NCBI GenBank assembly: GCA_016906335.1
Contig: JADEYG010000004.1
Span: forward strand, 967,001 to 1,031,000
Reading direction: 5' to 3'
Source of the DNA: Novakomyces olei
Lineage: Eukaryota > Ascomycota > Novakomycetes > Novakomycetales > Novakomycetaceae
DNA: 64,000 nucleotides
Position numbers and translations under genes: made by a program. The first letter of the stretch is position 1; every line of letters starts with the position of its first letter. The notes beneath the pieces were generated by a model. It was not told the origin of the DNA. It was given only the letters and a program-made list of their open reading frames with translations, and ran no database searches. This document shows positions 1-64,000 of this stretch, one piece after another.

Positions 1-1
1 C

Positions 2-205
2 CAATATGCCTGTGCATTTAGTGTGCAGCAAGTGGCAGCAAAAGAGTCGGCTCTCACAGTGCAAATAGTACTGACTCTGCGTAAAGCAGCGAGTCTGCTT
101 ATAAGCGCATACATTTTTGGGAACAAGCTGCAGTGGCCTGCGTGGCTCGGGTCGGCAATGGTGTTTGCCGGTGGGCTATGCTACTCTCTACAGCCAGCCT
201 TATAA
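2..205 (+). CDS. UDP-GlcNAc-type nucleotide-sugar transporter, 3' end only
   Basis: The frame is open from the window edge and ends at TAA 203-205; about 67 C-terminal residues are visible. The segment around ALTVQIVLTLRKAASLL followed by a glycine-rich hydrophobic helix (WLGSAMVFAGGLCYSL) matches the last two membrane helices of the SLC35B4/Yea4 family of UDP-N-acetylglucosamine transporters, which read S/A-LTVT-LV-TLRK. The role inferred from the family is import of UDP-sugar into ER or Golgi lumen for chitin or glycan synthesis. The gene continues left of the window, so the start and the other helices are unseen. A UDP-galactose (Hut1-type) transporter is the main alternative. Confidence 0.6.
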   Translation, partial: QYACAFSVQQVAAKESALTVQIVLTLRKAASLLISAYIFGNKLQWPAWLGSAMVFAGGLCYSLQPAL

Positions 206-403
206 ATCCAAGACTGGCGGTATGAATATATGAGAATAAATTTGGAAAAATGAGGCACTACATAGATTATGAATACGATCTAGATTATGAATAGAATATA
301 TATAAATTGATGTATAATGAATTTATTTCCTTTTTTCTTCTAATCAAAACAACGTTGTATTGGCTAGCGCACTCTAGGCAGCAGGTAGAGGCAGCTGCCC
401 TGC

Positions 404-1735
404 TCACGCATCAAATTTTGGGGGAAAGAATCCATGGCGGCCAAACCATTTGCCCTTCAAGAAACGGGTAAAGTATACCCAAGGGAAGAAATCTTTCTTT
501 AGCTCATAAGCAAGCCAAGACGGTTTTCCCTGGTCAAAAAACTGGGCAAAACTCTCATCGACAACGCCATTGTACTTGAACTCGGCCAGGATCAGTTTGC
601 CATAGCCCACCAGGATGGGGCAGGAAGTATACCCATCGTAGAAAACGTTTGCCGGTTTCTTTTCCGTAACAACACGGTAAAAATTATGAACAAAAATGGG
701 TGTCTGCGACATAATAGCGGCGGCAGTTTTGCTTGTCGGCAGACTGGAAGAGTCTCCCAAGGACCAAACGTTTGCGTACTTACTACTCTGCATTGTGCCC
801 TTATCAACAGCAACAAATCCCGCTTCATCGGCCAGTTTACTCTTTGCAATGAAGGGGTAAGCATTCATAGGCGGTACAGCATGAAGAAAGTCGTACTCGA
901 CTACACTTTCGCTTCCATCTGCCTCTTTAAAAGTCGCCTTTTTGTTGGGTCCGTCTACAGCCGTGAGCACGCTCTTGTAGTGCACGTCTACTCCACGCTC
1001 TTTGCTCAAATTTTCCAGTACTTTAGAGTATTTTGCAACACCAAACATACCGGGCAAGTTTGTATGGAACTCGACCCGAGCAGGAGTGCCTTTGCCCCGC
1101 CAGTAGTCTTCAGCCATCCACATAATCTTTTGTGGCGCTCCAGCACATTTAATAGGCCCAGCGGGCTGAGTAAAAACGGCGCGCCCACCACGGAAGGCTT
1201 CAATGGCCGGGAAGACTTTGTCGCACGCATCGTAGGTGTATATACTATGAGCGGCTCCAGAGGCCAATGCTTCAGGCAATCCTTTAACTGCCTGCGGGCT
1301 TACTTGCAGACCGGCGCATACAACAAGATTGTCATACGTCAGCCGCGATCCATCGGCAATTTCTACCGTATTCGCATCCGGGTCAAGGCGCACTACATTC
1401 TCCTGCACGTGATCGACTCCCTCCGGAACAATGTCCGCGATACGCCGGCGCAAGTCCGATTTGTCTGCCAGTCCGGCGCCGACAAGCGTCCATCCGGGCT
1501 GATAATTGTGGTACTCGGCCCCGTCGACGATCGCCACACTCCCGGATTTGAGGGGAGACGGGCTTTTGGCATAGCGCTGGAGCAATTGCTGGGAGACATT
1601 AATACCAGCTGTGCCTGCGCCCACAATAAGAATTGGGAAATGACGGTCTTTTTTGGCCGCCGCTGCCGCTGACGTCGTTGAAGACGACGCGAAACGCGTG
1701 GCGCAAGTGGTAAAGGATCTGACAGACCCGAGCAT
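404..1735 (-). CDS. hmt2: sulfide:quinone oxidoreductase, mitochondrial (Hmt2/SQOR type)
   Basis: Single-exon flavoprotein that oxidises sulfide and passes electrons to ubiquinone at the inner mitochondrial membrane; in fission yeast Hmt2 also gives cadmium tolerance. The Rossmann FAD motif VGAGTAG lies near residues 56-62 of the longest frame. Conserved cysteines occur in VVCAG, in GPIKCAGAPQK and in YTSCPILVGYGK, the last two matching the catalytic pair of SQOR. An ATG at 1789 would add 18 acidic, proline-bearing residues; I prefer the ATG at 1735, because it opens directly on a Ser/Thr/Arg/Ala-rich presequence. No intron is seen. S. cerevisiae lacks this gene. The 3' end lies 198 bp from the converging transporter gene. 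Confidence 0.93.
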   Translation of the reverse strand: MLGSVRSFTTCATRFASSSTTSAAAAAKKDRHFPILIVGAGTAGINVSQQLLQRYAKSPSPLKSGSVAIVDGAEYHNYQPGWTLVGAGLADKSDLRRRIADIVPEGVDHVQENVVRLDPDANTVEIADGSRLTYDNLVVCAGLQVSPQAVKGLPEALASGAAHSIYTYDACDKVFPAIEAFRGGRAVFTQPAGPIKCAGAPQKIMWMAEDYWRGKGTPARVEFHTNLPGMFGVAKYSKVLENLSKERGVDVHYKSVLTAVDGPNKKATFKEADGSESVVEYDFLHAVPPMNAYPFIAKSKLADEAGFVAVDKGTMQSSKYANVWSLGDSSSLPTSKTAAAIMSQTPIFVHNFYRVVTEKKPANVFYDGYTSCPILVGYGKLILAEFKYNGVVDESFAQFFDQGKPSWLAYELKKDFFPWVYFTRFLKGKWFGRHGFFPPKFDA

Positions 1736-1789
1736 TTTCCGGTTTAATGGGTGACCAGGATCTATTTTTTCAGGCAAGGCACCATACAA

Positions 1790-2203
1790 AATTAGTTGCT
1801 AATACCAATATTACAATTTAAATTAATATAATATAATATAATATAATATAATATAATATAATATAATATAATATAATATAATATAATATAATATAATATA
1901 ATATAATATAATATAATATAATATAATATAATAAATTGGTTACTCTTATTTTTTATTTTACGAATGCCATATCATTGCCGTACAACGGGTCAAAGATATT
2001 AAAACTACAAATCGTTTCAGTACGCTTAGCTGTTCACCCCCTTACGATTATCGTGACCACAGTACTATCTAAATAGCTAAACGTTGACGGCTGCATTTAT
2101 CCCTTTGCACAAGAATAGCACGCATAGTGCCGTACACATGCTATACTCGGGCTGTGTTACGCCTGCAATAAACTGCATTCACACAGCGCTCGATCAATTT
2201 TAT
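1790..2203. other. intergenic stretch, mostly a pentanucleotide microsatellite
   Basis: This stretch separates the start of the SQOR gene from the 3' end of RNA1. Apart from the ATAAT tract it holds only AT-rich sequence; it must contain the SQOR promoter and the RNA1 3'UTR. Confidence 0.7.
1825..1934. repeat. (ATAAT)n microsatellite, about 22 units
   Basis: Uninterrupted 5-bp repeat directly upstream of the SQOR gene. Its perfect state suggests recent expansion and likely length variation between strains. Confidence 0.95.
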
Positions 2204-3720
2204 CTAGTCCAGTTTTACTTCCCGACTGAACTCGTCTGCTAGCGCATCGGCCTGAGCTTCGACTTTGCGTCGCTCTGCCTCGCTTTTATTCTTTCCATCA
2301 TCTTCTTGTTGCCCTGAAAATTCTATCCTTTCCAGTTCGTCATTGCTACTCTCATCTCCCCCCTCTCCCTCCTCTTCTTCTTCCTCCTCATCCTCCTCAT
2401 CACTCAATTCTTCTAAATCATCCAAGTCATCAATCTCTCCTCCACGGTAATCAAAGACAGATCTGATCTGGTCCAAAGCCTCGTCTTCGTCGGAAAAACG
2501 GTTACCGTTCAGTTCAAGCAGCCGCAGCCCCGGTAGTACATCAGCGGCACTGCCTAAAGCCGCAGACAAAGCGGCCAATCCATCTTGCTCTAGTTCGTTG
2601 TATTGCAACTTTAGGACTCGCAGTGATCTATTCTTGCCTCCACCAAGTGCCTCGACTACAGCTCGAGATCCACGAGCACCGAGCAAGCAGTCAGACACAC
2701 CGAGTTCCAAAAGCTCCGTCCATGAATCCACACAGCCGGCCAATTGAGCTGCTCCACGATGGGTAAACGTGTTGTCTTGTAAATCCAAGATTTGCAAAAA
2801 AGTACATGCCGAAAGGCCATCACGTAGTAGAGCTTCAATTCCCGCGGGTCTGATACCGTTTTGTACCATACGGACAGTACGTAAAGAAGGAGAATGTGCA
2901 GATAATGCTTGAGCCCAGGCGGCCATTGATCCATCTTCGAGCCGATTTCTCCCGCATACTATTGTCTCCAGCATGCTATTTTGGGAGCCCTTTTTCTTTT
3001 GAGCAAGCTCCTCAAGTGCCCGAGCTATTTTACTTCCCGCTTGAGGGCCGAGTCCGTTATTTTGCAGGTATAAATGTCTCAGGGGAACATGCTGGCCCAA
3101 AAACTTGATCAAAGGCTCCTGCGCAGTAGGACCAAAAGCGTTATCACTCAGGTCTACGGTATGAAGGTTCGGGAGTTGTAGTAATGCAGTTAAAAGCGCG
3201 TCTAGAGCATCGGGGATTTCATTTGCTAACCGTCCTGTGAATATGTCTCCAAGACGAGCCGCCTACCGTTAGCTCTGGACACAAACGAAATAAATTGGTT
3301 TTTCTGTATAGCAATGAGACGGAGGCAGTGTCGATTACGACATACACAAAGTAGCGTAATCATACTCATGCAGAGACAAAAGGCGTATAAGCACACAACA
3401 AAGACGACAGAGGAGCAGCACGAAAAAGATCAAAAGTGCCATGGCTCTCGCAGGATCTTGCTTACCTCTAAATGCTTCAGCTGCGAAATTTCTTTTGCTA
3501 AAGCCTTGGCAGCATCGATGCCGATTGTGTTTCCACTTAAACGTATTTCTTGAAGATCTTCACGGCCACGTTTCAGCTCTTCACAGATCTCATGAACATC
3601 TTCCGCAGTGTCGTATTTTGCTCCTACAGTCTTGATAGAGTACGACTTTTTGCTCGACGCCAGCTGTTCTTGAGCGCTCGACGTTGCGGCTTCTGCCGTT
3701 GTCGCCATACTCTCTCGCAA
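2204..3720 (-). CDS. RNA1: Ran GTPase-activating protein (RanGAP)
   Basis: Cytosolic GAP for Ran/Gsp1, essential for nucleocytoplasmic transport. Exons in coding order: 3466-3720 and 2204-3262 (437 aa). The protein is a run of leucine-rich repeats with the family signatures [45 protein letters not shown] and [10 protein letters not shown], then [12 protein letters not shown] and a long Asp/Glu tail, exactly as in fission yeast Rna1. The exon 1 sequence ([14 protein letters not shown]) supplies the N-terminal repeat. The 203-nt intron starts GTAAGC and ends GCTAACGGTAG, so the branch site lies right next to the acceptor. Start codon 3720 is followed in frame by ATG 3708; either is possible. 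Its head faces COX17 across 214 bp. Confidence 0.95.
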
Positions 3721-3819
3721 CTCTGCCTCGTGATTCGTAAGGCAGAAATAGAATAAAAATAATCGAGTGGACTTATTGTAGTATATAAATCTAACAAGGA
3801 TTGTATTAGTTTATTCGTT

Positions 3820-3880
3820 TATTATTTATTATTTATTATTTATTATTTATTATTTATTATTTATTATTTATCATCTATCA
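3820..3880. repeat. (TTTATTA)n repeat between RNA1 and COX17
   Basis: About seven copies of a 7-bp AT unit lie in the short divergent promoter region shared by RNA1 and COX17. Confidence 0.85.
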
Positions 3881-3934
3881 TTATGTATTACAAATTATAA
3901 TAAACTCCAGATCGTCAACATCAACGAGACCAAG

Positions 3935-4219
3935 ATGCCCTTAATCACAGGTGATTCTGTCTTGGGCGACTATGATCCGGCGACAGTTGAAGTCGCTGTG
4001 GTCGAATGGCCGGCTGATCGCAGTCGGCCAAAGCCGTGCTGCGCTTGTCCGGAAACAAAAAAGGCGCGAGACGATTGCATGCTGGAATCACCGGACGGAG
4101 CGATAGCCTGCCGTGATCTTATTCTTGCCCATCGACGGTATAATTCCGATACTTAATTTGTATTAGAGGTACAGGAGCTAATTTCAAGATGCATGGCAAG
4201 CTTTGGTTATCGGATTTAG
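3935..4219 (+). CDS. COX17: mitochondrial copper chaperone Cox17
   Basis: Delivers Cu(I) in the intermembrane space to Sco1 and Cox11 for cytochrome c oxidase assembly. Exons 3935-4137 and 4189-4219 (77 aa). [17 protein letters not shown] gives the copper-binding CC pair and the first CX9C. Read unspliced, the frame loses the last cysteine. Removing a 51-nt intron (GTATAA ... GCTAATTTCAAG) joins [10 protein letters not shown] to CMASFGYRI and restores the second CX9C with exact spacing, plus the family C-terminal CM..G(F/Y)G(F/Y)-like end. The acceptor is AAG rather than CAG or TAG. The motif match is strong; only the precise junction is inferred. Confidence 0.9.
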
Positions 4220-5116
4220 CATAAGCCTTTTCAAAATTAGACGAGCAGTTTCATGGATTTGTCAAGGGTAAGCTTAGCCAATGAATGAATGTATGCTTAT
4301 ATAGTGCTTACAATGTAGACGGGACCGTTTATGAACAGTCTTCAAACTCTCATGTCAAACATACCTCATCACTCTTCGTGGCCGGTAATGGGAATCCTGC
4401 GGCATTTTAAACAGATGAATCAGGTACCCTTGAGCAAAAGGTTATGATACAAACACCGATTAAATCTGAATAGGCACAATGATCAAAGGATTAATAAATA
4501 ATAATGATACTTGGTACTTGCAATGGCTTTACCCGCTATATCGGACAGTGTGAGTATTACACTACCGGCTGTGGCCAGTCTTTTATTTGACAGAGTAGAA
4601 TTATAGAATGATACACAGCACGCAATTAATTAAACAACAAAAAGCAATGATCAAATTTTCGGTAACAAGAGGCTGTCCCAAAATACGACGCCCTCGCGCT
4701 TCCAGAGCAAACATCACCATTATTTCATAAACAAAAAAATAAAAGTAATATATAAAGATATCAAATAAACTAAACCCTAATGTTCTTTAAATCCAAACAC
4801 TTTCATTCCTTTCATCGCTAGCCATCCATCGTCTGCACTGCCCACTAGACGCTCCCGGAGTTCGAATTTTTCCCAATTCGAATTTTTTCCGGGTTCGAAT
4901 TTCCCCTAGCCCTATCCCTCTTCACAAAAAAATAGATCAAAAGGAGGTATTGACCTTGCGCCAAGAAACTTTCACAATACTTTTAAACTATATGTTTTCT
5001 AAAAAAAAAATAAAAAATAAAAAAATAACAAATAAAAAACAAAAAAATAAATAAATAGAATTAATTTTCTTTTTCTTCAACTTCCTTCCCGCTCAGCAAG
5101 CCCAACTTCATCCCGT
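4220..5116. other. 897-bp intergenic stretch, no gene recognised
   Basis: Lies between the 3' ends of COX17 and LRG1. It holds three spaced copies of TTCGAATTT around 4859-4902, a TAAACCCTAATG telobox-like motif near 4772, and an A-rich tract 5000-5060. No reading frame or tRNA fold could be supported. Confidence 0.6.
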
Positions 5117-8100
5117 CTATCCCTGCTTAGGCAGTTCGGGCGATGTATAATCATCCTTCAACTTGTGCTCCGTTCGAAGAGCCCATCGTTGAGCCTCTTG
5201 CGTGTTGACTCGCTGAGCAGGTCGCGGCCGTTCTGCTTTTGATCTGGTCGCAGGAGATTCATGGACCAGTCCGGTATTACCACTACTGGCACCGGAAGAC
5301 GATTTACTAAGGACTCTGCCATTGGCATCATACCCCTCCTCCGTACTGCCAGGCCCTGCTCCAATAGTCCCTCCTCCATACTGAGCCAAAAGCTCTTCGC
5401 ATTTCCGTACAAGTTCCTTGGGTGAAAGTTCCGATAGAGTGGACAAGAGCGAAGAGTCCTGTAGAATGATTGCAATATCAGCCGGAACCATACAGAATTC
5501 GCTGTTGTACTCTAGCAGAGCATGAACGGCTTCAATGGCGAGAAAACTATCGTCTTTGCCGTAATCCTGGTCCTTTTTAAACAAGATATTTGGAGCCATT
5601 ACAGTGGCAATATTATGCAGATCCATTTTGCTGCCGGACGATTGCCCTACCTCTGAGAAGCTTGCTGCCCAGAGCAAGAAATTAAACAAGACTTCCATAG
5701 TATCCCTGTGGCACTTTGGCAGTAGACAGCAGGTCAGGTGAAGCAGCCTGAGCTGTGCTTGTTCATCCTCCATAGTAGCAGACAGAATCCAAATCTTGTA
5801 GAGCTTGAACGTCAGGAGAGGATCCGGGAGAGCCCGAAGAAACTTTTTCAAAAGTGCTGCTAATTGCACAGGCGTTTCATTTTCAAAACTGACCTGCTGC
5901 GGGTTCCGATCCAGCCGCTCCGAGAGCTCACGGAGCCGCCTTATATTGCCATTCTTACGGAAAACACCCTCTACGGACATGTCCTTCTGTCGCATTGCAT
6001 TGAGCACGTCTTCAATAAAACTCGGGATTGGCAGGTTGCCCGAGGTAAGGCCCTGAGCAGATTCAGTAGAGTCTCTTTCGACCAAGACTTCCAGGGACAC
6101 ACCAAAAGTATTGGCTGCGCTTTTCTTTACACCATCCTTCTTGTCTGCCGCTGTTTTGCCCTTCAAAGCTTTACCAAACTTTTCCCAAAATCCGCCCTTG
6201 CGCACTTCTATCATGTCCAATAAATCTTCAATGGAAAACTTGTCTTTTACAAGCGGCTGTATCAATACTACTGCAATATGTCGAACAATAAGCATCTCTA
6301 GTGCCGATAACTCTGACAGGTACCGTGTACGTGGCTGATTGTAGGCCGCATGCAGCCCGGAAGAGCCTTCATCGTCGCCCACACTGCGAAGATTGCTTTG
6401 CCTCTGCTCATCAGCTATCGTACCGTCAGCAACGACACTGTCGCCATTATCCTCTGCGAATACATCTCTAGATCTGTTGCAAACAGCTTCGTCCTGCGCA
6501 TGGTTCTCGCTCGAAAGTCGGTGCGAGGGAACTCCGTGGGTTCTTGCGTGCTCAGACGAGAGCATCCTCGAACTCCGCATGTGCTGGTAAGCATTCGGCC
6601 TGTACTCCCGGTCTTGCCGCTCGTTCAGCAGTTTCGGGATATCATCAAGCGTTAGAAACCGGTCTGTTGACCTCGACTGAGGAAGGCGTCGGCCAGAAGT
6701 GAAAGATGTAGCACTAGCAAACGCACTAGCATCAGTACTAATAGTTGCATTAGCAATAGTATTATTAGTATTAATTATTCTCGTGCCAGTGGTGTTGCTG
6801 TTGCTGACATCACTTGCGACAGGAAGCCTCCGCTGTGTCGGTGAGACAAAGCTTTGCTTTCCTTCCTGCACAGGATCGTTACGGACCAGCCGTATATCTC
6901 CAGCCTGAGGAGGCTCTTTCCTCGCCGATGACTGACCTAGAGCGTCATGCTTTTTGGCTGTATCAACACGAAGCTTTTTCATCTCCTGCAGAGCATGCAT
7001 ATAATTCTTTTTCGTCGTATGTTCCACATCAAACGACTTTGACCGAGAATTCGACCGTTGCGGTCCGGATTTGGCCAGATTGATGTTGGTACTGGGTTTG
7101 TTGGTGATATTGTTGTTGATGTTGTTTTCGTTGTTATAATCATTCTTGCTATTTCCCTGATTCGAGGCTGAAGTATAAGAGGCTGGCGGACGTACTTGCT
7201 CTGCTGTGTGAGGTAATAAAGGACCTTCCTTCAGCATCTGATACAGTCGAACAAGAGCCACAGACAACAGGAAAATATACTGACCAAGTTTAGTTACAGG
7301 AACAAACTCCTGGAATGTCAATTCGTGCTGCTGAATAGCGCCTGCATTGTTTGCTGATAAATGATGATTACAACGGACACAATTGCCACGAGTGTCCCAG
7401 CGTGCATTCGCTACTTGCCGCCTTAGAAACACGTGGCAAGTTGCACACTCGAGGCACCCGTAATGGGCTCTTTTACTGGCAAAATTGGGCTGTTTGCCAT
7501 CCCCAGCAGCAGCTGAGACTGTAGCCACACACTGATCTTCCACAAGTCTCTTACAGACTGCACACGTATCCATTTCGGCATCAACGCTTTGGTTCAAATC
7601 AAGGCCTGCTCCATCAGCCAGTCTGGCACCAGTGCGGTTTGTACCGGTGGACTTGCTGTTGGTCCGTCGATGGAAATGATCTAAATGGCCCAAGAACTTT
7701 TTAAGCGCAGTGCTATCGCCAAACTCCCGTTCTGCACGAAGAGCCGAAGTCAACGCTGTTCGGATAAGCAGTTTGAGATAATGAGCAAGACCAGTAACGA
7801 GGGACAATAGTTCTTGACTCATTCCCGTCCTGCGCTCACCCAGACTAACTCCATTGTGCTGTGATTGAGCTATTAAATCAAAGAAAGCCACTACTTTGCG
7901 ACATAGCAATTTAGCCTCCCGGCCATAGTTTATCTGGCCTTTTCCCAGGCCTGCATTATTGGAGGCCTGGCTGCCCGCATCATTGCCCTTGCTTTCATCC
8001 GACGCAGCTGCCTGTTTAACAGCTGCATCGATAAAGATTTTGTCTATCTGATCAATGGCTTCAAAGAGCACTTGAACGTGAGCAATAAACCTTCGTGACC

Positions 8101-9187
8101 CATGTATTCCATCGACTAGAGCTCCGTTGGACACGTGCAGAAGCATATCCGAGATACAGGCAGCCGAGGACTCTTCAAACGTAGAGAGCACAGACCAGAT
8201 ACGGAATACTTTGTCTTCTGACTGCTTTGCCACGCGCTTGAAGTCCTCAGCAGTTAGTGTCTCCGGTCGGAACCTTGTGCCCTCGTACTGACTGCACAAG
8301 TCCTTGCTGCCCGACGGTTCGTGACTGGAAAGCTTAACGTTCCAGAACTTTTGGATCATATAGCACTCTGGGTGCCAGTACAGTTTCTGTCCGTTTCGCA
8401 TTATTTCTACAAACTGCTTTAATATGGGGATTTCACAGCCGCTACACCGCAGGGCAAACATTGTGGAATAATGATAATGGCAATACACCTGCCCTTCATG
8501 CTCATAGTAGCTGTCGTGCGGGCCAAACACAGTTGGGCATATCGAACACGTAAAATGCTCAATATGGTACTTGCGATTAAGAGCAGTAATGTAGCTGCCA
8601 CGTAAAGCTTTCCCGCACTTGTCGCACAAAAGATTTAGCCGCCGAAAATAGTCTGTTTCGCAAAGTGATAGCTGCTTTGAACTATCTGAAGGATCGGCCA
8701 CAGGGAAAAACCGGTTAGCCACGACTTTTCCACAATCAAAGCACCTCAAGCATTCGAGATGAAAGGTATCATTGAGCGCTCGTACAAATTGACCGCTAAG
8801 TTTCTTGTTGCAGCTTGCACAGTAGCGGACTGTAGTTGATCGCTTTGGACCAGGCTCCGAGTCTTTTCCAGCTCCAGGGAGTTTTGTAATGTTTCCGACA
8901 GACTCGGTGCTCGTATTGCTCGCTTTAGACGCGTGATGATGAGCATTCTCTTGATCAACGGAGTTCACTCCCGAATTTGACCCGTAAAAGTGGGCAGCTG
9001 AAGAGTTTGAAGCGGGGGTATCTGTATAACGGTCCGATTTCGTGGGTGAGCCGCCTCCTTCTCCATTTTGCTGAGGTGAAGCATTTGCAGTAACAAGAGA
9101 AAAAGTGTTGCTGTTTACAGTCGGCAGTTTTCGTCCCACTGCAGCAAGACTTTTGCGGAACTTTCCCCGGTCAATGACCGAACTCAT
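5117..9187 (-). CDS. LRG1: LIM-domain Rho GTPase-activating protein (Lrg1 type)
   Basis: Large cytosolic regulator, 1356 aa in one exon. Two canonical LIM zinc fingers lie at about residues 123-185 (CASCNKKLSGQF...) and 188-245 (CDKCGKALRGSY...), with a third partial LIM at about 248-290. A further Cys pair region (CAVCKRLVEDQC ... CVRCNHHL) follows. The C-terminal RhoGAP domain, about 1050-1240, contains the arginine finger context EGVFRKNG and LKKFLRALPDPLL and the MAPNILF block. This order matches S. cerevisiae Lrg1, a Rho1 GAP acting in cell-wall glucan synthesis and cell separation. Between the halves lies a low-complexity Asn/Ser/Thr linker. The Rga1/Rga2 Cdc42 GAPs are less likely because they have only two LIMs. 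Confidence 0.92.
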   Translation of the reverse strand: MSSVIDRGKFRKSLAAVGRKLPTVNSNTFSLVTANASPQQNGEGGGSPTKSDRYTDTPASNSSAAHFYGSNSGVNSVDQENAHHHASKASNTSTESVGNITKLPGAGKDSEPGPKRSTTVRYCASCNKKLSGQFVRALNDTFHLECLRCFDCGKVVANRFFPVADPSDSSKQLSLCETDYFRRLNLLCDKCGKALRGSYITALNRKYHIEHFTCSICPTVFGPHDSYYEHEGQVYCHYHYSTMFALRCSGCEIPILKQFVEIMRNGQKLYWHPECYMIQKFWNVKLSSHEPSGSKDLCSQYEGTRFRPETLTAEDFKRVAKQSEDKVFRIWSVLSTFEESSAACISDMLLHVSNGALVDGIHGSRRFIAHVQVLFEAIDQIDKIFIDAAVKQAAASDESKGNDAGSQASNNAGLGKGQINYGREAKLLCRKVVAFFDLIAQSQHNGVSLGERRTGMSQELLSLVTGLAHYLKLLIRTALTSALRAEREFGDSTALKKFLGHLDHFHRRTNSKSTGTNRTGARLADGAGLDLNQSVDAEMDTCAVCKRLVEDQCVATVSAAAGDGKQPNFASKRAHYGCLECATCHVFLRRQVANARWDTRGNCVRCNHHLSANNAGAIQQHELTFQEFVPVTKLGQYIFLLSVALVRLYQMLKEGPLLPHTAEQVRPPASYTSASNQGNSKNDYNNENNINNNITNKPSTNINLAKSGPQRSNSRSKSFDVEHTTKKNYMHALQEMKKLRVDTAKKHDALGQSSARKEPPQAGDIRLVRNDPVQEGKQSFVSPTQRRLPVASDVSNSNTTGTRIINTNNTIANATISTDASAFASATSFTSGRRLPQSRSTDRFLTLDDIPKLLNERQDREYRPNAYQHMRSSRMLSSEHARTHGVPSHRLSSENHAQDEAVCNRSRDVFAEDNGDSVVADGTIADEQRQSNLRSVGDDEGSSGLHAAYNQPRTRYLSELSALEMLIVRHIAVVLIQPLVKDKFSIEDLLDMIEVRKGGFWEKFGKALKGKTAADKKDGVKKSAANTFGVSLEVLVERDSTESAQGLTSGNLPIPSFIEDVLNAMRQKDMSVEGVFRKNGNIRRLRELSERLDRNPQQVSFENETPVQLAALLKKFLRALPDPLLTFKLYKIWILSATMEDEQAQLRLLHLTCCLLPKCHRDTMEVLFNFLLWAASFSEVGQSSGSKMDLHNIATVMAPNILFKKDQDYGKDDSFLAIEAVHALLEYNSEFCMVPADIAIILQDSSLLSTLSELSPKELVRKCEELLAQYGGGTIGAGPGSTEEGYDANGRVLSKSSSGASSGNTGLVHESPATRSKAERPRPAQRVNTQEAQRWALRTEHKLKDDYTSPELPKQG

Positions 9188-10104
9188 GAGTCGTGAGTAC
9201 CGCTACTCGAGTGTACGTTGCAGGTATCACAAGAATTTTTTTTTAAATCAAAAGACTGGAGTTGTTTTGTCAGGCTAAAGTTACATGAATACTATCATGC
9301 CGAAAAAATACAAGCAAACAAAAGGATATCAAATCAGGAGGCCCAGGTTTTAGAACTGCGCTCGATTTCGTCAGACTCGTTCGTCAGACTCGTTCGTCAG
9401 ACTCGCGCAGTAACGCAGTAACGCAGTAAACTGGTCGTAATGAGATGCAAAACTTTTAAAATTTAAAGCAAATTAGCATAAACCGATCTGAAACCTTGAA
9501 AGGATCGATCGAGCCCGTAGGATTTTGGATAGAGAAATAAAACGGTATATAGTGTTCTTGTCCTTGGCCTCTATGGCAAGTCGCGCGCTTGACGCACGGC
9601 AAAGTGCCCGAGGAGAAAAACGCGAAACTCGCGGCCTGTACGCGCGGACACTCCGTGCAAGGCAAGTCACGCTAGAAAGATTGTGCGACGAGAGCAATTA
9701 ATGCGAAATTGAACGCGAACAACTCAGTCTCGATGGATCTGTTTCGAAACAGTAAAAACGAGAGTAAGTGCACCAATGTGCCCCGGAAATTGACGCGTTT
9801 TTCAGCTCAAATTTAAAAGTCTACCAGATAAGAGCAACACAAGAATCCGCCTTTGCCTTCAGCTGACTTTAGCGAGGCGTTATCGCCACGCAAACGCAAA
9901 CCGCCGTCTCTGTTTTGGCACACAATCTGCGAAAGCACTTTGTATACAAAATAATTACAGTGTGATACCAAGTAAGATTCTGAGCCATGAGAGTTATTGT
10001 GCTTTTTTCTATTTAGACTAGTATTCTTTGTTTATGTAATAATATTGCAGGTTTTATACATTACTATGGGCAGTCGCAGTAATGGAAAAATCACACTGCA
10101 CATT
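9188..10104. other. long intergenic stretch upstream of LRG1
   Basis: About 900 bp that should carry the LRG1 promoter. At 9366-9430 there are tandem short repeats (CGTCAGACTCGTT three times, then ACGCAGTA three times). A short ATG frame at 9733 ends in a GTAAGT-like donor, but I could not extend it to a convincing gene. Confidence 0.5.
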
Positions 10105-10601
10105 TTATACTAATACCGCACGAAAATAGTCTTCTACTTTCCGCTCCACTTGCTTATGTAATTTAGGCACAATAGAAAGAGCGGCTCGTACAAGTAACGG
10201 ACGCGTCAGTTCGATAAGGTCGAGCGAATAGTACAAGAGCCGTTTTGCCTTCGCGTCAAGGCTAATAAGACAAGTATATGCAATTATTACTACACTTGCC
10301 AGTCGACTAGTCTCAGGGAAGCCTGTGCCAAGGTATAAAACAAATTGATCTTGAACTGTAATGCGCCGACCCAGGATACATCTCAGCTGGTTTGTTTAAT
10401 TGTTTATGTTTATATTTGCGTCTTTTCTAGTAGCAATTCGATTAGTCCCATTCAAACAGCAATTAATAGTCGACTAAATAAAGGAGACAAAAGATCTACA
10501 TGGTTTGAGATTCGTCAAACACTGGAACGATAATCAAATACGTAAAAGAGACTTGACGAATAATGAAACTGAAGAGTATTTGCCTTTAAATAGCGAATCA
10601 T
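10105..10601 (-). CDS. unrecognised protein, tentative two-exon model
   Basis: A 94-codon frame without ATG runs from 10386 to the TAA at 10105. It has a clear coding look, with helical Leu/Ile/Arg/Lys-rich stretches such as LLYYSLDLIELTRPLLV and a charged end KQVERKVEDYF. An upstream exon starting at ATG 10601 (MIRYLKANTLQFHYSSSLFY) can be joined by a GTATTT donor at 10541 and an ACCAG acceptor at 10387 in matching phase, giving about 113 aa. I do not recognise the family and propose no function. The first exon is the weaker half; the long exon could instead belong to a differently started gene. It lies just beyond the 3' end of TAF7. Confidence 0.33.
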
Positions 10602-10720
10602 TTAATACGAAAAGTAAAGGATTACAGTGCTACATGACAAATATATGGCAATTATACAACGTATACAATTAGAATGTAAATGCAGGTATCACTTTCCAAC
10701 TATGCACAACCCTTTGGCGC

Positions 10721-11983
10721 CTACTCCTCTTCCATTTGCGCCTGTTTCATGTCCCGTTCGGCTGTAAGTTTTGCGATATCGGCCATAAACCGATTACGCA
10801 ATATCGGGTTCGTAGCACGCTCTGCATCGCGTTTCTTTTGTGCTATTGTCGTCTCTAATTCATTAATCCGAGCACGTATCAACCGGTGCTGCTGGTTATT
10901 CTCTCGAACAGCTTCGTCTTCCTCCTCATCATCCTCATCATCCTCGTCATCGTCCTCGTCATCATCGTCTTCGACTCCGCTATGTGCAGCCCCAGTCCCC
11001 GTATCATGTGTCTGTTCCCGATCGAAGGCCAATAAAGACTCCTCAATTTGACCCGCCAACATAGACTCGTCCAATGCCTCTTCTGCCCCACCCTCTGCAG
11101 GTCCACGGCGTAGATCTGCCTCTAGTTCCATCTCTACAGCTGAATCTTGTGTCTGACTATCGGCAGTGGCCTCCCGACCATACTGTCCCATAATATCAAA
11201 ATCACCACTCGTTTCCGACCGTGCCAAAGACGATTCACGGGCGGCTAATCGGTTACGATCGACTAACTCGAATGAAGTTGATTGGGCATGAGCATCTGCC
11301 GATAGTAACCGATCAACTTCTGCTTCGATTGTTTCAATAACGCGATTAGAAACGCGTTTACGAAATCGGTTTGTGCGGACGTATTTCATAGGTGGAGTTA
11401 AGCCATGAGCAAAAGAATAGTCTCCGCTCTCTCGGCCCAAAGTAGCGAGAACCGTGTCTTCATGCTCAATACGGTCGCCCACTATAAGCATCTGACAGAT
11501 GTCCGCAGTCTTGAAGATTGCCTTGTGATCAAAAGTTTTATGTGATTCTATAATACAGGGCAAATCCACCAGAGTAGCAGCGTATTTATGGTCGTTCACA
11601 CATACTACTGCATGCCGAGAGTCCTTGAATTTAATCCATACATCGGCTCCATTTCCAATCTGCCTAGTTGCAATCGCTTCGCGCAAATAATCGCAGTCTG
11701 GGCCGGGCTTCATACGAAGTATACACTGCTCGGTAATACGAGGGTTTTCTTCACGATCAGAGGCCTCAGAATCGTAGCCTAATCCCATCTCATGGCGCCG
11801 TCTGATACGGATTTTATTTGTATTAACGGGCTGTCGAATCCGCAAACGCGGCTGAACAGTTAACGTCGACTCATTTGGATTTTGGGCTTGCTGAGAAGCA
11901 GCTGCGCTATTGACATCAGCCGCTGCCTGTGCTGCCGCTCGAGGCGCGTTCTCTGCGGCCGCTCGAATTTTGATGACCACCAT
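10721..11983 (-). CDS. TAF7: TFIID subunit TAF7
   Basis: Subunit of the general transcription factor TFIID, which contacts TAF1 and regulates its activity; nuclear. One exon, 420 aa. The TAFII55 N-terminal domain spans about residues 80-220 and shows the family blocks EQCILRM, ATLVDLPCIIESHKT, FKTADICQMLIVGD and HGLTPPMKYVRTNRFRKRV. The middle is acidic, with a DDDDEDDDEDDEDDEEEDE run (an obvious length-variable trinucleotide tract at 10918-10972). The C-terminus is a coiled coil beginning near INELETTIAQKK. The N-terminus opens on Ala-rich sequence. The start at 11983 is the only ATG ahead of the domain. Confidence 0.92.
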   Translation of the reverse strand: MVVIKIRAAAENAPRAAAQAAADVNSAAASQQAQNPNESTLTVQPRLRIRQPVNTNKIRIRRRHEMGLGYDSEASDREENPRITEQCILRMKPGPDCDYLREAIATRQIGNGADVWIKFKDSRHAVVCVNDHKYAATLVDLPCIIESHKTFDHKAIFKTADICQMLIVGDRIEHEDTVLATLGRESGDYSFAHGLTPPMKYVRTNRFRKRVSNRVIETIEAEVDRLLSADAHAQSTSFELVDRNRLAARESSLARSETSGDFDIMGQYGREATADSQTQDSAVEMELEADLRRGPAEGGAEEALDESMLAGQIEESLLAFDREQTHDTGTGAAHSGVEDDDDEDDDEDDEDDEEEDEAVRENNQQHRLIRARINELETTIAQKKRDAERATNPILRNRFMADIAKLTAERDMKQAQMEEE

Positions 11984-12094
11984 GCTATGCCATGCTCTCG
12001 TCTGCTATAGCTCTTGTCTGCTATTAAATTGGATAAGAATAAACATCAATAAAATTGTATATAATATCACGCTCCTAATAATTAATATTTATAT

Positions 12095-12133
<39 letters not shown>

Positions 12134-12310
12134 TATTTATTTTCAATATAGCAGCCGCCTTAAATAATGGCTGTAATATAATGAGTTTATTATGATAGAC
12201 ATCCCCTATTAATATTAATTTTTGGGCATATGTAATACAGTTACTGCACTTGATAATGCGAATAATTCTAATCTCTATAAAAGCAAATAAATTATTTTTA
12301 CTCGGCTGCT
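11984..12310. promoter_or_regulatory. divergent promoter of TAF7 and NOP14
   Basis: 327 bp between two diverging starts. An (ATTT)n tract of about 13 units lies at 12088-12142, and TATAAAAGC occurs about 30 bp before the NOP14 ATG. No other motif stands out. Confidence 0.6.
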
Positions 12311-14896
12311 ATGGCCAAGAGCAAAGGCTCACAGCTGAGCGGCCTCAAGACGTCGCTCAAATCGGCGGGCGTTATCCGTAAACCGAGCAAGAAAAGTTCA
12401 GGCCGCAAGGGTTCAGACAAAAGTCTGCAGGCTGCAAAGAGGCAGGATGCACTGGAGCAAATTCGATCCCAGTTCAATCCTTTTGACGTTAAAGTTAACA
12501 AGCAAAAGCATGAAATTGCGGGCCGTAAAGTGCGGGGGACACGCGGTGCTCCTTTGGAGAAAAGGCAGCGTGCTGAAGATAATTTTCAAAATGCTTACCG
12601 CCAGTCACGGTCTCGTACAACCAAAGCAGGTGGTATTGTAGACCGTCGATTTGGGGAGAACAACCCTCACTTGTCCCTGGAGGAGAAGATGCTTCAGCGT
12701 TTCACTCACGAAAGACAGAGATCTCGCGGGAAGGGTGATATTTTCAACCTGGAGGGGGACGATGATGACGGTGATGGAGAGGCCCTTGATGGCCTAACAC
12801 ATTATGGCCATTCATTAGCGGAATTGGATGATTTTAATGAACCAGATATCGTGGACGATGACGAAAGATACGGGGATATTGATGACGAGATGGTAAACAG
12901 AGTCCATTTCGGTGGATTCAATGACGAGGGTGATCACGACGAAGCAGAGGGGGATCGGAAGAAAACCAAAGCCGAGATCATGCAAGAGCTTATAGCAAAA
13001 TCTAAAATGTACAAGCATGAACGACAAATGGAGAAGGAGGCAGATATCAATGAAATTGATGCTTTGGACGCTGAAATGGATGATCTGCAGACCGCACTGC
13101 AGGGTAATATTAGAGCACCGAAGGTAGTAAGAGGAGGTGATGAGGCTTTAGCTGCTGATAAGGATTATGATACACTTGTGCGGCAGATGGCATTTGATCG
13201 GAGAGCTCGACCTGCTGAGCGGACAAAGACGGAGGAAGAAATTGCTGAAGAAAAGGCTGAAGAATTGCAACAAGCTGAGCGGAAACGGCTCAAGAGAATG
13301 AGAGGCGAGCCAGATTCTGATGACGATGATGAAGCAGCTAAAGAGAAGCGGTCAGGAACTCGTGAGGGAGACAATTTAGAGGATGACTATGTACCAGAAG
13401 ATGACAGTGTCGGTCTCGGTGGTGGTCTGCAAGCTCTAGCGAGCGAGGACGAAGACGAAGACGATGAAGAGGAACTAGAAAGTGATCTGCAAGAAGAGGA
13501 AGACCAGGATGAGGAAGGTGGGGAGGAAGACTCAGAGATTGAGTCGTTACATGGAGACGCAGATTTTGAGCGTCAAACTGGTCATACAAAAATAGATGCG
13601 GATAAAAAGTCTCTGAAAAGATCTGATACCCTTGCCGAAAAGCACGAGCTTCCTTTCACTTTTCGCTGCCCTCAAACGCTTGAAGAATTTGATGAAATTT
13701 TGATCAAAGTTAACGTTAAAGATATCCCCACTGTGGTGAGTCGGATACGTACTCTTCATCACCCCAATTTGCACCCGGAGAATCGACCAAAGCTAAGGAA
13801 GTTTACACCACTTCTTTTCAAAATGATTCTTCTTATTGCCGATGAACATCCGACGGAATTAGATGTTATTGAACAGCTCTCAGCGCACCTTTACAGTCTG
13901 AGCAAAACTTATGGCAACGAGCTGGGTGAAGCCTTCCATGACCACATCGAGTTCATCAATGAAGAACCCGAATTTTTAACCACTCGTTTGGCCCCTCGTA
14001 ATCTTGTTTATTTTGCTCTTGTCCATAAAATATTTCCTACTTCTGACTTGCTCCATTACGTGGCTACTCCGGCCATGCTTCTTATGGGGAAATATCTTTC
14101 GTATGGACCTATGCAAGACGCAATGGATATAATTGCAAAGGTGCAATTAGCTCGACTGTTTTTGATATACCAAGAATTTTCTCAACGACTTGTTCCGGAG
14201 GCGGTCAACATTATTGGACAGAGCTTAATGGCTTTATCATCAGCCGCCGGGCAAGCAGGCTCCTTCCCCTGGCTGCCCGAGCAAATGGCCAAATGTGCAA
14301 TTAAAAGGGAACAGACGGCTCCTGCTATTTTTCCTTATTTCAATGCCTTTTCTGAGGGTTTTTCCTTTGACATCAACGACGAAAGCCTAAAGACCAGAGC
14401 GCTTTTGGACACGGCTAAATTATGCGAGCAGTGTACTGCCCTTTACACTGGAAAACCTGGATTTGTGCAATTGATGGGGCCTGTGTTATCTTTGCTAGCG
14501 CCTTTTACGCGTCTTGAGCTGGACGAGAATGTTATGATGACTGTGCAAAAGGCATACGCTTCCCTGGAGAAAACTCTTTCTTTTGCCTTACAAGCTTTAA
14601 GACCCCTGCATTTGCAGAGACACCGACCAGTTCCACTTGCGACTCACGTTCCTAGGTTCGAAACTTCATACTCCCTAGACAAGGTCTCTTACGATCCTAA
14701 TCGCGAACGAGCAGACGCCAATAAAAAGGCTGCTTTGGATCGAGCAGCAAAGAAGAATCAAATGCGAAATTTGCGAAGGCAGTCTCAGTTTGTTGCGCGA
14801 GAACGTGCCCGAGAGCAACGGGAGAAAGACGATGTGTACAAGAAGAAGATGAACAAGCTGGAAAATAGGCTCATGCATTTTGATCCTGCTGTATGA
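12311..14896 (+). CDS. NOP14: nucleolar SSU processome protein Nop14
   Basis: Required for 18S rRNA processing and 40S subunit assembly in the nucleolus, with Noc4 and Emg1 as known partners. One exon, 861 aa, close to the family length (about 810-860). The N-terminal part shows SGLKTSLKSAGVI, NPFDVKVNKQKHE, the RQSRSRTTKAGGIVDRRFGE block and EEKMLQRFTHERQR, all typical of Nop14. Acidic stretches follow around residues 155-185 and 385-420. The helical C-terminal half contains PFTFRCPQTLEEF and LHPENRPKLRKF, and the basic tail ends with KKKMNKLENRLMHFDP. No intron signals are needed. The start at 12311 gives MAKSKGSQLSGLK, matching relatives. Confidence 0.95.
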   Translation: MAKSKGSQLSGLKTSLKSAGVIRKPSKKSSGRKGSDKSLQAAKRQDALEQIRSQFNPFDVKVNKQKHEIAGRKVRGTRGAPLEKRQRAEDNFQNAYRQSRSRTTKAGGIVDRRFGENNPHLSLEEKMLQRFTHERQRSRGKGDIFNLEGDDDDGDGEALDGLTHYGHSLAELDDFNEPDIVDDDERYGDIDDEMVNRVHFGGFNDEGDHDEAEGDRKKTKAEIMQELIAKSKMYKHERQMEKEADINEIDALDAEMDDLQTALQGNIRAPKVVRGGDEALAADKDYDTLVRQMAFDRRARPAERTKTEEEIAEEKAEELQQAERKRLKRMRGEPDSDDDDEAAKEKRSGTREGDNLEDDYVPEDDSVGLGGGLQALASEDEDEDDEEELESDLQEEEDQDEEGGEEDSEIESLHGDADFERQTGHTKIDADKKSLKRSDTLAEKHELPFTFRCPQTLEEFDEILIKVNVKDIPTVVSRIRTLHHPNLHPENRPKLRKFTPLLFKMILLIADEHPTELDVIEQLSAHLYSLSKTYGNELGEAFHDHIEFINEEPEFLTTRLAPRNLVYFALVHKIFPTSDLLHYVATPAMLLMGKYLSYGPMQDAMDIIAKVQLARLFLIYQEFSQRLVPEAVNIIGQSLMALSSAAGQAGSFPWLPEQMAKCAIKREQTAPAIFPYFNAFSEGFSFDINDESLKTRALLDTAKLCEQCTALYTGKPGFVQLMGPVLSLLAPFTRLELDENVMMTVQKAYASLEKTLSFALQALRPLHLQRHRPVPLATHVPRFETSYSLDKVSYDPNRERADANKKAALDRAAKKNQMRNLRRQSQFVARERAREQREKDDVYKKKMNKLENRLMHFDPAV

Positions 14897-15294
14897 GGTG
14901 GGAATGGATCAAATACTCTGTATGGACTATTGAATTATATGCATATTTCACTACGGATAACAGTTGATATGGCCGACAGAAAACTCGATTTTCCAATTTT
15001 CAATAATGCATTTTAGTACCATTGATCAACTCTGTATGTGTAACAATGATTTGAACCGTGTATTTTCATATTCCCTACTACAATATTGTTGGGATTCTGA
15101 TAAGGTGTATTTATCTTTATATATAGATTAACCCTAAACGTAAACCAAGCGTATTATAATGCATTTTGAGCATCATTAACCCTAATCATGAATTATTCGA
15201 AGGGAACGTATCATTTATAGATAAATAATGCCAGCATAAAATAAAATATATTTATCAGAGTATCCCATAATTGACGTCGACATCGAACCTCGAC
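14897..15294. other. intergenic stretch with telobox-like motifs
   Basis: 398 bp between NOP14 and VTA1, both rightward. Two copies of TTAACCCTAA (complement of TTAGGGTTAA) lie near 15130 and 15178, upstream of the VTA1 start. Otherwise AT-rich with no frame. Confidence 0.6.
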
Positions 15295-16573
15295 ATGATA
15301 GATTTACCACCGTCTTCGTTAAGGGCATTAGCGCCTTATATTTCGCGAGCTAGAGAGTTTGAAGGACGAGACGACGTTATTTGCTTTTACGGTATTAAAA
15401 ATTTGATTCATAGCCTTGTACTAAATGAGAATAGCTTTATACTATGCCGTGCAACAGGCGCTTGCGCAAGATGCTGCCAAAGGCCCCGACCGTGATTATG
15501 TAGTAGACTTGCTGGACCGCACGGAAGCTGTAAGATTGCGATTTGCGCCCTTTTAGTCTATAAGCTTATTTCTTTTTATTTTGAATTTTGCTTTTACAGA
15601 TTCTATCTGACTAGCGTGTAGCTCAAAGGCAAACTCGCCGATAACGATCTGATCACGGACGACGAAGCTGGTCTTGCGTATGTTGAAAACCTGGCATTGA
15701 AAATATTTGGGCTCGCGGAGAATGAAGAGCATGCGGGAAAAGTTAGTCGGTATGTTTTGTATTTGGATTAATTGTTAATAATGTAAAGAGGAACAGTGAC
15801 AAAGTTTCTCGCATCTGTCAGCTTTTTCGAGATCTGCAAGCAGTTTGGAGCATTAAGCACTGATGTAAGAGGAAAACAATCTGATTTTTTTGGGCATATC
15901 AGCTTATTGATCACAGTTATCCGATCGTATAAAATACGCAAAACTGCATGCTTCACGTATTGGGAAGGCGTTTCGTGAAGGAAACGATCCCAACGAGGTC
16001 ATTAAAGAGTTGCTGCAGAGCAATGCCTCGCAAACGGGCGCCGAGTCGCCTGAGCAGTTTCTTGAAAGCTCATTAAGAACGCCGACAGATAATGTGGATA
16101 AAAGTTGCGACTTGACTAGTGCGCAAGATGACCGCGCTAATAGCACGGCTGGTACTGGTCAGGATAATGCACAAAGTGGTGAATATTTTCCTATTGTTCC
16201 CAGTACTTCGGACGAAAGTGCTCCAAGCGCACCAATCATCAAGTCCCCACCAAATGCTGATCTTGGAAACGCGGAGCCTATTAACAAGGCCAAATCCGTA
16301 TTAGATAATGACTGGGAACCGCCTGCAAAGTTGGGCTTGCCGTCCAAAGCAAACCTATCTACGAAGCCGGAAATGCCGCTCGATAAATTTGATCGATCTC
16401 TAGAACAAGACGTAAATACGTTTTCTCAGGCCAAGAAAGCTCCAGTAAGTTCTGGGTTGATCGAACTGGCTCAGAAGCATTCCAAATGGGCAATATCCGC
16501 TTTGGATTATGAGGACGTCGATACAGCGATCAAAGAGCTAAAGCTTGCTTTGAGCAAGCTGGAAGGGACTTGA
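15295..16573 (+). CDS. VTA1: Vps4 cofactor Vta1 (LIP5 family)
   Basis: Activator of the AAA ATPase Vps4, which disassembles ESCRT-III during multivesicular body sorting. Five exons: 15295-15391, 15435-15529, 15622-15749, 15789-15864, 15917-16573; 350 aa. The spliced N-terminus aligns with the tandem MIT-like domain: LPPSSLRALAPYISRAREFE, LYYAVQQALAQDA, LADNDLITDDEAGLAYVEN, FLASVSFFEICKQFG, then IKYAKLHASRIGKAFREG. A Ser/Pro/Asp-rich linker leads to the C-terminal Vps4-binding domain (LAQKHSKWAISALDYEDVDT). The first four introns are 43, 92, 39 and 52 nt. The acceptor of intron 3 (GTAAAG) is the least certain; it is chosen because it alone keeps the frame. The whole architecture is invisible to an ORF scan. 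Confidence 0.9.
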
Positions 16574-17080
16574 ATGGGAAACAAGGAATTAAAGTAAGGG
16601 TAAAAAATGGTAGTATCAATGGCTAATTGTATACGCAGAGCAAGGTAGATCAAGGCACAACTAGCGAGAAATTGCTAGTATCTTTGCAAGTCCGCTTAGC
16701 CTGAAAGTGTGCAGGCATTTAACAAACGTTATAGCGGGTCGTCATGACGCTTATAATTGCAAGTGAAAATACAAGGCTGGGCAACTATTGCACGCTAAAT
16801 CGGTCACAGTGGACGATAAAGCCTGGCTTTGTGTTCGGCGTGAATAACAGTCTTTTTGGCTTTACCTTTAAAAGTTTAAATGTGTGTCTATTAAAAGTGT
16901 CAGATTAATTGCGGTAAAGATTAACCTGCAGTAAAGTTACTTGTATCAATGGAATTCCTAACGGCTTATCGCGGATACGTCTATATATTGAAATTCTTAC
17001 GTAATACACCATATTAGGAATATATGCAATCATACAATCGCGCGAGTCTGACGAGGCTTTCGCCTTTAGAATGAGTAGAG
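16574..17080. other. 507-bp intergenic stretch, nothing recognised
   Basis: Between VTA1 and the unidentified ORF at 17081. No frame, repeat or RNA fold could be supported. Confidence 0.5.
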
Positions 17081-17599
17081 ATGCACCAAGAATCAGGGAA
17101 AATAATGTTGGAGAGGCTTCAAAAGCCGCGCGGGTCCAAGTGCAAAATGGAAGTTTTATCAGAGAAAAGCTTTTATGCATTGGTGGGAAGGGTGCAAGCC
17201 CCAAATATGAAAAGAGCAGTAAATAGTCAGTTACAAGAGAAATCAAAATACGGCAATGGCAGCGCAGATTGTTCCAATGAAATGCTCGACGGATCGCAGG
17301 ACCAATGCTTTAAAGGCGAATTGGATCTCTCCTTTGATTGGCTGCCTGAGCTTTCGCCGGACAACACGATACTGTCTCAAGACCAGAGTGTATGCAGCTC
17401 GAAAACCCCGTCTTCACAGAATTTTAGTGCCGCTCTTACAGATCTATCTACACTCGAAACTAAACGCCAAAAAATGGCATTCGGTAGCCTTTTATGTCCA
17501 CCAGCTGAAAGCATTAATTTTAAAGAGACTGGTGAGTTTTCCGTGCAATCAAATTTTAATTATTGCGATGACGGGTTCGAATGGGATCCGAACCTTTAA
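17081..17599 (+). CDS. unidentified protein, model uncertain
   Basis: A 172-codon frame with hydrophilic, Ser/Asp-rich character, including DLSFDWLPELSPD, ALTDLSTLETKRQKMAFG and a C-terminal FEWDPNL. I do not recognise the family. An overlapping frame starting at ATG 17071 (MSRDAPRIRENNVGEASK...) also looks coding for about 50 codons, so the true N-terminus may lie there and be joined by an intron I could not place. A GTGAGT at 17532 with an acceptor near 17627 would give another C-terminus running through EQFAYENDQFHRI. The ORF converges on the kynureninase gene, whose 3' end is 109 bp away. Confidence 0.4.
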   Translation: MHQESGKIMLERLQKPRGSKCKMEVLSEKSFYALVGRVQAPNMKRAVNSQLQEKSKYGNGSADCSNEMLDGSQDQCFKGELDLSFDWLPELSPDNTILSQDQSVCSSKTPSSQNFSAALTDLSTLETKRQKMAFGSLLCPPAESINFKETGEFSVQSNFNYCDDGFEWDPNL

Positions 17600-17707
17600 A
17601 ACAATCGATGATGGCAAATATAAAGAGAATGATGATTCAGTTTTTTGGCCCATCTATGAGCAGTTTGCGTATGAAAACGATCAATTTCACAGAATTCCTG
17701 AAAGCTC

Positions 17708-18940
17708 TCAAATGCCCTTGATGCCATCGAAAACATTATCAAAGCATAATGCAAATTGCCGTACGTCTTCAAATGTATTATACAACGGTGCCGGGCTCAC
17801 ACGAATGACGTCTGGCATTCGCTCATCGGTGACAACTCCTCGATCCACAAGGCCAGCAGCAATTTCAGGCATAGCTGAGGCTGGGAATATTCGCAAACTT
17901 AACTGCGCACCTCGTTCATTTTTGGCTGCGGGTGTAATAATATGGAATCCAACTTGATTCACACTTGGCGTCGTACAATACCTGCTACTGGACTGTAAGA
18001 GGGCTTCCAAGTACCCCGTCAGAGCACGACCCTTTACCCGCAACCCCGTCATTATATCTTTCTGGCCAGTCAATAAGCAAACTTTATCGAACACGCTTAA
18101 ACTAGCCCGTAATGAAGCACACGCGAGTACGTTAGGATTTGACAATTGGAATCCTTGAGCGCCCGCACTAGCACAGAATTCGTTGGGCATTTGAAACCGA
18201 GTTTTCTTGTCATGGCCCCACCATCCAGCCTGCCTTACAATACTTTTATCGGTCTTGTGCCTTTGGTGAACGAAAATTCCCCCTATACCGCCGGGACCCG
18301 CGTTCAGGTACTTGTACGAGCACCAGACTGCAAAATCAACATCCCAATTGTGAAGCTGCAGTTCTACATTTCCTACGGCATGAGCCAGATCCCATGCTAC
18401 GATAGAGCCCTGTGCGTTGGTTGATGAACAATGCTAAATAAATAAGACATTTACTCATACCTTTGCCCGAGCTGCTCGGGTTATAGTTTCAATATCAAAA
18501 CATTGGCCAGTCAAGTACTGCACTCCACTAAAACACACAATGGCCACAGTATCACCAATTTCTTCAATTTTATCGAGAATATCGCTCGTTCGAAGACTTG
18601 CTTCCTCTGGTCGCGGCCTCAGAGCTACTACAGTCTCACTAGGTGAGTAGCCATGCAATTCTGCTTGCGAAGCAAAGGCGTACTGGTCCGAGGGAAATGC
18701 GCTTGCTTCACACAAGATTCGAGACCGTTTTGCCGTAGGATGATAGAACGCCATAAACAGCGCATGCAAATTAGCGGTTAATGTTGACGTCACTGCAACT
18801 TCATCCTCTTTCGCGCCTACAATGTTTCTCAATACAGGTAAACACGGCTCGTCAATGGTCATCCATGGTGTGCCACGGCTATCAAAATGTCCCAGAACTG
18901 CCCTGATTGTTAATTGCTATCATAGCTATAGTTTTAGTTT

Positions 18941-18974
<34 letters not shown>

Positions 18975-19426
18975 GATTTTTTTCTGATTTTTTTTTTTTT
19001 TAATTTTTATTTATTTATTTATTTTTATTTATTTTTTAATTTTTTTTTGCTTGTTTTGTATAGGAAGAGAAAAGCAAGAGTATTTCTGGGTATTTATCAA
19101 GTTTCTTTAAACTTTTTGGTACTTGAGTGTCCCGCTCTTTATGTTTCTTCTCTTTTTGAGTCCCTTATTTCAGTGGAGTTTGGTAAACTTTTTACACAAT
19201 CCTACCTTTCTCCCCATGCGTCTAATTCGCTCTTGATCTCAGCACGCGCACGTTTTGGTAAAAGCCCTAGAGAATTGCCGCAGAGATAAACAGTGCGCTT
19301 GGCTGACTGTAAACTGGCATTTGGAACTGGATATGTGGGAAGTTCGAACTCGTTGCGTAACGGTGCTAAAGCGTCAGTCTTGTCCAGGAACTCGGCGTAA
19401 GCAGCCGACCGGAAATCCTCCTCCAT
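17708..19426 (-). CDS. BNA5: kynureninase
   Basis: PLP enzyme that cleaves kynurenine and 3-hydroxykynurenine to anthranilates and alanine in de novo NAD synthesis from tryptophan. Exons in coding order: 19206-19426, 18461-18902, 17708-18409; 454 aa, the usual length. Family blocks appear in order: VYLCGNSLGLLPK, ELDAWGERAVLGHF (across intron 1), VTSTLTANLHALF, FPSDQYAF, SGVQYLTGQCFDI, VAWDLAHAVGNVEL, CSYKYLNAGPGGIGG with the PLP lysine, and VIRVSPAPLYNTF near the end. Intron 1 (303 nt, donor GTAGGA, acceptor TTAACAATCAG) holds a long poly-T tract. Intron 2 is 51 nt. There is a single glycine-rich PLP fold with no missing motif. Confidence 0.95.
18937..19060. repeat. poly-T / TTTA-rich low-complexity tract inside BNA5 intron 1
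   Basis: On the plus strand this is a near-continuous T tract (poly-A in the transcript sense). It accounts for most of the unusual length of the intron. Confidence 0.85.
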
Positions 19427-20259
19427 ATTGTAATGAATATTGACGGTTGGATAGTATTGTCACGAGTAGAATTCAATCAAAGTTATATGTTTGTTCCTTT
19501 GAACTTAAATCGTTTGGTCGATCTCTGGAGAATCGGCTTATATGTACAACCAACCTAATTTGTAAAATGGTAAAAAATAATCCCCTGTAAGAGTTTAATA
19601 TAGGACTGTTCAAAAGTCTGAATTCTACATGCTACTATTATTGTTGTGAGGCAGTGATAAGAAGAGCAATACTTTTACGTGACGTTAAATTGTACAGTAA
19701 AGTCTTTTTTTTGCCATTGATAATATTGCCGAGTTTGAAAAGTGCTCAGACTCAGTACGATTAACTATCGGCTTTTTTGTACTATAACAAACTAATAACG
19801 GTGTTGCTCCTAATTACATTGGGGGGCCGATAACGATGTACCATAAATTAACTGGTATATCCAAAGATGTACAAGACTCGTAGCGGGTCACACTTTGAAT
19901 TCAGTTCTCGGAAAACCATAAAGGTGGCCTTATTTGTGCAGATGAAAAAGCATATAATCCTGTGGAATCAGTGACCCTAATCGCGAAATCAATATGACTG
20001 AATTGAACTGACAAATCTCTAACAACTACTACAGCTTTAATTTCCCGACAGAGAGCCTATCAACACAGACATGTTTATTTACCACAGAACGCTTATCTTC
20101 ACATACTATTATATAATATTATTCTGAAATAATAATTTTATAATGCGTTATTATGATGCACAATATACTCTTCGTGTTCCCCGAATATTAATGTTTTTTT
20201 GCTACGTCTTATTTTCAAATCGTCAAAACTAACTTTGGCAATTGGTATCAATCTCAAAA
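19427..20259. promoter_or_regulatory. divergent intergenic region between BNA5 and the PDI gene
   Basis: 833 bp between two diverging starts. I see no frame or structural RNA. A GTGACCCTAATCG motif at about 19971 resembles the telobox-like elements seen elsewhere in the window. Confidence 0.5.
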
Positions 20260-22100
20260 ATGAGGACAGCAGCGCTTTTGTGTCTGGCTGCATCGTGTGT
20301 AAGCGCGCTCTATACTGCAAAGGGCCCAGTTACTATATTGGAAGCAGACACGTTTAATAGCACAGTCAACGTGCGTGACCAGGTGACTATAGTCGAGTTT
20401 TTTGCGCCCTGGTAAGCCGGAAATGAAGTGTGCTCTCGCTAACTATTTAGGTGTGGCCATTGGTAAGTGTTTCAATATGATCGAGATGTTATTCATTTTA
20501 CTATGCTTTTATTTATTTATTTAATTTAATTTTTACATTTTTACTAAATGCTCATTGTAGTCGAGACCTGGCACCAACCTATAAAAGGCTTGCGGCTGAT
20601 GTTGGGGGCCTCGTGAACGTGGCAGCAGTCAACTGCGATAATAATCTCAATCGGGCATTATGCTCCAAGTATGAGGTACAGGGCTTTCCTACCATCAAGG
20701 TCTTCCATGCCAATACTGCTGGAAAGTCTTCGGTCATGGGTATGCTTTTCAGTTTTATTTATCGAATATTAGGGTCAATTTTGATCTCTTAATTTTTTCA
20801 TTGCCTCTTTATCACTTTCTCTTTTATACATTTTGATTGATTTGTATATGTACTTTTTTTGTTTTAAAGTCACCTGAAGCCTAGCCGTTTTATATTAATG
20901 CACTAAATGTGCGGCTAACTAGTAGACTACAATGGCCCCCGCACGGTGAAAGGTATTGCTGAATTTGCCACAAAACTCATACGCAACCGGGTGAAGCGTA
21001 TAACTTCCGACACATTGCAATCATTCCTGGACGATAAGGTATTATATTCTCCAATGTCAATTTGTTTTCTGGTCAACCAGCCTTGTATTTTCATTTATCT
21101 CATATTACGCTGTCCGCTTTGTTTATCAACAGTACCCTTATCAGTTTCCTTTTTATTTGTATCCTGCCTTGATCGGTCGTTTGTCAATTCAGCCGCTAAT
21201 TATAGGCATCCGTACATAAATATATCTTGTTCTCTAACAAGGGCTCAACAAGCTCTACTTACAAAGCACTGGCCCTAAAATACCCATCTCTTCCTTTTGC
21301 TATGGTGCGAGACAAGGAAACAGAAGCAGTATCTAGATTTGGTATCGACACTTTCCCCTCTTTTATTGTCTACGATAGAGAGTCGGATAAAGCGGAAAAG
21401 TTTTCTGGAGGTAATCAGGACTAATTGCAAAGACCTTGCTGACTCTATAGATTCATTTTCAATACAATCGCTCCAGGAATTTGTAGAATCTTCTGGTGTT
21501 GGCAAAGAGAGTCATGGTCAATCGAGAAAGGTCGCCAGTGATCGTACAGATAGTACGGCAAAAAGTCAACAAAAACCTTCTAAACCGTCTCCAGAAGCCT
21601 CTCCAGAAGCCTCTCCAGAAGCCTCTCCAGAAGCCTCTCCAGAAGCCTCTCCAGAAGCCTCTCAAGAAGCCTCTTCAGAAAAGCTATCAAACCACAATCC
21701 AAATGATGCTTCAGATCCTTCTCCAGGATCTTTTCCCAAACCTTTGTCGGAGCCACTGCCAGTCTTGGATGACATGGAACTGCTTAGATCTCATGGGCTG
21801 AAGCTTGTGATGATAGCGGGAACTGATTCCCCTGAAATTTTACGTGATATACGTAAAGCTTTACCCAATGAGGGCTTGAATTCTGTATTTTCTGCCCCGT
21901 TTAATAGTGCAATAGTGGAGTCGCTTTATCCTCAAGGGGAGGGCATTTGTACTGCAATTGCCGTAAATTCACGAAAGCAATGGGCGGTCTGTTTTAGAGG
22001 GGAACCGAAGGATTTAGCGCAATGGACTCAGGATATCGTTCTTGGCCAGTCTTCAAACAAGCGGCATTATTTTGCGAAGAAAGCGCACGACGAACTTTGA
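20260..22100 (+). CDS. MPD1: ER protein disulfide isomerase with one CGHC domain (Mpd1/P5-like)
   Basis: Oxidises and rearranges disulfides of secretory proteins in the ER. Six exons: 20260-20411, 20451-20462, 20561-20739, 20926-21038, 21206-21410, 21451-22100; 436 aa. The N-terminus MRTAALLCLAASCVSA is a signal peptide. The thioredoxin active site WCGHC is split: exon 2 is only 12 nt and encodes most of it. VEFFAPW precedes, and RDLAPTYKRLA and GFPTIKVFHA follow. A second thioredoxin-like domain without CXXC covers exons 5-6. SPEA repeats occupy about residues 235-265, and the chain ends in the retention signal HDEL. The first intron is 39 nt and the fifth 40 nt. The single redox site and tail agree with Mpd1; other single-site PDIs remain possible. 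Confidence 0.9.
21593..21672 (+). repeat. 12-bp tandem repeat (CTCCAGAAGCCT)n in the PDI coding region
   Basis: Six near-perfect in-frame copies encode a run of Ser-Pro-Glu-Ala units, a flexible acidic linker between the two thioredoxin-like halves. Confidence 0.9.
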
Positions 22101-22557
22101 TTGCATCTGGCAAGAACAGCATTGATTTAATTAATTATCTTTGTTTCGTTTCATTTTATATTATTAGATTTTACGGCCAAAAACATTTATTACTATGCAT
22201 TTAAATGGGCTAAGAAAATCAAAATACATGATTTAGCGTTTTTTTTTTTGCTTCTTAAGATCTCGATTATTGCGATTATCTGGCCGACTTATTTATCTAA
22301 ATAAATCCGAGCCATATATGGTCAAGAAACAGAATCGAAACCAATGTACAACACAGTCTCTAAAAAATATCTACAGAGAACAGGGCCTACAACCGACAGA
22401 TCCTAGTCGTTGCAAAAGCATGCACGATCCTTTTATAATGACAAATATGAAAAGTCTATTTAAACAATGTTGCATCACTTAAAATCTCATCCGTGAACAG
22501 TATAAAAATAGATGCATCTTCTTAGAGCCTTCTAGGCGGTTCCCTTATTGCTGACCT
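22101..22557. other. convergent 3' region between the PDI gene and TVP23
   Basis: 457 bp joining two 3' ends; no gene or RNA recognised. Confidence 0.5.
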
Positions 22558-24596
<2,039 letters not shown>

Positions 24597-25651
24597 TTAG
24601 TAAATCTTTAATGCACCACAGACATACAATATCTCTGTAAGCCGAATCTGCCAAGGTGGGAATCCTTGAAGGCGTGCATCTTTGGTGAAAAGAATAAGCA
24701 GATCTGGTTCGGGCATAATCGTTTCTGAAAGCTCAGAATCAATCAGTTCAGCGGTGACCTCATTCTCCGCTAGCTCGCCCCGCACTGCTGCTTCTGACAA
24801 GGCTTGTGTAAGCCCGACTATCGATTCACGGCCATCTTCCAAGGATATTAGATCGATCTGCAAGTCCGCCACTAGATAGTCAGATACGTTTTATTCCACT
24901 TTTCAACAATAGAAAAAAATTGTGAGAACCATGATACATAAATGATGAAACGCTTAGCAAATCGGATTGAGTCCAGTAAACAAAATTAGAACCAAAGCAA
25001 CTATAAATTAAAGCAAAAGTTTGCAATCAAATGCCATTTGGCAAGTGAAATATTACCATCCGTGCTTTTAAGAGTATCTCCATTTGAGCAGGAACCGACA
25101 TGCGGTGCCCGTACGACGAACTTTGGACGGTAGCGGCCAAAATACCGTTGCAAATGTGATGCTACCACCTGATGGATCTGTGCCGGAGAAGACTTTAAAT
25201 ACCCTGTTTGTCAATTAGTATTCAATCAATTCAATACAGAGAACAGAGCAAAAAGAAATAAAAATTAATAAAAAGAAATAGAAATAAAAAAAATGATAAT
25301 AGAAGTACCCTTTCGTTCATAAACGCTCAACCGTTCAATCCCTGCACTAGCGCACCAACAGCTTATTTCTCCTACTTGATCAACCAGCTGTTCCGTGCCA
25401 CCTTCCGTTGTGTGTTCAAGTATTACAGCCAAGTGTAGTGGCCTTCGTGGCAGTTTTGCAGTATCATTGCGAATAAGCTCTGGAGTTCGATGGTGATGAT
25501 AGAGCAAAGCAGGTAGAATTTGTGTCCATAGCATAATGTATGCCTCTATACGCCACCACACGCGATATACAAAGTGGAGGGCCCATAGGATTAGCGTCGC
25601 CACGAACGCCATTGCCGTCCTGTGATATGGGCCTTTGGTTCTTTTATACAA
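24597..25651 (-). CDS. NUS1: cis-prenyltransferase accessory subunit Nus1
   Basis: Partner of the catalytic subunit Rer2/Srt1 in dehydrodolichyl diphosphate synthase, which supplies dolichol for N-glycosylation at the ER. Exons in coding order: 25309-25651, 25057-25203, 24597-24871; 254 aa. The N-terminus has a hydrophobic helix (AFVATLILWALHFVY), then RRPLHLAVILEH, the Nus1 beta-strand start, and GIERLSVYERKG across the first junction. The C-terminus has PDLLILFTKDA and FPPWQIRLTEI, the conserved end of Nus1 proteins. Intron 1 (105 nt) ends ACTAATTGACAAACAG; intron 2 (185 nt) ends CTGACTATCTAG. A second ATG at 25612 starts right before the membrane helix and could be the true start. Confidence 0.9.
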
Positions 25652-25751
25652 TTATCTCGAGTATCTATCAATGTTATTATGTATTATTTATGTATTATTT
25701 GTTATTTGTTATTTATTCATTATTTACAAACTGCGATGTCAAGCATGCGTC

Positions 25752-28700
25752 ATGAGCCAAGATAAACGTGGAGTGTTCGCGCACGACTCCGTGCAGCGCT
25801 ACGTAAACATTGACAGGTTTGGGGTAAGTTTAACGAGGCATTCGACATTGTATCTCATGTTCAGGACGATTTCACAGGCCGAGATTTGATAAATCTCTTA
25901 TCCGCATCGCTGCGAAGAGTATCCGTGCAAGATGGCAGTAAAGCATTCTCTCCAAAACCTTATATCCGTTTATTTGAGGCTTCATTGAACCAATTACGGG
26001 AACTAAAGTCTGATGCCTTGCGCCGTTCAGAGAGACTGGCGCAAGAAGCTAATGCTGCTCGCCGAGAGCATGCTCGCAATCTAGCTTCTATTAGGCCCGA
26101 GTACACAGTACGTGACTTTTTACAATTCTTCTTACACTAGTTTTGTTGGTTTTTCGTCTACGCTATACACTTTGTTTTATTTTATTTCATCTTCAATCCA
26201 ACGCATCTTTTTATTCTAACTTCTAATCATTTTTATAATTTTATTTATTATTAGTTCCATTTGCCAGCTTTTCATTTACACGCCTTCTAACTTCAAGAAC
26301 TTGCTATCTACTTTTGACTCTGTGGAGACAAATACTACAACGTCTAGTCGTACTGCAATGCAAATTGGGAAACAGCTTGGAGAAATCGACTTGCGACGGC
26401 AAAAAGCTTTAGAAGCAAAGTTTTTGTTTCAATGCTACATCGATTTCTGTAATGGGTCGAGTGAGAGGCTGGAAGACTTGAGGCTCAAGGAGACAGAAGC
26501 GTCATTAAAAAAGTGTGCTCACACAACACGTAACCTTGTTGTTCTCGCCAAAGACATAAGCTCTCCAAGGTCGGAAAAGGCGCGTAATGCTATTGAAAAG
26601 TACTCTGAATTCCTCGAGCAGTACTTGCTGGACCAATTTGAAGTTCAATATCGCAAACCAAATATTGCAAAAATGAGTGTAGGCTGTGCTTTATATTTTT
26701 CTTTTTTTGGTATGCAGATGATACTGACATTAAAGCTATACGCTGGAATACTCTACGAATTCGATGGGGCCAATCGCGTGATGGCCCAATTTTTAAATCA
26801 ACAAGACTTCTTCATCCTACAAGACAATTTGCAAGCCGATTCAGGGCTATCTGATTCTTTGGCTCAGCGGTTGTCTGATCCGGACGAGAACGTTCAAGAT
26901 ATTGTTATTCCAATAATGGGACTGGTAGACCGGGTCAAAAAGACTATGGACGATGAGACGCCGATCATTATTAAAGTGTTTCCAAATGCTGTTGAAGTCT
27001 TGCGAGTTTTTATACAACGTATATTCGCACAGAGTGTAGGATCGATTGCTTACTGCGAGAACAAATTGCTTACTATTTTAGATACAATTGCAGTTAGAGG
27101 CATTATTTAATGATTCAGAAAAGGCTTCGGCTCTCTGCTTTCTCCGAATTTTGCAAGTCTGCCATTCTGCTCTGACCGGCTTGGTCAGCGAGTTAAAAGT
27201 TCTTTTTGAGAATCAATTGACAAAAGTCGGATACGAAGCGGGTACAGTGCTGACTACATTGGAGCAAAGTCTGGAAGATCTGTTTATTCCGTACCTCGAA
27301 AATTCTGTATACATTGACCGGGAAAAGAGATCGCTTCAAGATTTGTTTTCATCTTTTCTCTATAAGTTTGCTGCCTATCATGTACGACATCTGTTTGCAT
27401 TTGTTTCTTTTTTTCTTTTTTTCCTCGTTTATGTTTTCAATCGTATTAATGTTGGTTTAGTCACATCGGAGATCTGCAAAACAGGTCGGTATTTTGGATC
27501 GTGTGATGAAACAATTTGGCAGCAAAGCATCACAGTCTCCAACAGCAGAAGACGATGGCCAAAGGGCTAAAAGTCTGATAAAATTAGCTGGCATTGAACG
27601 CGGTGCTCGAGCAAGGACGTCTCAATCTAACATTAATGGAGACAATAGTATTGATATTTCTAAAGATGATGGAAATATCTCTATATTATCCGCAAAGCGT
27701 ATGCTTAATTGGCACGCTGAGTCATTAGGAAGAGCAGTTGAACTTTGTTTAGGGGATTCGTACGTGATTAATCTGGCCATTTCTTGTCTATTTTCTCTTT
27801 AAGTTTTGTTTATGCTATTTTATTCTTTTTCATTTTAATTTAATTTCGTTTCATTTCAATTGACTGACTTCATTTGGTTTAATTAACTTACATCGTTCAT
27901 ATTATTTCAATTTATTCAGCAACTCTGTTCCTTGCTCATTCTAACTCAACCAGCCCGGAAGCGACTAAAGAACTCATGCAAGTGCTATTAGAGTTTTTGA
28001 TCAACGGATATATCGAGATCTCGTTGGAAGAGTAAGCTATCTGTCGGCGGAATAATACTGAAGATCTAGTTGTTTAGAGACAGTCGCCTCCTGTGATTCC
28101 CGTGCGGAGCCGGATTTAAGGGTGCTTGAGAGTCTACTGCCCGCAAGTGCAATTCTAAGTTTTGTTTCTACTTACATTCATCAAACATTACTACTTGTGG
28201 CATCAACGTCGCTGTCAGTCCGAAGAGAAATGCTGTCTCAGCTCAATTCGACCGTATTTCGTTGCGAGCGAAAAATTAATTCAATTCTTGTGAAAGCTCA
28301 AGAAGGTATCCCATTGCTATTTATTATAACTAACTCCTTACTTTCTGTGCCTGCTTGTATGATGTTTCGTGGCTATAATTGTTTCAATTTTCCGCCGACC
28401 ATTACATTGTTTTGTCAATTTCTAATCTCCAGTCTCTATCGCATACACAGCGTCCTGTTTATTGAAACAGCGCAAAACAGATTTTCGTGCCGTTGACGAC
28501 GAGTCCGTCAACAAGATGCAGACAGCGGTATGGCTTTGTATTATTCCACAGTCTAATAATTAGCCTTGCGAACGAATTACAGCCTTTATGGATCATCTAC
28601 TAAAGGCCGCTACATCGGCTCTCAATGGCCAGAATTTAACAAGTTTCTTGATGGAAATCGGGATTGGCATCCATAACCAGCTGATGGACCATTTCAAAAA

Positions 28701-29042
28701 GTTCCCTGTCAGTCAAGCAGGAGCTCTGATTATGAACAAGTACATTATATTTAAAATTCAATCCCTAACTTTTATAGGGACTTGGCGCATTATCAGCAAG
28801 CGGCTCAGAGATGGAACTTGGAAGCCCTTAGCTTTAGATTCGATGTCCTGCGGCAGATTGGAAATTTGTTTACCGTCCCGTAAGAATTGAAAAGAGCATA
28901 TTCTTTTGCTAATACTAGATCGTCCGCATTACGAGCATTGTTGCAAGAGGGAGCGTTAAGCAAGATTTCACGTACTCATATTAATCAGTATTTGTCCCGA
29001 CGCGACGATTATTCAAGTTCGCACATGTTGAAAATGGTATGA
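25752..29042 (+). CDS. SEC10: exocyst subunit Sec10
   Basis: Tethers secretory vesicles to the plasma membrane in the octameric exocyst. Twelve exons: 25752-25823, 25865-26107, 26298-26678, 26736-27035, 27082-27381, 27461-27759, 27954-28031, 28070-28305, 28433-28527, 28564-28739, 28778-28879, 28919-29042; together 801 codons, the fungal Sec10 size. Family blocks include FSPKPYIRLFEASLNQL, IGKQLGEIDLRRQKALEAKF, YRKPNIAKMSLYAGILYEF (restored by splicing), NQQDFFILQ, and NLTSFLMEIGIGIHNQL. Introns are mostly 36-57 nt with branch sites close to the AG. The stop at 29040-29042 fits the usual length; alternatively a GTATGA donor at 29037 joins a further 37-codon exon at 29288-29401. Confidence 0.88.
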
Positions 29043-29404
29043 TTGCTGACTTTACGATTTATCACAATCAGTCTTATCCGCATCGTTGCTCTAACCTTTA
29101 TTTATTTCATTTTATCTCAAATTTATTTATTTTAGTTTTATTTATGTTATATTATTACAATTAGTTCCCATTTTTTTTTTCAAAAATTTCCTCTCTGTTT
29201 CTTTGGAAGCCTTATTGCACGCATCCAAATTGTATTAAATATTTACATGTCTGTACCATTCACCGCCCTGTTTCTAACCGACAAAAGTTGTACGGGCAAG
29301 ACGCTGAACTTGATCGGTCAAACCAATTTGAAAGAACTGTAACAAGCGCAAATTCGAGCACGCGGCCGAGTATGGAACACGCGTATACAAACGCGTTGTA
29401 GCAG
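29043..29404. other. short convergent region, possible extra SEC10 exon
   Basis: Lies between the SEC10 stop and the Fta4-like gene. The segment 29288-29401 is open in phase with SEC10, begins after TTCTAACCGACAAAAG and ends in TAG three bases before the stop of the opposite gene. Either it is a last SEC10 exon or ordinary 3'UTR. Confidence 0.4.
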
Positions 29405-30304
29405 CTATCGAGAAGAGCTGCTCCTTAAAGCAGCCAAAGTCTCTTCTAGATTCTTTCCTGGTTTGGCAAATGATTGCTGCTGCTTTTGTTTCTGCTGGAC
29501 AATACGGACTACTCTTTCTCGGAACTCTTGATTTGTCTGTAATTTGGCCAGTAGAGCTGCCATATTACCCTGAAAGTTGTCCAATTCTCGAGTCATTGGC
29601 GTATCACGACCAAGAAATTGAGCTTGCAGAGCTTTTGGGGTATCCAGAAACCGAGTGCTCTGTAACAGTTTGGTTCTAATTGCCAAATCGACCGGCGTGT
29701 ATTCTCGTGCGGCCAAAAGCGTTTTTAATTCAGCTAATAAATCTTGGTACCTGAGCAATTAGCGTCTCTTCATATCTTTATTGCCTGCCTTTCTCGATCT
29801 TCAGAGGCCGATTCATTGTCTCCGTACCATTGCGATGGCAGTGACTCGATGCTCCTGAACGATTAACACAATATCTGTTATAAAATGTATCATAGACGCG
29901 TAATAGCGAAACCGGCTCTTCATATTCGTGCGCTTTTCGTGTATCTAGTGCCATTCACTTACTCTCTGCTCGTGAAATCAACAAGTCCATGATAAAACTG
30001 GCTCGATTGCTGCCGAACGTAGTCTTCTCTGTCGCGATACGACTGCTCTACTTGTCGCGCCACGTGCAGACAGGCTTGATTGCTATTAGAAGCGCGAACA
30101 TGCTTCATTATCGCCGTGTCCACTGATAATTAGTAAATAAACATGGGTTTTGTTCTCACTCTTGGACAGTGCATTAGCGACTTCTGCTCGGCCCAATTGC
30201 TCCCGACACTCTTCCAAATACCGATCTGAAGGTCGCAATTTTTTGGTCAGAAAGGCTATTTGAGCTCGAATAAAATCCCTTTTCTGCGTAAAAACGTCAA
30301 TCAT
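29405..30304 (-). CDS. kinetochore Sim4-complex protein, Fta4/Nkp1-like
   Basis: Four exons in coding order: 30160-30304, 29963-30122, 29828-29854, 29405-29750; 225 aa. The opening RDFIRAQIAFLTKKLRPS and the later block FTSRESIESLPSQW fit the FTA4 family of inner-kinetochore proteins (fission yeast Fta4, budding yeast Nkp1), which begin SFIR-Q-R-L and carry an LP..W motif before a coiled coil. The C-terminal half is helical (YQDLLAELKTLLAARE...) with a Gln/Lys-rich end. Exon 3 is only 27 nt, taken from a GTACGG donor; a GC donor 30 nt further on would also keep the frame. The first intron is 37 nt. The family call rests on weak motifs, so an unrelated coiled-coil protein is possible. Confidence 0.6.
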
Positions 30305-30637
30305 AGCGACGGCAGTCCGTCGACGACGCGGCGACGCGTCGATAACGTATTATATTATATTATATTATTATATTATTTTTGTTTGGATATAGTTCGTCTA
30401 GCCATAGCAATAGTAAGCCAGAATAAATTAGGGTTAGGATTAGTTATATAATCCTGACACTAACTGTTATAAATGCTGGCAGAAATAATCTTTAATATAT
30501 CTTTTCACAAAACAAAGAAGCAATCTACTCAATAATTTTTTAATTTGAAACATAGAACTGTGATGCAGAAAATGCTCAATTAAACGTCGCACAAATCTAT
30601 GTATATTCATATCCTCTATAGTCATGCAAGTCCCGAC
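30305..30637. other. intergenic stretch with a TATTA repeat and a telobox-like motif
   Basis: Holds (TATTA)n at 30343-30378 and AATTAGGGTTAGGATTAG at about 30426, 120 bp upstream of the Fta4-like start. No gene seen. Confidence 0.6.
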
Positions 30638-31579
30638 TCACTTTGGCTTCCCCGATTGGACGAGCAATCGCAGCTCGGCAATAAGCCCAATATTCTCATC
30701 ATTAACAAGCTCAGCGTTTCTGCATCTCGCGTTCAGAGCGTCCATTGCTGCCTTGTATCCATTGGAAGCTTCATTTAAACCGGAAAATTTCGTTTCCAAA
30801 GCTCTAGTCTTTTCTCCCTCGAGTAATAAAGCATCAGAGGTTTTGCGGACAATACTTAGCTTGTTCTCGGCTAGTTGCTGCAAACGTGCTTCCATGGCCT
30901 CTAGTTTTTCTCCATATTCTCTTTTCATAGTTGCCAACTCTTTTTCCAGCACAGAATTCTGTGCGTGAGCTTGCTCCAGCTGCGAATTGACCTGGTCCGA
31001 GAGCCTTTCTAAATTGTGGACTCTTTCGTCCCTTTGTAGGACAACACTCTCCAGCTCCTTGATTTTTTGTGTTTTTTCCAGCGCGATATTCTTTAAATCG
31101 CCACTCTCCACTCCGGCATCGCGCAGTAATCTTTCGCGATTGGCCAAAATACCATTGAGGCTTTTGATTTCCGTCCGCAGGCGCGATTCACTACGCGTCA
31201 CGTCGTCATAACGCGCTTGAAGCGCGTTACGCGCGGCGCGTTGATTGGTAATCAGTGACTCTTGTATTTCGCATTTGCTATTGAGGACATTTATTTCGCT
31301 GCGAAGCACATCAATCATTCGTCCCGTTGAGCCCGACTTTGTAGGTGTGCCCTGTGGCGATTGAGATTTTGAGGAATTTTTTCCATATTTTTCCCACTGT
31401 GAAAGTTCTTCCGTCTGACTGGCTACAGCTGGTTAGCACTCTTCCACGATATTTATTCATCGTATTCCATTCTTCCACAGCCTGCTTTTATTCTAGCTAT
31501 AAACTAGTTGACTTTTTTTTATACCAATTTCCGCTCGCAGTGTCTCTAGTTGGTGCTGTAACGACGACTCTGATGTCAT
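30638..31579 (-). CDS. coiled-coil protein of unknown function
   Basis: Two exons in coding order: 31525-31579 and 30638-31428; 281 aa. Exon 1 reads MTSESSLQHQLETLRAEI; the 96-nt intron starts GTATAA and ends GTGCTAACCAG, and the junction keeps the frame into ASQTEELSQWEKYG. A Ser/Pro/Thr-rich segment (SKSQSPQGTPTKSGS) precedes a long, nearly unbroken coiled coil from about residue 65 to the end. I cannot assign a family; coiled coils of this kind occur in spindle-pole, Golgi and trafficking proteins. The stop TGA overlaps a GTGAGT, so one more short exon is possible. An internal ATG at 31318 would give a shorter protein that lacks the spliced N-terminus. Confidence 0.65.
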
Positions 31580-32112
31580 TATCTGCCGCCTAAAGAACAC
31601 TCTTCTGCAACGGACCCATATGGCCCCAACACTTGGTTGCGCTACACAAAGAATAATGGCAAATTATAGGATTAATTAGATTATTATCTACAAATAAATA
31701 AGCAGTTTATTTTTATTATATTGTATCAATCTAAAATCGAATTAAACAAGAATGAGAGAATAAATTTATTATTATTAGATTGGATTAATTTTAATTGTTT
31801 GGACCATACATTATTTGGACCTTATATATCATTACAGAGCACGTGAACGTGGACGTATGACTTTCGAGCTTTTAGTATTAGACTATGCTGAGATCGAGTA
31901 GAATCTATGCCTCAAAGAGGTCTGACAGTAATAGTTCAGTCTGAAGGTTAGTTTGGGTTGTAACACATCTCGCATTGCTTTTAAATTGGCTATAAAGACA
32001 CACGCCGTCTAGATATGATTTGCGTATTTATATTGTTAAACAACATGCAACCGTAAAACAAATCGTTGATCGATCACGTTTGCTCTGTATATCAATTAAT
32101 GTCCTTTTATTA
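31580..32112. other. 533-bp intergenic stretch, nothing recognised
   Basis: AT-rich promoter side of the coiled-coil gene and 3' side of PTA1; no frame or RNA supported. Confidence 0.5.
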
Positions 32113-34674
32113 TCACGAATCAGTTTGCTCCAGCTTCTCTTCTGTCTGTGTCCCTGGCGCATCATTTGCGTTTTCCTGTTTAACTGGAGAATTTTCAACG
32201 ACAGAGTCTTCCTGCTTTACATTGCCGTTCTCCAAAATATGGGGTCGCCACCTTTTGAGCAGCTTTTCATTAGTGCTCAAGATGTCCGTGTCTTTTCAAA
32301 ACAATTAGTAACTTTGAGACTTTAAAGCACTTACGTCCTTCTTTGTAAAGAGTTTCAATCAGATCTAAACAGTATTCGGCCGCCGGTGGTCTTAATGAAA
32401 TCAAGTATCTAAGCCGTTAATATGATGAACGCAGCATCCGTTAAAAAAGAATTGAGACAAGACGTAAATAAACGCAACAGAGCACGCACGAAAAGTTTTT
32501 TGAAAATTCTTGAAAATGAGTACAAAAATATTATTCAAAAACCAAAATAGAAAAAAATCCGAATGAACTGAACGTACTGTAAAACAAGGTAACCCAAGCG
32601 TGACTTGTCAGGGTCAAGACACAGCTTCCGGAGTTTGTCGACAATTTGAGGAGACAATTCTGGTAATTCAGAAAAAAAAACAATAATGTATCGGTCTTTA
32701 GCTTCTAAAAAAGGTATCACGGCATCCAGCAATTTAGATGCCCAAACATCATACTGCCTCTCGAGCTCGATGCCGGCAAGTTCTTCATTTGCGCTGTATT
32801 TATTCGCCAGCAAATGATCATTGTACCATTCCTCTGTGAGCCAAGAGAGAGCAAGATCCAGCCGGTCTTTAAATCGATCAACTACATGGTCAAATATCCG
32901 CTGACGAACAAACTGAGCCAGTTGATAAGCAATAGAGGAGTCGCCATCAGAATCAAAGGGCTGTTGTCCGCCGGGAAAGCCTCGAGTGGGCAGTCTACAT
33001 ATTAAATTCATCCAGCGCTCGCGATTCCATTCACCAAGCCCTAGGCCTTGCAGGGCAGAGGTCATATTGAAACTTGCCTTTTTATCCTTGGGCTCTTGTG
33101 TAAAAAGCCGTTCTAGCGAAGCATTCAACTGGCTCGCAATTGCCACTCCGTCCATACTCTCGGGCTCAGGCAGAGTAAAAGCTGCTAAATTAGCCAAATC
33201 GTGCCCAACTTGGTTCTGCACAGTTTCATTTATCAGATCCACATTAACATCGGGCGGCTCGTAATCATCGTCCTCATCAATATCCGCCCAAGGGGCAATC
33301 ATGTCCTCGTCAACATCAATTTTAGGAGCAACAAGATCAGCGTCCGAAAGCGTTTCGGGAGAGCCATTTTCACTACGCTTCAAGAGGCCGTGTAGACTTT
33401 CATTAGAGACTGTTCCATTGCCATTGACTGCTCCCTGGTTTTGCGTGGTATTCAACAAGGTTTGGTACTTTTCCCGTACAATTTCACAGCAGCGAGAAAG
33501 CTCAGCGGTCTCAATATGCTGCATTAGAATGAGTACTATCTGTGACACAGTAGCAGTGGGCAATTGGGTAACATCGAAGGAGGCCAGTGCATTGGCCTCG
33601 TTAGATACTCGCCATACATCTAAGACTTGGGAATTATCTAGCGGCCTTGACAGTTGTACCAGCGGTTCTTTGACTGTCCCAAAGGCTGGAGGCGGAGAGG
33701 CAGGGCCCGCCTTTTTCCGATTCAATTCATCAACCATGCTCTCCCGAGTCCATGTAGGAAGGGCCGACATGTACTGATGAACTCTGTTGGTCAAGGGGCC
33801 CGCGATATTGTACCGCAGCACGTGGTTTAACCCAATTTTTATAGTTTTTATTAGACAACGTGCTTCGAAATCCGTTCGGAAACGGCTACGATCGAGGCAG
33901 CGGGTATCAATGCTGATTATAGAATTCACAATTTTTTGTGCAGTGCCAGGCCGTAACTTTGCGACAAGTATTGCACAGTTTATCACCGCCAGTACGGAAT
34001 CGGTGAAGGGTGTTTCATGAAGGATACATAGTAATCGGTCCAGCAGTCCCATTGCTTCTGCCTCCAACAGGGATATTTGTAAAAACGGATGGTTTGAGGG
34101 GACAGTAGAGAGGGATACGTCTGCCTCGTTGTGCAAATCGCCCATTCGTCTGGGATCCTTTACCGGAAGTGTTTGGGACAGTACGATTCGCTGTGCAAAT
34201 TTAATGCAGGCAAGTTTACAAGCCGGGCTGGAGTCCTCCCAAACGCGCAGCAAAACGCTTTTTAATCTAACCATTTTGGTCCACGTTTCTTGATCCGTAA
34301 AATCGTCCACTCTAGCAACCGCTGTTAGCCTTGAATGGGATCGAATAATCTCAATTCCAAACTTACACCTGATACAAAACCAGAGGATAAATCGAGGCAC
34401 AAACCTGTGCTACCGCGCTCAAGATGCCTTGCTCAGGCGGTAAAGTAAGAGCCTCTAACGCGTCCAACGACTCAATTGCCATATCGATTTTGCTTGCAGT
34501 ATCAATCGCACTGCTCGAGAACGCCTGCGCTAAAAAGTCAGCCAGCCATTGCCGCAACGGCGTTTCATGCCGCTGCGCGACAGGCAAAACCCCTCGAACA
34601 ATTTGCGGATAAAGAGAGGCATCCTGTTGCACGACGATGCGGGCCTGTTCTAATTGCGCAAGCTGTTCCTCCAT
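32113..34674 (-). CDS. PTA1: mRNA 3'-end processing factor Pta1/symplekin
   Basis: Scaffold of the cleavage and polyadenylation factor, also needed for snoRNA 3' ends; nuclear. Four exons in coding order: 34367-34674, 32578-34311, 32335-32408, 32113-32291; 764 aa. Signatures: LPPEQGILSAVAQVCASIYPLVL, then CKLACIKFAQRIVL, the DPRR and SLSTVPSNHPFL blocks, EAEAMGLLDRLL, and further on LRKLCLDPDKSRLGYLVLQY joined by splicing to LISLRPPAAEYCLDLIETLY and KLLKRWRP, the symplekin C-terminal core. The last exon ends with a charged tail. Introns are 55, 169 and 43 nt; the last uses GAAAAG as acceptor after ACTAATTG. A short AT-rich divergent promoter is shared with GRH1. Confidence 0.92.
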
Positions 34675-34900
34675 CAGTTCATGCTGGTAATGCTCCTAGT
34701 AAATGTAAATAATTATAATAAATTCATATTATTTATTTTTAATAATAATATAATAATTTTAATAATTTTAATTTTAATTATTATTTTAATTATAATTATT
34801 ATTTCTATGGCTTTATTCAACATATATCTATTTTCCCTTTTATTTATTTATTGTAGATCGTACAATATATCCATCACATGCGCAAGTCTATACTACAGCC
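34675..34900. promoter_or_regulatory. divergent promoter of PTA1 and GRH1
   Basis: 226 bp, dominated by AATAATTTTAATT-type AT sequence at 34710-34805; no distinct element identified. Confidence 0.6.
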
Positions 34901-36265
34901 ATGCTTGGTGGCCTTGGCCGTTTTCTCAGCGACAGTGCCGAAAAACTAAGGCAAAATGCTGCTGGATTCACTCACCCTGAAACAGGGTTCCGCGTCATGA
35001 AATTGACGTCTGGTGCGACGGCAGAATCGGCTGGTCTTGAAGAGTTTTATGACTTTATCATTGACGTCGATGGTCAGCGCTTTGTATGAGCTTGAATCTA
35101 ATCATACGCTAACCAGACAGGCTCAGAACGGAGTTTTGAACGGCAAGCTACTTCAAGAATACGTGCTCAATTCGTCTCAGGAACTGGTCTTTAACGTGTT
35201 CTCCATCAAAGGCCAAACTACTCGGCAAGTCTACGTACACCCTTTGCCAAACGCGCAAAGTGAGTCTATTTTCTTGTGTTTGATTCCGCTTGCGTACGTT
35301 GGCCGTTCTAACGATAGGTAATATGGGGATGGTACTGCAGCCGTGCCGAATTGCACCGGCATTAGAGACCGTTTGGCATATTCTGGAAGTCGCCAGTAAC
35401 AGCCCTGCCGAGCTGGCTAGCTTGAAGGAATTCGAAGATTATATTGTAGCCTCACCGGCGGGACGAATGCTTCGCGAATCTTCGTTAGGCGAGCTGATCT
35501 CTAGCGTATGAATACAATTAGCATCTAGTTTGTTTTTTGTACTTATTTATTTTTTATTTTTTACTTTTTATTTTTTATTTTTTTTCGTTTGACTGTACAT
35601 TTATTTGCCTACTTTTCATTACGTATTTTCTTTTTAACCCGGGCACATTTCTCCAACTCTTTGAAGCAAATCTCACAAAACTTTAGCATTTGGGACGGCC
35701 TTTACCCCTATATGTCTACAACCACTATAGCAATAGCACTCGACTGATAAAAATCGTGCCAGATCCCGAATGGGGCGGCGAGGGCTCGCTGGGTTGTGGT
35801 GTGGGCTTTGGGGCCCTGCACCATATTCCAGCTCCTTTCAAGGAAGGAAGGCCAGCCCAGCCTGGCGAAAATATATTTTCTGCGAGTAAAGCAGCCTCCT
35901 TCGAAAGTACTGAACAGTTGTTTGTTCCAGCCGAGAGCGCAGAGGCAATTGCACCAAGAAAAACATCAAGAAAAGCTCGTCAGCATCATGCAGCCACTGA
36001 AGAAATCACTAGGCTAATGCAGGAAGAAGAGGCTAAGAGTTTACGTGAGGATATCCATGTGAATAAAGCACAGTCTCACAGTCCACCAGTATCATCCCCG
36101 CCTTTACAAAAACCGAATGAGGAAAGGAGGCCTGATCAAGGTGTACTGGATCAGCAAAGGCAGCATGAAGAGCAGCAATCAGATCAAAAGCAATCGGAGC
36201 AAATAGACAAGACAGAGGGTGAAGAGACTAAATCTGGCGACCCTAACACTGAACGTGAGACTTGA
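34901..36265 (+). CDS. GRH1: GRASP-family Golgi protein Grh1
   Basis: Peripheral membrane protein of the early Golgi/ER exit sites, partner of Bug1 and COPII, also used in unconventional secretion. Four exons: 34901-35083, 35121-35259, 35318-35505, 35687-36265; 362 aa (budding yeast 372). The N-terminus (MLGGLGRFLSDSAEKLRQ) is an amphipathic helix as in yeast Grh1, without the myristoylated glycine of animal GRASPs. Two PDZ-like GRASP repeats follow: ETGFRVMKLTSGATAESAGL with DFIIDVDGQRF, and WHILEVASNSPAELASL with FEDYIVASP, then LPLYVYNHYSNSTRLIKIVP. The Ser/Gln/Glu-rich C-terminal tail is disordered. Introns are 37, 58 and 181 nt; branch sites are CGCTAACC and TTCTAACG. Confidence 0.93.
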
Positions 36266-36576
36266 AATTATATTGAATTATCCTCCTTGGATAGGTAGTA
36301 GCGATATAGTATTGCATAACAAGCCGCCGTGCAAGCACGACAGTTGTTATACTGTATTTCCCTTTTGTTTCTTAATTATAATGCAACCAATATATAGAAT
36401 AACACCAATTTGTAGTAATAACAGCGAGAAATACCTTATAATAATGCCAATGCTAAAATACAAAGAAATAAAAAAAAAAAATTAAAGTATAAATTAGAAT
36501 AATTCAACAAAAATATTAACATACTAACTATCGGCTCTCGGCGTATAAATATATTCAGTCAATTGTGGGGAACAGG
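36266..36576. other. short intergenic stretch between GRH1 and PXMP4
   Basis: 311 bp, AT-rich; GCGTATAAATATATTC about 35 bp before the PXMP4 ATG could be a TATA element. Confidence 0.5.
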
Positions 36577-37464
36577 ATGGACGCGGTGGAAAGTTTCATA
36601 CAAGACAGTCGGCATCACGATGCGCTGTCTGTCCTTAAAGGGTTTCGAAATGGTTTGTTTTTTACACATTTCAATTAGATCCGTCCTCTAACCGAATGGA
36701 ATAGGGGTGGTTTGTGGGGCTAAAGTGCGGTTTCCACATGCCCTGGTCATGACGCTGCTGCTTAAAAAGGTAAACCTTTTAATTGAGTGTTGCCGGCCTA
36801 ACTAGCAGGGACCGTAAGGTTTATTGTTTATTCTTCTCACTGTAGTCTGCGGCCCAGACTATACAATGTTCTGCGCATGACAAAGAGCCATTCGCTACGA
36901 CTCGGACTGTTTGTTGCACTTTACAAGTCAATTCTTATACTCCTGCAGCGGGGAGCTCGGCGCCATACTATGCTGGCTATTGATCCTTTTGTGGCAGGGT
37001 TTGTTGGCGGAGGTCTGGCCTTTGGCAATTCGAGCGACGTCGTTTCCCAGCAAGTGAGTCTTGACAAAATTGGGGTCATTCTGCGCCGTCCAATATATAT
37101 TGTATAATTTAAATTAAAACAAATGCAATAATTGTACAATTGCTTTTGTTGTTTTAATGCGTTTTAGTGCTGCTGCCAAAGCCTTTGGATTAACACACAG
37201 ATTTGCCTTTACGTTTTCTCCCGAGTCGTGTACGGGGTGGCAGAAAGTGCAGCAGACGCAATGGGTAGAACAGGGACGCAATTTGAGCAATTAAGAAAAT
37301 ACGGCTGGACTCTGTTTGCCGCGCTTATCTGGGGCTCTGTAATGCTTCAATTTGAGTATGACCAGCCTCATATTCACGGCAGTATGCAGAGCTCTATGAT
37401 CTATTTATACCGAAAAAGCAGCCGATGGCGTTCATTTAAAACGCTGATTTGGCACAATGAATAG
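36577..37464 (+). CDS. PXMP4: peroxisomal membrane protein PXMP4 (Tim17-superfamily)
   Basis: Small peroxisomal membrane protein of unknown biochemical role. Five exons: 36577-36652, 36705-36769, 36806-36813, 36846-37053, 37201-37464; 206 aa (human 212). The aligned blocks are LSVLKGFRNGVVCGAKVRFP, PHALVMTLLLKK, LYNVLRMTKSHSLRLGLFV, PFVAGFVGGGLAFG, YVFSRVVYG, WTLFAALIWGSVMLQFEY and SMQSSMIYLY, all equivalent to the human protein in order. Exon 3 is only 8 nt (CAGGGACC); with it the residues KKQGPLRPRL align gap-free with the human sequence. Intron 3 is 32 nt, the shortest accepted in this window. S. cerevisiae lacks the gene. Confidence 0.9.
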
Positions 37465-37641
37465 TCTATCGTGTATACTTATTGTTGTTTAATTTAATTG
37501 CTAAAGGGGCCACTTGTAAGAATCAAACTAATACTGTTAATAAACAAAGATATTCTCTCGTGTGTGTGCGGAAAACAGTAGCTGGATACTGGTTGAACAA
37601 AAGAGCAAAAAGCCATAATATCGTTTATGAATGATTATATT

Positions 37642-38768
37642 CTATAAAGCATGGTGCTCGTGAAGACGCAATAAGTTTCGTAATAGCATGGCGATTGTGA
37701 CTTTACCCACACTGGGTACATAAATGCCAGCTCGCTCTTTCACAGAATCCTTATCAAAATTCTTTTCCGATGAGAAATTAATGCAGCATGCTCCGTCTCG
37801 GATGAGATCTGTTGGGACTTTAAACGACGGAGAAGGCACGCCAGATATAACAACATCGGCCAGTGGTAGTACCTGCTCAAGCGTGAGTTTACTGTCCGAA
37901 ACCTTTAGATTAGCATAATAAATTCAAATAATCATATACCTCATGCTTCTTTAAACGGATGCCCTGTCCGCGAGTAAACAGCTGCACGCCCGTAATATCA
38001 ACAGAATAAACTTTTGCTCCATCATTCGCTAAAAGAGCAGCCAAAGGCCGCCCCACTACTTCACTACGGTTTATAACTGCCACAGTCTTGCCGTACAATC
38101 GATTCCCATAGTCAAGGATCGGGTTGTAAACCTGTAAATATTCAAGAATTTTTACAATGGCCAAGGGCGTACAGGGCAAAATTGCTTTTTTCTTGTTATC
38201 TGGAGCATCCAAGAATCGAATATTGTGGTACATATTTTGCATCCAAAAATGACAGAGACCCTCTACATCTTTTTCCCGGCCAATTACCTGCTGAATGTAC
38301 AGATCCTGGCCTCCACCAAAGACGGGAAAGTACACCATAATCCCATCGACTTTAGGATCCGAATTTGCCACCATTATTTCGTCTTCTAGAGCCTCCTTGT
38401 CGCATTCGCGTAGCTCAAACTTGAAGCCATTCGCCTCCGCTGTCCGGCCAGTAAATTCGGCATACGTACGCGAAGCTGGGTCATCATTGGCAAGAAAGCC
38501 AACAAGCCTTGACATAAAAACAGGTCAATAACGGAAAATAATCATAAAAAAGCAGAAAAGAAAAAGGAAAATAGAATAAAACGATGTCAGAAAATACAAA
38601 GGCAAAAAGAAGGGCTCTTCTTACAGAGGCGGTCGGCTCAGCTGGGAGACATCGTCGTGTATTTGCCGAATGAAGGGTTCGGCTACCCGGTTGGCCAATA
38701 CAACTCCTGGACAGTTAAATTGTTATTGCCAAAGCACTGTCAATAATATACATACGGCATGAGGCCAT
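37642..38768 (-). CDS. MTD1: NAD-dependent methylenetetrahydrofolate dehydrogenase (cytosolic)
   Basis: Oxidises 5,10-methylene-THF to methenyl-THF with NAD in one-carbon metabolism. Four exons in coding order: 38756-38768, 38625-38706, 37940-38507, 37642-37902; 307 aa. Exon 1 is 13 nt (MASC plus one base). The spliced N-terminus RVVLANRVAEPFIRQIHDD resembles the start of yeast Mtd1. Later blocks: LVGFLANDDPASRTYAEF, VDGIMVYFPVFGGGQDLY, KDVEGL, LPCTPLAIVKILEYL, GRPLAALLANDGAKVYSVDI, VPSVGKVTIAMLLRNLLRL. The ATG at 38515, which opens the longest frame, lies inside intron 2 (its TGTCAAG is the acceptor), so the simple ORF is wrong at its 5' end. Introns are 49, 117 and 37 nt. Confidence 0.93.
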
Positions 38769-38965
38769 TGCACCTCCCTGCGCTTGCCCTGCTATTATTA
38801 TTCACCTGAACAATTTATGTGTGTCAATCAATTTGTCAATTTTTCACTACATCTATATAATATTTTTTTTATGGATTTTTTTTTATTTACTTTTTTTATT
38901 TAATTTTTATGGTTTTCATTAATTTTGATTTTGATTTTTTTTTCTTATCTTGAAAAATTAATGTT

Positions 38966-39045
38966 GGTTTCTGATGATCTACCATCACAAAATCTATGTA
39001 CAACTGCGTGCATAATTACTTACAATACTATACTTTCCTGAAACC
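38966..39045 (+). ncRNA. C/D-box snoRNA candidate
   Basis: GGTTTCTGATGATC opens and CTGAAACC closes an 80-nt unit. It thus has box C (TGATGA at 38972), box D (CTGA at 39038), and a short terminal stem (GGTT with AACC) directly flanking the boxes. Position 1 of box C is C instead of a purine, a mild defect. The presumed guide just upstream of box D is ACAATACTATACTTTC; I cannot assign a target. It would be a stand-alone gene between MTD1 and BET2. Confidence 0.42.
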
Positions 39046-39192
39046 TTTTCGGATTAACTAATAATATGTCAAACGCGAGCACTACACGTCCCCACAACAC
39101 ATGAAAAAGATAATAAGAATAACGATATAAAAGTACCGCATTAAAGTCTCAGGTGAGATGTTCCAAGACCGGCAGCTTTGTAACACGTTCTC

Positions 39193-39250
39193 CTGACCAT
39201 GATTGGTCAGATTGTATAATATTGTTTCGAGCTCTAGGAAAAGCTCGAAA
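39193..39250. other. two adjacent perfect hairpins followed by an Sm-like site
   Basis: CTGACCA/TGGTCAG with a 4-nt loop (39193-39210) and TTTCGAGCT/AGCTCGAAA with an 8-nt loop (39225-39250). AATTTTGA at 39267-39274 resembles an Sm-protein binding site. This could be part of a structured RNA; no known snRNA signature (such as the U5 loop or the U1 5' end) was found. Confidence 0.3.
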
Positions 39251-39553
39251 GCCCAGCATTCTCGTTAATTTTGATTGGTTGATTGGCTTTCTCTCTTTCA
39301 ATTTATTTAAATCTTACTCTTATTACTGTTTTTCTTAAAAGTATTCTATTCAACAATAACAGTGTAAGTGGCACATTTCTAACCTAAATATGATTGACAG
39401 CTGCAGGCAGTATCACTCTAATTTCATGGTAGCACTTCTGCCAATGATAATTTGTTTTTCTTATTATTTTCTACTATTTTCATGTTGTATTAGTATATAC
39501 ATGTATCGTCTCAAGCGTCCTGAGCAAACCAAAAATTGATAAACCATAATTGC

Positions 39554-40841
39554 TTAGACAGAATTAATCTTCAACCGCCGTGTTACACTCAAAGGCATGC
39601 AATAAGCGGGATCTACGGCATCCAAATGTGGGTGTCCAAGTAATGCCAGTCCAGCGATGCTAAAGCATGTATGATAAATATCCGTCTCATCCTCCTGCCG
39701 ATCCGCAAACCCTCCGTTTTCAGTATCCTGAGCCGAAAGTATAAAATTTTCTAATGATTGCTTGTTGATCCAGTGGAGCCGCTTGAAAAGCGCTAGTCCA
39801 CTAAGCTCCCACCAAGAATAACATGTCTTGTGAATTAGTGACGGAGTGATGAAAAAATTTACATCTGGTAATTTTTCAGGTCGGCCATTCAAACCGCCAT
39901 TAGCGACTTGCCGTTGACACAACCAGTAGCAAATTTTGTCGGAATTAATACGATTCATGGCGTTGGCAATGCACAGCACGCCGAGACAGGTAAAGGCTGG
40001 AGTTAGTCGATGCGTAAACCAAAGCAAACGATAATACAGCGTTTGAGGGCAGTTTCTAAATTGCTGTTCACCCAAGTTCAAACAGGAATCAATTGGAAAC
40101 CCAAATGGATATACTATTTAATTAAAAGAAACCAAATTAATAAAACCAAATTGATAAAACCAAAATAATAAAATTAACGAGATGCAAAATTCCGTGTCGT
40201 CCTTACCATACGCGCCATGAGATTCCGCACCTGGCACAGGCCCAAACCCACCATCGAGATTCTGGCAAGATAAAATCCATTGCACCGATTTCTCCACATC
40301 AACAACGTGGAGCCTTTTCAAAATAGACAGACAGTTGAATGCGCCATAGACAAAACGAGCATCGTACTCGCCCCATTCGTCACCGTAGAACGCGCCCGTT
40401 TGTGTCTGCAAACGTGAAATATCTTCAAGTCAGTGTCTATCATACGAAGAGACGGACTTTTAAGCATTAAACATAAATTGCATACTTACACTTGGCAGTC
40501 AGATCGGCATCAACAAGGTGTAGGGCGTCCTGCATTGCAAGAATTTGCACTGCGTAAACCGTATTCATTAGATGGCCGTCGTGGCCCGGATGAGCACTAA
40601 AACTGCCGTCTGCGCGTTGGCAAGATTGCACGTACTCGAGCATTGCATCGCGTGGAAGAGCGTCGCCTGCACGTAAAAGCTTCAGCGCTGTAAATCCCCA
40701 GTAAACGCCGCTGATGCGTAAGTGCTGTGTCATCCAGAATTGCAAGTCATCCTGCCGCCGATCATAGTCGGTAATGTACTGTATATGCCGCCCGACCAGC
40801 AGCTCCATAGTATTCGATGCTTGGCTCGAGCAGTTTGCCAT
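39554..40841 (-). CDS. BET2: Rab geranylgeranyltransferase beta subunit
   Basis: With Bet4 and the Rab escort protein it prenylates Ypt1, Sec4 and other Rabs. Four exons in coding order: 40490-40841, 40207-40422, 39863-39996, 39554-39826; 324 aa (yeast 325). Terpenoid-toroid repeats are clear: [88 protein letters not shown] and [20 protein letters not shown]. The zinc ligands of the family lie in the LPD/TCYSWW and IYHT blocks. The third intron (39827-39862) is 36 nt, stop-free and a multiple of three, so unspliced it looks like a 12-residue insertion; removing it brings PD next to CYSWW as in all relatives. Two of the three acceptors are AAG. Confidence 0.94.
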
Positions 40842-41204
40842 ACTTTTACCATAATAGTATAATGTTATTCTAGGGTCAGATATACTATAAATACTATATG
40901 TATTATCTATATTATATACTTTTCAATTGGGTTTATCGTTCGTTAATTTAGTGCCAAAATTGTGTCATATCAATTCTTGGAAAGAGTATTTGGTGATTAA
41001 TCAATGATATATATTTAAAGTAGCATTCAAAGATTAATGAAATGTTAATATAGTATTTAACATTAAAATGTGAACCATAACCACAGTATAATATTATACA
41101 CATGGATTAGACGCTATTCACTGTAAATTTTATTGTTTTAAATATAAATAATTAGGCAAACTATCGAGTCGTAAACGCATGAACGAACTTTTGTACGATC
41201 GCAT
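40842..41204. promoter_or_regulatory. divergent promoter of BET2 and MET18
   Basis: 363 bp of AT-rich sequence between two diverging starts, with no distinctive element. Confidence 0.6.
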
Positions 41205-44200
41205 ATGAGTCAGGCTGATATTGCGGCGTACTTTAACAGCATCAGTGATGGTCTGGACACGCATAATTCCGCTGTTGACGATGTGGCAAAACGTATGGAT
41301 CAATATATATGTTTGCGTTTTCAGGTTTTAATTTTAAAAGATTTATCTTCCTTTACTCTCGTCTACAGTTGTGTTCTGACTTTACAGGCATCGAATCGCA
41401 GCCGGGCACTCTTTTACAGTTTATAAAGAACCTGGGTGATTATTTGACAGCAGAGGATGTCACGCTTAGGCAGAATGGTAGGCTGATTGAATACTGGAAC
41501 CGTTGTCGCCTTAAACTGTTTCAAAAAAAAAAAAAGATTTATATTACAATGCTAATACCTTGAAGCTATGAGTATGCTGGCCGATGTGACTGTTCGGCTT
41601 GGAGACGGAACGCTAACGTCTCAGCAAGCCTCTGTCCTTTGCCAGTTTTATTGTGATCGACTGGAAGATGAGGCATGTGTCCCTCAAATCTTGCAGGGCC
41701 TTCAGGCACTTGCGGCCATGAAGTCTCTGCCGCCTTCACAGGCGAGAGACATGTGTCGCGATGTAGTGAATACGGTAGCTATGCCCAATTTCACTCAACC
41801 CGTGAGAAACAAGGTTTTCACTATTGCCGAGACGATTTTACGGCAGCCACGATTTGCGGCTGCCCTCAATACTGAAGCAAATGATGCTATTGTCTCTGGA
41901 ATCGTGGGTATAATGGACGGAGAAAAGGACCCACGCAACCTTTTGCTAGGTTTCCGGCTAGTTGAGCAAGCAGTAACCTGTCTGGATATAAAGGGCCGAG
42001 TTGCTGACGTTTTTGACTGTGTCTTTTGCTATTTTCCTGTCACTTTTCGCGCAGCACCAAACAATAACTCTCTCAAAATATCACCCGACGATCTCAAAAT
42101 CGCCCTCCGCTCTTGCCTTACACGCACTCCTTTTTTTGCGGACTTACTAGTGCCCTCGCTTATTGAAAAAATAAATGCGGCTGCAGTCTCGGTGAAGAAG
42201 GACGCTATCGCTACACTTCAACAGGCTCTGGACCGGTGGCCATCTACGCCCTTTGAGCCGTTTTCTCAGCGAATCTGGAATGGATTAAAGTTCGAATTAT
42301 GGGACAGTACGGATGAGGAGGTCACACTGGCCTCCCTAAACGCTATAACTGGTCTTTCCCGTAATTTGCTGCAAAACGGTGGCTTTCACGCTTTTGCCAC
42401 GGTTGTATGTAACGAGTGTCTTGACCAAATGCGACAGAATAATGCTCCCAGTATTAAAACCTGTGGGGCCACATTAGCGGCAATATGTGCAGCTGGAAAA
42501 CAGGCGCTGGAGACAGTGTCAGCACAGACTCTTCCAAGTATTCTAACGATATACAGTAGTAGTAGAGACATTTTGTCTAAACAAGAGGCAATACTAACTG
42601 CCGTTAATTGTATACTAAACGCAAATGCCTTGCTTTACCCTGAAGCTGAACGGGCGGATGATGCGACAGTACTGGCGCCCTTTGGACAAGAGTTTTTCAA
42701 GACTTTTGCGGAGAAAGTCGTCTCTACCGGTGTGACGGATGATGCTACACGTGTGGTTGCCGTGAAGGGACTGCTTTTCATGCTGAGGGCGCGGCGGATG
42801 CTCGACGAGTCTTGCAGTCGAATGACTATAAAGTTTCTGAGCGAATGTGTAATGTCGCCCAATCGGCCCGTTGGAGCAGAGGCAATGGCGGCGCTGGCTG
42901 AAGTTTCTGTAATTGCTTCTGGCCTTGTGCTTGAAATAGTGCTGCCAATGATGCAAAGTCGGCTGGACGAGATTGAATCTGAAGGTTTTGGTGGAGAGCA
43001 GTCTAGTGAAGAGCAATCAAGTGAAGGACAATCAAGTGAAGGACAATCAAGTGAAGGACAATCAAGTGAAGGACAATCAAGTGAAGGACAATCAAGTGAA
43101 GGACAATCAAGTGAAGGACAATCAAGTGAAAAAAGGCAAGCAAAAGGCGAAAAAGTGTTTAAACGAAATGTAAATGACAGCAGTCTTAGTCTTCAGTACA
43201 GGATTGTTTTGGGGCACATTGCGCGCTTGTGCCGGGCGCGAGCAGTGACACGGACTGTGATTGTTCGTATTGTAAACAAAATTGATAATTTATCTTCTCG
43301 GCAAGTCTTTGACCGTGAAAGCGAGGCAGAGGCTGACGAATTGAAGACTAGATTTATTCACCCGCTCGTGCAGACACTGCAATTAGCGCTAGTGGCCTAT
43401 GAAATAGCGGGAGAGACTGCCGAAATTGCTTATTTTTCTAAAGATATTCTTGCTCACCTGCTGACGCGCTGCATTTTGCCTATTGCGCAGGGCAAAAACA
43501 ACTCTTTGCTATTAGCTGACAGCGTTGTTGGATCCGTGCAGGCAGTATCTATACTCTGCACTCGAAATTTAGACGTTGAACAGCAAAACGAGTTGGCCGC
43601 TAATGCGAACAAACTGTTCCTGGGCCGCTCAATCTCCGAGCTCATTCACGATAAATGGCGTACGCTTGTGGCCAACAAGTTTGCTCCTTTTCATGACAAC
43701 ATGACCAGGGAGGAGTACAGGGCTTTTTCTATCTACATTGCTATTGATGGAGCATTAAGGAAACAAGTCATTAACGCTGTGCCCTTTAACACAGACTTTC
43801 TCGATGCCGTTTTGGCTATCGGCAGACAAGTTCGCCAAGAGCAAATGCAAGGGTCAGATGTATCGCCTTTGCCCGTATTTGAACTATTTGCAAATAGGCT
43901 AAACAAGTGTACCGATGACGCTGGCTTAAGTACGTACTTGAGCGGGCTTTTACCCTCTCTATGGACAAGTGTAGAGCAAAGAGAAGGCGGTGATCAGTTT
44001 GCAATCGACACTATTGCCTGGACGATCAAGAGTCTGAGTTTGCGGGGACAAGTTGAAGCCTTCAATCAGCTTTCAAAGCTTATTGCCAAGCTCGATGGTC
44101 CACAGGGAAAGCAACTGGCACAGTCAACATTGATCGTTTTTGCTAATGATAAACTGCTGTGTAAGGAGAATTTTACCGTGATTAGACTGCTTTTTCGGCA

Positions 44201-44830
44201 GCGGCTGTTTAGTGTTGCCTTCCCGGCTCTACTTGAGCATTTTACTGCTATTACGAGGGCAAAGTCTTTGGCCCATACAGAGGCAAACGGGGACAGAGTC
44301 GGAGAGAGCGAAGCTTCAAGTCATGCTACGCTTAGTGATACAGACCCTTCTGTTGCACGAAGCAATTACTTGATTGTTGTGGCATATTTAGTGGGATTTA
44401 TGCCGATCAATGTTATTCTGCCGAGTCTTGCGCAGCTGCTTCCAATGCTTCTACAGACGTTGGATCTTCCCGAGGCATCGCTAAAATTTGCTGTAGCAAA
44501 TGTACTGACCGCTATATTGGAGCAAGACCCAGAGACACTTTTGAGCCATTTGCCCTCGATACTGCCAAAGTTACTGGATGTAGCCAGCGATTCCCGTCAT
44601 AGTCCAGAGGTATGATATTGGCTGTCTCTTTATTCCTTTACTAACTATATTACCAGCGAGTTCGATTGGCGGGTCTAACCTGCTTGTCTGCGATTCCCTC
44701 GGCATTTCGATCAGACCAGATACAGCCGTACCGTGTAATGATGCAGCAGCAGTTACGCGCTGCCCTGGACGACCCTGCTCGCGCCGTACGGAAACAGGCT
44801 CAGACTTGTCGGCACCACTGGTTCATTTAA
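41205..44830 (+). CDS. MET18: cytosolic Fe-S assembly targeting factor Met18/MMS19
   Basis: HEAT-repeat adaptor of the CIA targeting complex that delivers Fe-S clusters to DNA polymerases and helicases. Four exons: 41205-41292, 41388-41477, 41566-44609, 44657-44830; 1131 aa. N-terminal blocks: PGTLLQFIKNLGDYLTAEDV, then LGDGTLTSQQASVLCQFYCD, and AETILRQPRF. The C-terminal block, completed by the last exon, is RVRLAGLTCLSAIPS and ALDDPARAVRKQAQTCRHHW, the family signature end. Introns are 95, 88 and 47 nt with branch sites TTCTGAC, GCTAATACCTTGAAG and TTACTAAC. The second acceptor is AAG. A Ser-Ser-Glu-Gly-Gln repeat interrupts the helical repeats at about residues 480-520. Confidence 0.92.
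43003..43130 (+). repeat. 15-bp tandem repeat in MET18 coding sequence
   Basis: About eight in-frame copies of AATCAAGTGAAGGAC encode SSEGQ units. Copies are identical in the core, with variant ends, indicating recent slippage. Confidence 0.95.
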
Positions 44831-45178
44831 TCTCGAGAGTTTAGTGATTATGGGCCGCAAGTAGACGCGTGAATTATGGTTTAGTCTTTGTATCTAGTTT
44901 ACTTTATATCCATATCCATGTGCAGTGTGGCCAGACGATGGGCCATAGCTAAGCAGAATTGATGAGAGTGGACGCCGTCTTGTCGTGCTTCACATCTTCA
45001 AGTTTTTTGTATCATTTTACTTTGAATGATTTATTTTTATTTTTATTTTTATTTGATTAATGTACTACAGAACTTGAAGTATCCATATCCATATCGGTAT
45101 CCAATCCGTGTAAATTTATAATTATATATATATTGTACTGTATTGTATTGTATTATATTTATATATATTATCAAGCCG
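44831..45178. other. convergent 3' region of MET18 and EMC3
   Basis: 348 bp, AT-rich with short TTTTTA and TATATA runs; nothing gene-like. Confidence 0.55.
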
Positions 45179-46219
45179 CTAATTGTACATTTGGAGAATT
45201 CTCGACTCAATGCCGTTATAAATGTGGTCGTGTTGAATGATTTCGAGATTTTCGGCTTCCGTCTCCATAAGCTTGTGTGGCTCTTGGCCAGGCGCAAGAG
45301 CTTGGCCGGCACTAAGGTTAGGCACACCTCCCATACTGTTCATATCCTGCGAGGCCGCTATAATGAGAATCAGTACAGGTTAAGATGAATAAACATCTAA
45401 AATTGAAATAATAAATTAAAATAATAAATTAAAATAATAAATTAAAATAACGGCTCCAAATATCCCATACCGTTATCGGACCCGAGGATCAATTCGTACA
45501 CGGGACGTAGACCAAACAGGTTCAAAAAGTACCACGATAACGATGAGACCCATTGTGCATCCAATTCACGCGTGGCCACTCCAGACTGCAGGAGAGATTT
45601 GAAGCGAGCCGTGAGGGGAAACGGCAGTTTCACTAAAAGCTTAGGACCAAGGCTCACAGCATTCCCTCACTTACAAAGAACAAATCCGGAAAAGAAAAAA
45701 TTGACCCAGCCCATGATAAGCGTGTTTGGAACAATATTGGCAATATTGCCCTTGAGCATTCCCGTCATCGCCTCCATGCCGGCAGGATCCATTGGGTTAG
45801 GAGCCCGGCCAATTGCACTTGCGTCCTTTAAATAATCTTTAGATCGCAATGCTGCCTGAACACTATTCTTGCGCTGAGTAAAAGCAGAGTCTAACAGATG
45901 ATTCGCATTCTGCCGTAGAATACCAGCCCGAGTCAGGATCCGTCTGCAATTAGAAAAGTGGTTAAATACACGAATAAAGTAAGTCATGAAAAAGCGACTT
46001 TGTAAATGCGTCTTAAAAGTCCGATCTTACTGCTCTCGTAAAGCCTTGCGGTCGAGTTTTTTAGGGCTCGATTGCAACAGAATCGTAATATCATTGCGCA
46101 AAATCCCAACAAGAATCATAACACCCATGATAGGCAGCAAGACCCAGTTGCGCAGCGCTATAGTGTCAGATCTAAGCTGAAAAAATTTAAATACCAGGAT
46201 CGAGAAAGAGATCGTTCAT
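45179..46219 (-). CDS. EMC3: ER membrane protein complex subunit EMC3
   Basis: Oxa1-superfamily core of the EMC insertase for tail-anchored and multipass proteins. Five exons in coding order: 46195-46219, 46031-46157, 45675-45943, 45471-45632, 45179-45357; 253 aa. The tiny first exon plus intron 1 (37 nt) yields [19 protein letters not shown], matching the human start. Then [71 protein letters not shown] and [19 protein letters not shown]. The last exon supplies the cytosolic tail ([20 protein letters not shown]), which an unspliced frame would lose by stopping at 45442. Introns are 37, 87, 42 and 113 nt. Confidence 0.95.
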
Positions 46220-46586
46220 TGCTGCGGCGGTGGACGGCTACTCCAACTTGAATTGCAGCAAGTGGAGGTCGTGAGCCATACATATTATATAATGAAAAGT
46301 AAGCTTGTCTTTGGAATGAGTGGTTCTTAATTAGGGTTAGGGTTAATTAATTTCTTTTATTTACGGTTAGTTTCTTTTATATCTCGTACTGGATCGCTGC
46401 AATTAAAGAGGTTTAATTGGCCAACCAACCATTCAGGCCACCAAACTGTGCAGCGTACGTCTTTTTATGTTTAATTACATCTTGTATTTATGTTCAGTGC
46501 AAGGAAATACATAATCGCCACCTACTGATACATTTACCGCTGTAACCCTTCTAAACCCAGACTAATCCTGGCTCTGTCTTTGCCTT
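46220..46586. promoter_or_regulatory. EMC3 upstream region with telobox-like motif
   Basis: AATTAGGGTTAGGGTTAATTA at about 46331, 112 bp upstream of the EMC3 ATG, is the clearest TTAGGG element in the window. The rest is the 3' side of the DUF3605 gene. Confidence 0.55.
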
Positions 46587-47544
46587 TTAGGCCCGCCAAG
46601 AATCTATAGGAAAAAGGGATTCTAACAAAGCAGCAGCATCTGCTTTGCGGTCCTCACCCTGTCGCAATCGGAAAAGCACATGAAAATGTTCCAAGCCGTC
46701 TACACTGCGCAATCGTCCATAATTACGAAACCATATCCGTTGCTCCTGCGATATACTAGCAAACCTTGTGTTTACAAAAGCCTCAAGGGCGGCCTGAGCT
46801 GCTGGTGTACTATCACCTTCGCGGTTCGGGTCAGACGGAACCAGGCGTTTCATCCAGACTACGACATGCTGTAATATAAGTTAAGAATAGTCGTAAAAAT
46901 ACAAATAAATTTTAAAAAATAAACAAAAACGCAATAGCACTTACCACAATGCCTTCTTCCACGGCATAAGGAAAATCGTTTAGTAGAATTGAATAATCAG
47001 AGGGGTTGGAAAACAGATACTCAAAGATTGCATCAGGCCCGGGCTCGGAATCGATTCTAGTTTCTGCCGGATTTGGTTTGTTTATCGCTTCTATACTTGC
47101 AGCTTGCACCTTTTGTGTCCTTAAAGACTTTATTTCTTCAGGTGACCACCTCAATTTCTCCTGTAAAATGCAGTCCTCAACAGACGCGTATTGCTCTAAA
47201 ATTTGTTGCTTCCAAAACTTGTAAAAGGCAAGCACCTTTTCAGTTCGCCTCAACTTGTAGATTTCTCGAAATTCTATCATTAGACGCGCTCAACCAATGG
47301 AGATAAACAAATAGCCATATAAGCCAAAGTTCGAGGCACACTGAACTGTTCGAATCATACCCACAATCTTGCTCAATTCTTCCCACGCGAAACGCGGCAC
47401 TTCAGGTTTCTCTGTGAGCCAGTACCTGTGCGCCCAAGCGTCCATTTGCTTTTGCAGCGCCAAACTCGGCAGCCGTTCGACCGTGTCATTAAAATATTCG
47501 CCCACATCTTTGGCTCTTTCGTCCCCTCCAGCCAACGATCCCAT
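46587..47544 (-). CDS. DUF3605-family protein
   Basis: Three exons in coding order: 47361-47544, 46945-47273, 46587-46868; 264 aa. The blocks NDFPYAVEEGIV joined by splicing to HVVVWMKRLVP, then IWFRNYGRLRSVDGLEHFHV, match the fungal DUF3605 family, whose core reads N-(D/W)-(F/W)-PY...GI.H.VVW and WF.N...L.SV..(I/L)EHFHV. The biochemical function of the family is unknown. The N-terminal half is helical with a PRFAWEELSKIV start. Introns are 87 nt (donor GTATGA, ending TCTAATGATAG) and 76 nt (GTAAGT ... CTTAACTTATATTACAG). It shares a 370-bp divergent promoter with ECM16. Confidence 0.75.
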
Positions 47545-47914
47545 CCGGTTCCTAATCTCGAGCTGAGCTGCGATGCTATGCTTAATTCATTTATTTATCT
47601 GAGCTTTGTGTTACACAAATAATTGTTTCTATTTTTTATACAGACAGTACGATACGGGTTCGGAAGGTTTCCCTCTTTTTCACGATTATCATCTCTACAT
47701 GGATATTTATCTTTAATGCTCATATTTTCTTGGCTGCCAATACTTTTGGGTAAATTTATTTTCGATTATTTTATTATCGATTATTTCGACTACTATTTGA
47801 CGGTCTCTGATTATTGGATATTTATACAAATAAACGCATCAGATAAGCTCTATTATTTATGTCTGAATAATTTATTTATTAGCAAATTAATAAATTTTGT
47901 CCAGACATTTATGT
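47545..47914. promoter_or_regulatory. divergent promoter of the DUF3605 gene and ECM16
   Basis: 370 bp; contains three copies of CGATTAT within 47760-47795 and AT-rich sequence. No gene. Confidence 0.5.
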
Positions 47915-50900
47915 ATGGCAAAGTATCGCGTTGGGTACAATGAAAAAGGCCGCGCGAGCGGTATTGCCCGGCAGCAGCGGCTGCGGCGTGCGCGCACACA
48001 TCGGCGTGAACGTGCGCCTCAAGTTTCAGAAAATTCTGAATATATAGGCGATACGGCAAACAATAGAAGCTTGGAAGCCACGCAGTTGCGTGAACAAGTG
48101 AGTACTTTGCGCGTTTAATGAACTATTGGCTAAACGTGACGCTTTGCGTTTTTAACAGTTAAATGTGGGGCCTGAAATGTCGGCAAAGAAGCGGCGGCGC
48201 TTGGAAAAGTATATCGTAAGTTGGCTATACCAATGAAAATAAGAAAAAGAAAGGGATTAAAGGTAGAAAAATTGGAAAAATTAGAAATGAAATGAAAATA
48301 AAATAAAAACCAAATAATAAAGGAAAGATGAAAGACTAAAAATCTGAAAACTAAAAAAAAAGAATCAAAAAAAAAAAAAAAAAAACATAAACAAATGGAT
48401 GTATTGCTTATTGAGATAGGAAACAAAATTGCGAAAAGATGAAGGCCGTAAAATGCTAGAGCAATTAGGTGAATTGCAAAGGCAAGGAACGGGTGATTTT
48501 GCTAGTTTTAAAGATCTACGTCGAAAGCCCAGCAAGCGCGAAGAAAAAGCGCAAAGAGCGAAAGCGACTGAGGTTCTGGATCACGAGAGGAGCTTGAACG
48601 ATGAGAGCGATCGATACAGCGATGTACAAGAAGACGACGATAGTAATTCTCTAAAGAGCAATGAGTCTGACGCGGACACTACAAAAAGCGACGATGAGTC
48701 AAATGATGGCAGCGATTCGGCCTTACAAACCAATGAAAAGTCGTCAGCAAGCTCAAGTACGGGCTTTGGCTCATTCCCCGGTGCGAGTGTGGTCACACGT
48801 AAACAGCCACGTTCAAGTCTGGCTTACAATTGGCGAGCACGTTTAGCTGCCAAAGCAGAGAAAGCCCAAGACTCTGACGATGATTCTAGCATTTCAGGCT
48901 CAAGCACTTCCGGCACAGAGGAGCTTAGCAACGAGCAAGAGGCACAGAGTGCCCCAGACAATAGCGCGTCTCTTAATACTGCTGGTGCTGAACGATCAGC
49001 GGCTTTCAAGGAGTGGGCTACTCGCCAGACTTCCCACAATTCTACTGGCGTTGCTACGGCGACGGATCTGCCAGAGTCTGTAGTGCAAGAGCACAAGCGC
49101 AAGGTACGGGACCGTGACACTTCTCCTGAACCTGATCTTATTGGGCGCCATGCAACTGGTCGTCGAGTGACATTTATCACCCCAGACAGACCGGAGGCCG
49201 TTCAACAGGTTCGAGAGCAGTTACCGGCTTACGGCGAAGAGCAAAGAATTATGGAACAAGTCTTTGCCCACCCTTGCATAGTCATCTGCGGGGACACTGG
49301 GAGCGGAAAGACTACACAAGTCCCACAGTTTCTACTCGAAGCTGGATTCGGGTGCCCTGGGAGCGATACGCCAGGTATGATTTGTGTTACACAGCCTCGT
49401 CGAGTCGCTGCTGTCAGTATGGCAGCCCGAGTCGCTTATGAATTGGGGCCGGAAACTGGACTGCACGTGGCCTATCAGGTACGCTTTGACAGCAGAGTTG
49501 GGCCGGAAACGCGCATTAAATTTGCTACTGACGGAGTTTTATTACGAGAGATTTCCAATGATTTTCTCCTGACTCGGTACAGCGTGATTGTGGTCGATGA
49601 AGCACACGAACGGAGCATCAATACTGACATTCTGATCGGATTGCTTAGCAGAGTGGCACGGTTGCGTGAACAAAAGGCAAAGGAGACGGATGATATAAAG
49701 GTATTTTTGTCACGAGATGTAATCATTTATTTATTCATTTATTTTATTTATTTATCTTATTTATTTATTTTATTTGTTTATCTATATTTTTCTTATTCTC
49801 TTGCTAATACTAATGCCAGCCTTTGAAATTGATAATTATGTCAGCTACTCTTAGGGTTAAAGATTTTGTCGAAAACGAAGAATTGTTCCCTGTACGGCCG
49901 CCAGTAATAAACATTAATGCTCGTCAGTACCCGATTACTGTCCATTTCAGTCGAAAGACGCCAACAAATTATATTGACAAAAGTTATCGCAAAGTTTGCA
50001 AAATTCATGAACGTCTGCCACCTGGAGGTGCGTTGCATTTGCTTAATATCTATATAAATCTATAATCATATCTATTCACACATCTTTATTATCATTTAAT
50101 TAATACTATTCTATTTTTTTATTTTTTATTTTTATTTTTATTTTTATTTTTATTTTTATTTTTATTTTTATTTTTTTTTATTTTTTAAGTACTTTGTTAT
50201 TTTATTATTTTATTATTTTATTTATCTATTTATTTTATCAATGTTAACGACAGGCATTCTCGTCTTTGCGACCGGACAAAACGAAATTGTTCACCTGTGT
50301 AAACGGCTACGTGACCGCTTTGGCCAGACCGAGAAAGAAATGACTGTCCAAGTAGACAAGTCTCTTATATCTCTCGAGACGGAAGACATGGAAGGCGACG
50401 ATGAATTTGCTGAAAACGAGGACGATCGCAGTGACGATTATTCTAGTGACACTGAAGGATCTAGCAATGACAATTCGTTGGCAATTGACGATGACTCTGA
50501 TATAGAAAAGACGGAGGGCAGAAAGGAAAACAATGAACACTCCAAAAAGTCAGCTCTTCGTGTCCTTCCCCTGTACTCGCTCCTAACTACACAAGAGCAG
50601 ATGCGTGTATTTGAGCCAGTGGAGTCGGGAACACGGCTATGTGTGATTGCAACAAACGTGGCTGAAACCAGTTTAACTATTCCTGGAATTCGGTACGTTA
50701 TTGACTGCGGAAGGAGCAAGGAGCGGGTCTATGATGAGCAATTGGGCGTGCAGTCTTTTGAGATTGATTGGATAAGCAAGGCTAGTGCAAATCAACGGGC
50801 CGGCCGAGCCGGCCGAACTGGGCCGGGACACTGTTACAGGCTATATTCTTCAGCAGTGTTTGAGCGAGATTTTGCAGAGTTCTCCACTGCTGAAATTGCC

Positions 50901-52117
50901 CGGACACCTATCGAGGGAATCGTATTGCAGATGAAAGCAATGAATATTCATGTAGTTGCAAATTTCCCTTTTCCCACTCCGCCCGATAGAGCGCGTTTGC
51001 AAAGGGCCGAACAGGTTTTGCAGGCGTTGGGTGCTTTGGATCGTGAGGGCACAATCACTGCGTTGGGCCTAAGGATGGCTTTGTTTCCAGTTGCTCCAAG
51101 GTTTGCAAAATTGTTGAGCATTGGGAGCCAGTATGGCTGCATTGCGTATGTGATTGCTATTGTTGCAGGCCTTTCAGTCGAAAAATTGTTCCTTTGGGAG
51201 GATGAGGCGAATGCGGAGTCTAGTAGCAAAGGTAAGAGATTATTAGTGAAAAGAAATAAAATATAAATATTTAATAAAAAATAAGAGAGTGTGAAACAAA
51301 TGAAGCAAACACAAAAAATCACCAAAAAAAAAAAAGGATGAACAAAGTGATTACTAAGAGTGACACCAAAAGCAAACACTAAAAAGAGTCTTGACGACTA
51401 ATCAATCATACGTCATATTCTTAAATTACAGCTAATAAAACAGATTCTCGTAAATCAAAAGCTTTCCAGTTTTCTTCACTCGATCCAGAATCAGACGTGT
51501 TTTGTGTTTTGAGTGCAGTTTGTGCCTTTGAATACGAATCTCGAAGGAACAATGGCCCTTTCTTTTGTGAGCAACACGGATTACGACTCAAAAGCTTACA
51601 GGAAATTTCGCAATTAAGGAGGCAGCTACACTCGATGATGAATACGAAATACATCCCTGTCTTATCACCACCTTCGCCTCAGCAGCTCGTAGCATTAAGG
51701 CAAATTGTGGCCTCTGGATTTTTAGATCAAGTGGCGCGTTACACTGGAGTAAGAGACGAATACGAGACTATGAGTGGGATGGAGACTGTACATTTGTATG
51801 GTCGATCTTTACTGGCCCGAAATCGTTTGCGACCTGAATTTGTTGTGTATCAAACACTTCAAAAAAGCATGAGCGGCCGCCAAAGTCTTGTTCCCTTAAT
51901 CAAACTTTTACCTGTTGAATTTGCTGCTTTGGCTGTTAAAACGCCGATAGCAACGTTTTCGAAGCCTTTAGAAAGGCCAGAGCCACCGGTATTGAGTGAG
52001 GGAGGCCGCAAGAGGGTTTGCTGGGTTATTCCTCGTGTAGGACCCGGCGTTGGGTGGGAATTGCCGGCTCGGAAGGTTGTTCAAATCCGGCGTGGAACAG
52101 TTTGGGAAATTGAATAG
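47915..52117 (+). CDS. ECM16: DEAH-box RNA helicase Ecm16/Dhr1 (DHX37)
   Basis: Nucleolar helicase that removes U3 snoRNA from pre-18S rRNA; works in the same pathway as NOP14. Six exons: 47915-48097, 48159-48215, 48420-49700, 49820-50027, 50254-51231, 51432-52117; 1130 aa. The N-terminus MAKYRVGYNEKGRASGIA matches the Dhr1 start. After a long acidic/Ser-rich region come Walker A GDTGSGKTTQ, TQPRRVAAVS, DEAHERS, SATLRV, ATNVAETSLTIPG and QRAGRAGRTGPG. An acidic insert separates the LVFATGQNEI block from LPLYSLL, as in other DHX37 proteins. The C-terminal HA2/OB parts end with CWVIPRVGPGVGWELP. Introns are 61, 204, 119, 226 and 200 nt. Confidence 0.95.
50100..50185. repeat. (TTTTTA)n tract inside ECM16 intron 4
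   Basis: Pyrimidine-rich simple repeat that enlarges the intron; the intron ends GTTAACGACAG. Confidence 0.85.
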
Positions 52118-52565
52118 GTCTGGCTGTATCGAAGATAATAGTAGGGTTAGGGTTTATATAATAATAATTCAGAGTAATTTTTGCATTTCAAACGCATTAC
52201 AAAAGGGGGCAATTATTTCGAGAAAAGTAGAAAGCCACTAAGCAACGCACCGAATCGAAAAAGCCATGCTTTAAATTGAACCGCCACTCTCTGACTCGAG
52301 TCAATCTGTCAAAAATCTAAATACTAGAACGAAAACTATGGCAAACAAGTTGAAAACAACGCGTATAATTTCAACATTTTTACTAACAAGACAGATTAAT
52401 AGCAGTCAGATTATCCTACAATAAAGTACGAGTAAATCATGTCGCAATATAACTAAGAAAACCCTATTCTCATTTAAATTAAGACGCGTCGCATTTAATA
52501 TTTTCCACAAAGGCACCAAACCCACATACGCGTCCACCGCGACTTTTACGACTTTGAATCACAAG
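52118..52565. other. ECM16 3' side and POL30 upstream region
   Basis: About 450 bp with GTAGGGTTAGGGTTTA at 52140 and no reading frame. ACGCGT at 52360 and 52528 resembles MCB elements (the core of MluI cell-cycle boxes) known from yeast DNA-replication genes; this would fit PCNA regulation but is an inference. Confidence 0.5.
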
Positions 52566-52810
52566 GTAAGATGCCCCTAAAATTGAGGAACAGGCTTCAG
52601 AGACGCGCAATGATGACAATCATATACATGCATGGCTGTATGAATCTAGTGATTATATCATTTGTCTGAGCGTTGCCGCGTCTGATCCAATTTTTACTCT
52701 TGTGTCAAATCCGCTTTCTTTTCCTTCAGGACTGGACAAAGTATCTGTTTTCTTTTCTATATGCCCAGTGGCTAATTCTGAGCATACATTGTCCTCTTTA
52801 CTAATCCCAG
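52566..52810 (+). other. probable 5'UTR intron of POL30
   Basis: AAG followed by GTAAGA at 52566, and TTTACTAATCCCAG ending directly before the PCNA ATG at 52811, are a standard donor, branch site and acceptor for this genome. The 245-nt interval contains the snoRNA candidate. Confidence 0.6.
52601..52683 (+). ncRNA. C/D-box snoRNA candidate inside the POL30 5'UTR intron
   Basis: Box C ATGATGA at 52610-52616 and box D CTGA at 52666-52669 are closed by a terminal stem: AGACGCG (52601-52607) pairs perfectly with CGCGTCT (52677-52683), and CAA with TTG inside it. Possible internal boxes are CTGT (D') and TGTATGA (C') around 52636-52643. The guide upstream of box D reads TGATTATATCATTTGT; I cannot name its target. 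A small unpaired GCG next to box D is atypical. Confidence 0.5.
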
Positions 52811-53635
52811 ATGTTTGAAGCAAGACTGTCTCAGGCTGTACTACTCAAAAAAGTCCTCGACGCGGTTCGCGACTTGGTCTCAGACGCGAATTTCGACTGC
52901 AATGACTCCGGTTTGGCGCTGCAGGCGATGGACAATTCTCATGTGAGTCTCGTCTCGCTTTTGCTTAAAGCCGAAGGATTTGATCCTTATAGGTGTGATC
53001 GCAATATGGCTCTAGGGATCAATTTGAACTCGTTGAGTAAAGTCTTGCGGTGCGCTGGTAACGAAGATTTGCTTACTCTCAAAGCGCAAGAAAACCCAGA
53101 AACTCTGCATCTTACTTTTGAGAGCAGTACGGCTGACCGTATAAGCGAGTATGATATTAAATTGATGGATATTGATCAGGAGCATTTGGGTATTCCCGAT
53201 GCGGAGTACGATGCGATTATTAATATGCCTTCTGCAGAGTTTCAGCGTATTGTACGCGACCTGTCAGGCATGTCGGAGAGTGTAAAGATTGAGGCTACAA
53301 AAGACAGTGTAAAGTTTTCCTGTGAAGGTGATATTGGCAGTGGATCTGTTACTATTCGGCAGTCGAGCAGTGCGGAAGAGGACACTGCTACTACTATAAA
53401 TCTTACTCAACCAGTACGCCACGCGTTTTCCCTGAAATATTTGAGCAATTTCACAAAGGCAACACCATTGTCGACGCAAGTAGGGATCAGTATGAGCCCT
53501 AAATTTCCTCTCCTCGTAGAGTATAAAATGGAGGGTGGTCATTTGAGGTTTTACCTGGCTCCCAAGATTGGAGATGACGAGGACGATGAAGGTGGTGACG
53601 ATGAGGCAAAGGACGAAGACGCTGACGACGAGTAA
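52811..53635 (+). CDS. POL30: proliferating cell nuclear antigen (PCNA)
   Basis: Trimeric sliding clamp for replicative polymerases and repair factors. One coding exon, 274 aa. Blocks: [35 protein letters not shown], the centre-loop helix [20 protein letters not shown], the interdomain region [31 protein letters not shown] and C-terminal [13 protein letters not shown]. Family members end a few residues after the APKI motif; this one goes on with about 18 more acidic residues ([17 protein letters not shown]). Lys164, the ubiquitin/SUMO site in yeast, corresponds to the KDSVKFSC segment. A 5'UTR intron is likely. Confidence 0.97.
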
Positions 53636-54036
53636 GAGGCGCGGCATTCTGGCGTGGAGGACGCGTATGGTGGCCGTTGCCACGACGACTATGCCCCGCC
53701 ATCTATATATTCCGGATATATAGTATACGTTTTATATATAAAATATTCATTATAATTGAAAGCCAACATTAATTCGTGTATAATCATTATTAGGAATATA
53801 CATGCTACATCCATAGGGTTAGTTAGGGTAAAAGGAAAATTTAGGTATATAGTATTAAAACCCCTGATCAATAGGTACGTACACTATGTCTGATATACTA
53901 ATCAAGTTTGAACAACTACCTTAATTTATTATATATTCAGCTTGGCATACTATACTTGTGTGGCAAGCAATGTTACAAGCCGCTCCGCCATATATGAATA
54001 AACCTATCCAAAACGCCAGCCGATGATATCATCATC
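53636..54036. other. intergenic stretch between POL30 and the glucanase gene
   Basis: 401 bp; contains TAGGGTTAGTTAGGGT at 53815 and ATAT-rich sequence. No gene. Confidence 0.5.
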
Positions 54037-55449
54037 ATGAACAAGCTCAAGGCGAATTTGAAGGAAAAGCTGCACATCGGCGGCGGCGTTGGAGGTGACA
54101 CTCATCCCGGCAGCCAGCACCCGCTCGTTCCCGGCAAAGCCCTTGACGATGACGTCACTGAAGCAGATCGTTATCGGTACAGGGCACCCCAGGGAGTCAA
54201 TATTGGTGCCTGGTTTTGCCTGGAACGATGGCTAGCGCCTCACCTGTTTGAGGACAACAAAGCACAGGGAGATTCGGAGCTGGATGCGGTACGCGCTGCC
54301 GTCCAGCACCGTGGAACTCAGGGCGCACGTGAACAATTGGAACAGCACTGGCGCTCTTGGATCTCGGATGACGACTGGACTTACCTCGCCTCAAAGGGCG
54401 TAAATACCGTACGCGTACCGTTGGGCTACTGGCACGTGCTAAGTAATCTTCACGGAACTAGCTTTGCTAGTTATGCGCCAGTGTATGCAAACGCGCTTTC
54501 TATTTTGAGGGAAAAAGTTGAGCAAGCGCAAAGGCACCATATCGGAGTCCTGCTTGATCTGCATGCCGTACCCGGTGGTGCGAATAGCGATTCACATTCC
54601 GGTACGAGTGGGGGCGACGCCTCCTTTTTCACGCACAAGCACGAACGCGAACAGGCGGTCTCGGCAGTTACGCGGTTGGCTGACGAATTCGGTAATGTCG
54701 AGAATGTGGCAGGGATTGAAGTCATTAACGAGCCCGCGTACGGGCACAACCACGAGTTGGAAGCGTACTATGACGCGTGCTTACGCGCCGTGAGTGCAAA
54801 AAGTCCACTGACTCCGGTATACATTGGCGATGCGTGGGATTTGAAGCATTTCACACAGTGGGCTGCGGCCCGACAGGAACCGGTGGTTGTGGATACTCAC
54901 GCCTACTTTTGCTTTAGTGACTCTGATCGCCAGCTGGCACCGGACGCAGTGCTGTCCCGTGTACGTCATGGAGGTATTGTTGCCAAAGCATTAGCAGACG
55001 CACGTAGTCAGTTGGGTGGAGCGCTTGTCGTGGGCGAATGGTCGTGTGTGCTTGATGGTCAAACGTGGGGCCGACTTGGTGGAAATCAAGATCGCGATCA
55101 CGTGGCAGCTGAATTTGGACGCGACCAGCTGCAGGCTTACGCGCCGGGTGGACAGTTCTTTTGGACGTACAAGTTCCGGTGGGGGGATGGCGGTGAGTGG
55201 GGGTTCAGAGCAATGGCGGAAAGAAACGCTTTGCCTTTGGGTGACTTGCAAGTACAGCGTAAGGATGGCGCGCCCCCACAAGTTAGTGGAGACGACGCGT
55301 ATACGCGTGGGTACGCGCGGGGGTGGCATGACGCGGTCGCGTTTGCACCTTCGCGTATAGGCTTCTACGCTGCGTGGGCAAGAGCCCGATCGGGTAATGA
55401 AGGGGAACGAAGGGGAATTGTCGATGGTATCAAGGCGTATTACAAATAA
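54037..55449 (+). CDS. exg3: intracellular exo-beta-1,3-glucosidase, GH5 (Exg3-like)
   Basis: 470 aa, one exon. A glycoside hydrolase family 5 barrel: GVNIGAWFCLERWLAPHLF, KGVNTVRVPLGYWH, GVLLDLHAVPGGAN, INEP with the acid/base Glu at about residue 232, VVDTHAYFCFSD, and VVGEWS with the nucleophile Glu at about 334. No signal peptide: the N-terminus (MNKLKANLKEKLHIGGG) is charged, so the enzyme is probably cytosolic like fission yeast Exg3, unlike the secreted Exg1/Exg2. Third codon positions are richer in G and C than in neighbouring genes, and there is no intron. Confidence 0.88.
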   Translation: MNKLKANLKEKLHIGGGVGGDTHPGSQHPLVPGKALDDDVTEADRYRYRAPQGVNIGAWFCLERWLAPHLFEDNKAQGDSELDAVRAAVQHRGTQGAREQLEQHWRSWISDDDWTYLASKGVNTVRVPLGYWHVLSNLHGTSFASYAPVYANALSILREKVEQAQRHHIGVLLDLHAVPGGANSDSHSGTSGGDASFFTHKHEREQAVSAVTRLADEFGNVENVAGIEVINEPAYGHNHELEAYYDACLRAVSAKSPLTPVYIGDAWDLKHFTQWAAARQEPVVVDTHAYFCFSDSDRQLAPDAVLSRVRHGGIVAKALADARSQLGGALVVGEWSCVLDGQTWGRLGGNQDRDHVAAEFGRDQLQAYAPGGQFFWTYKFRWGDGGEWGFRAMAERNALPLGDLQVQRKDGAPPQVSGDDAYTRGYARGWHDAVAFAPSRIGFYAAWARARSGNEGERRGIVDGIKAYYK

Positions 55450-55895
55450 TCATCGTTCGACTGGAACTCAATGGCTCACGTGACTCTTTTAGCACGTGAC
55501 TGATTGGCTGTTTATGAATCACGCTCTCACGACGGAGTAGGTCTGTCTTTACTTTATTATTTTTATTTTTGTGGCCACTCTTTTGGTAGCCCGAGTTTGC
55601 TGCTGATTGGGCTAGAAAACTAGCTTGATTGCTCACACCCGGCGTATTTTTAAGTCTTGACCCGTATGTAAAGTATTAAAATTGATGAATTGGAACATTG
55701 TGTTTGTCTTGTCAAGCTACGTATGATCACGTACGCTTAAAGCTGTGAGAACGTAGTCTCCGTATTGCATTCATTTGCATTCCCTGCTTAGCTTTGCCTT
55801 TGCTACTCTCCATTTAACCAAACAAATTTTTAAAGAATAATCATCTAAATAAGCAAGACAAAATAAACAATTAAAAACAGGGTAAATACCTTGAC
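55450..55895. other. intergenic stretch after the glucanase gene
   Basis: About 450 bp. CACGTGAC occurs twice near 55478 and 55494 (E-box-like, possibly regulatory). No gene seen. Confidence 0.45.
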
Positions 55896-56173
55896 ATGGC
55901 TAGCAAGATTTTCCATCCTGTCTGGTTGAACTCGTCGAGTCTTAACGGAGCCAGCCCAGAAAATTTGATATTGGAAAAGGTATCAGGACGGGCTATATTT
56001 GATCGAGTATTCGGCAACTCATTCGAGAATAGATTATTTTCAATTTATTATTCTCAGTGTACTTTATCGTTTCCATTATAAACAACGATGAATTTAAAAG
56101 TGAAACCCAGGTCAAACAGGTTCTGGCCGCCAATGACGGGTTGATCTTATCGTACAACTCTGAATCGTATTAA
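55896..56173 (+). CDS. small single-span membrane protein, unidentified (two exons)
   Basis: Exon 1, 55896-55979, and exon 2, 56033-56173, joined by a 53-nt intron (GTATCA ... GAGAATAG), give 74 aa. The sequence begins MASKIFHPVWLNSSSLNGAS, has a hydrophobic segment IIFNLLFSVYFIVSII right after the junction, and ends with NDEFKSETQVKQVLAANDGL and YNSESY. The composition and the placement of the helix look like a real short membrane protein. I do not recognise the family; small ER or mitochondrial subunits are of this size. The unspliced frame stops at 56081 and loses the C-terminal half. Confidence 0.45.
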
Positions 56174-56964
56174 GCAAAACACATCAGAAAACTTTTCGCT
56201 ATATCACTATTTTTATGCTATCCACGTACACACAAGCTCATCACTGCGCGATTCCGCAAACCCAGACCCTTCCACATTAAAATGCCGTCATAAATTATAT
56301 CATAACAACTCATAAAAATCACAGTACATGGGATAAAAAACAACTAATCAAGCATCAAACTAGTACCGTACAAATAAATAAAAATTCTGGACTTGAAAAG
56401 TAAAAACAAAATGTATACAAAACTCGTAAACCTCGGATATATAGAAACGTCGACCGAAACTTAAATCGTGATTATTAGAACCGTGACAAAAGCGTACGGT
56501 AAGAGTAGGCACGAGTTCATCGTGTAACTCACTGGATCGACGCAACATGAAACAAAAATATGTATGTTGAGGAAAGACGTATCGTAGGTAACTTATTAAA
56601 TATTATTTAATAAATTACAAGACGAACAAAAGGACAAACCGTAGGAAACTTCTAATAAACAAACAAATAAACAGACAAGCAAAAAGATAAATGAAAAAAT
56701 AAAAAATCAAACAACAAAGTAAAGCATCATTCATTGAAAATCGTTCATCACCACGAATCCTCCTGGTAAGGAATCGCCCAAAATCGCCACAGTTGTATCA
56801 CTGACAAGGTACTGTTGAAGCCGCTGGTTCGTGCAAAGGAAAAATAACTGTTCGAGCCTCATCTTGTACAAGAGCTTGCTTTTTAAATCCTTTCTCGCAC
56901 CATGATTCCCAATCCTTCTCTCCTAGCCCCTACTCCCTCCGCCCATTAACAAATTCTATTTATC
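56174..56964. other. 791-bp stretch before the MADS gene 3' end
   Basis: AT-rich 3' flank of two converging genes; short frames on both strands lack any coding look. Confidence 0.5.
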
Positions 56965-59482
56965 TTAAAAAAACAAATTGCTATCAGTCTTCATCCAAGT
57001 TGTTGGAGACTCCAAATTGACGCCACCCGCACTTCCAATTGGCTCCCATGAAGCACTCATACCACTTCCAGCGGCACCCGGAGGAGGAAACAGTGAGCTT
57101 GAAGGTCTTGCAGGCTCTAGATTTTGTGTAGAAAGAACCGGTAATCGCGACCGGGCAGATCCTGAATTTGACCATGAGCCTCGATTATTGCTGATATTAA
57201 TATTAGAATTATTATCATTGTTATTATTGATATTATCATTTTTATTGTCAGTATTATTATTGTCATTATTAGTATTATTATTGTTGTTGATGTTATGATT
57301 ATTATTTCCCGTAGCAATGTTGAAACTGCTGTTTGCTGCAACTGAACCGGAATGAAGACCATTTCCTCCGTTTCGGCCGGCAGCTCCCGTTGAAGAAGGC
57401 CGAAGAATGGGAGTTGAAGGCTTTACTTCGCTCCGACCTTGAAAGGCCGATTTGATACTGGCAGCAGAGCTGAAAATGTACCTGTCGTCGCCTGCGCCAA
57501 TAAAAGACCGACGTCTTTTATCGGTTCTGCTATTGTTATTGTTGTTATTATTTTGCAAGACGCCGAGGTAAGAAGGGTCCACTCCCGAATCAACGACCAT
57601 TTCTCTCCCATTAAACGCGTCATTTGAAGAGTAATCTCTCTCCGGAAACGGTGCCGTTGCCGGTCGCTGTAGTCGACTGGGATCGATGTCCATTTCCCTC
57701 TGCTCAGCCAAACTCGTTCTGTTATTACAGCTCTTGTTGCCGTTGTTATTGCTGTTGTTGTTATGGCTTGTATTATTATATACAGAGGGTGCAACTTGTC
57801 CTGCTGTAGCTGGCAACTGGGGAGGGGTAGCGGCAACATGGAACCCAGAGCCAGTAGGCAAAGGCGCCGTCGGAGGCCTTCCATTATTAAAATGATGCTT
57901 CAAAGCTTGATTAGACGCACGTTGATCCAGGAAAGAAGAGGCGGTAGAAGAAGAGGTAGAAGCCGATATTGACGGCGGTGATTTCATCGTTTTCTGCTTA
58001 GACTTAGCCGCCTTGTTTTGCCATTTTTGTGAAAAACTGGGAGGCACTTGGAGTCCGGTATCACTCTGTCTTGCATTTGGATACTGGAACAAATCTTGTT
58101 TCCTTCGATGGCCCATTGTTAAAACATTAACAAGGTTAGGAAACGATTCAAGCCGGTCTGTTTGCTGAGGCTCGTCCAGGATTGGTGAAAGATTTGCATG
58201 ATAATCGTCCTCCTCTTCGTCCTCTTCTTCATCCGCTTCATGCTCTCCTCCTTCATCTTCAGCCTCATTTGCTCCATCATTGCCAGCAGTCTGAGCACGG
58301 GTCCTGTGACCGTTCCCGACGGGCCTTGGGTACATTCTGGAGCCCTGTGCATGGTAGAAGGACGAAGCAGAATCTTGCAGCCCGAACCCCGGCTCCGTAG
58401 GGTTAGGGTTAGCGTAAGGGTGGTGCATTGCAGAGGCAGAATACTGGACATCGGGCCGGGCGTAATAACCTCGGGGATCAGGATCGATTGGCACAGCATG
58501 AGGTAAATGATCAAGGTGCATAAACTGCCCTGCTGAGGTAGAATCGCGTGACTGTTGTTGAACATTAGCAGACTGATGTTGAAACGGAGATTCTGTTTTC
58601 AACGACAACGGTTTATGCTGCACTACGGGCCTCGATTCCGTAGCGTCTATATACTCAGACTGAGCGGGTAAAAAGGAACTGAAATAAGCAGACGAAGACG
58701 CAGATCCCTTGCGAGAAGGCATCAAATTTCCACCCAAATTTGTATTGACATTTCCGTTACTCGTGTTGGCTAAAACAGCATTGGGGATAAGAGGGGACGG
58801 TGAGCCTCCATTCATTACGGGGGAAGCCGTGTGAGAGTCAGCTGAAGTAGAATGCCAGCTTGATTTGTGAGCGTGTTTTGACGGCCTTCCGCCCAAATTG
58901 TAAGGGAATGAATCTGATCGAGAGGCAGCGTTTGCTGTTGCAGTAGCATTTACAGCTGAAGACTGATCAGAGTCGTGGTCGTCGTCCTCATAAGCAAACT
59001 ATTATTAGCAAAAGGCAAAAAGATGCGTAGAATAAAAACGCATTTGAATATTTATTTAAAAAAATATTTATTTAAAAATGGAACGAATCCGAGAATATCG
59101 AAATGTTTATTAAAAGCAAAAAATAATTCAATTCAATTCAAAAAAATAGTATTTTCGAAACAAAAAGCATTTAGAAAGTATTTCAAGCATGATACACGAA
59201 ACAAGCAAATAAATAAAATAAAAAGTTCGCACATACGTCCAACGGAGTCTTAAATTCATATGGCTCCTGAGCTTGAGTTCGTTGTACAAGGTCAGGATAT
59301 GAACAAGAGGAAAAGATGTAGATGCGGCCTTTACGATCAATTATGGATATGGCAGTATCACAGCCCGTGAGAACAGCAAGCTCGTGAGCCTTCTTGTAGA
59401 GACCATGCTTCCTTTTGATAAAAGTAACGCCCCGCGCTCGATCATCTTTGATCGGCCGGATTGTAATCTTTTTTCGGCCCAT
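56965..59482 (-). CDS. MADS-box transcription factor, MEF2 type (Rlm1/Smp1-like)
   Basis: Exons in coding order 59237-59482 and 56965-58998; 759 aa. Residues 1-60 are a MADS domain (MGRKKITIRPIKDDRARGV...) followed by the MEF2-type extension with QEPYEFKTPLDF; RKHGLYKKAHELAVL is the conserved DNA-contact helix. Rlm1-type factors bind CTA(A/T)4TAG and act under the cell-wall-integrity MAP kinase, upstream of glucan synthesis genes. The remaining 650 residues are low complexity, with long Asn runs, a DDEDEE stretch near 230 and Ser/Pro-rich segments, typical of fungal activators. The intron (238 nt) begins GTATGT and ends TTGCTAATAATAG, restoring DFAYEDDDHD. Confidence 0.85.
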
Positions 59483-60927
59483 GCCCGGCGGCGGTGACTC
59501 TAGAGACAGATATCTCGAAAAGTTGGGCTGCTTATTATAACGGCAAACCTCTTCCGTTCAGCCAGAGCCCGTTTGTTCCTACTTTAGCCGGAATTTATGT
59601 ACTCTTTTCCTGTTGTCGGCCGCCGCACTGATCCCAGTAATTTGGGGTTTCTTTTCGAAAAAGTCGGGGAACAAAAAGTCGTATAAGCAGTCGTACAGTT
59701 TAACCGCAGATTAGTTTATCTCGTCAACTTTATACGCAGTTAAACCCAAATTGGGCTTGCGTGAGATATTCTGAAATATTACTAGCGCGATGATATCATT
59801 TCTCTTGTGGAAAAAAGGTCTTGTCTAGTTTGCTGGCGCTTGTGAAAACAGTGAGCGAGACAACGCTATCTCCTTCGTCTGAGCGAGACGGGTTAAGCAG
59901 TATTGCTGTTCTTTATTTCACGGTCATGCGCTGAGAATAACTGACGTTGACGCGTTCATTCACACGATAATCCAGCTTGCTGATTGCTTGGGCAAAGTTC
60001 ACGTTTATGCTTAAATTATGTATATCCATAAGCACGTCGCCTGAGCAAACAGTGGTGTGCGCCGAGTATATCTGTACGATTGTTCTCTAACAAGACTAAA
60101 TGTAGGGTAAATACAAAAATTCTGCGTCCCTGTAAATCACGCAAACAGTGTGCGCGCGAAATTGTCGATTATTTAATTTACTGATTAATGGATTGACTGT
60201 GCAAACGCTCTCGCAAACAGTTTGGGACAAGAAAAAATGGATACTCTTGTCGAGTTTAGCAATGTCGGTCGGTATCCCACATGTGCATTATTTATGCCCT
60301 TAGAATACTACGAAACGCGCCCAAATGTGATTCAGCTCGTATCACACGAATTAGTAATATACAATACACAAAATATGGCTGCACGGTAGTTAACTGAATG
60401 CAGCTAGCATTACTTGAGACGTTGGCGAATACAATAATTAATCAATGAAACAAGACAATAGTAAATCAATAAAACAATACATAATACAAAACCATAAAGT
60501 ATTGATTACTAATGGAAACACGGTGTCGTATAAATGCCACAATTACGCGCTTAGGTTAGGGCTCGGTCCTCCGAGCTCCGTGAGTGGGACAAATAATGTA
60601 AGCATCGCCAAAGCTCACACAAACCCAAACACACTAATCCGAATTTTCACGATGGCCTAAAGACTTGAGGTAAGCAAGTTCGTCTTTAATTTTGAAAGAA
60701 TTACAGAGCACTGACTATCTGTGATAGACGTCCTTTATTGCCGTGTGCAGAATTGGTTCAATTGACCCATTTTCGCTTGACACTTTTGCTTGTCGAAAAA
60801 TTGTCGAAACGTTACGTTTCCTTCCCCTAACAACAACTCTTTGAAACATCTGCAATCATGGCCTTTTCATATACTTACAACGCACATTGTGCCTCTTCTT
60901 TTACCAGCAGCCGGTCTCCTCAATCGA
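59483..60927. promoter_or_regulatory. long divergent promoter between MADS and GATA genes
   Basis: 1.4 kb shared by two transcription-factor genes, one of the longest gene-free stretches here. TTAGGTTAGGG lies at 60552. GTAAGC at 60671 could begin a 5'UTR intron of the GATA gene ending at TTTTACCAG near 60907. No reading frame was accepted. Confidence 0.5.
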
Positions 60928-62463
60928 ATGGACCCGCTTACACTTTACACGCATGTCGGGGCCCCGTCCGGTGGGGCATTTGACCCCTCCGTGGCGGGCT
61001 CTGGACAGCCCGCCGTTGGACCGGCGTTTAAGCCTCCAACTGTGCCTCTATCTTCTCCGCAGTTTGTGGTTCCCTCACACCCGCTTGCGCAAGAAGCGCC
61101 AGGCAGTGTCGAGCCTGATTTGATTTCTGACTTTTCTCCAAACGACTCTTTCTACTCGCCCTTTTCTCCTTACACTCCTCTGCAGTCGTTTGCTGTGAAT
61201 GGCGACGGCAGCGGGTCGTCTTTGGCCTTTTGCCCGGACGCAGTGCCGCCGGATGCCTTGTTTAACGATCTGCCAGACATGGGTCTTGACTTTAATGCTC
61301 AGGACACTGTCTTGTTTGCCCCTGTGAACCACAATGGCCGCAAGAGCAACAATTCCTTCAAGAGGACTGCAACTGGCGGCAGCCTTGGCAATAATTTTGG
61401 CAGTAATACTGGCAACAAGCCTGGCAACAAGCCTATTGCTCTGGACTGTGCCTTTTCCTTTTTTTCTTCACAGCCCGCCCAGCCAGACTCGGGCAGGGTC
61501 AATGTTGAAGAAGCTTTGCAACAGCTGTTGCAAGACTATGCCAACTCTGTCAATGGCCTGGATTTTGCGCCGACTAGCGTGGATCCTCCACCCTTTTCCC
61601 CTTCAGGAGCCTTTTCCTTTGAGGATTTTAGATTGCCCGCAGAAGCAAAAGAAGCAAAAGAAGCAATTGATTTGCAATTTACAGTGTCTCCGCCAGTGTC
61701 GACAGTTTCTAATAGCCAAACGTACCGTGACTTGCCGCTCGATGTGCCCGGTTTTGATGTGCCTGATTTCATTTTTCAGGCTCCATTACCCCCACAGGCA
61801 GCCACTGCCAGCGGCCATCAGCCCATACTCGCATCCGCTCAGGTCAAAGCCAAACCGGCGAGTGCCAAAAAGAAGGCCAAATCGGCCGTTTTAGGCGCCG
61901 GCTGTACAAGTAAAGCAGGCAGCAATGTCGCTGTTCGATCAGCAGCTGATCATGTTTGCCACAATTGTGGCACTCGAGAGACTCCGCTGTGGAGACGGAC
62001 TGCTGATCGACAGCATATAATCTGCAATGCCTGTGGATTGTATGAAAAGCAGTACAAACAGCCGCGTCCCGTTACTTCAGACTCGGGCGTAAGCCTTCGT
62101 GTCCTTGGAGCCCACGCGCTTGGCCACCGCTCGCTGAACGGGCACCATATGCTCGCAGGTATTCTGGGGTATCAGCATATCTGCGCCAGCTGTGGCACTC
62201 GAGAGACTTCGCTGTGGCGTAAATCGCGACTTGCGCCGGGAACTTACGCTCCGCCTTTGCCCTGTGGCAATTCTGTCACTGAAAGCGAAAGCGAGCCAGG
62301 TTCTCCAGCGCTTCCGCCTTATGACCCGGACTTTGTGGTTGTGTGTAATGCCTGTGGCCTTTACGAAAAGATGCACAACCGACCACGGCCAGCAGGCTAC
62401 CGTCCCCGCAAGGGGCCCTTGACCCGTCGACGAAGTGAAAAGAGCCAGAAAGAGGGTGCTTGA
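60928..62463 (+). CDS. GATA-type transcription factor with two zinc fingers
   Basis: 511 aa from the ATG at 60928 (MDPLTLYTHVGAPSG); an upstream in-frame start at 60790 adds 46 poorly composed residues. The N-terminal two thirds are Pro/Ser/Ala-rich with acidic patches. Finger 1 (from about residue 344) is C-X2-C-X18-C-X2-C with GTRETPLWRR and CNACGLYEKQYKQPRP. Finger 2 (from about residue 419) repeats GTRETSLWRK and CNACGLYEKMHNRPRP but has 50 residues between the Cys pairs. A basic tail (RPRKGPLTRRRSEKS) follows. I cannot say which pathway it controls: two-fingered fungal GATA factors are often iron regulators, but these lack the Cys-rich linker here. Confidence 0.85.
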   Translation: MDPLTLYTHVGAPSGGAFDPSVAGSGQPAVGPAFKPPTVPLSSPQFVVPSHPLAQEAPGSVEPDLISDFSPNDSFYSPFSPYTPLQSFAVNGDGSGSSLAFCPDAVPPDALFNDLPDMGLDFNAQDTVLFAPVNHNGRKSNNSFKRTATGGSLGNNFGSNTGNKPGNKPIALDCAFSFFSSQPAQPDSGRVNVEEALQQLLQDYANSVNGLDFAPTSVDPPPFSPSGAFSFEDFRLPAEAKEAKEAIDLQFTVSPPVSTVSNSQTYRDLPLDVPGFDVPDFIFQAPLPPQAATASGHQPILASAQVKAKPASAKKKAKSAVLGAGCTSKAGSNVAVRSAADHVCHNCGTRETPLWRRTADRQHIICNACGLYEKQYKQPRPVTSDSGVSLRVLGAHALGHRSLNGHHMLAGILGYQHICASCGTRETSLWRKSRLAPGTYAPPLPCGNSVTESESEPGSPALPPYDPDFVVVCNACGLYEKMHNRPRPAGYRPRKGPLTRRRSEKSQKEGA

Positions 62464-63750
62464 CTCGACGGATAAATAGGGAAACAAAAAAAGAAAGAAA
62501 AGAGAAAAGAAAAAAGAAAAAGAAAAGATTTAGTCTGCGAGACCAATTAAAAGAATTATTCCTTGTGCTAAAATAGAAAGCAAAAAAAAAGGATTCGATA
62601 GCTGTCCCGTTTATTGTTGAAATTGTTTAAACCATTTTATCTATAGTTTTCGTGCTTGTTCGCCATGAGCGAATGGTTTATTTCCGTCTTCCTGTTGGCC
62701 TGTTGACTGATAGGTTGGGGATAGAGCTTGCACTGGCGCCTGCCCTTGTTTAATTTAATATAAGATTCTGAAATATACACGTGTGTGTACATTTTATTAG
62801 CAAGATTCGTGTAACGAGTACCGATTCTATTTGTACAAGTGCTGCTTGCCTGTGTCCTAATGAAATTTAGATAAAGATGATTCTGGGCGGCAAAGTCGCT
62901 CGGCAATGTACCGAATGAACAAAACTTGCAGTATTTTTGAGCAGAGCAATCAGAATGCAAGGCAATTATGTGCGGCGGCTAAGCAATCTAGAATGCAAGA
63001 CAGTTGTGCGACGTACAAGTAAGGAAATGAAAAAATTATGTAATGTCTAAGCAATACTGTATGCAAACGTATTGGTAGATTACGATAAGCAGCAGAGCGG
63101 GCGGCGTATAAAATGGCGTATAAAATTTTCTATTGCGCATGATTATTCTTTGGCGTTCCGTGTGACCCTAAAGTAATGGAATTCTTATAGGCAAAGAAAT
63201 TAATTAAACAGCCCAATAGAGAAAAAAGTGGAAGAGGTCTATGAAAATTATGCAAATAGGAGCCCAATATAATTATAGGCATATTACCCTTCTTTGAAAA
63301 ACGCAACTATTTAGCGCGCGTGCGCAATAGAGACTCTTTTACTTTGGTGATCGGTTAGAGAAATCGTTGCGAGAGACGGGTTAGCAGTCAACAACTGTCT
63401 CGACCAAGTCTTTCTTTAATTTCCGTCTTTTAAAAAGGTGCTCTTGGATCTCTGCGTACTTATCAGGAAGCTTTTTGCAAACGTCTGCTGGTAAGCAAAG
63501 ATTAGGGTAAAACTGCTTACAATCAAAAGGCTATTCTGATATTGGATTCAGACGGGCGATTGGTACATTGTCTCGGCCTGACTTTATACAGAATCAGAGG
63601 TGCACGCGGCTCAACTGACGAGTCTTGAGACGAAACTTAAAGGAGAAAATAAGAAAAGAAAAATAAGAAAAGAAAAATATTTGTTAAAATTATCGGATTG
63701 CAGTCCTGTAAACTACAGCAAATTCAAACTTGACATAGTCAAAGCACGAT
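62464..63750. promoter_or_regulatory. YDJ1 upstream region
   Basis: 1.3 kb. GGCGTATAAAAT is tandemly doubled at 63101-63127. GTAAGC at 63491 with CCTGACTTTATACAG ending at 63591 would be a 5'UTR intron in the style of this genome. No coding frame was accepted. Confidence 0.45.
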
Positions 63751-64000
63751 ATGGTGGCCAGTACAAAATTATACGATTCTCTGGGCGTTGATCCCGCTTG
63801 CTCAGACGCTGATTTGAAGCGCGCTTATCGTAAACTAGCTTTAAAGTATCATCCTGACAAGAACCCGAGCGCGGGGGAGCAGTTTAAGGAGATCTCACGG
63901 GCTTATGAAATCTTGTCGGACACGAATAAGCGTACAGTTTACGATCAGTATGGCGAAGAAGGCCTTGAAGGCGGTGCTGGAGGAATGGGCGGTATGGGTG
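63751..64000 (+). CDS. YDJ1: type I DnaJ (Hsp40) co-chaperone, 5' part
   Basis: The first 83 codons before the window edge. J domain: [40 protein letters not shown] with the HPD motif, [11 protein letters not shown] and [13 protein letters not shown], then the start of a Gly-rich region. These features and the start agree with Ydj1/Mas5, the cytosolic partner of Hsp70 Ssa1. The zinc-finger and C-terminal substrate domains, and a possible farnesylated CaaX end, lie outside the window. Confidence 0.9.

Follow-up and report, generated by a model that had tools for sequence, protein, structure and literature searches.

Can an exon of only a handful of nucleotides be kept in a fungal mRNA and, if so, where exactly does it begin? 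The question is raised by a PXMP4/Pmp24-like gene of the Tim17 family at 36577-37464, on the plus strand of the window analysed here, a stretch of 64,000 nucleotides that is part of a 14.3-Mb fungal genome. A preliminary description had placed an 8-nt microexon, CAGGGACC, at 36806-36813 of this window, after CCTAACTAG, before GTAAGG and between introns of 36 and 32 nt. The sequence there is exactly as described, the intron lengths are correct provided that TAG serves as the acceptor, and the acceptor, the donor and the next acceptor are closely spaced indeed, all falling within 41 nt. The explanation that we consider very probable is, however, a PXMP4/Pmp24-like gene whose mRNA constitutively includes a 5-nt microexon, GGACC, between introns of 39 and 32 nt.

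A PXMP4-like gene with a predicted microexon

Spliced with the 5-nt exon, the gene (Table 1) gives an open frame of 205 amino acids, in which the Pfam Tim17 domain is found with 48.6 bits against a cut-off of 32.7, and which aligns along its length, with 78 identities over 205 residues and a few gaps outside the microexon segment, to a working version of the human PXMP4 sequence. The gene name given previously is supported, the placement with PXMP4 rather than Tim17/22/23 being provisional. All the other exons are open frames with GT-AG borders, the end of exon 5 having been misplaced by the ab initio model (to 37381, with spurious further exons). A genome search that scores the best candidates listed five further Tim17 matches, none of which showed a PXMP4-like frame (local scores of at most 39 versus 476 and 348 here), and the locus is, by this comparison, not seen to be a spare copy. 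No PDB chain matched the protein up to E 1, and we infer a peroxisomal role for it from its family.

Table 1. Coordinates of the PXMP4-like gene and of further predicted microexons (window positions unless a contig or locus is named)
Feature	Position	Strand	Remarks
Exon 1 (MDAVESF...LKGFRN)	36577..36652	+	ab initio prediction; aligns to the human PXMP4 version used
Intron 1, 52 nt, GTTTGT...CTAAC-9-TAG	36653..36704	+	
Exon 2 (VVCGAKVRFPHALVMTLLLKK)	36705..36769	+	
Intron 2, 39 nt when CAG is the acceptor	36770..36808	+	36 nt with TAG at 36805 instead; donor score 4.90
CTAAC branch-point motif of intron 2, 3 nt before CAG	36798..36802	+	
Tandem acceptor TAGCAG, NAGNAG type	36803..36808	+	acceptor scores: CAG 8.44, TAG 6.87
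Microexon GGACC, 5 nt, likeliest form	36809..36813	+	alternative: 8-nt CAGGGACC, 36806-36813
Intron 3, 32 nt, GTAAGG...CTCAC-2-TAG	36814..36845	+	
Exon 4 (LRPRLYNVL...VSQQ)	36846..37053	+	
Intron 4, 147 nt, GTGAGT...TTAAC-3-CAG	37054..37200	+	
Exon 5 and stop codon (ICLYVFSRV...IWHNE)	37201..37464	+	
Predicted 12-nt microexon GTGTGGCCATTG, thioredoxin-domain gene (20260-22100)	20451..20462	+	CGHC active site; protein ends in HDEL
Predicted 12-nt microexon GCCATCCATTTG, mitochondrial carrier gene (L043)	G000:C7:519435-519464	-	GHPFD signature completed
Malate dehydrogenase, predicted first exons of 26, 5 (GTCAG) and 19 nt	L048:1441-1955		glycine-rich NAD-binding loop

The reading frame calls for some such exon. 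Removing 36770-36845 as a whole leads to a stop after 92 residues, which bears out the earlier claim that the frame is lost without the tiny exon, and keeping both introns leads to a stop 11 codons after KK. The preliminary description had left room for a different in-frame connection of exon 2 to exon 4, and such connections do exist on paper: 94 in-frame, stop-free joins can be drawn (32 single introns, GC donors included, and 62 double ones), the 5-nt and 8-nt solutions among them. None of the others, however, matches the protein as closely as the 5-nt solution, which scores 181 against the human PXMP4 version used, followed by 170 for the 8-nt solution and 168 for the next. The best of the 94 solutions agrees with a homology-blind model on an internal exon of 5 nt (or 8 nt), that is, within the 15 nt at most that make a microexon. 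On each side it is flanked by a canonical intron that has a branch point, GTAAAC...CTAAC-TAG-CAG upstream and GTAAGG...CTCAC-TG-TAG downstream. Introns of this size are normal here: among 177 predicted introns, 23 do not exceed 40 nt, the shortest measuring 30 nt. Frame, splice signals and protein match thus support the presence of a microexon between exon 2 and exon 4, as originally proposed.

The probable length of the predicted microexon

The acceptor region reads CCTAAC-TAG-CAG-GGACC-GTAAGG, with two acceptors 3 nt apart, and the choice between them sets the length of the exon. If the TAG ending at 36805 were the acceptor, the mRNA would hold the 8-nt exon and the protein one extra Gln, a reading that we regard as unlikely in spite of its being in frame, having a canonical YAG and ranking second of the 94 joins by protein score. 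The CTAAC motif would then abut the acceptor triplet at a spacing of 0 nt, which occurs in only one of the 138 training introns, and the model resorts to a weaker motif 19 nt away; a spacing of 3 nt, which the acceptor at 36808 provides, is the one found most often (36 of 138). When CTRAC motifs were simply counted, 11 of 60 lay at 3 nt, 12 of 60 at 4 nt and 1 of 60 at 0 nt.

The same preference is seen with the gene finder, an order-4 semi-Markov splice and coding model that is blind to homology and was trained on the window together with 20 stretches of 10 kb from its contig, 264 kb in all. It picked 36809-36813 at all four intron penalties tried; when CAG was forbidden, it took the 8-nt exon instead at a loss of 1.4 nats, and the loss was 2.8 to 5.9 nats when both acceptors were forbidden. 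The 8-nt form also requires a one-residue insertion: KKGPL can be aligned to RNGSL of the human protein without a gap when the exon has 5 nt, but not when it has 8. The gap-free match to human PXMP4 claimed earlier therefore holds for the GPLRPRLYNVL segment and fails over a longer alignment, to which the 8-nt form adds one Gln. The Pfam Tim17 score does not separate the two lengths (48.6 bits for 5 nt versus 48.5 for 8 nt). On these sequence criteria the exon is probably 5 nt long (36809-36813) and not 8, the length originally given.

Readings that dispense with the microexon

We see very little probability in the removal of one long in-frame intron, for example the 179 nt of 36770-36948, which would need no microexon and would cost 36 residues of the 5-nt form. 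On splice signals alone, with no coding score, this intron takes first place, ahead of the microexon, when the penalty is 12 or 13.5 and second place when it is 10.5, and it could occur as a minor isoform; however, it removes GPLRPRLYNVL...LLQ, a segment that aligns to the human PXMP4 version used, and it loses at every penalty tried once the coding score is added. Among the GT single-intron alternatives, the one that matches the protein best reaches 44.4 bits with Tim17, as compared with 48.6 bits for the 5-nt form.

It is just as improbable that the locus is a pseudogene or carries an assembly error, in which case a single 76-nt intron, 36770-36845, would be followed by a frame broken by a real or artefactual indel. 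Good outer sites for such an intron are present, but the 5 nt missing from the homology match fit precisely into the space from a good acceptor to a good donor and supply the expected Gly, and both the intact remaining exons and the lack of a second PXMP4-like frame at the other five listed Tim17 matches speak against decay. Finally, complete removal of the region in two steps, as a stwintron or through a zero-length recursive exon, can practically be dismissed: AG and GT do abut at 36817-36820, and removal of 36787-36818 followed by 36819-36857 stays in frame with a protein score of 168, but the splice signals sum to 13.75 versus 23.57 for the 5-nt solution, and removing 36770-36845 in full breaks the frame.

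Chance expectation and controls

How often the signals of such a microexon would come together by chance was counted with the outer sites fixed. An internal set of acceptor, exon and donor had to keep the frame and to combine a CTRAY branch point with a GTRNG donor, a length of 5 or 8 and the Gly codon in place. In 50,000 dinucleotide shuffles the full set arose twice; with the locus itself excluded, it was found in none of the window's 127,725 tiles and in 1 of the 527,725 tiles of the 264 kb, numbers to be read in the light of the tiles overlapping and of the criteria having been written post hoc, with the site already seen. Dropping the length and Gly requirements raised the counts to 80 of 50,000 shuffles, 29 of 127,725 window tiles and 265 of 527,725 tiles of the 264 kb.

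For training, the gene finder used predictions of its own, and it over-predicts tiny exons, whose length distribution is roughly flat and looks like noise. Since so many noise-like tiny exons are predicted, an ab initio microexon on its own is not evidence. The PXMP4 exon ranks 7th of 15 candidates by the score lost on forbidding its acceptor (the 8-nt form can replace it) and 14th of 22 by its weakest intron. Versions of the gene finder with lax penalties degenerated, those with plain codon usage under-predicted, and neither kind was used.

Patterns for the microexon architecture were searched genome-wide. CTAACN{1,8}YAGN{1,14}GTAAGT gave 4 matches versus 26 in the reversed control, and CTAACN{2,5}YAGN{1,13}GTAAG gave 13 versus 37; the same pattern gave 28 versus 36 with a GTATG donor and 14 versus 29 with GTGAG. 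The microexon architecture is unenriched as a pattern and proves nothing alone. Two identical GTGAG-pattern matches, G000:C11:6714-6736 and G000:C12:6903-6925, lie at nearly equal distances from the starts of their contigs and perhaps belong to a duplicated subtelomere.

Further predicted microexons in housekeeping genes

At four of the 13 GTAAG-pattern loci (PXMP4, a thioredoxin-domain gene, a mitochondrial carrier gene and malate dehydrogenase) the gene finder placed a tiny exon. The other nine comprise three antisense to a predicted gene, four with no predicted gene and two in a gene without a tiny exon; the three GTAAGT-pattern loci besides the thioredoxin-domain gene showed no microexon. 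Among the remaining tiny-exon candidates in the 264 kb (the lists of 15 and of 22, minus the two in the window), no motif was recognised by eye.

The thioredoxin-domain protein has, by eye, a signal-like start, and its FAPWCGHC is completed by the predicted 12-nt exon. This exon is the top of 51 in-frame solutions and the sole one reading FAPWCGHC; the score used for this ranking has no per-intron penalty and so favours two introns, and the penalised gene finder also chose the same exon. With it, the Pfam Thioredoxin domain scores 98.0 bits; without it, 70.4. The exon begins with GT, such that a donor, GTGTGG, arises anew at the junction once the first intron has been spliced out; a splice from this donor would delete the active site in frame (the third-best solution for this gene). 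The gene also carries in-frame tandem repeats in its coding sequence (SPEA units), as does a predicted MMS19 gene at 41205-44830 of the window, plus strand (SSEGQ units).

In the mitochondrial carrier gene, a predicted 12-nt exon between introns of 81 and 32 nt completes GHPFDLVKVRLQ; it is the best of 20 solutions and raises the score from 195.5 to 214.6 bits (for a 293-aa part). In malate dehydrogenase, the GTCAG exon and the 19-nt exon complete GASGGIGQP in the best of 46 solutions, no other of which contains the motif; it gives 154.8 bits with Ldh_1_N versus 143.4 for the runner-up (236-aa part); here the gene finder had proposed a 9-nt exon that was wrong by homology and was replaced by hand with the 5 nt. 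These three further homology-supported microexons, all of them predicted, would make the 5-nt exon of PXMP4 less of an isolated oddity.

One could speculate that this compact ascomycete uses the inclusion of its 5-12-nt exons, which would carry housekeeping motifs (in PXMP4, the CGHC of the ER thioredoxin-domain protein, the GHPFD of the carrier and the glycine-rich NAD loop of malate dehydrogenase), as on/off switches, a proposal that we consider doubtful. Skipping a 5-nt exon would break the frame, and skipping the 12-nt thioredoxin-domain exon would yield an in-frame protein without its active site.

Proposed route of splicing

From the splice signals, the frame and the protein match that can be read off the DNA, we infer the inclusion of GGACC, its constitutive use and the order in which its introns leave. 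The exon would supply a Gly codon and two bases of a Pro codon, thus joining LLLKK to LRPRLYNVL, and its inclusion is probably constitutive because skipping it, or retaining intron 2, truncates the protein. As 5 nt would be too short for the splicing machinery to assemble on both sides simultaneously, the 39-nt and 32-nt introns would be taken out one after the other, by intron definition; the upstream TAG might give rise to a minor form in which the exon has 8 nt and the protein an additional Gln. The authors of a study on plant microexons similarly argue for an exon too small to let both neighbouring introns be processed together, so that one of them waits (PMC8831610). According to another paper, ascomycete introns are mostly short, and recognition is held to proceed by pairing across the intron itself (PMC6616335), and the 'challenge for exon definition' of the preliminary description was accordingly overstated, since ascomycetes with short introns are thought there to use intron definition.

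Meaning and comparison with known systems

Gene finders and read mappers alike can easily overlook exons of 5 nt, with the result that such genes appear broken. Several of them in a small genome with short introns would offer a simple system for studying the ordered splicing of near-adjacent introns, and would also allow one to ask whether essential motifs placed on skippable microexons are regulated. By a 970-aa part of its Rpb2, the fungus is closest to fission yeast (PDB chain 3h0g, 1945 bits), ahead of the next chain at 1699 bits, a budding-yeast chain marked ORF YOR151c at 1649 and mammalian chains at about 1398; an ascomycete is therefore likely, perhaps one of the Taphrinomycotina. In the open-licence PMC literature, no microexon in a Taphrinomycotina genus was found among the matches listed.

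A close parallel is Fusarium CYP621A, with a 1-nt exon, 20 orthologues and RNA reads in two species (PMC12940212): there, too, an ultra-short fungal exon keeps the frame in a conserved motif and was deduced from homology first, although the PXMP4 exon is 5 nt long and a prediction from one genome. MPC1 has a 4-nt exon that is constitutive and of a length not divisible by three, as proposed for PXMP4, but in an animal gene and from a minigene study (PMC9929638). Plant small microexons of up to 15 nt belong to the same size class, and their flanking introns compete, both not being spliceable at once; unlike the sequence-predicted PXMP4 exon, they amount to 2,398 cases with RNA support in 10 species (PMC8831610). 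Among ascomycetes, the Xlr2 microexon of Trichoderma virens is included in a glucose-dependent manner, whereas inclusion in PXMP4 would be constitutive (PMC11121469), and the likewise tiny, 15-nt exon II of Aspergillus niger rtnA is kept via consecutive splicing by intron definition, but adjoins a stwintron and is skipped in some transcripts (PMC6616335). The P450 genes of Phanerochaete chrysosporium similarly have tiny exons between small introns, the shortest being 6 bp (PMC1184071), with an 8-nt one in a conserved motif of CYP5141A1 (PMC12940212); these form a gene family of a basidiomycete, in contrast to the housekeeping genes of a compact genome described here (PMC1184071, PMC12940212). 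Fungal microexons down to 1 nt are thus already published, and the probable PXMP4 case joins them; what is less usual, in our judgement, is to find a few predicted microexons in the signature motifs of housekeeping genes within one small genome.
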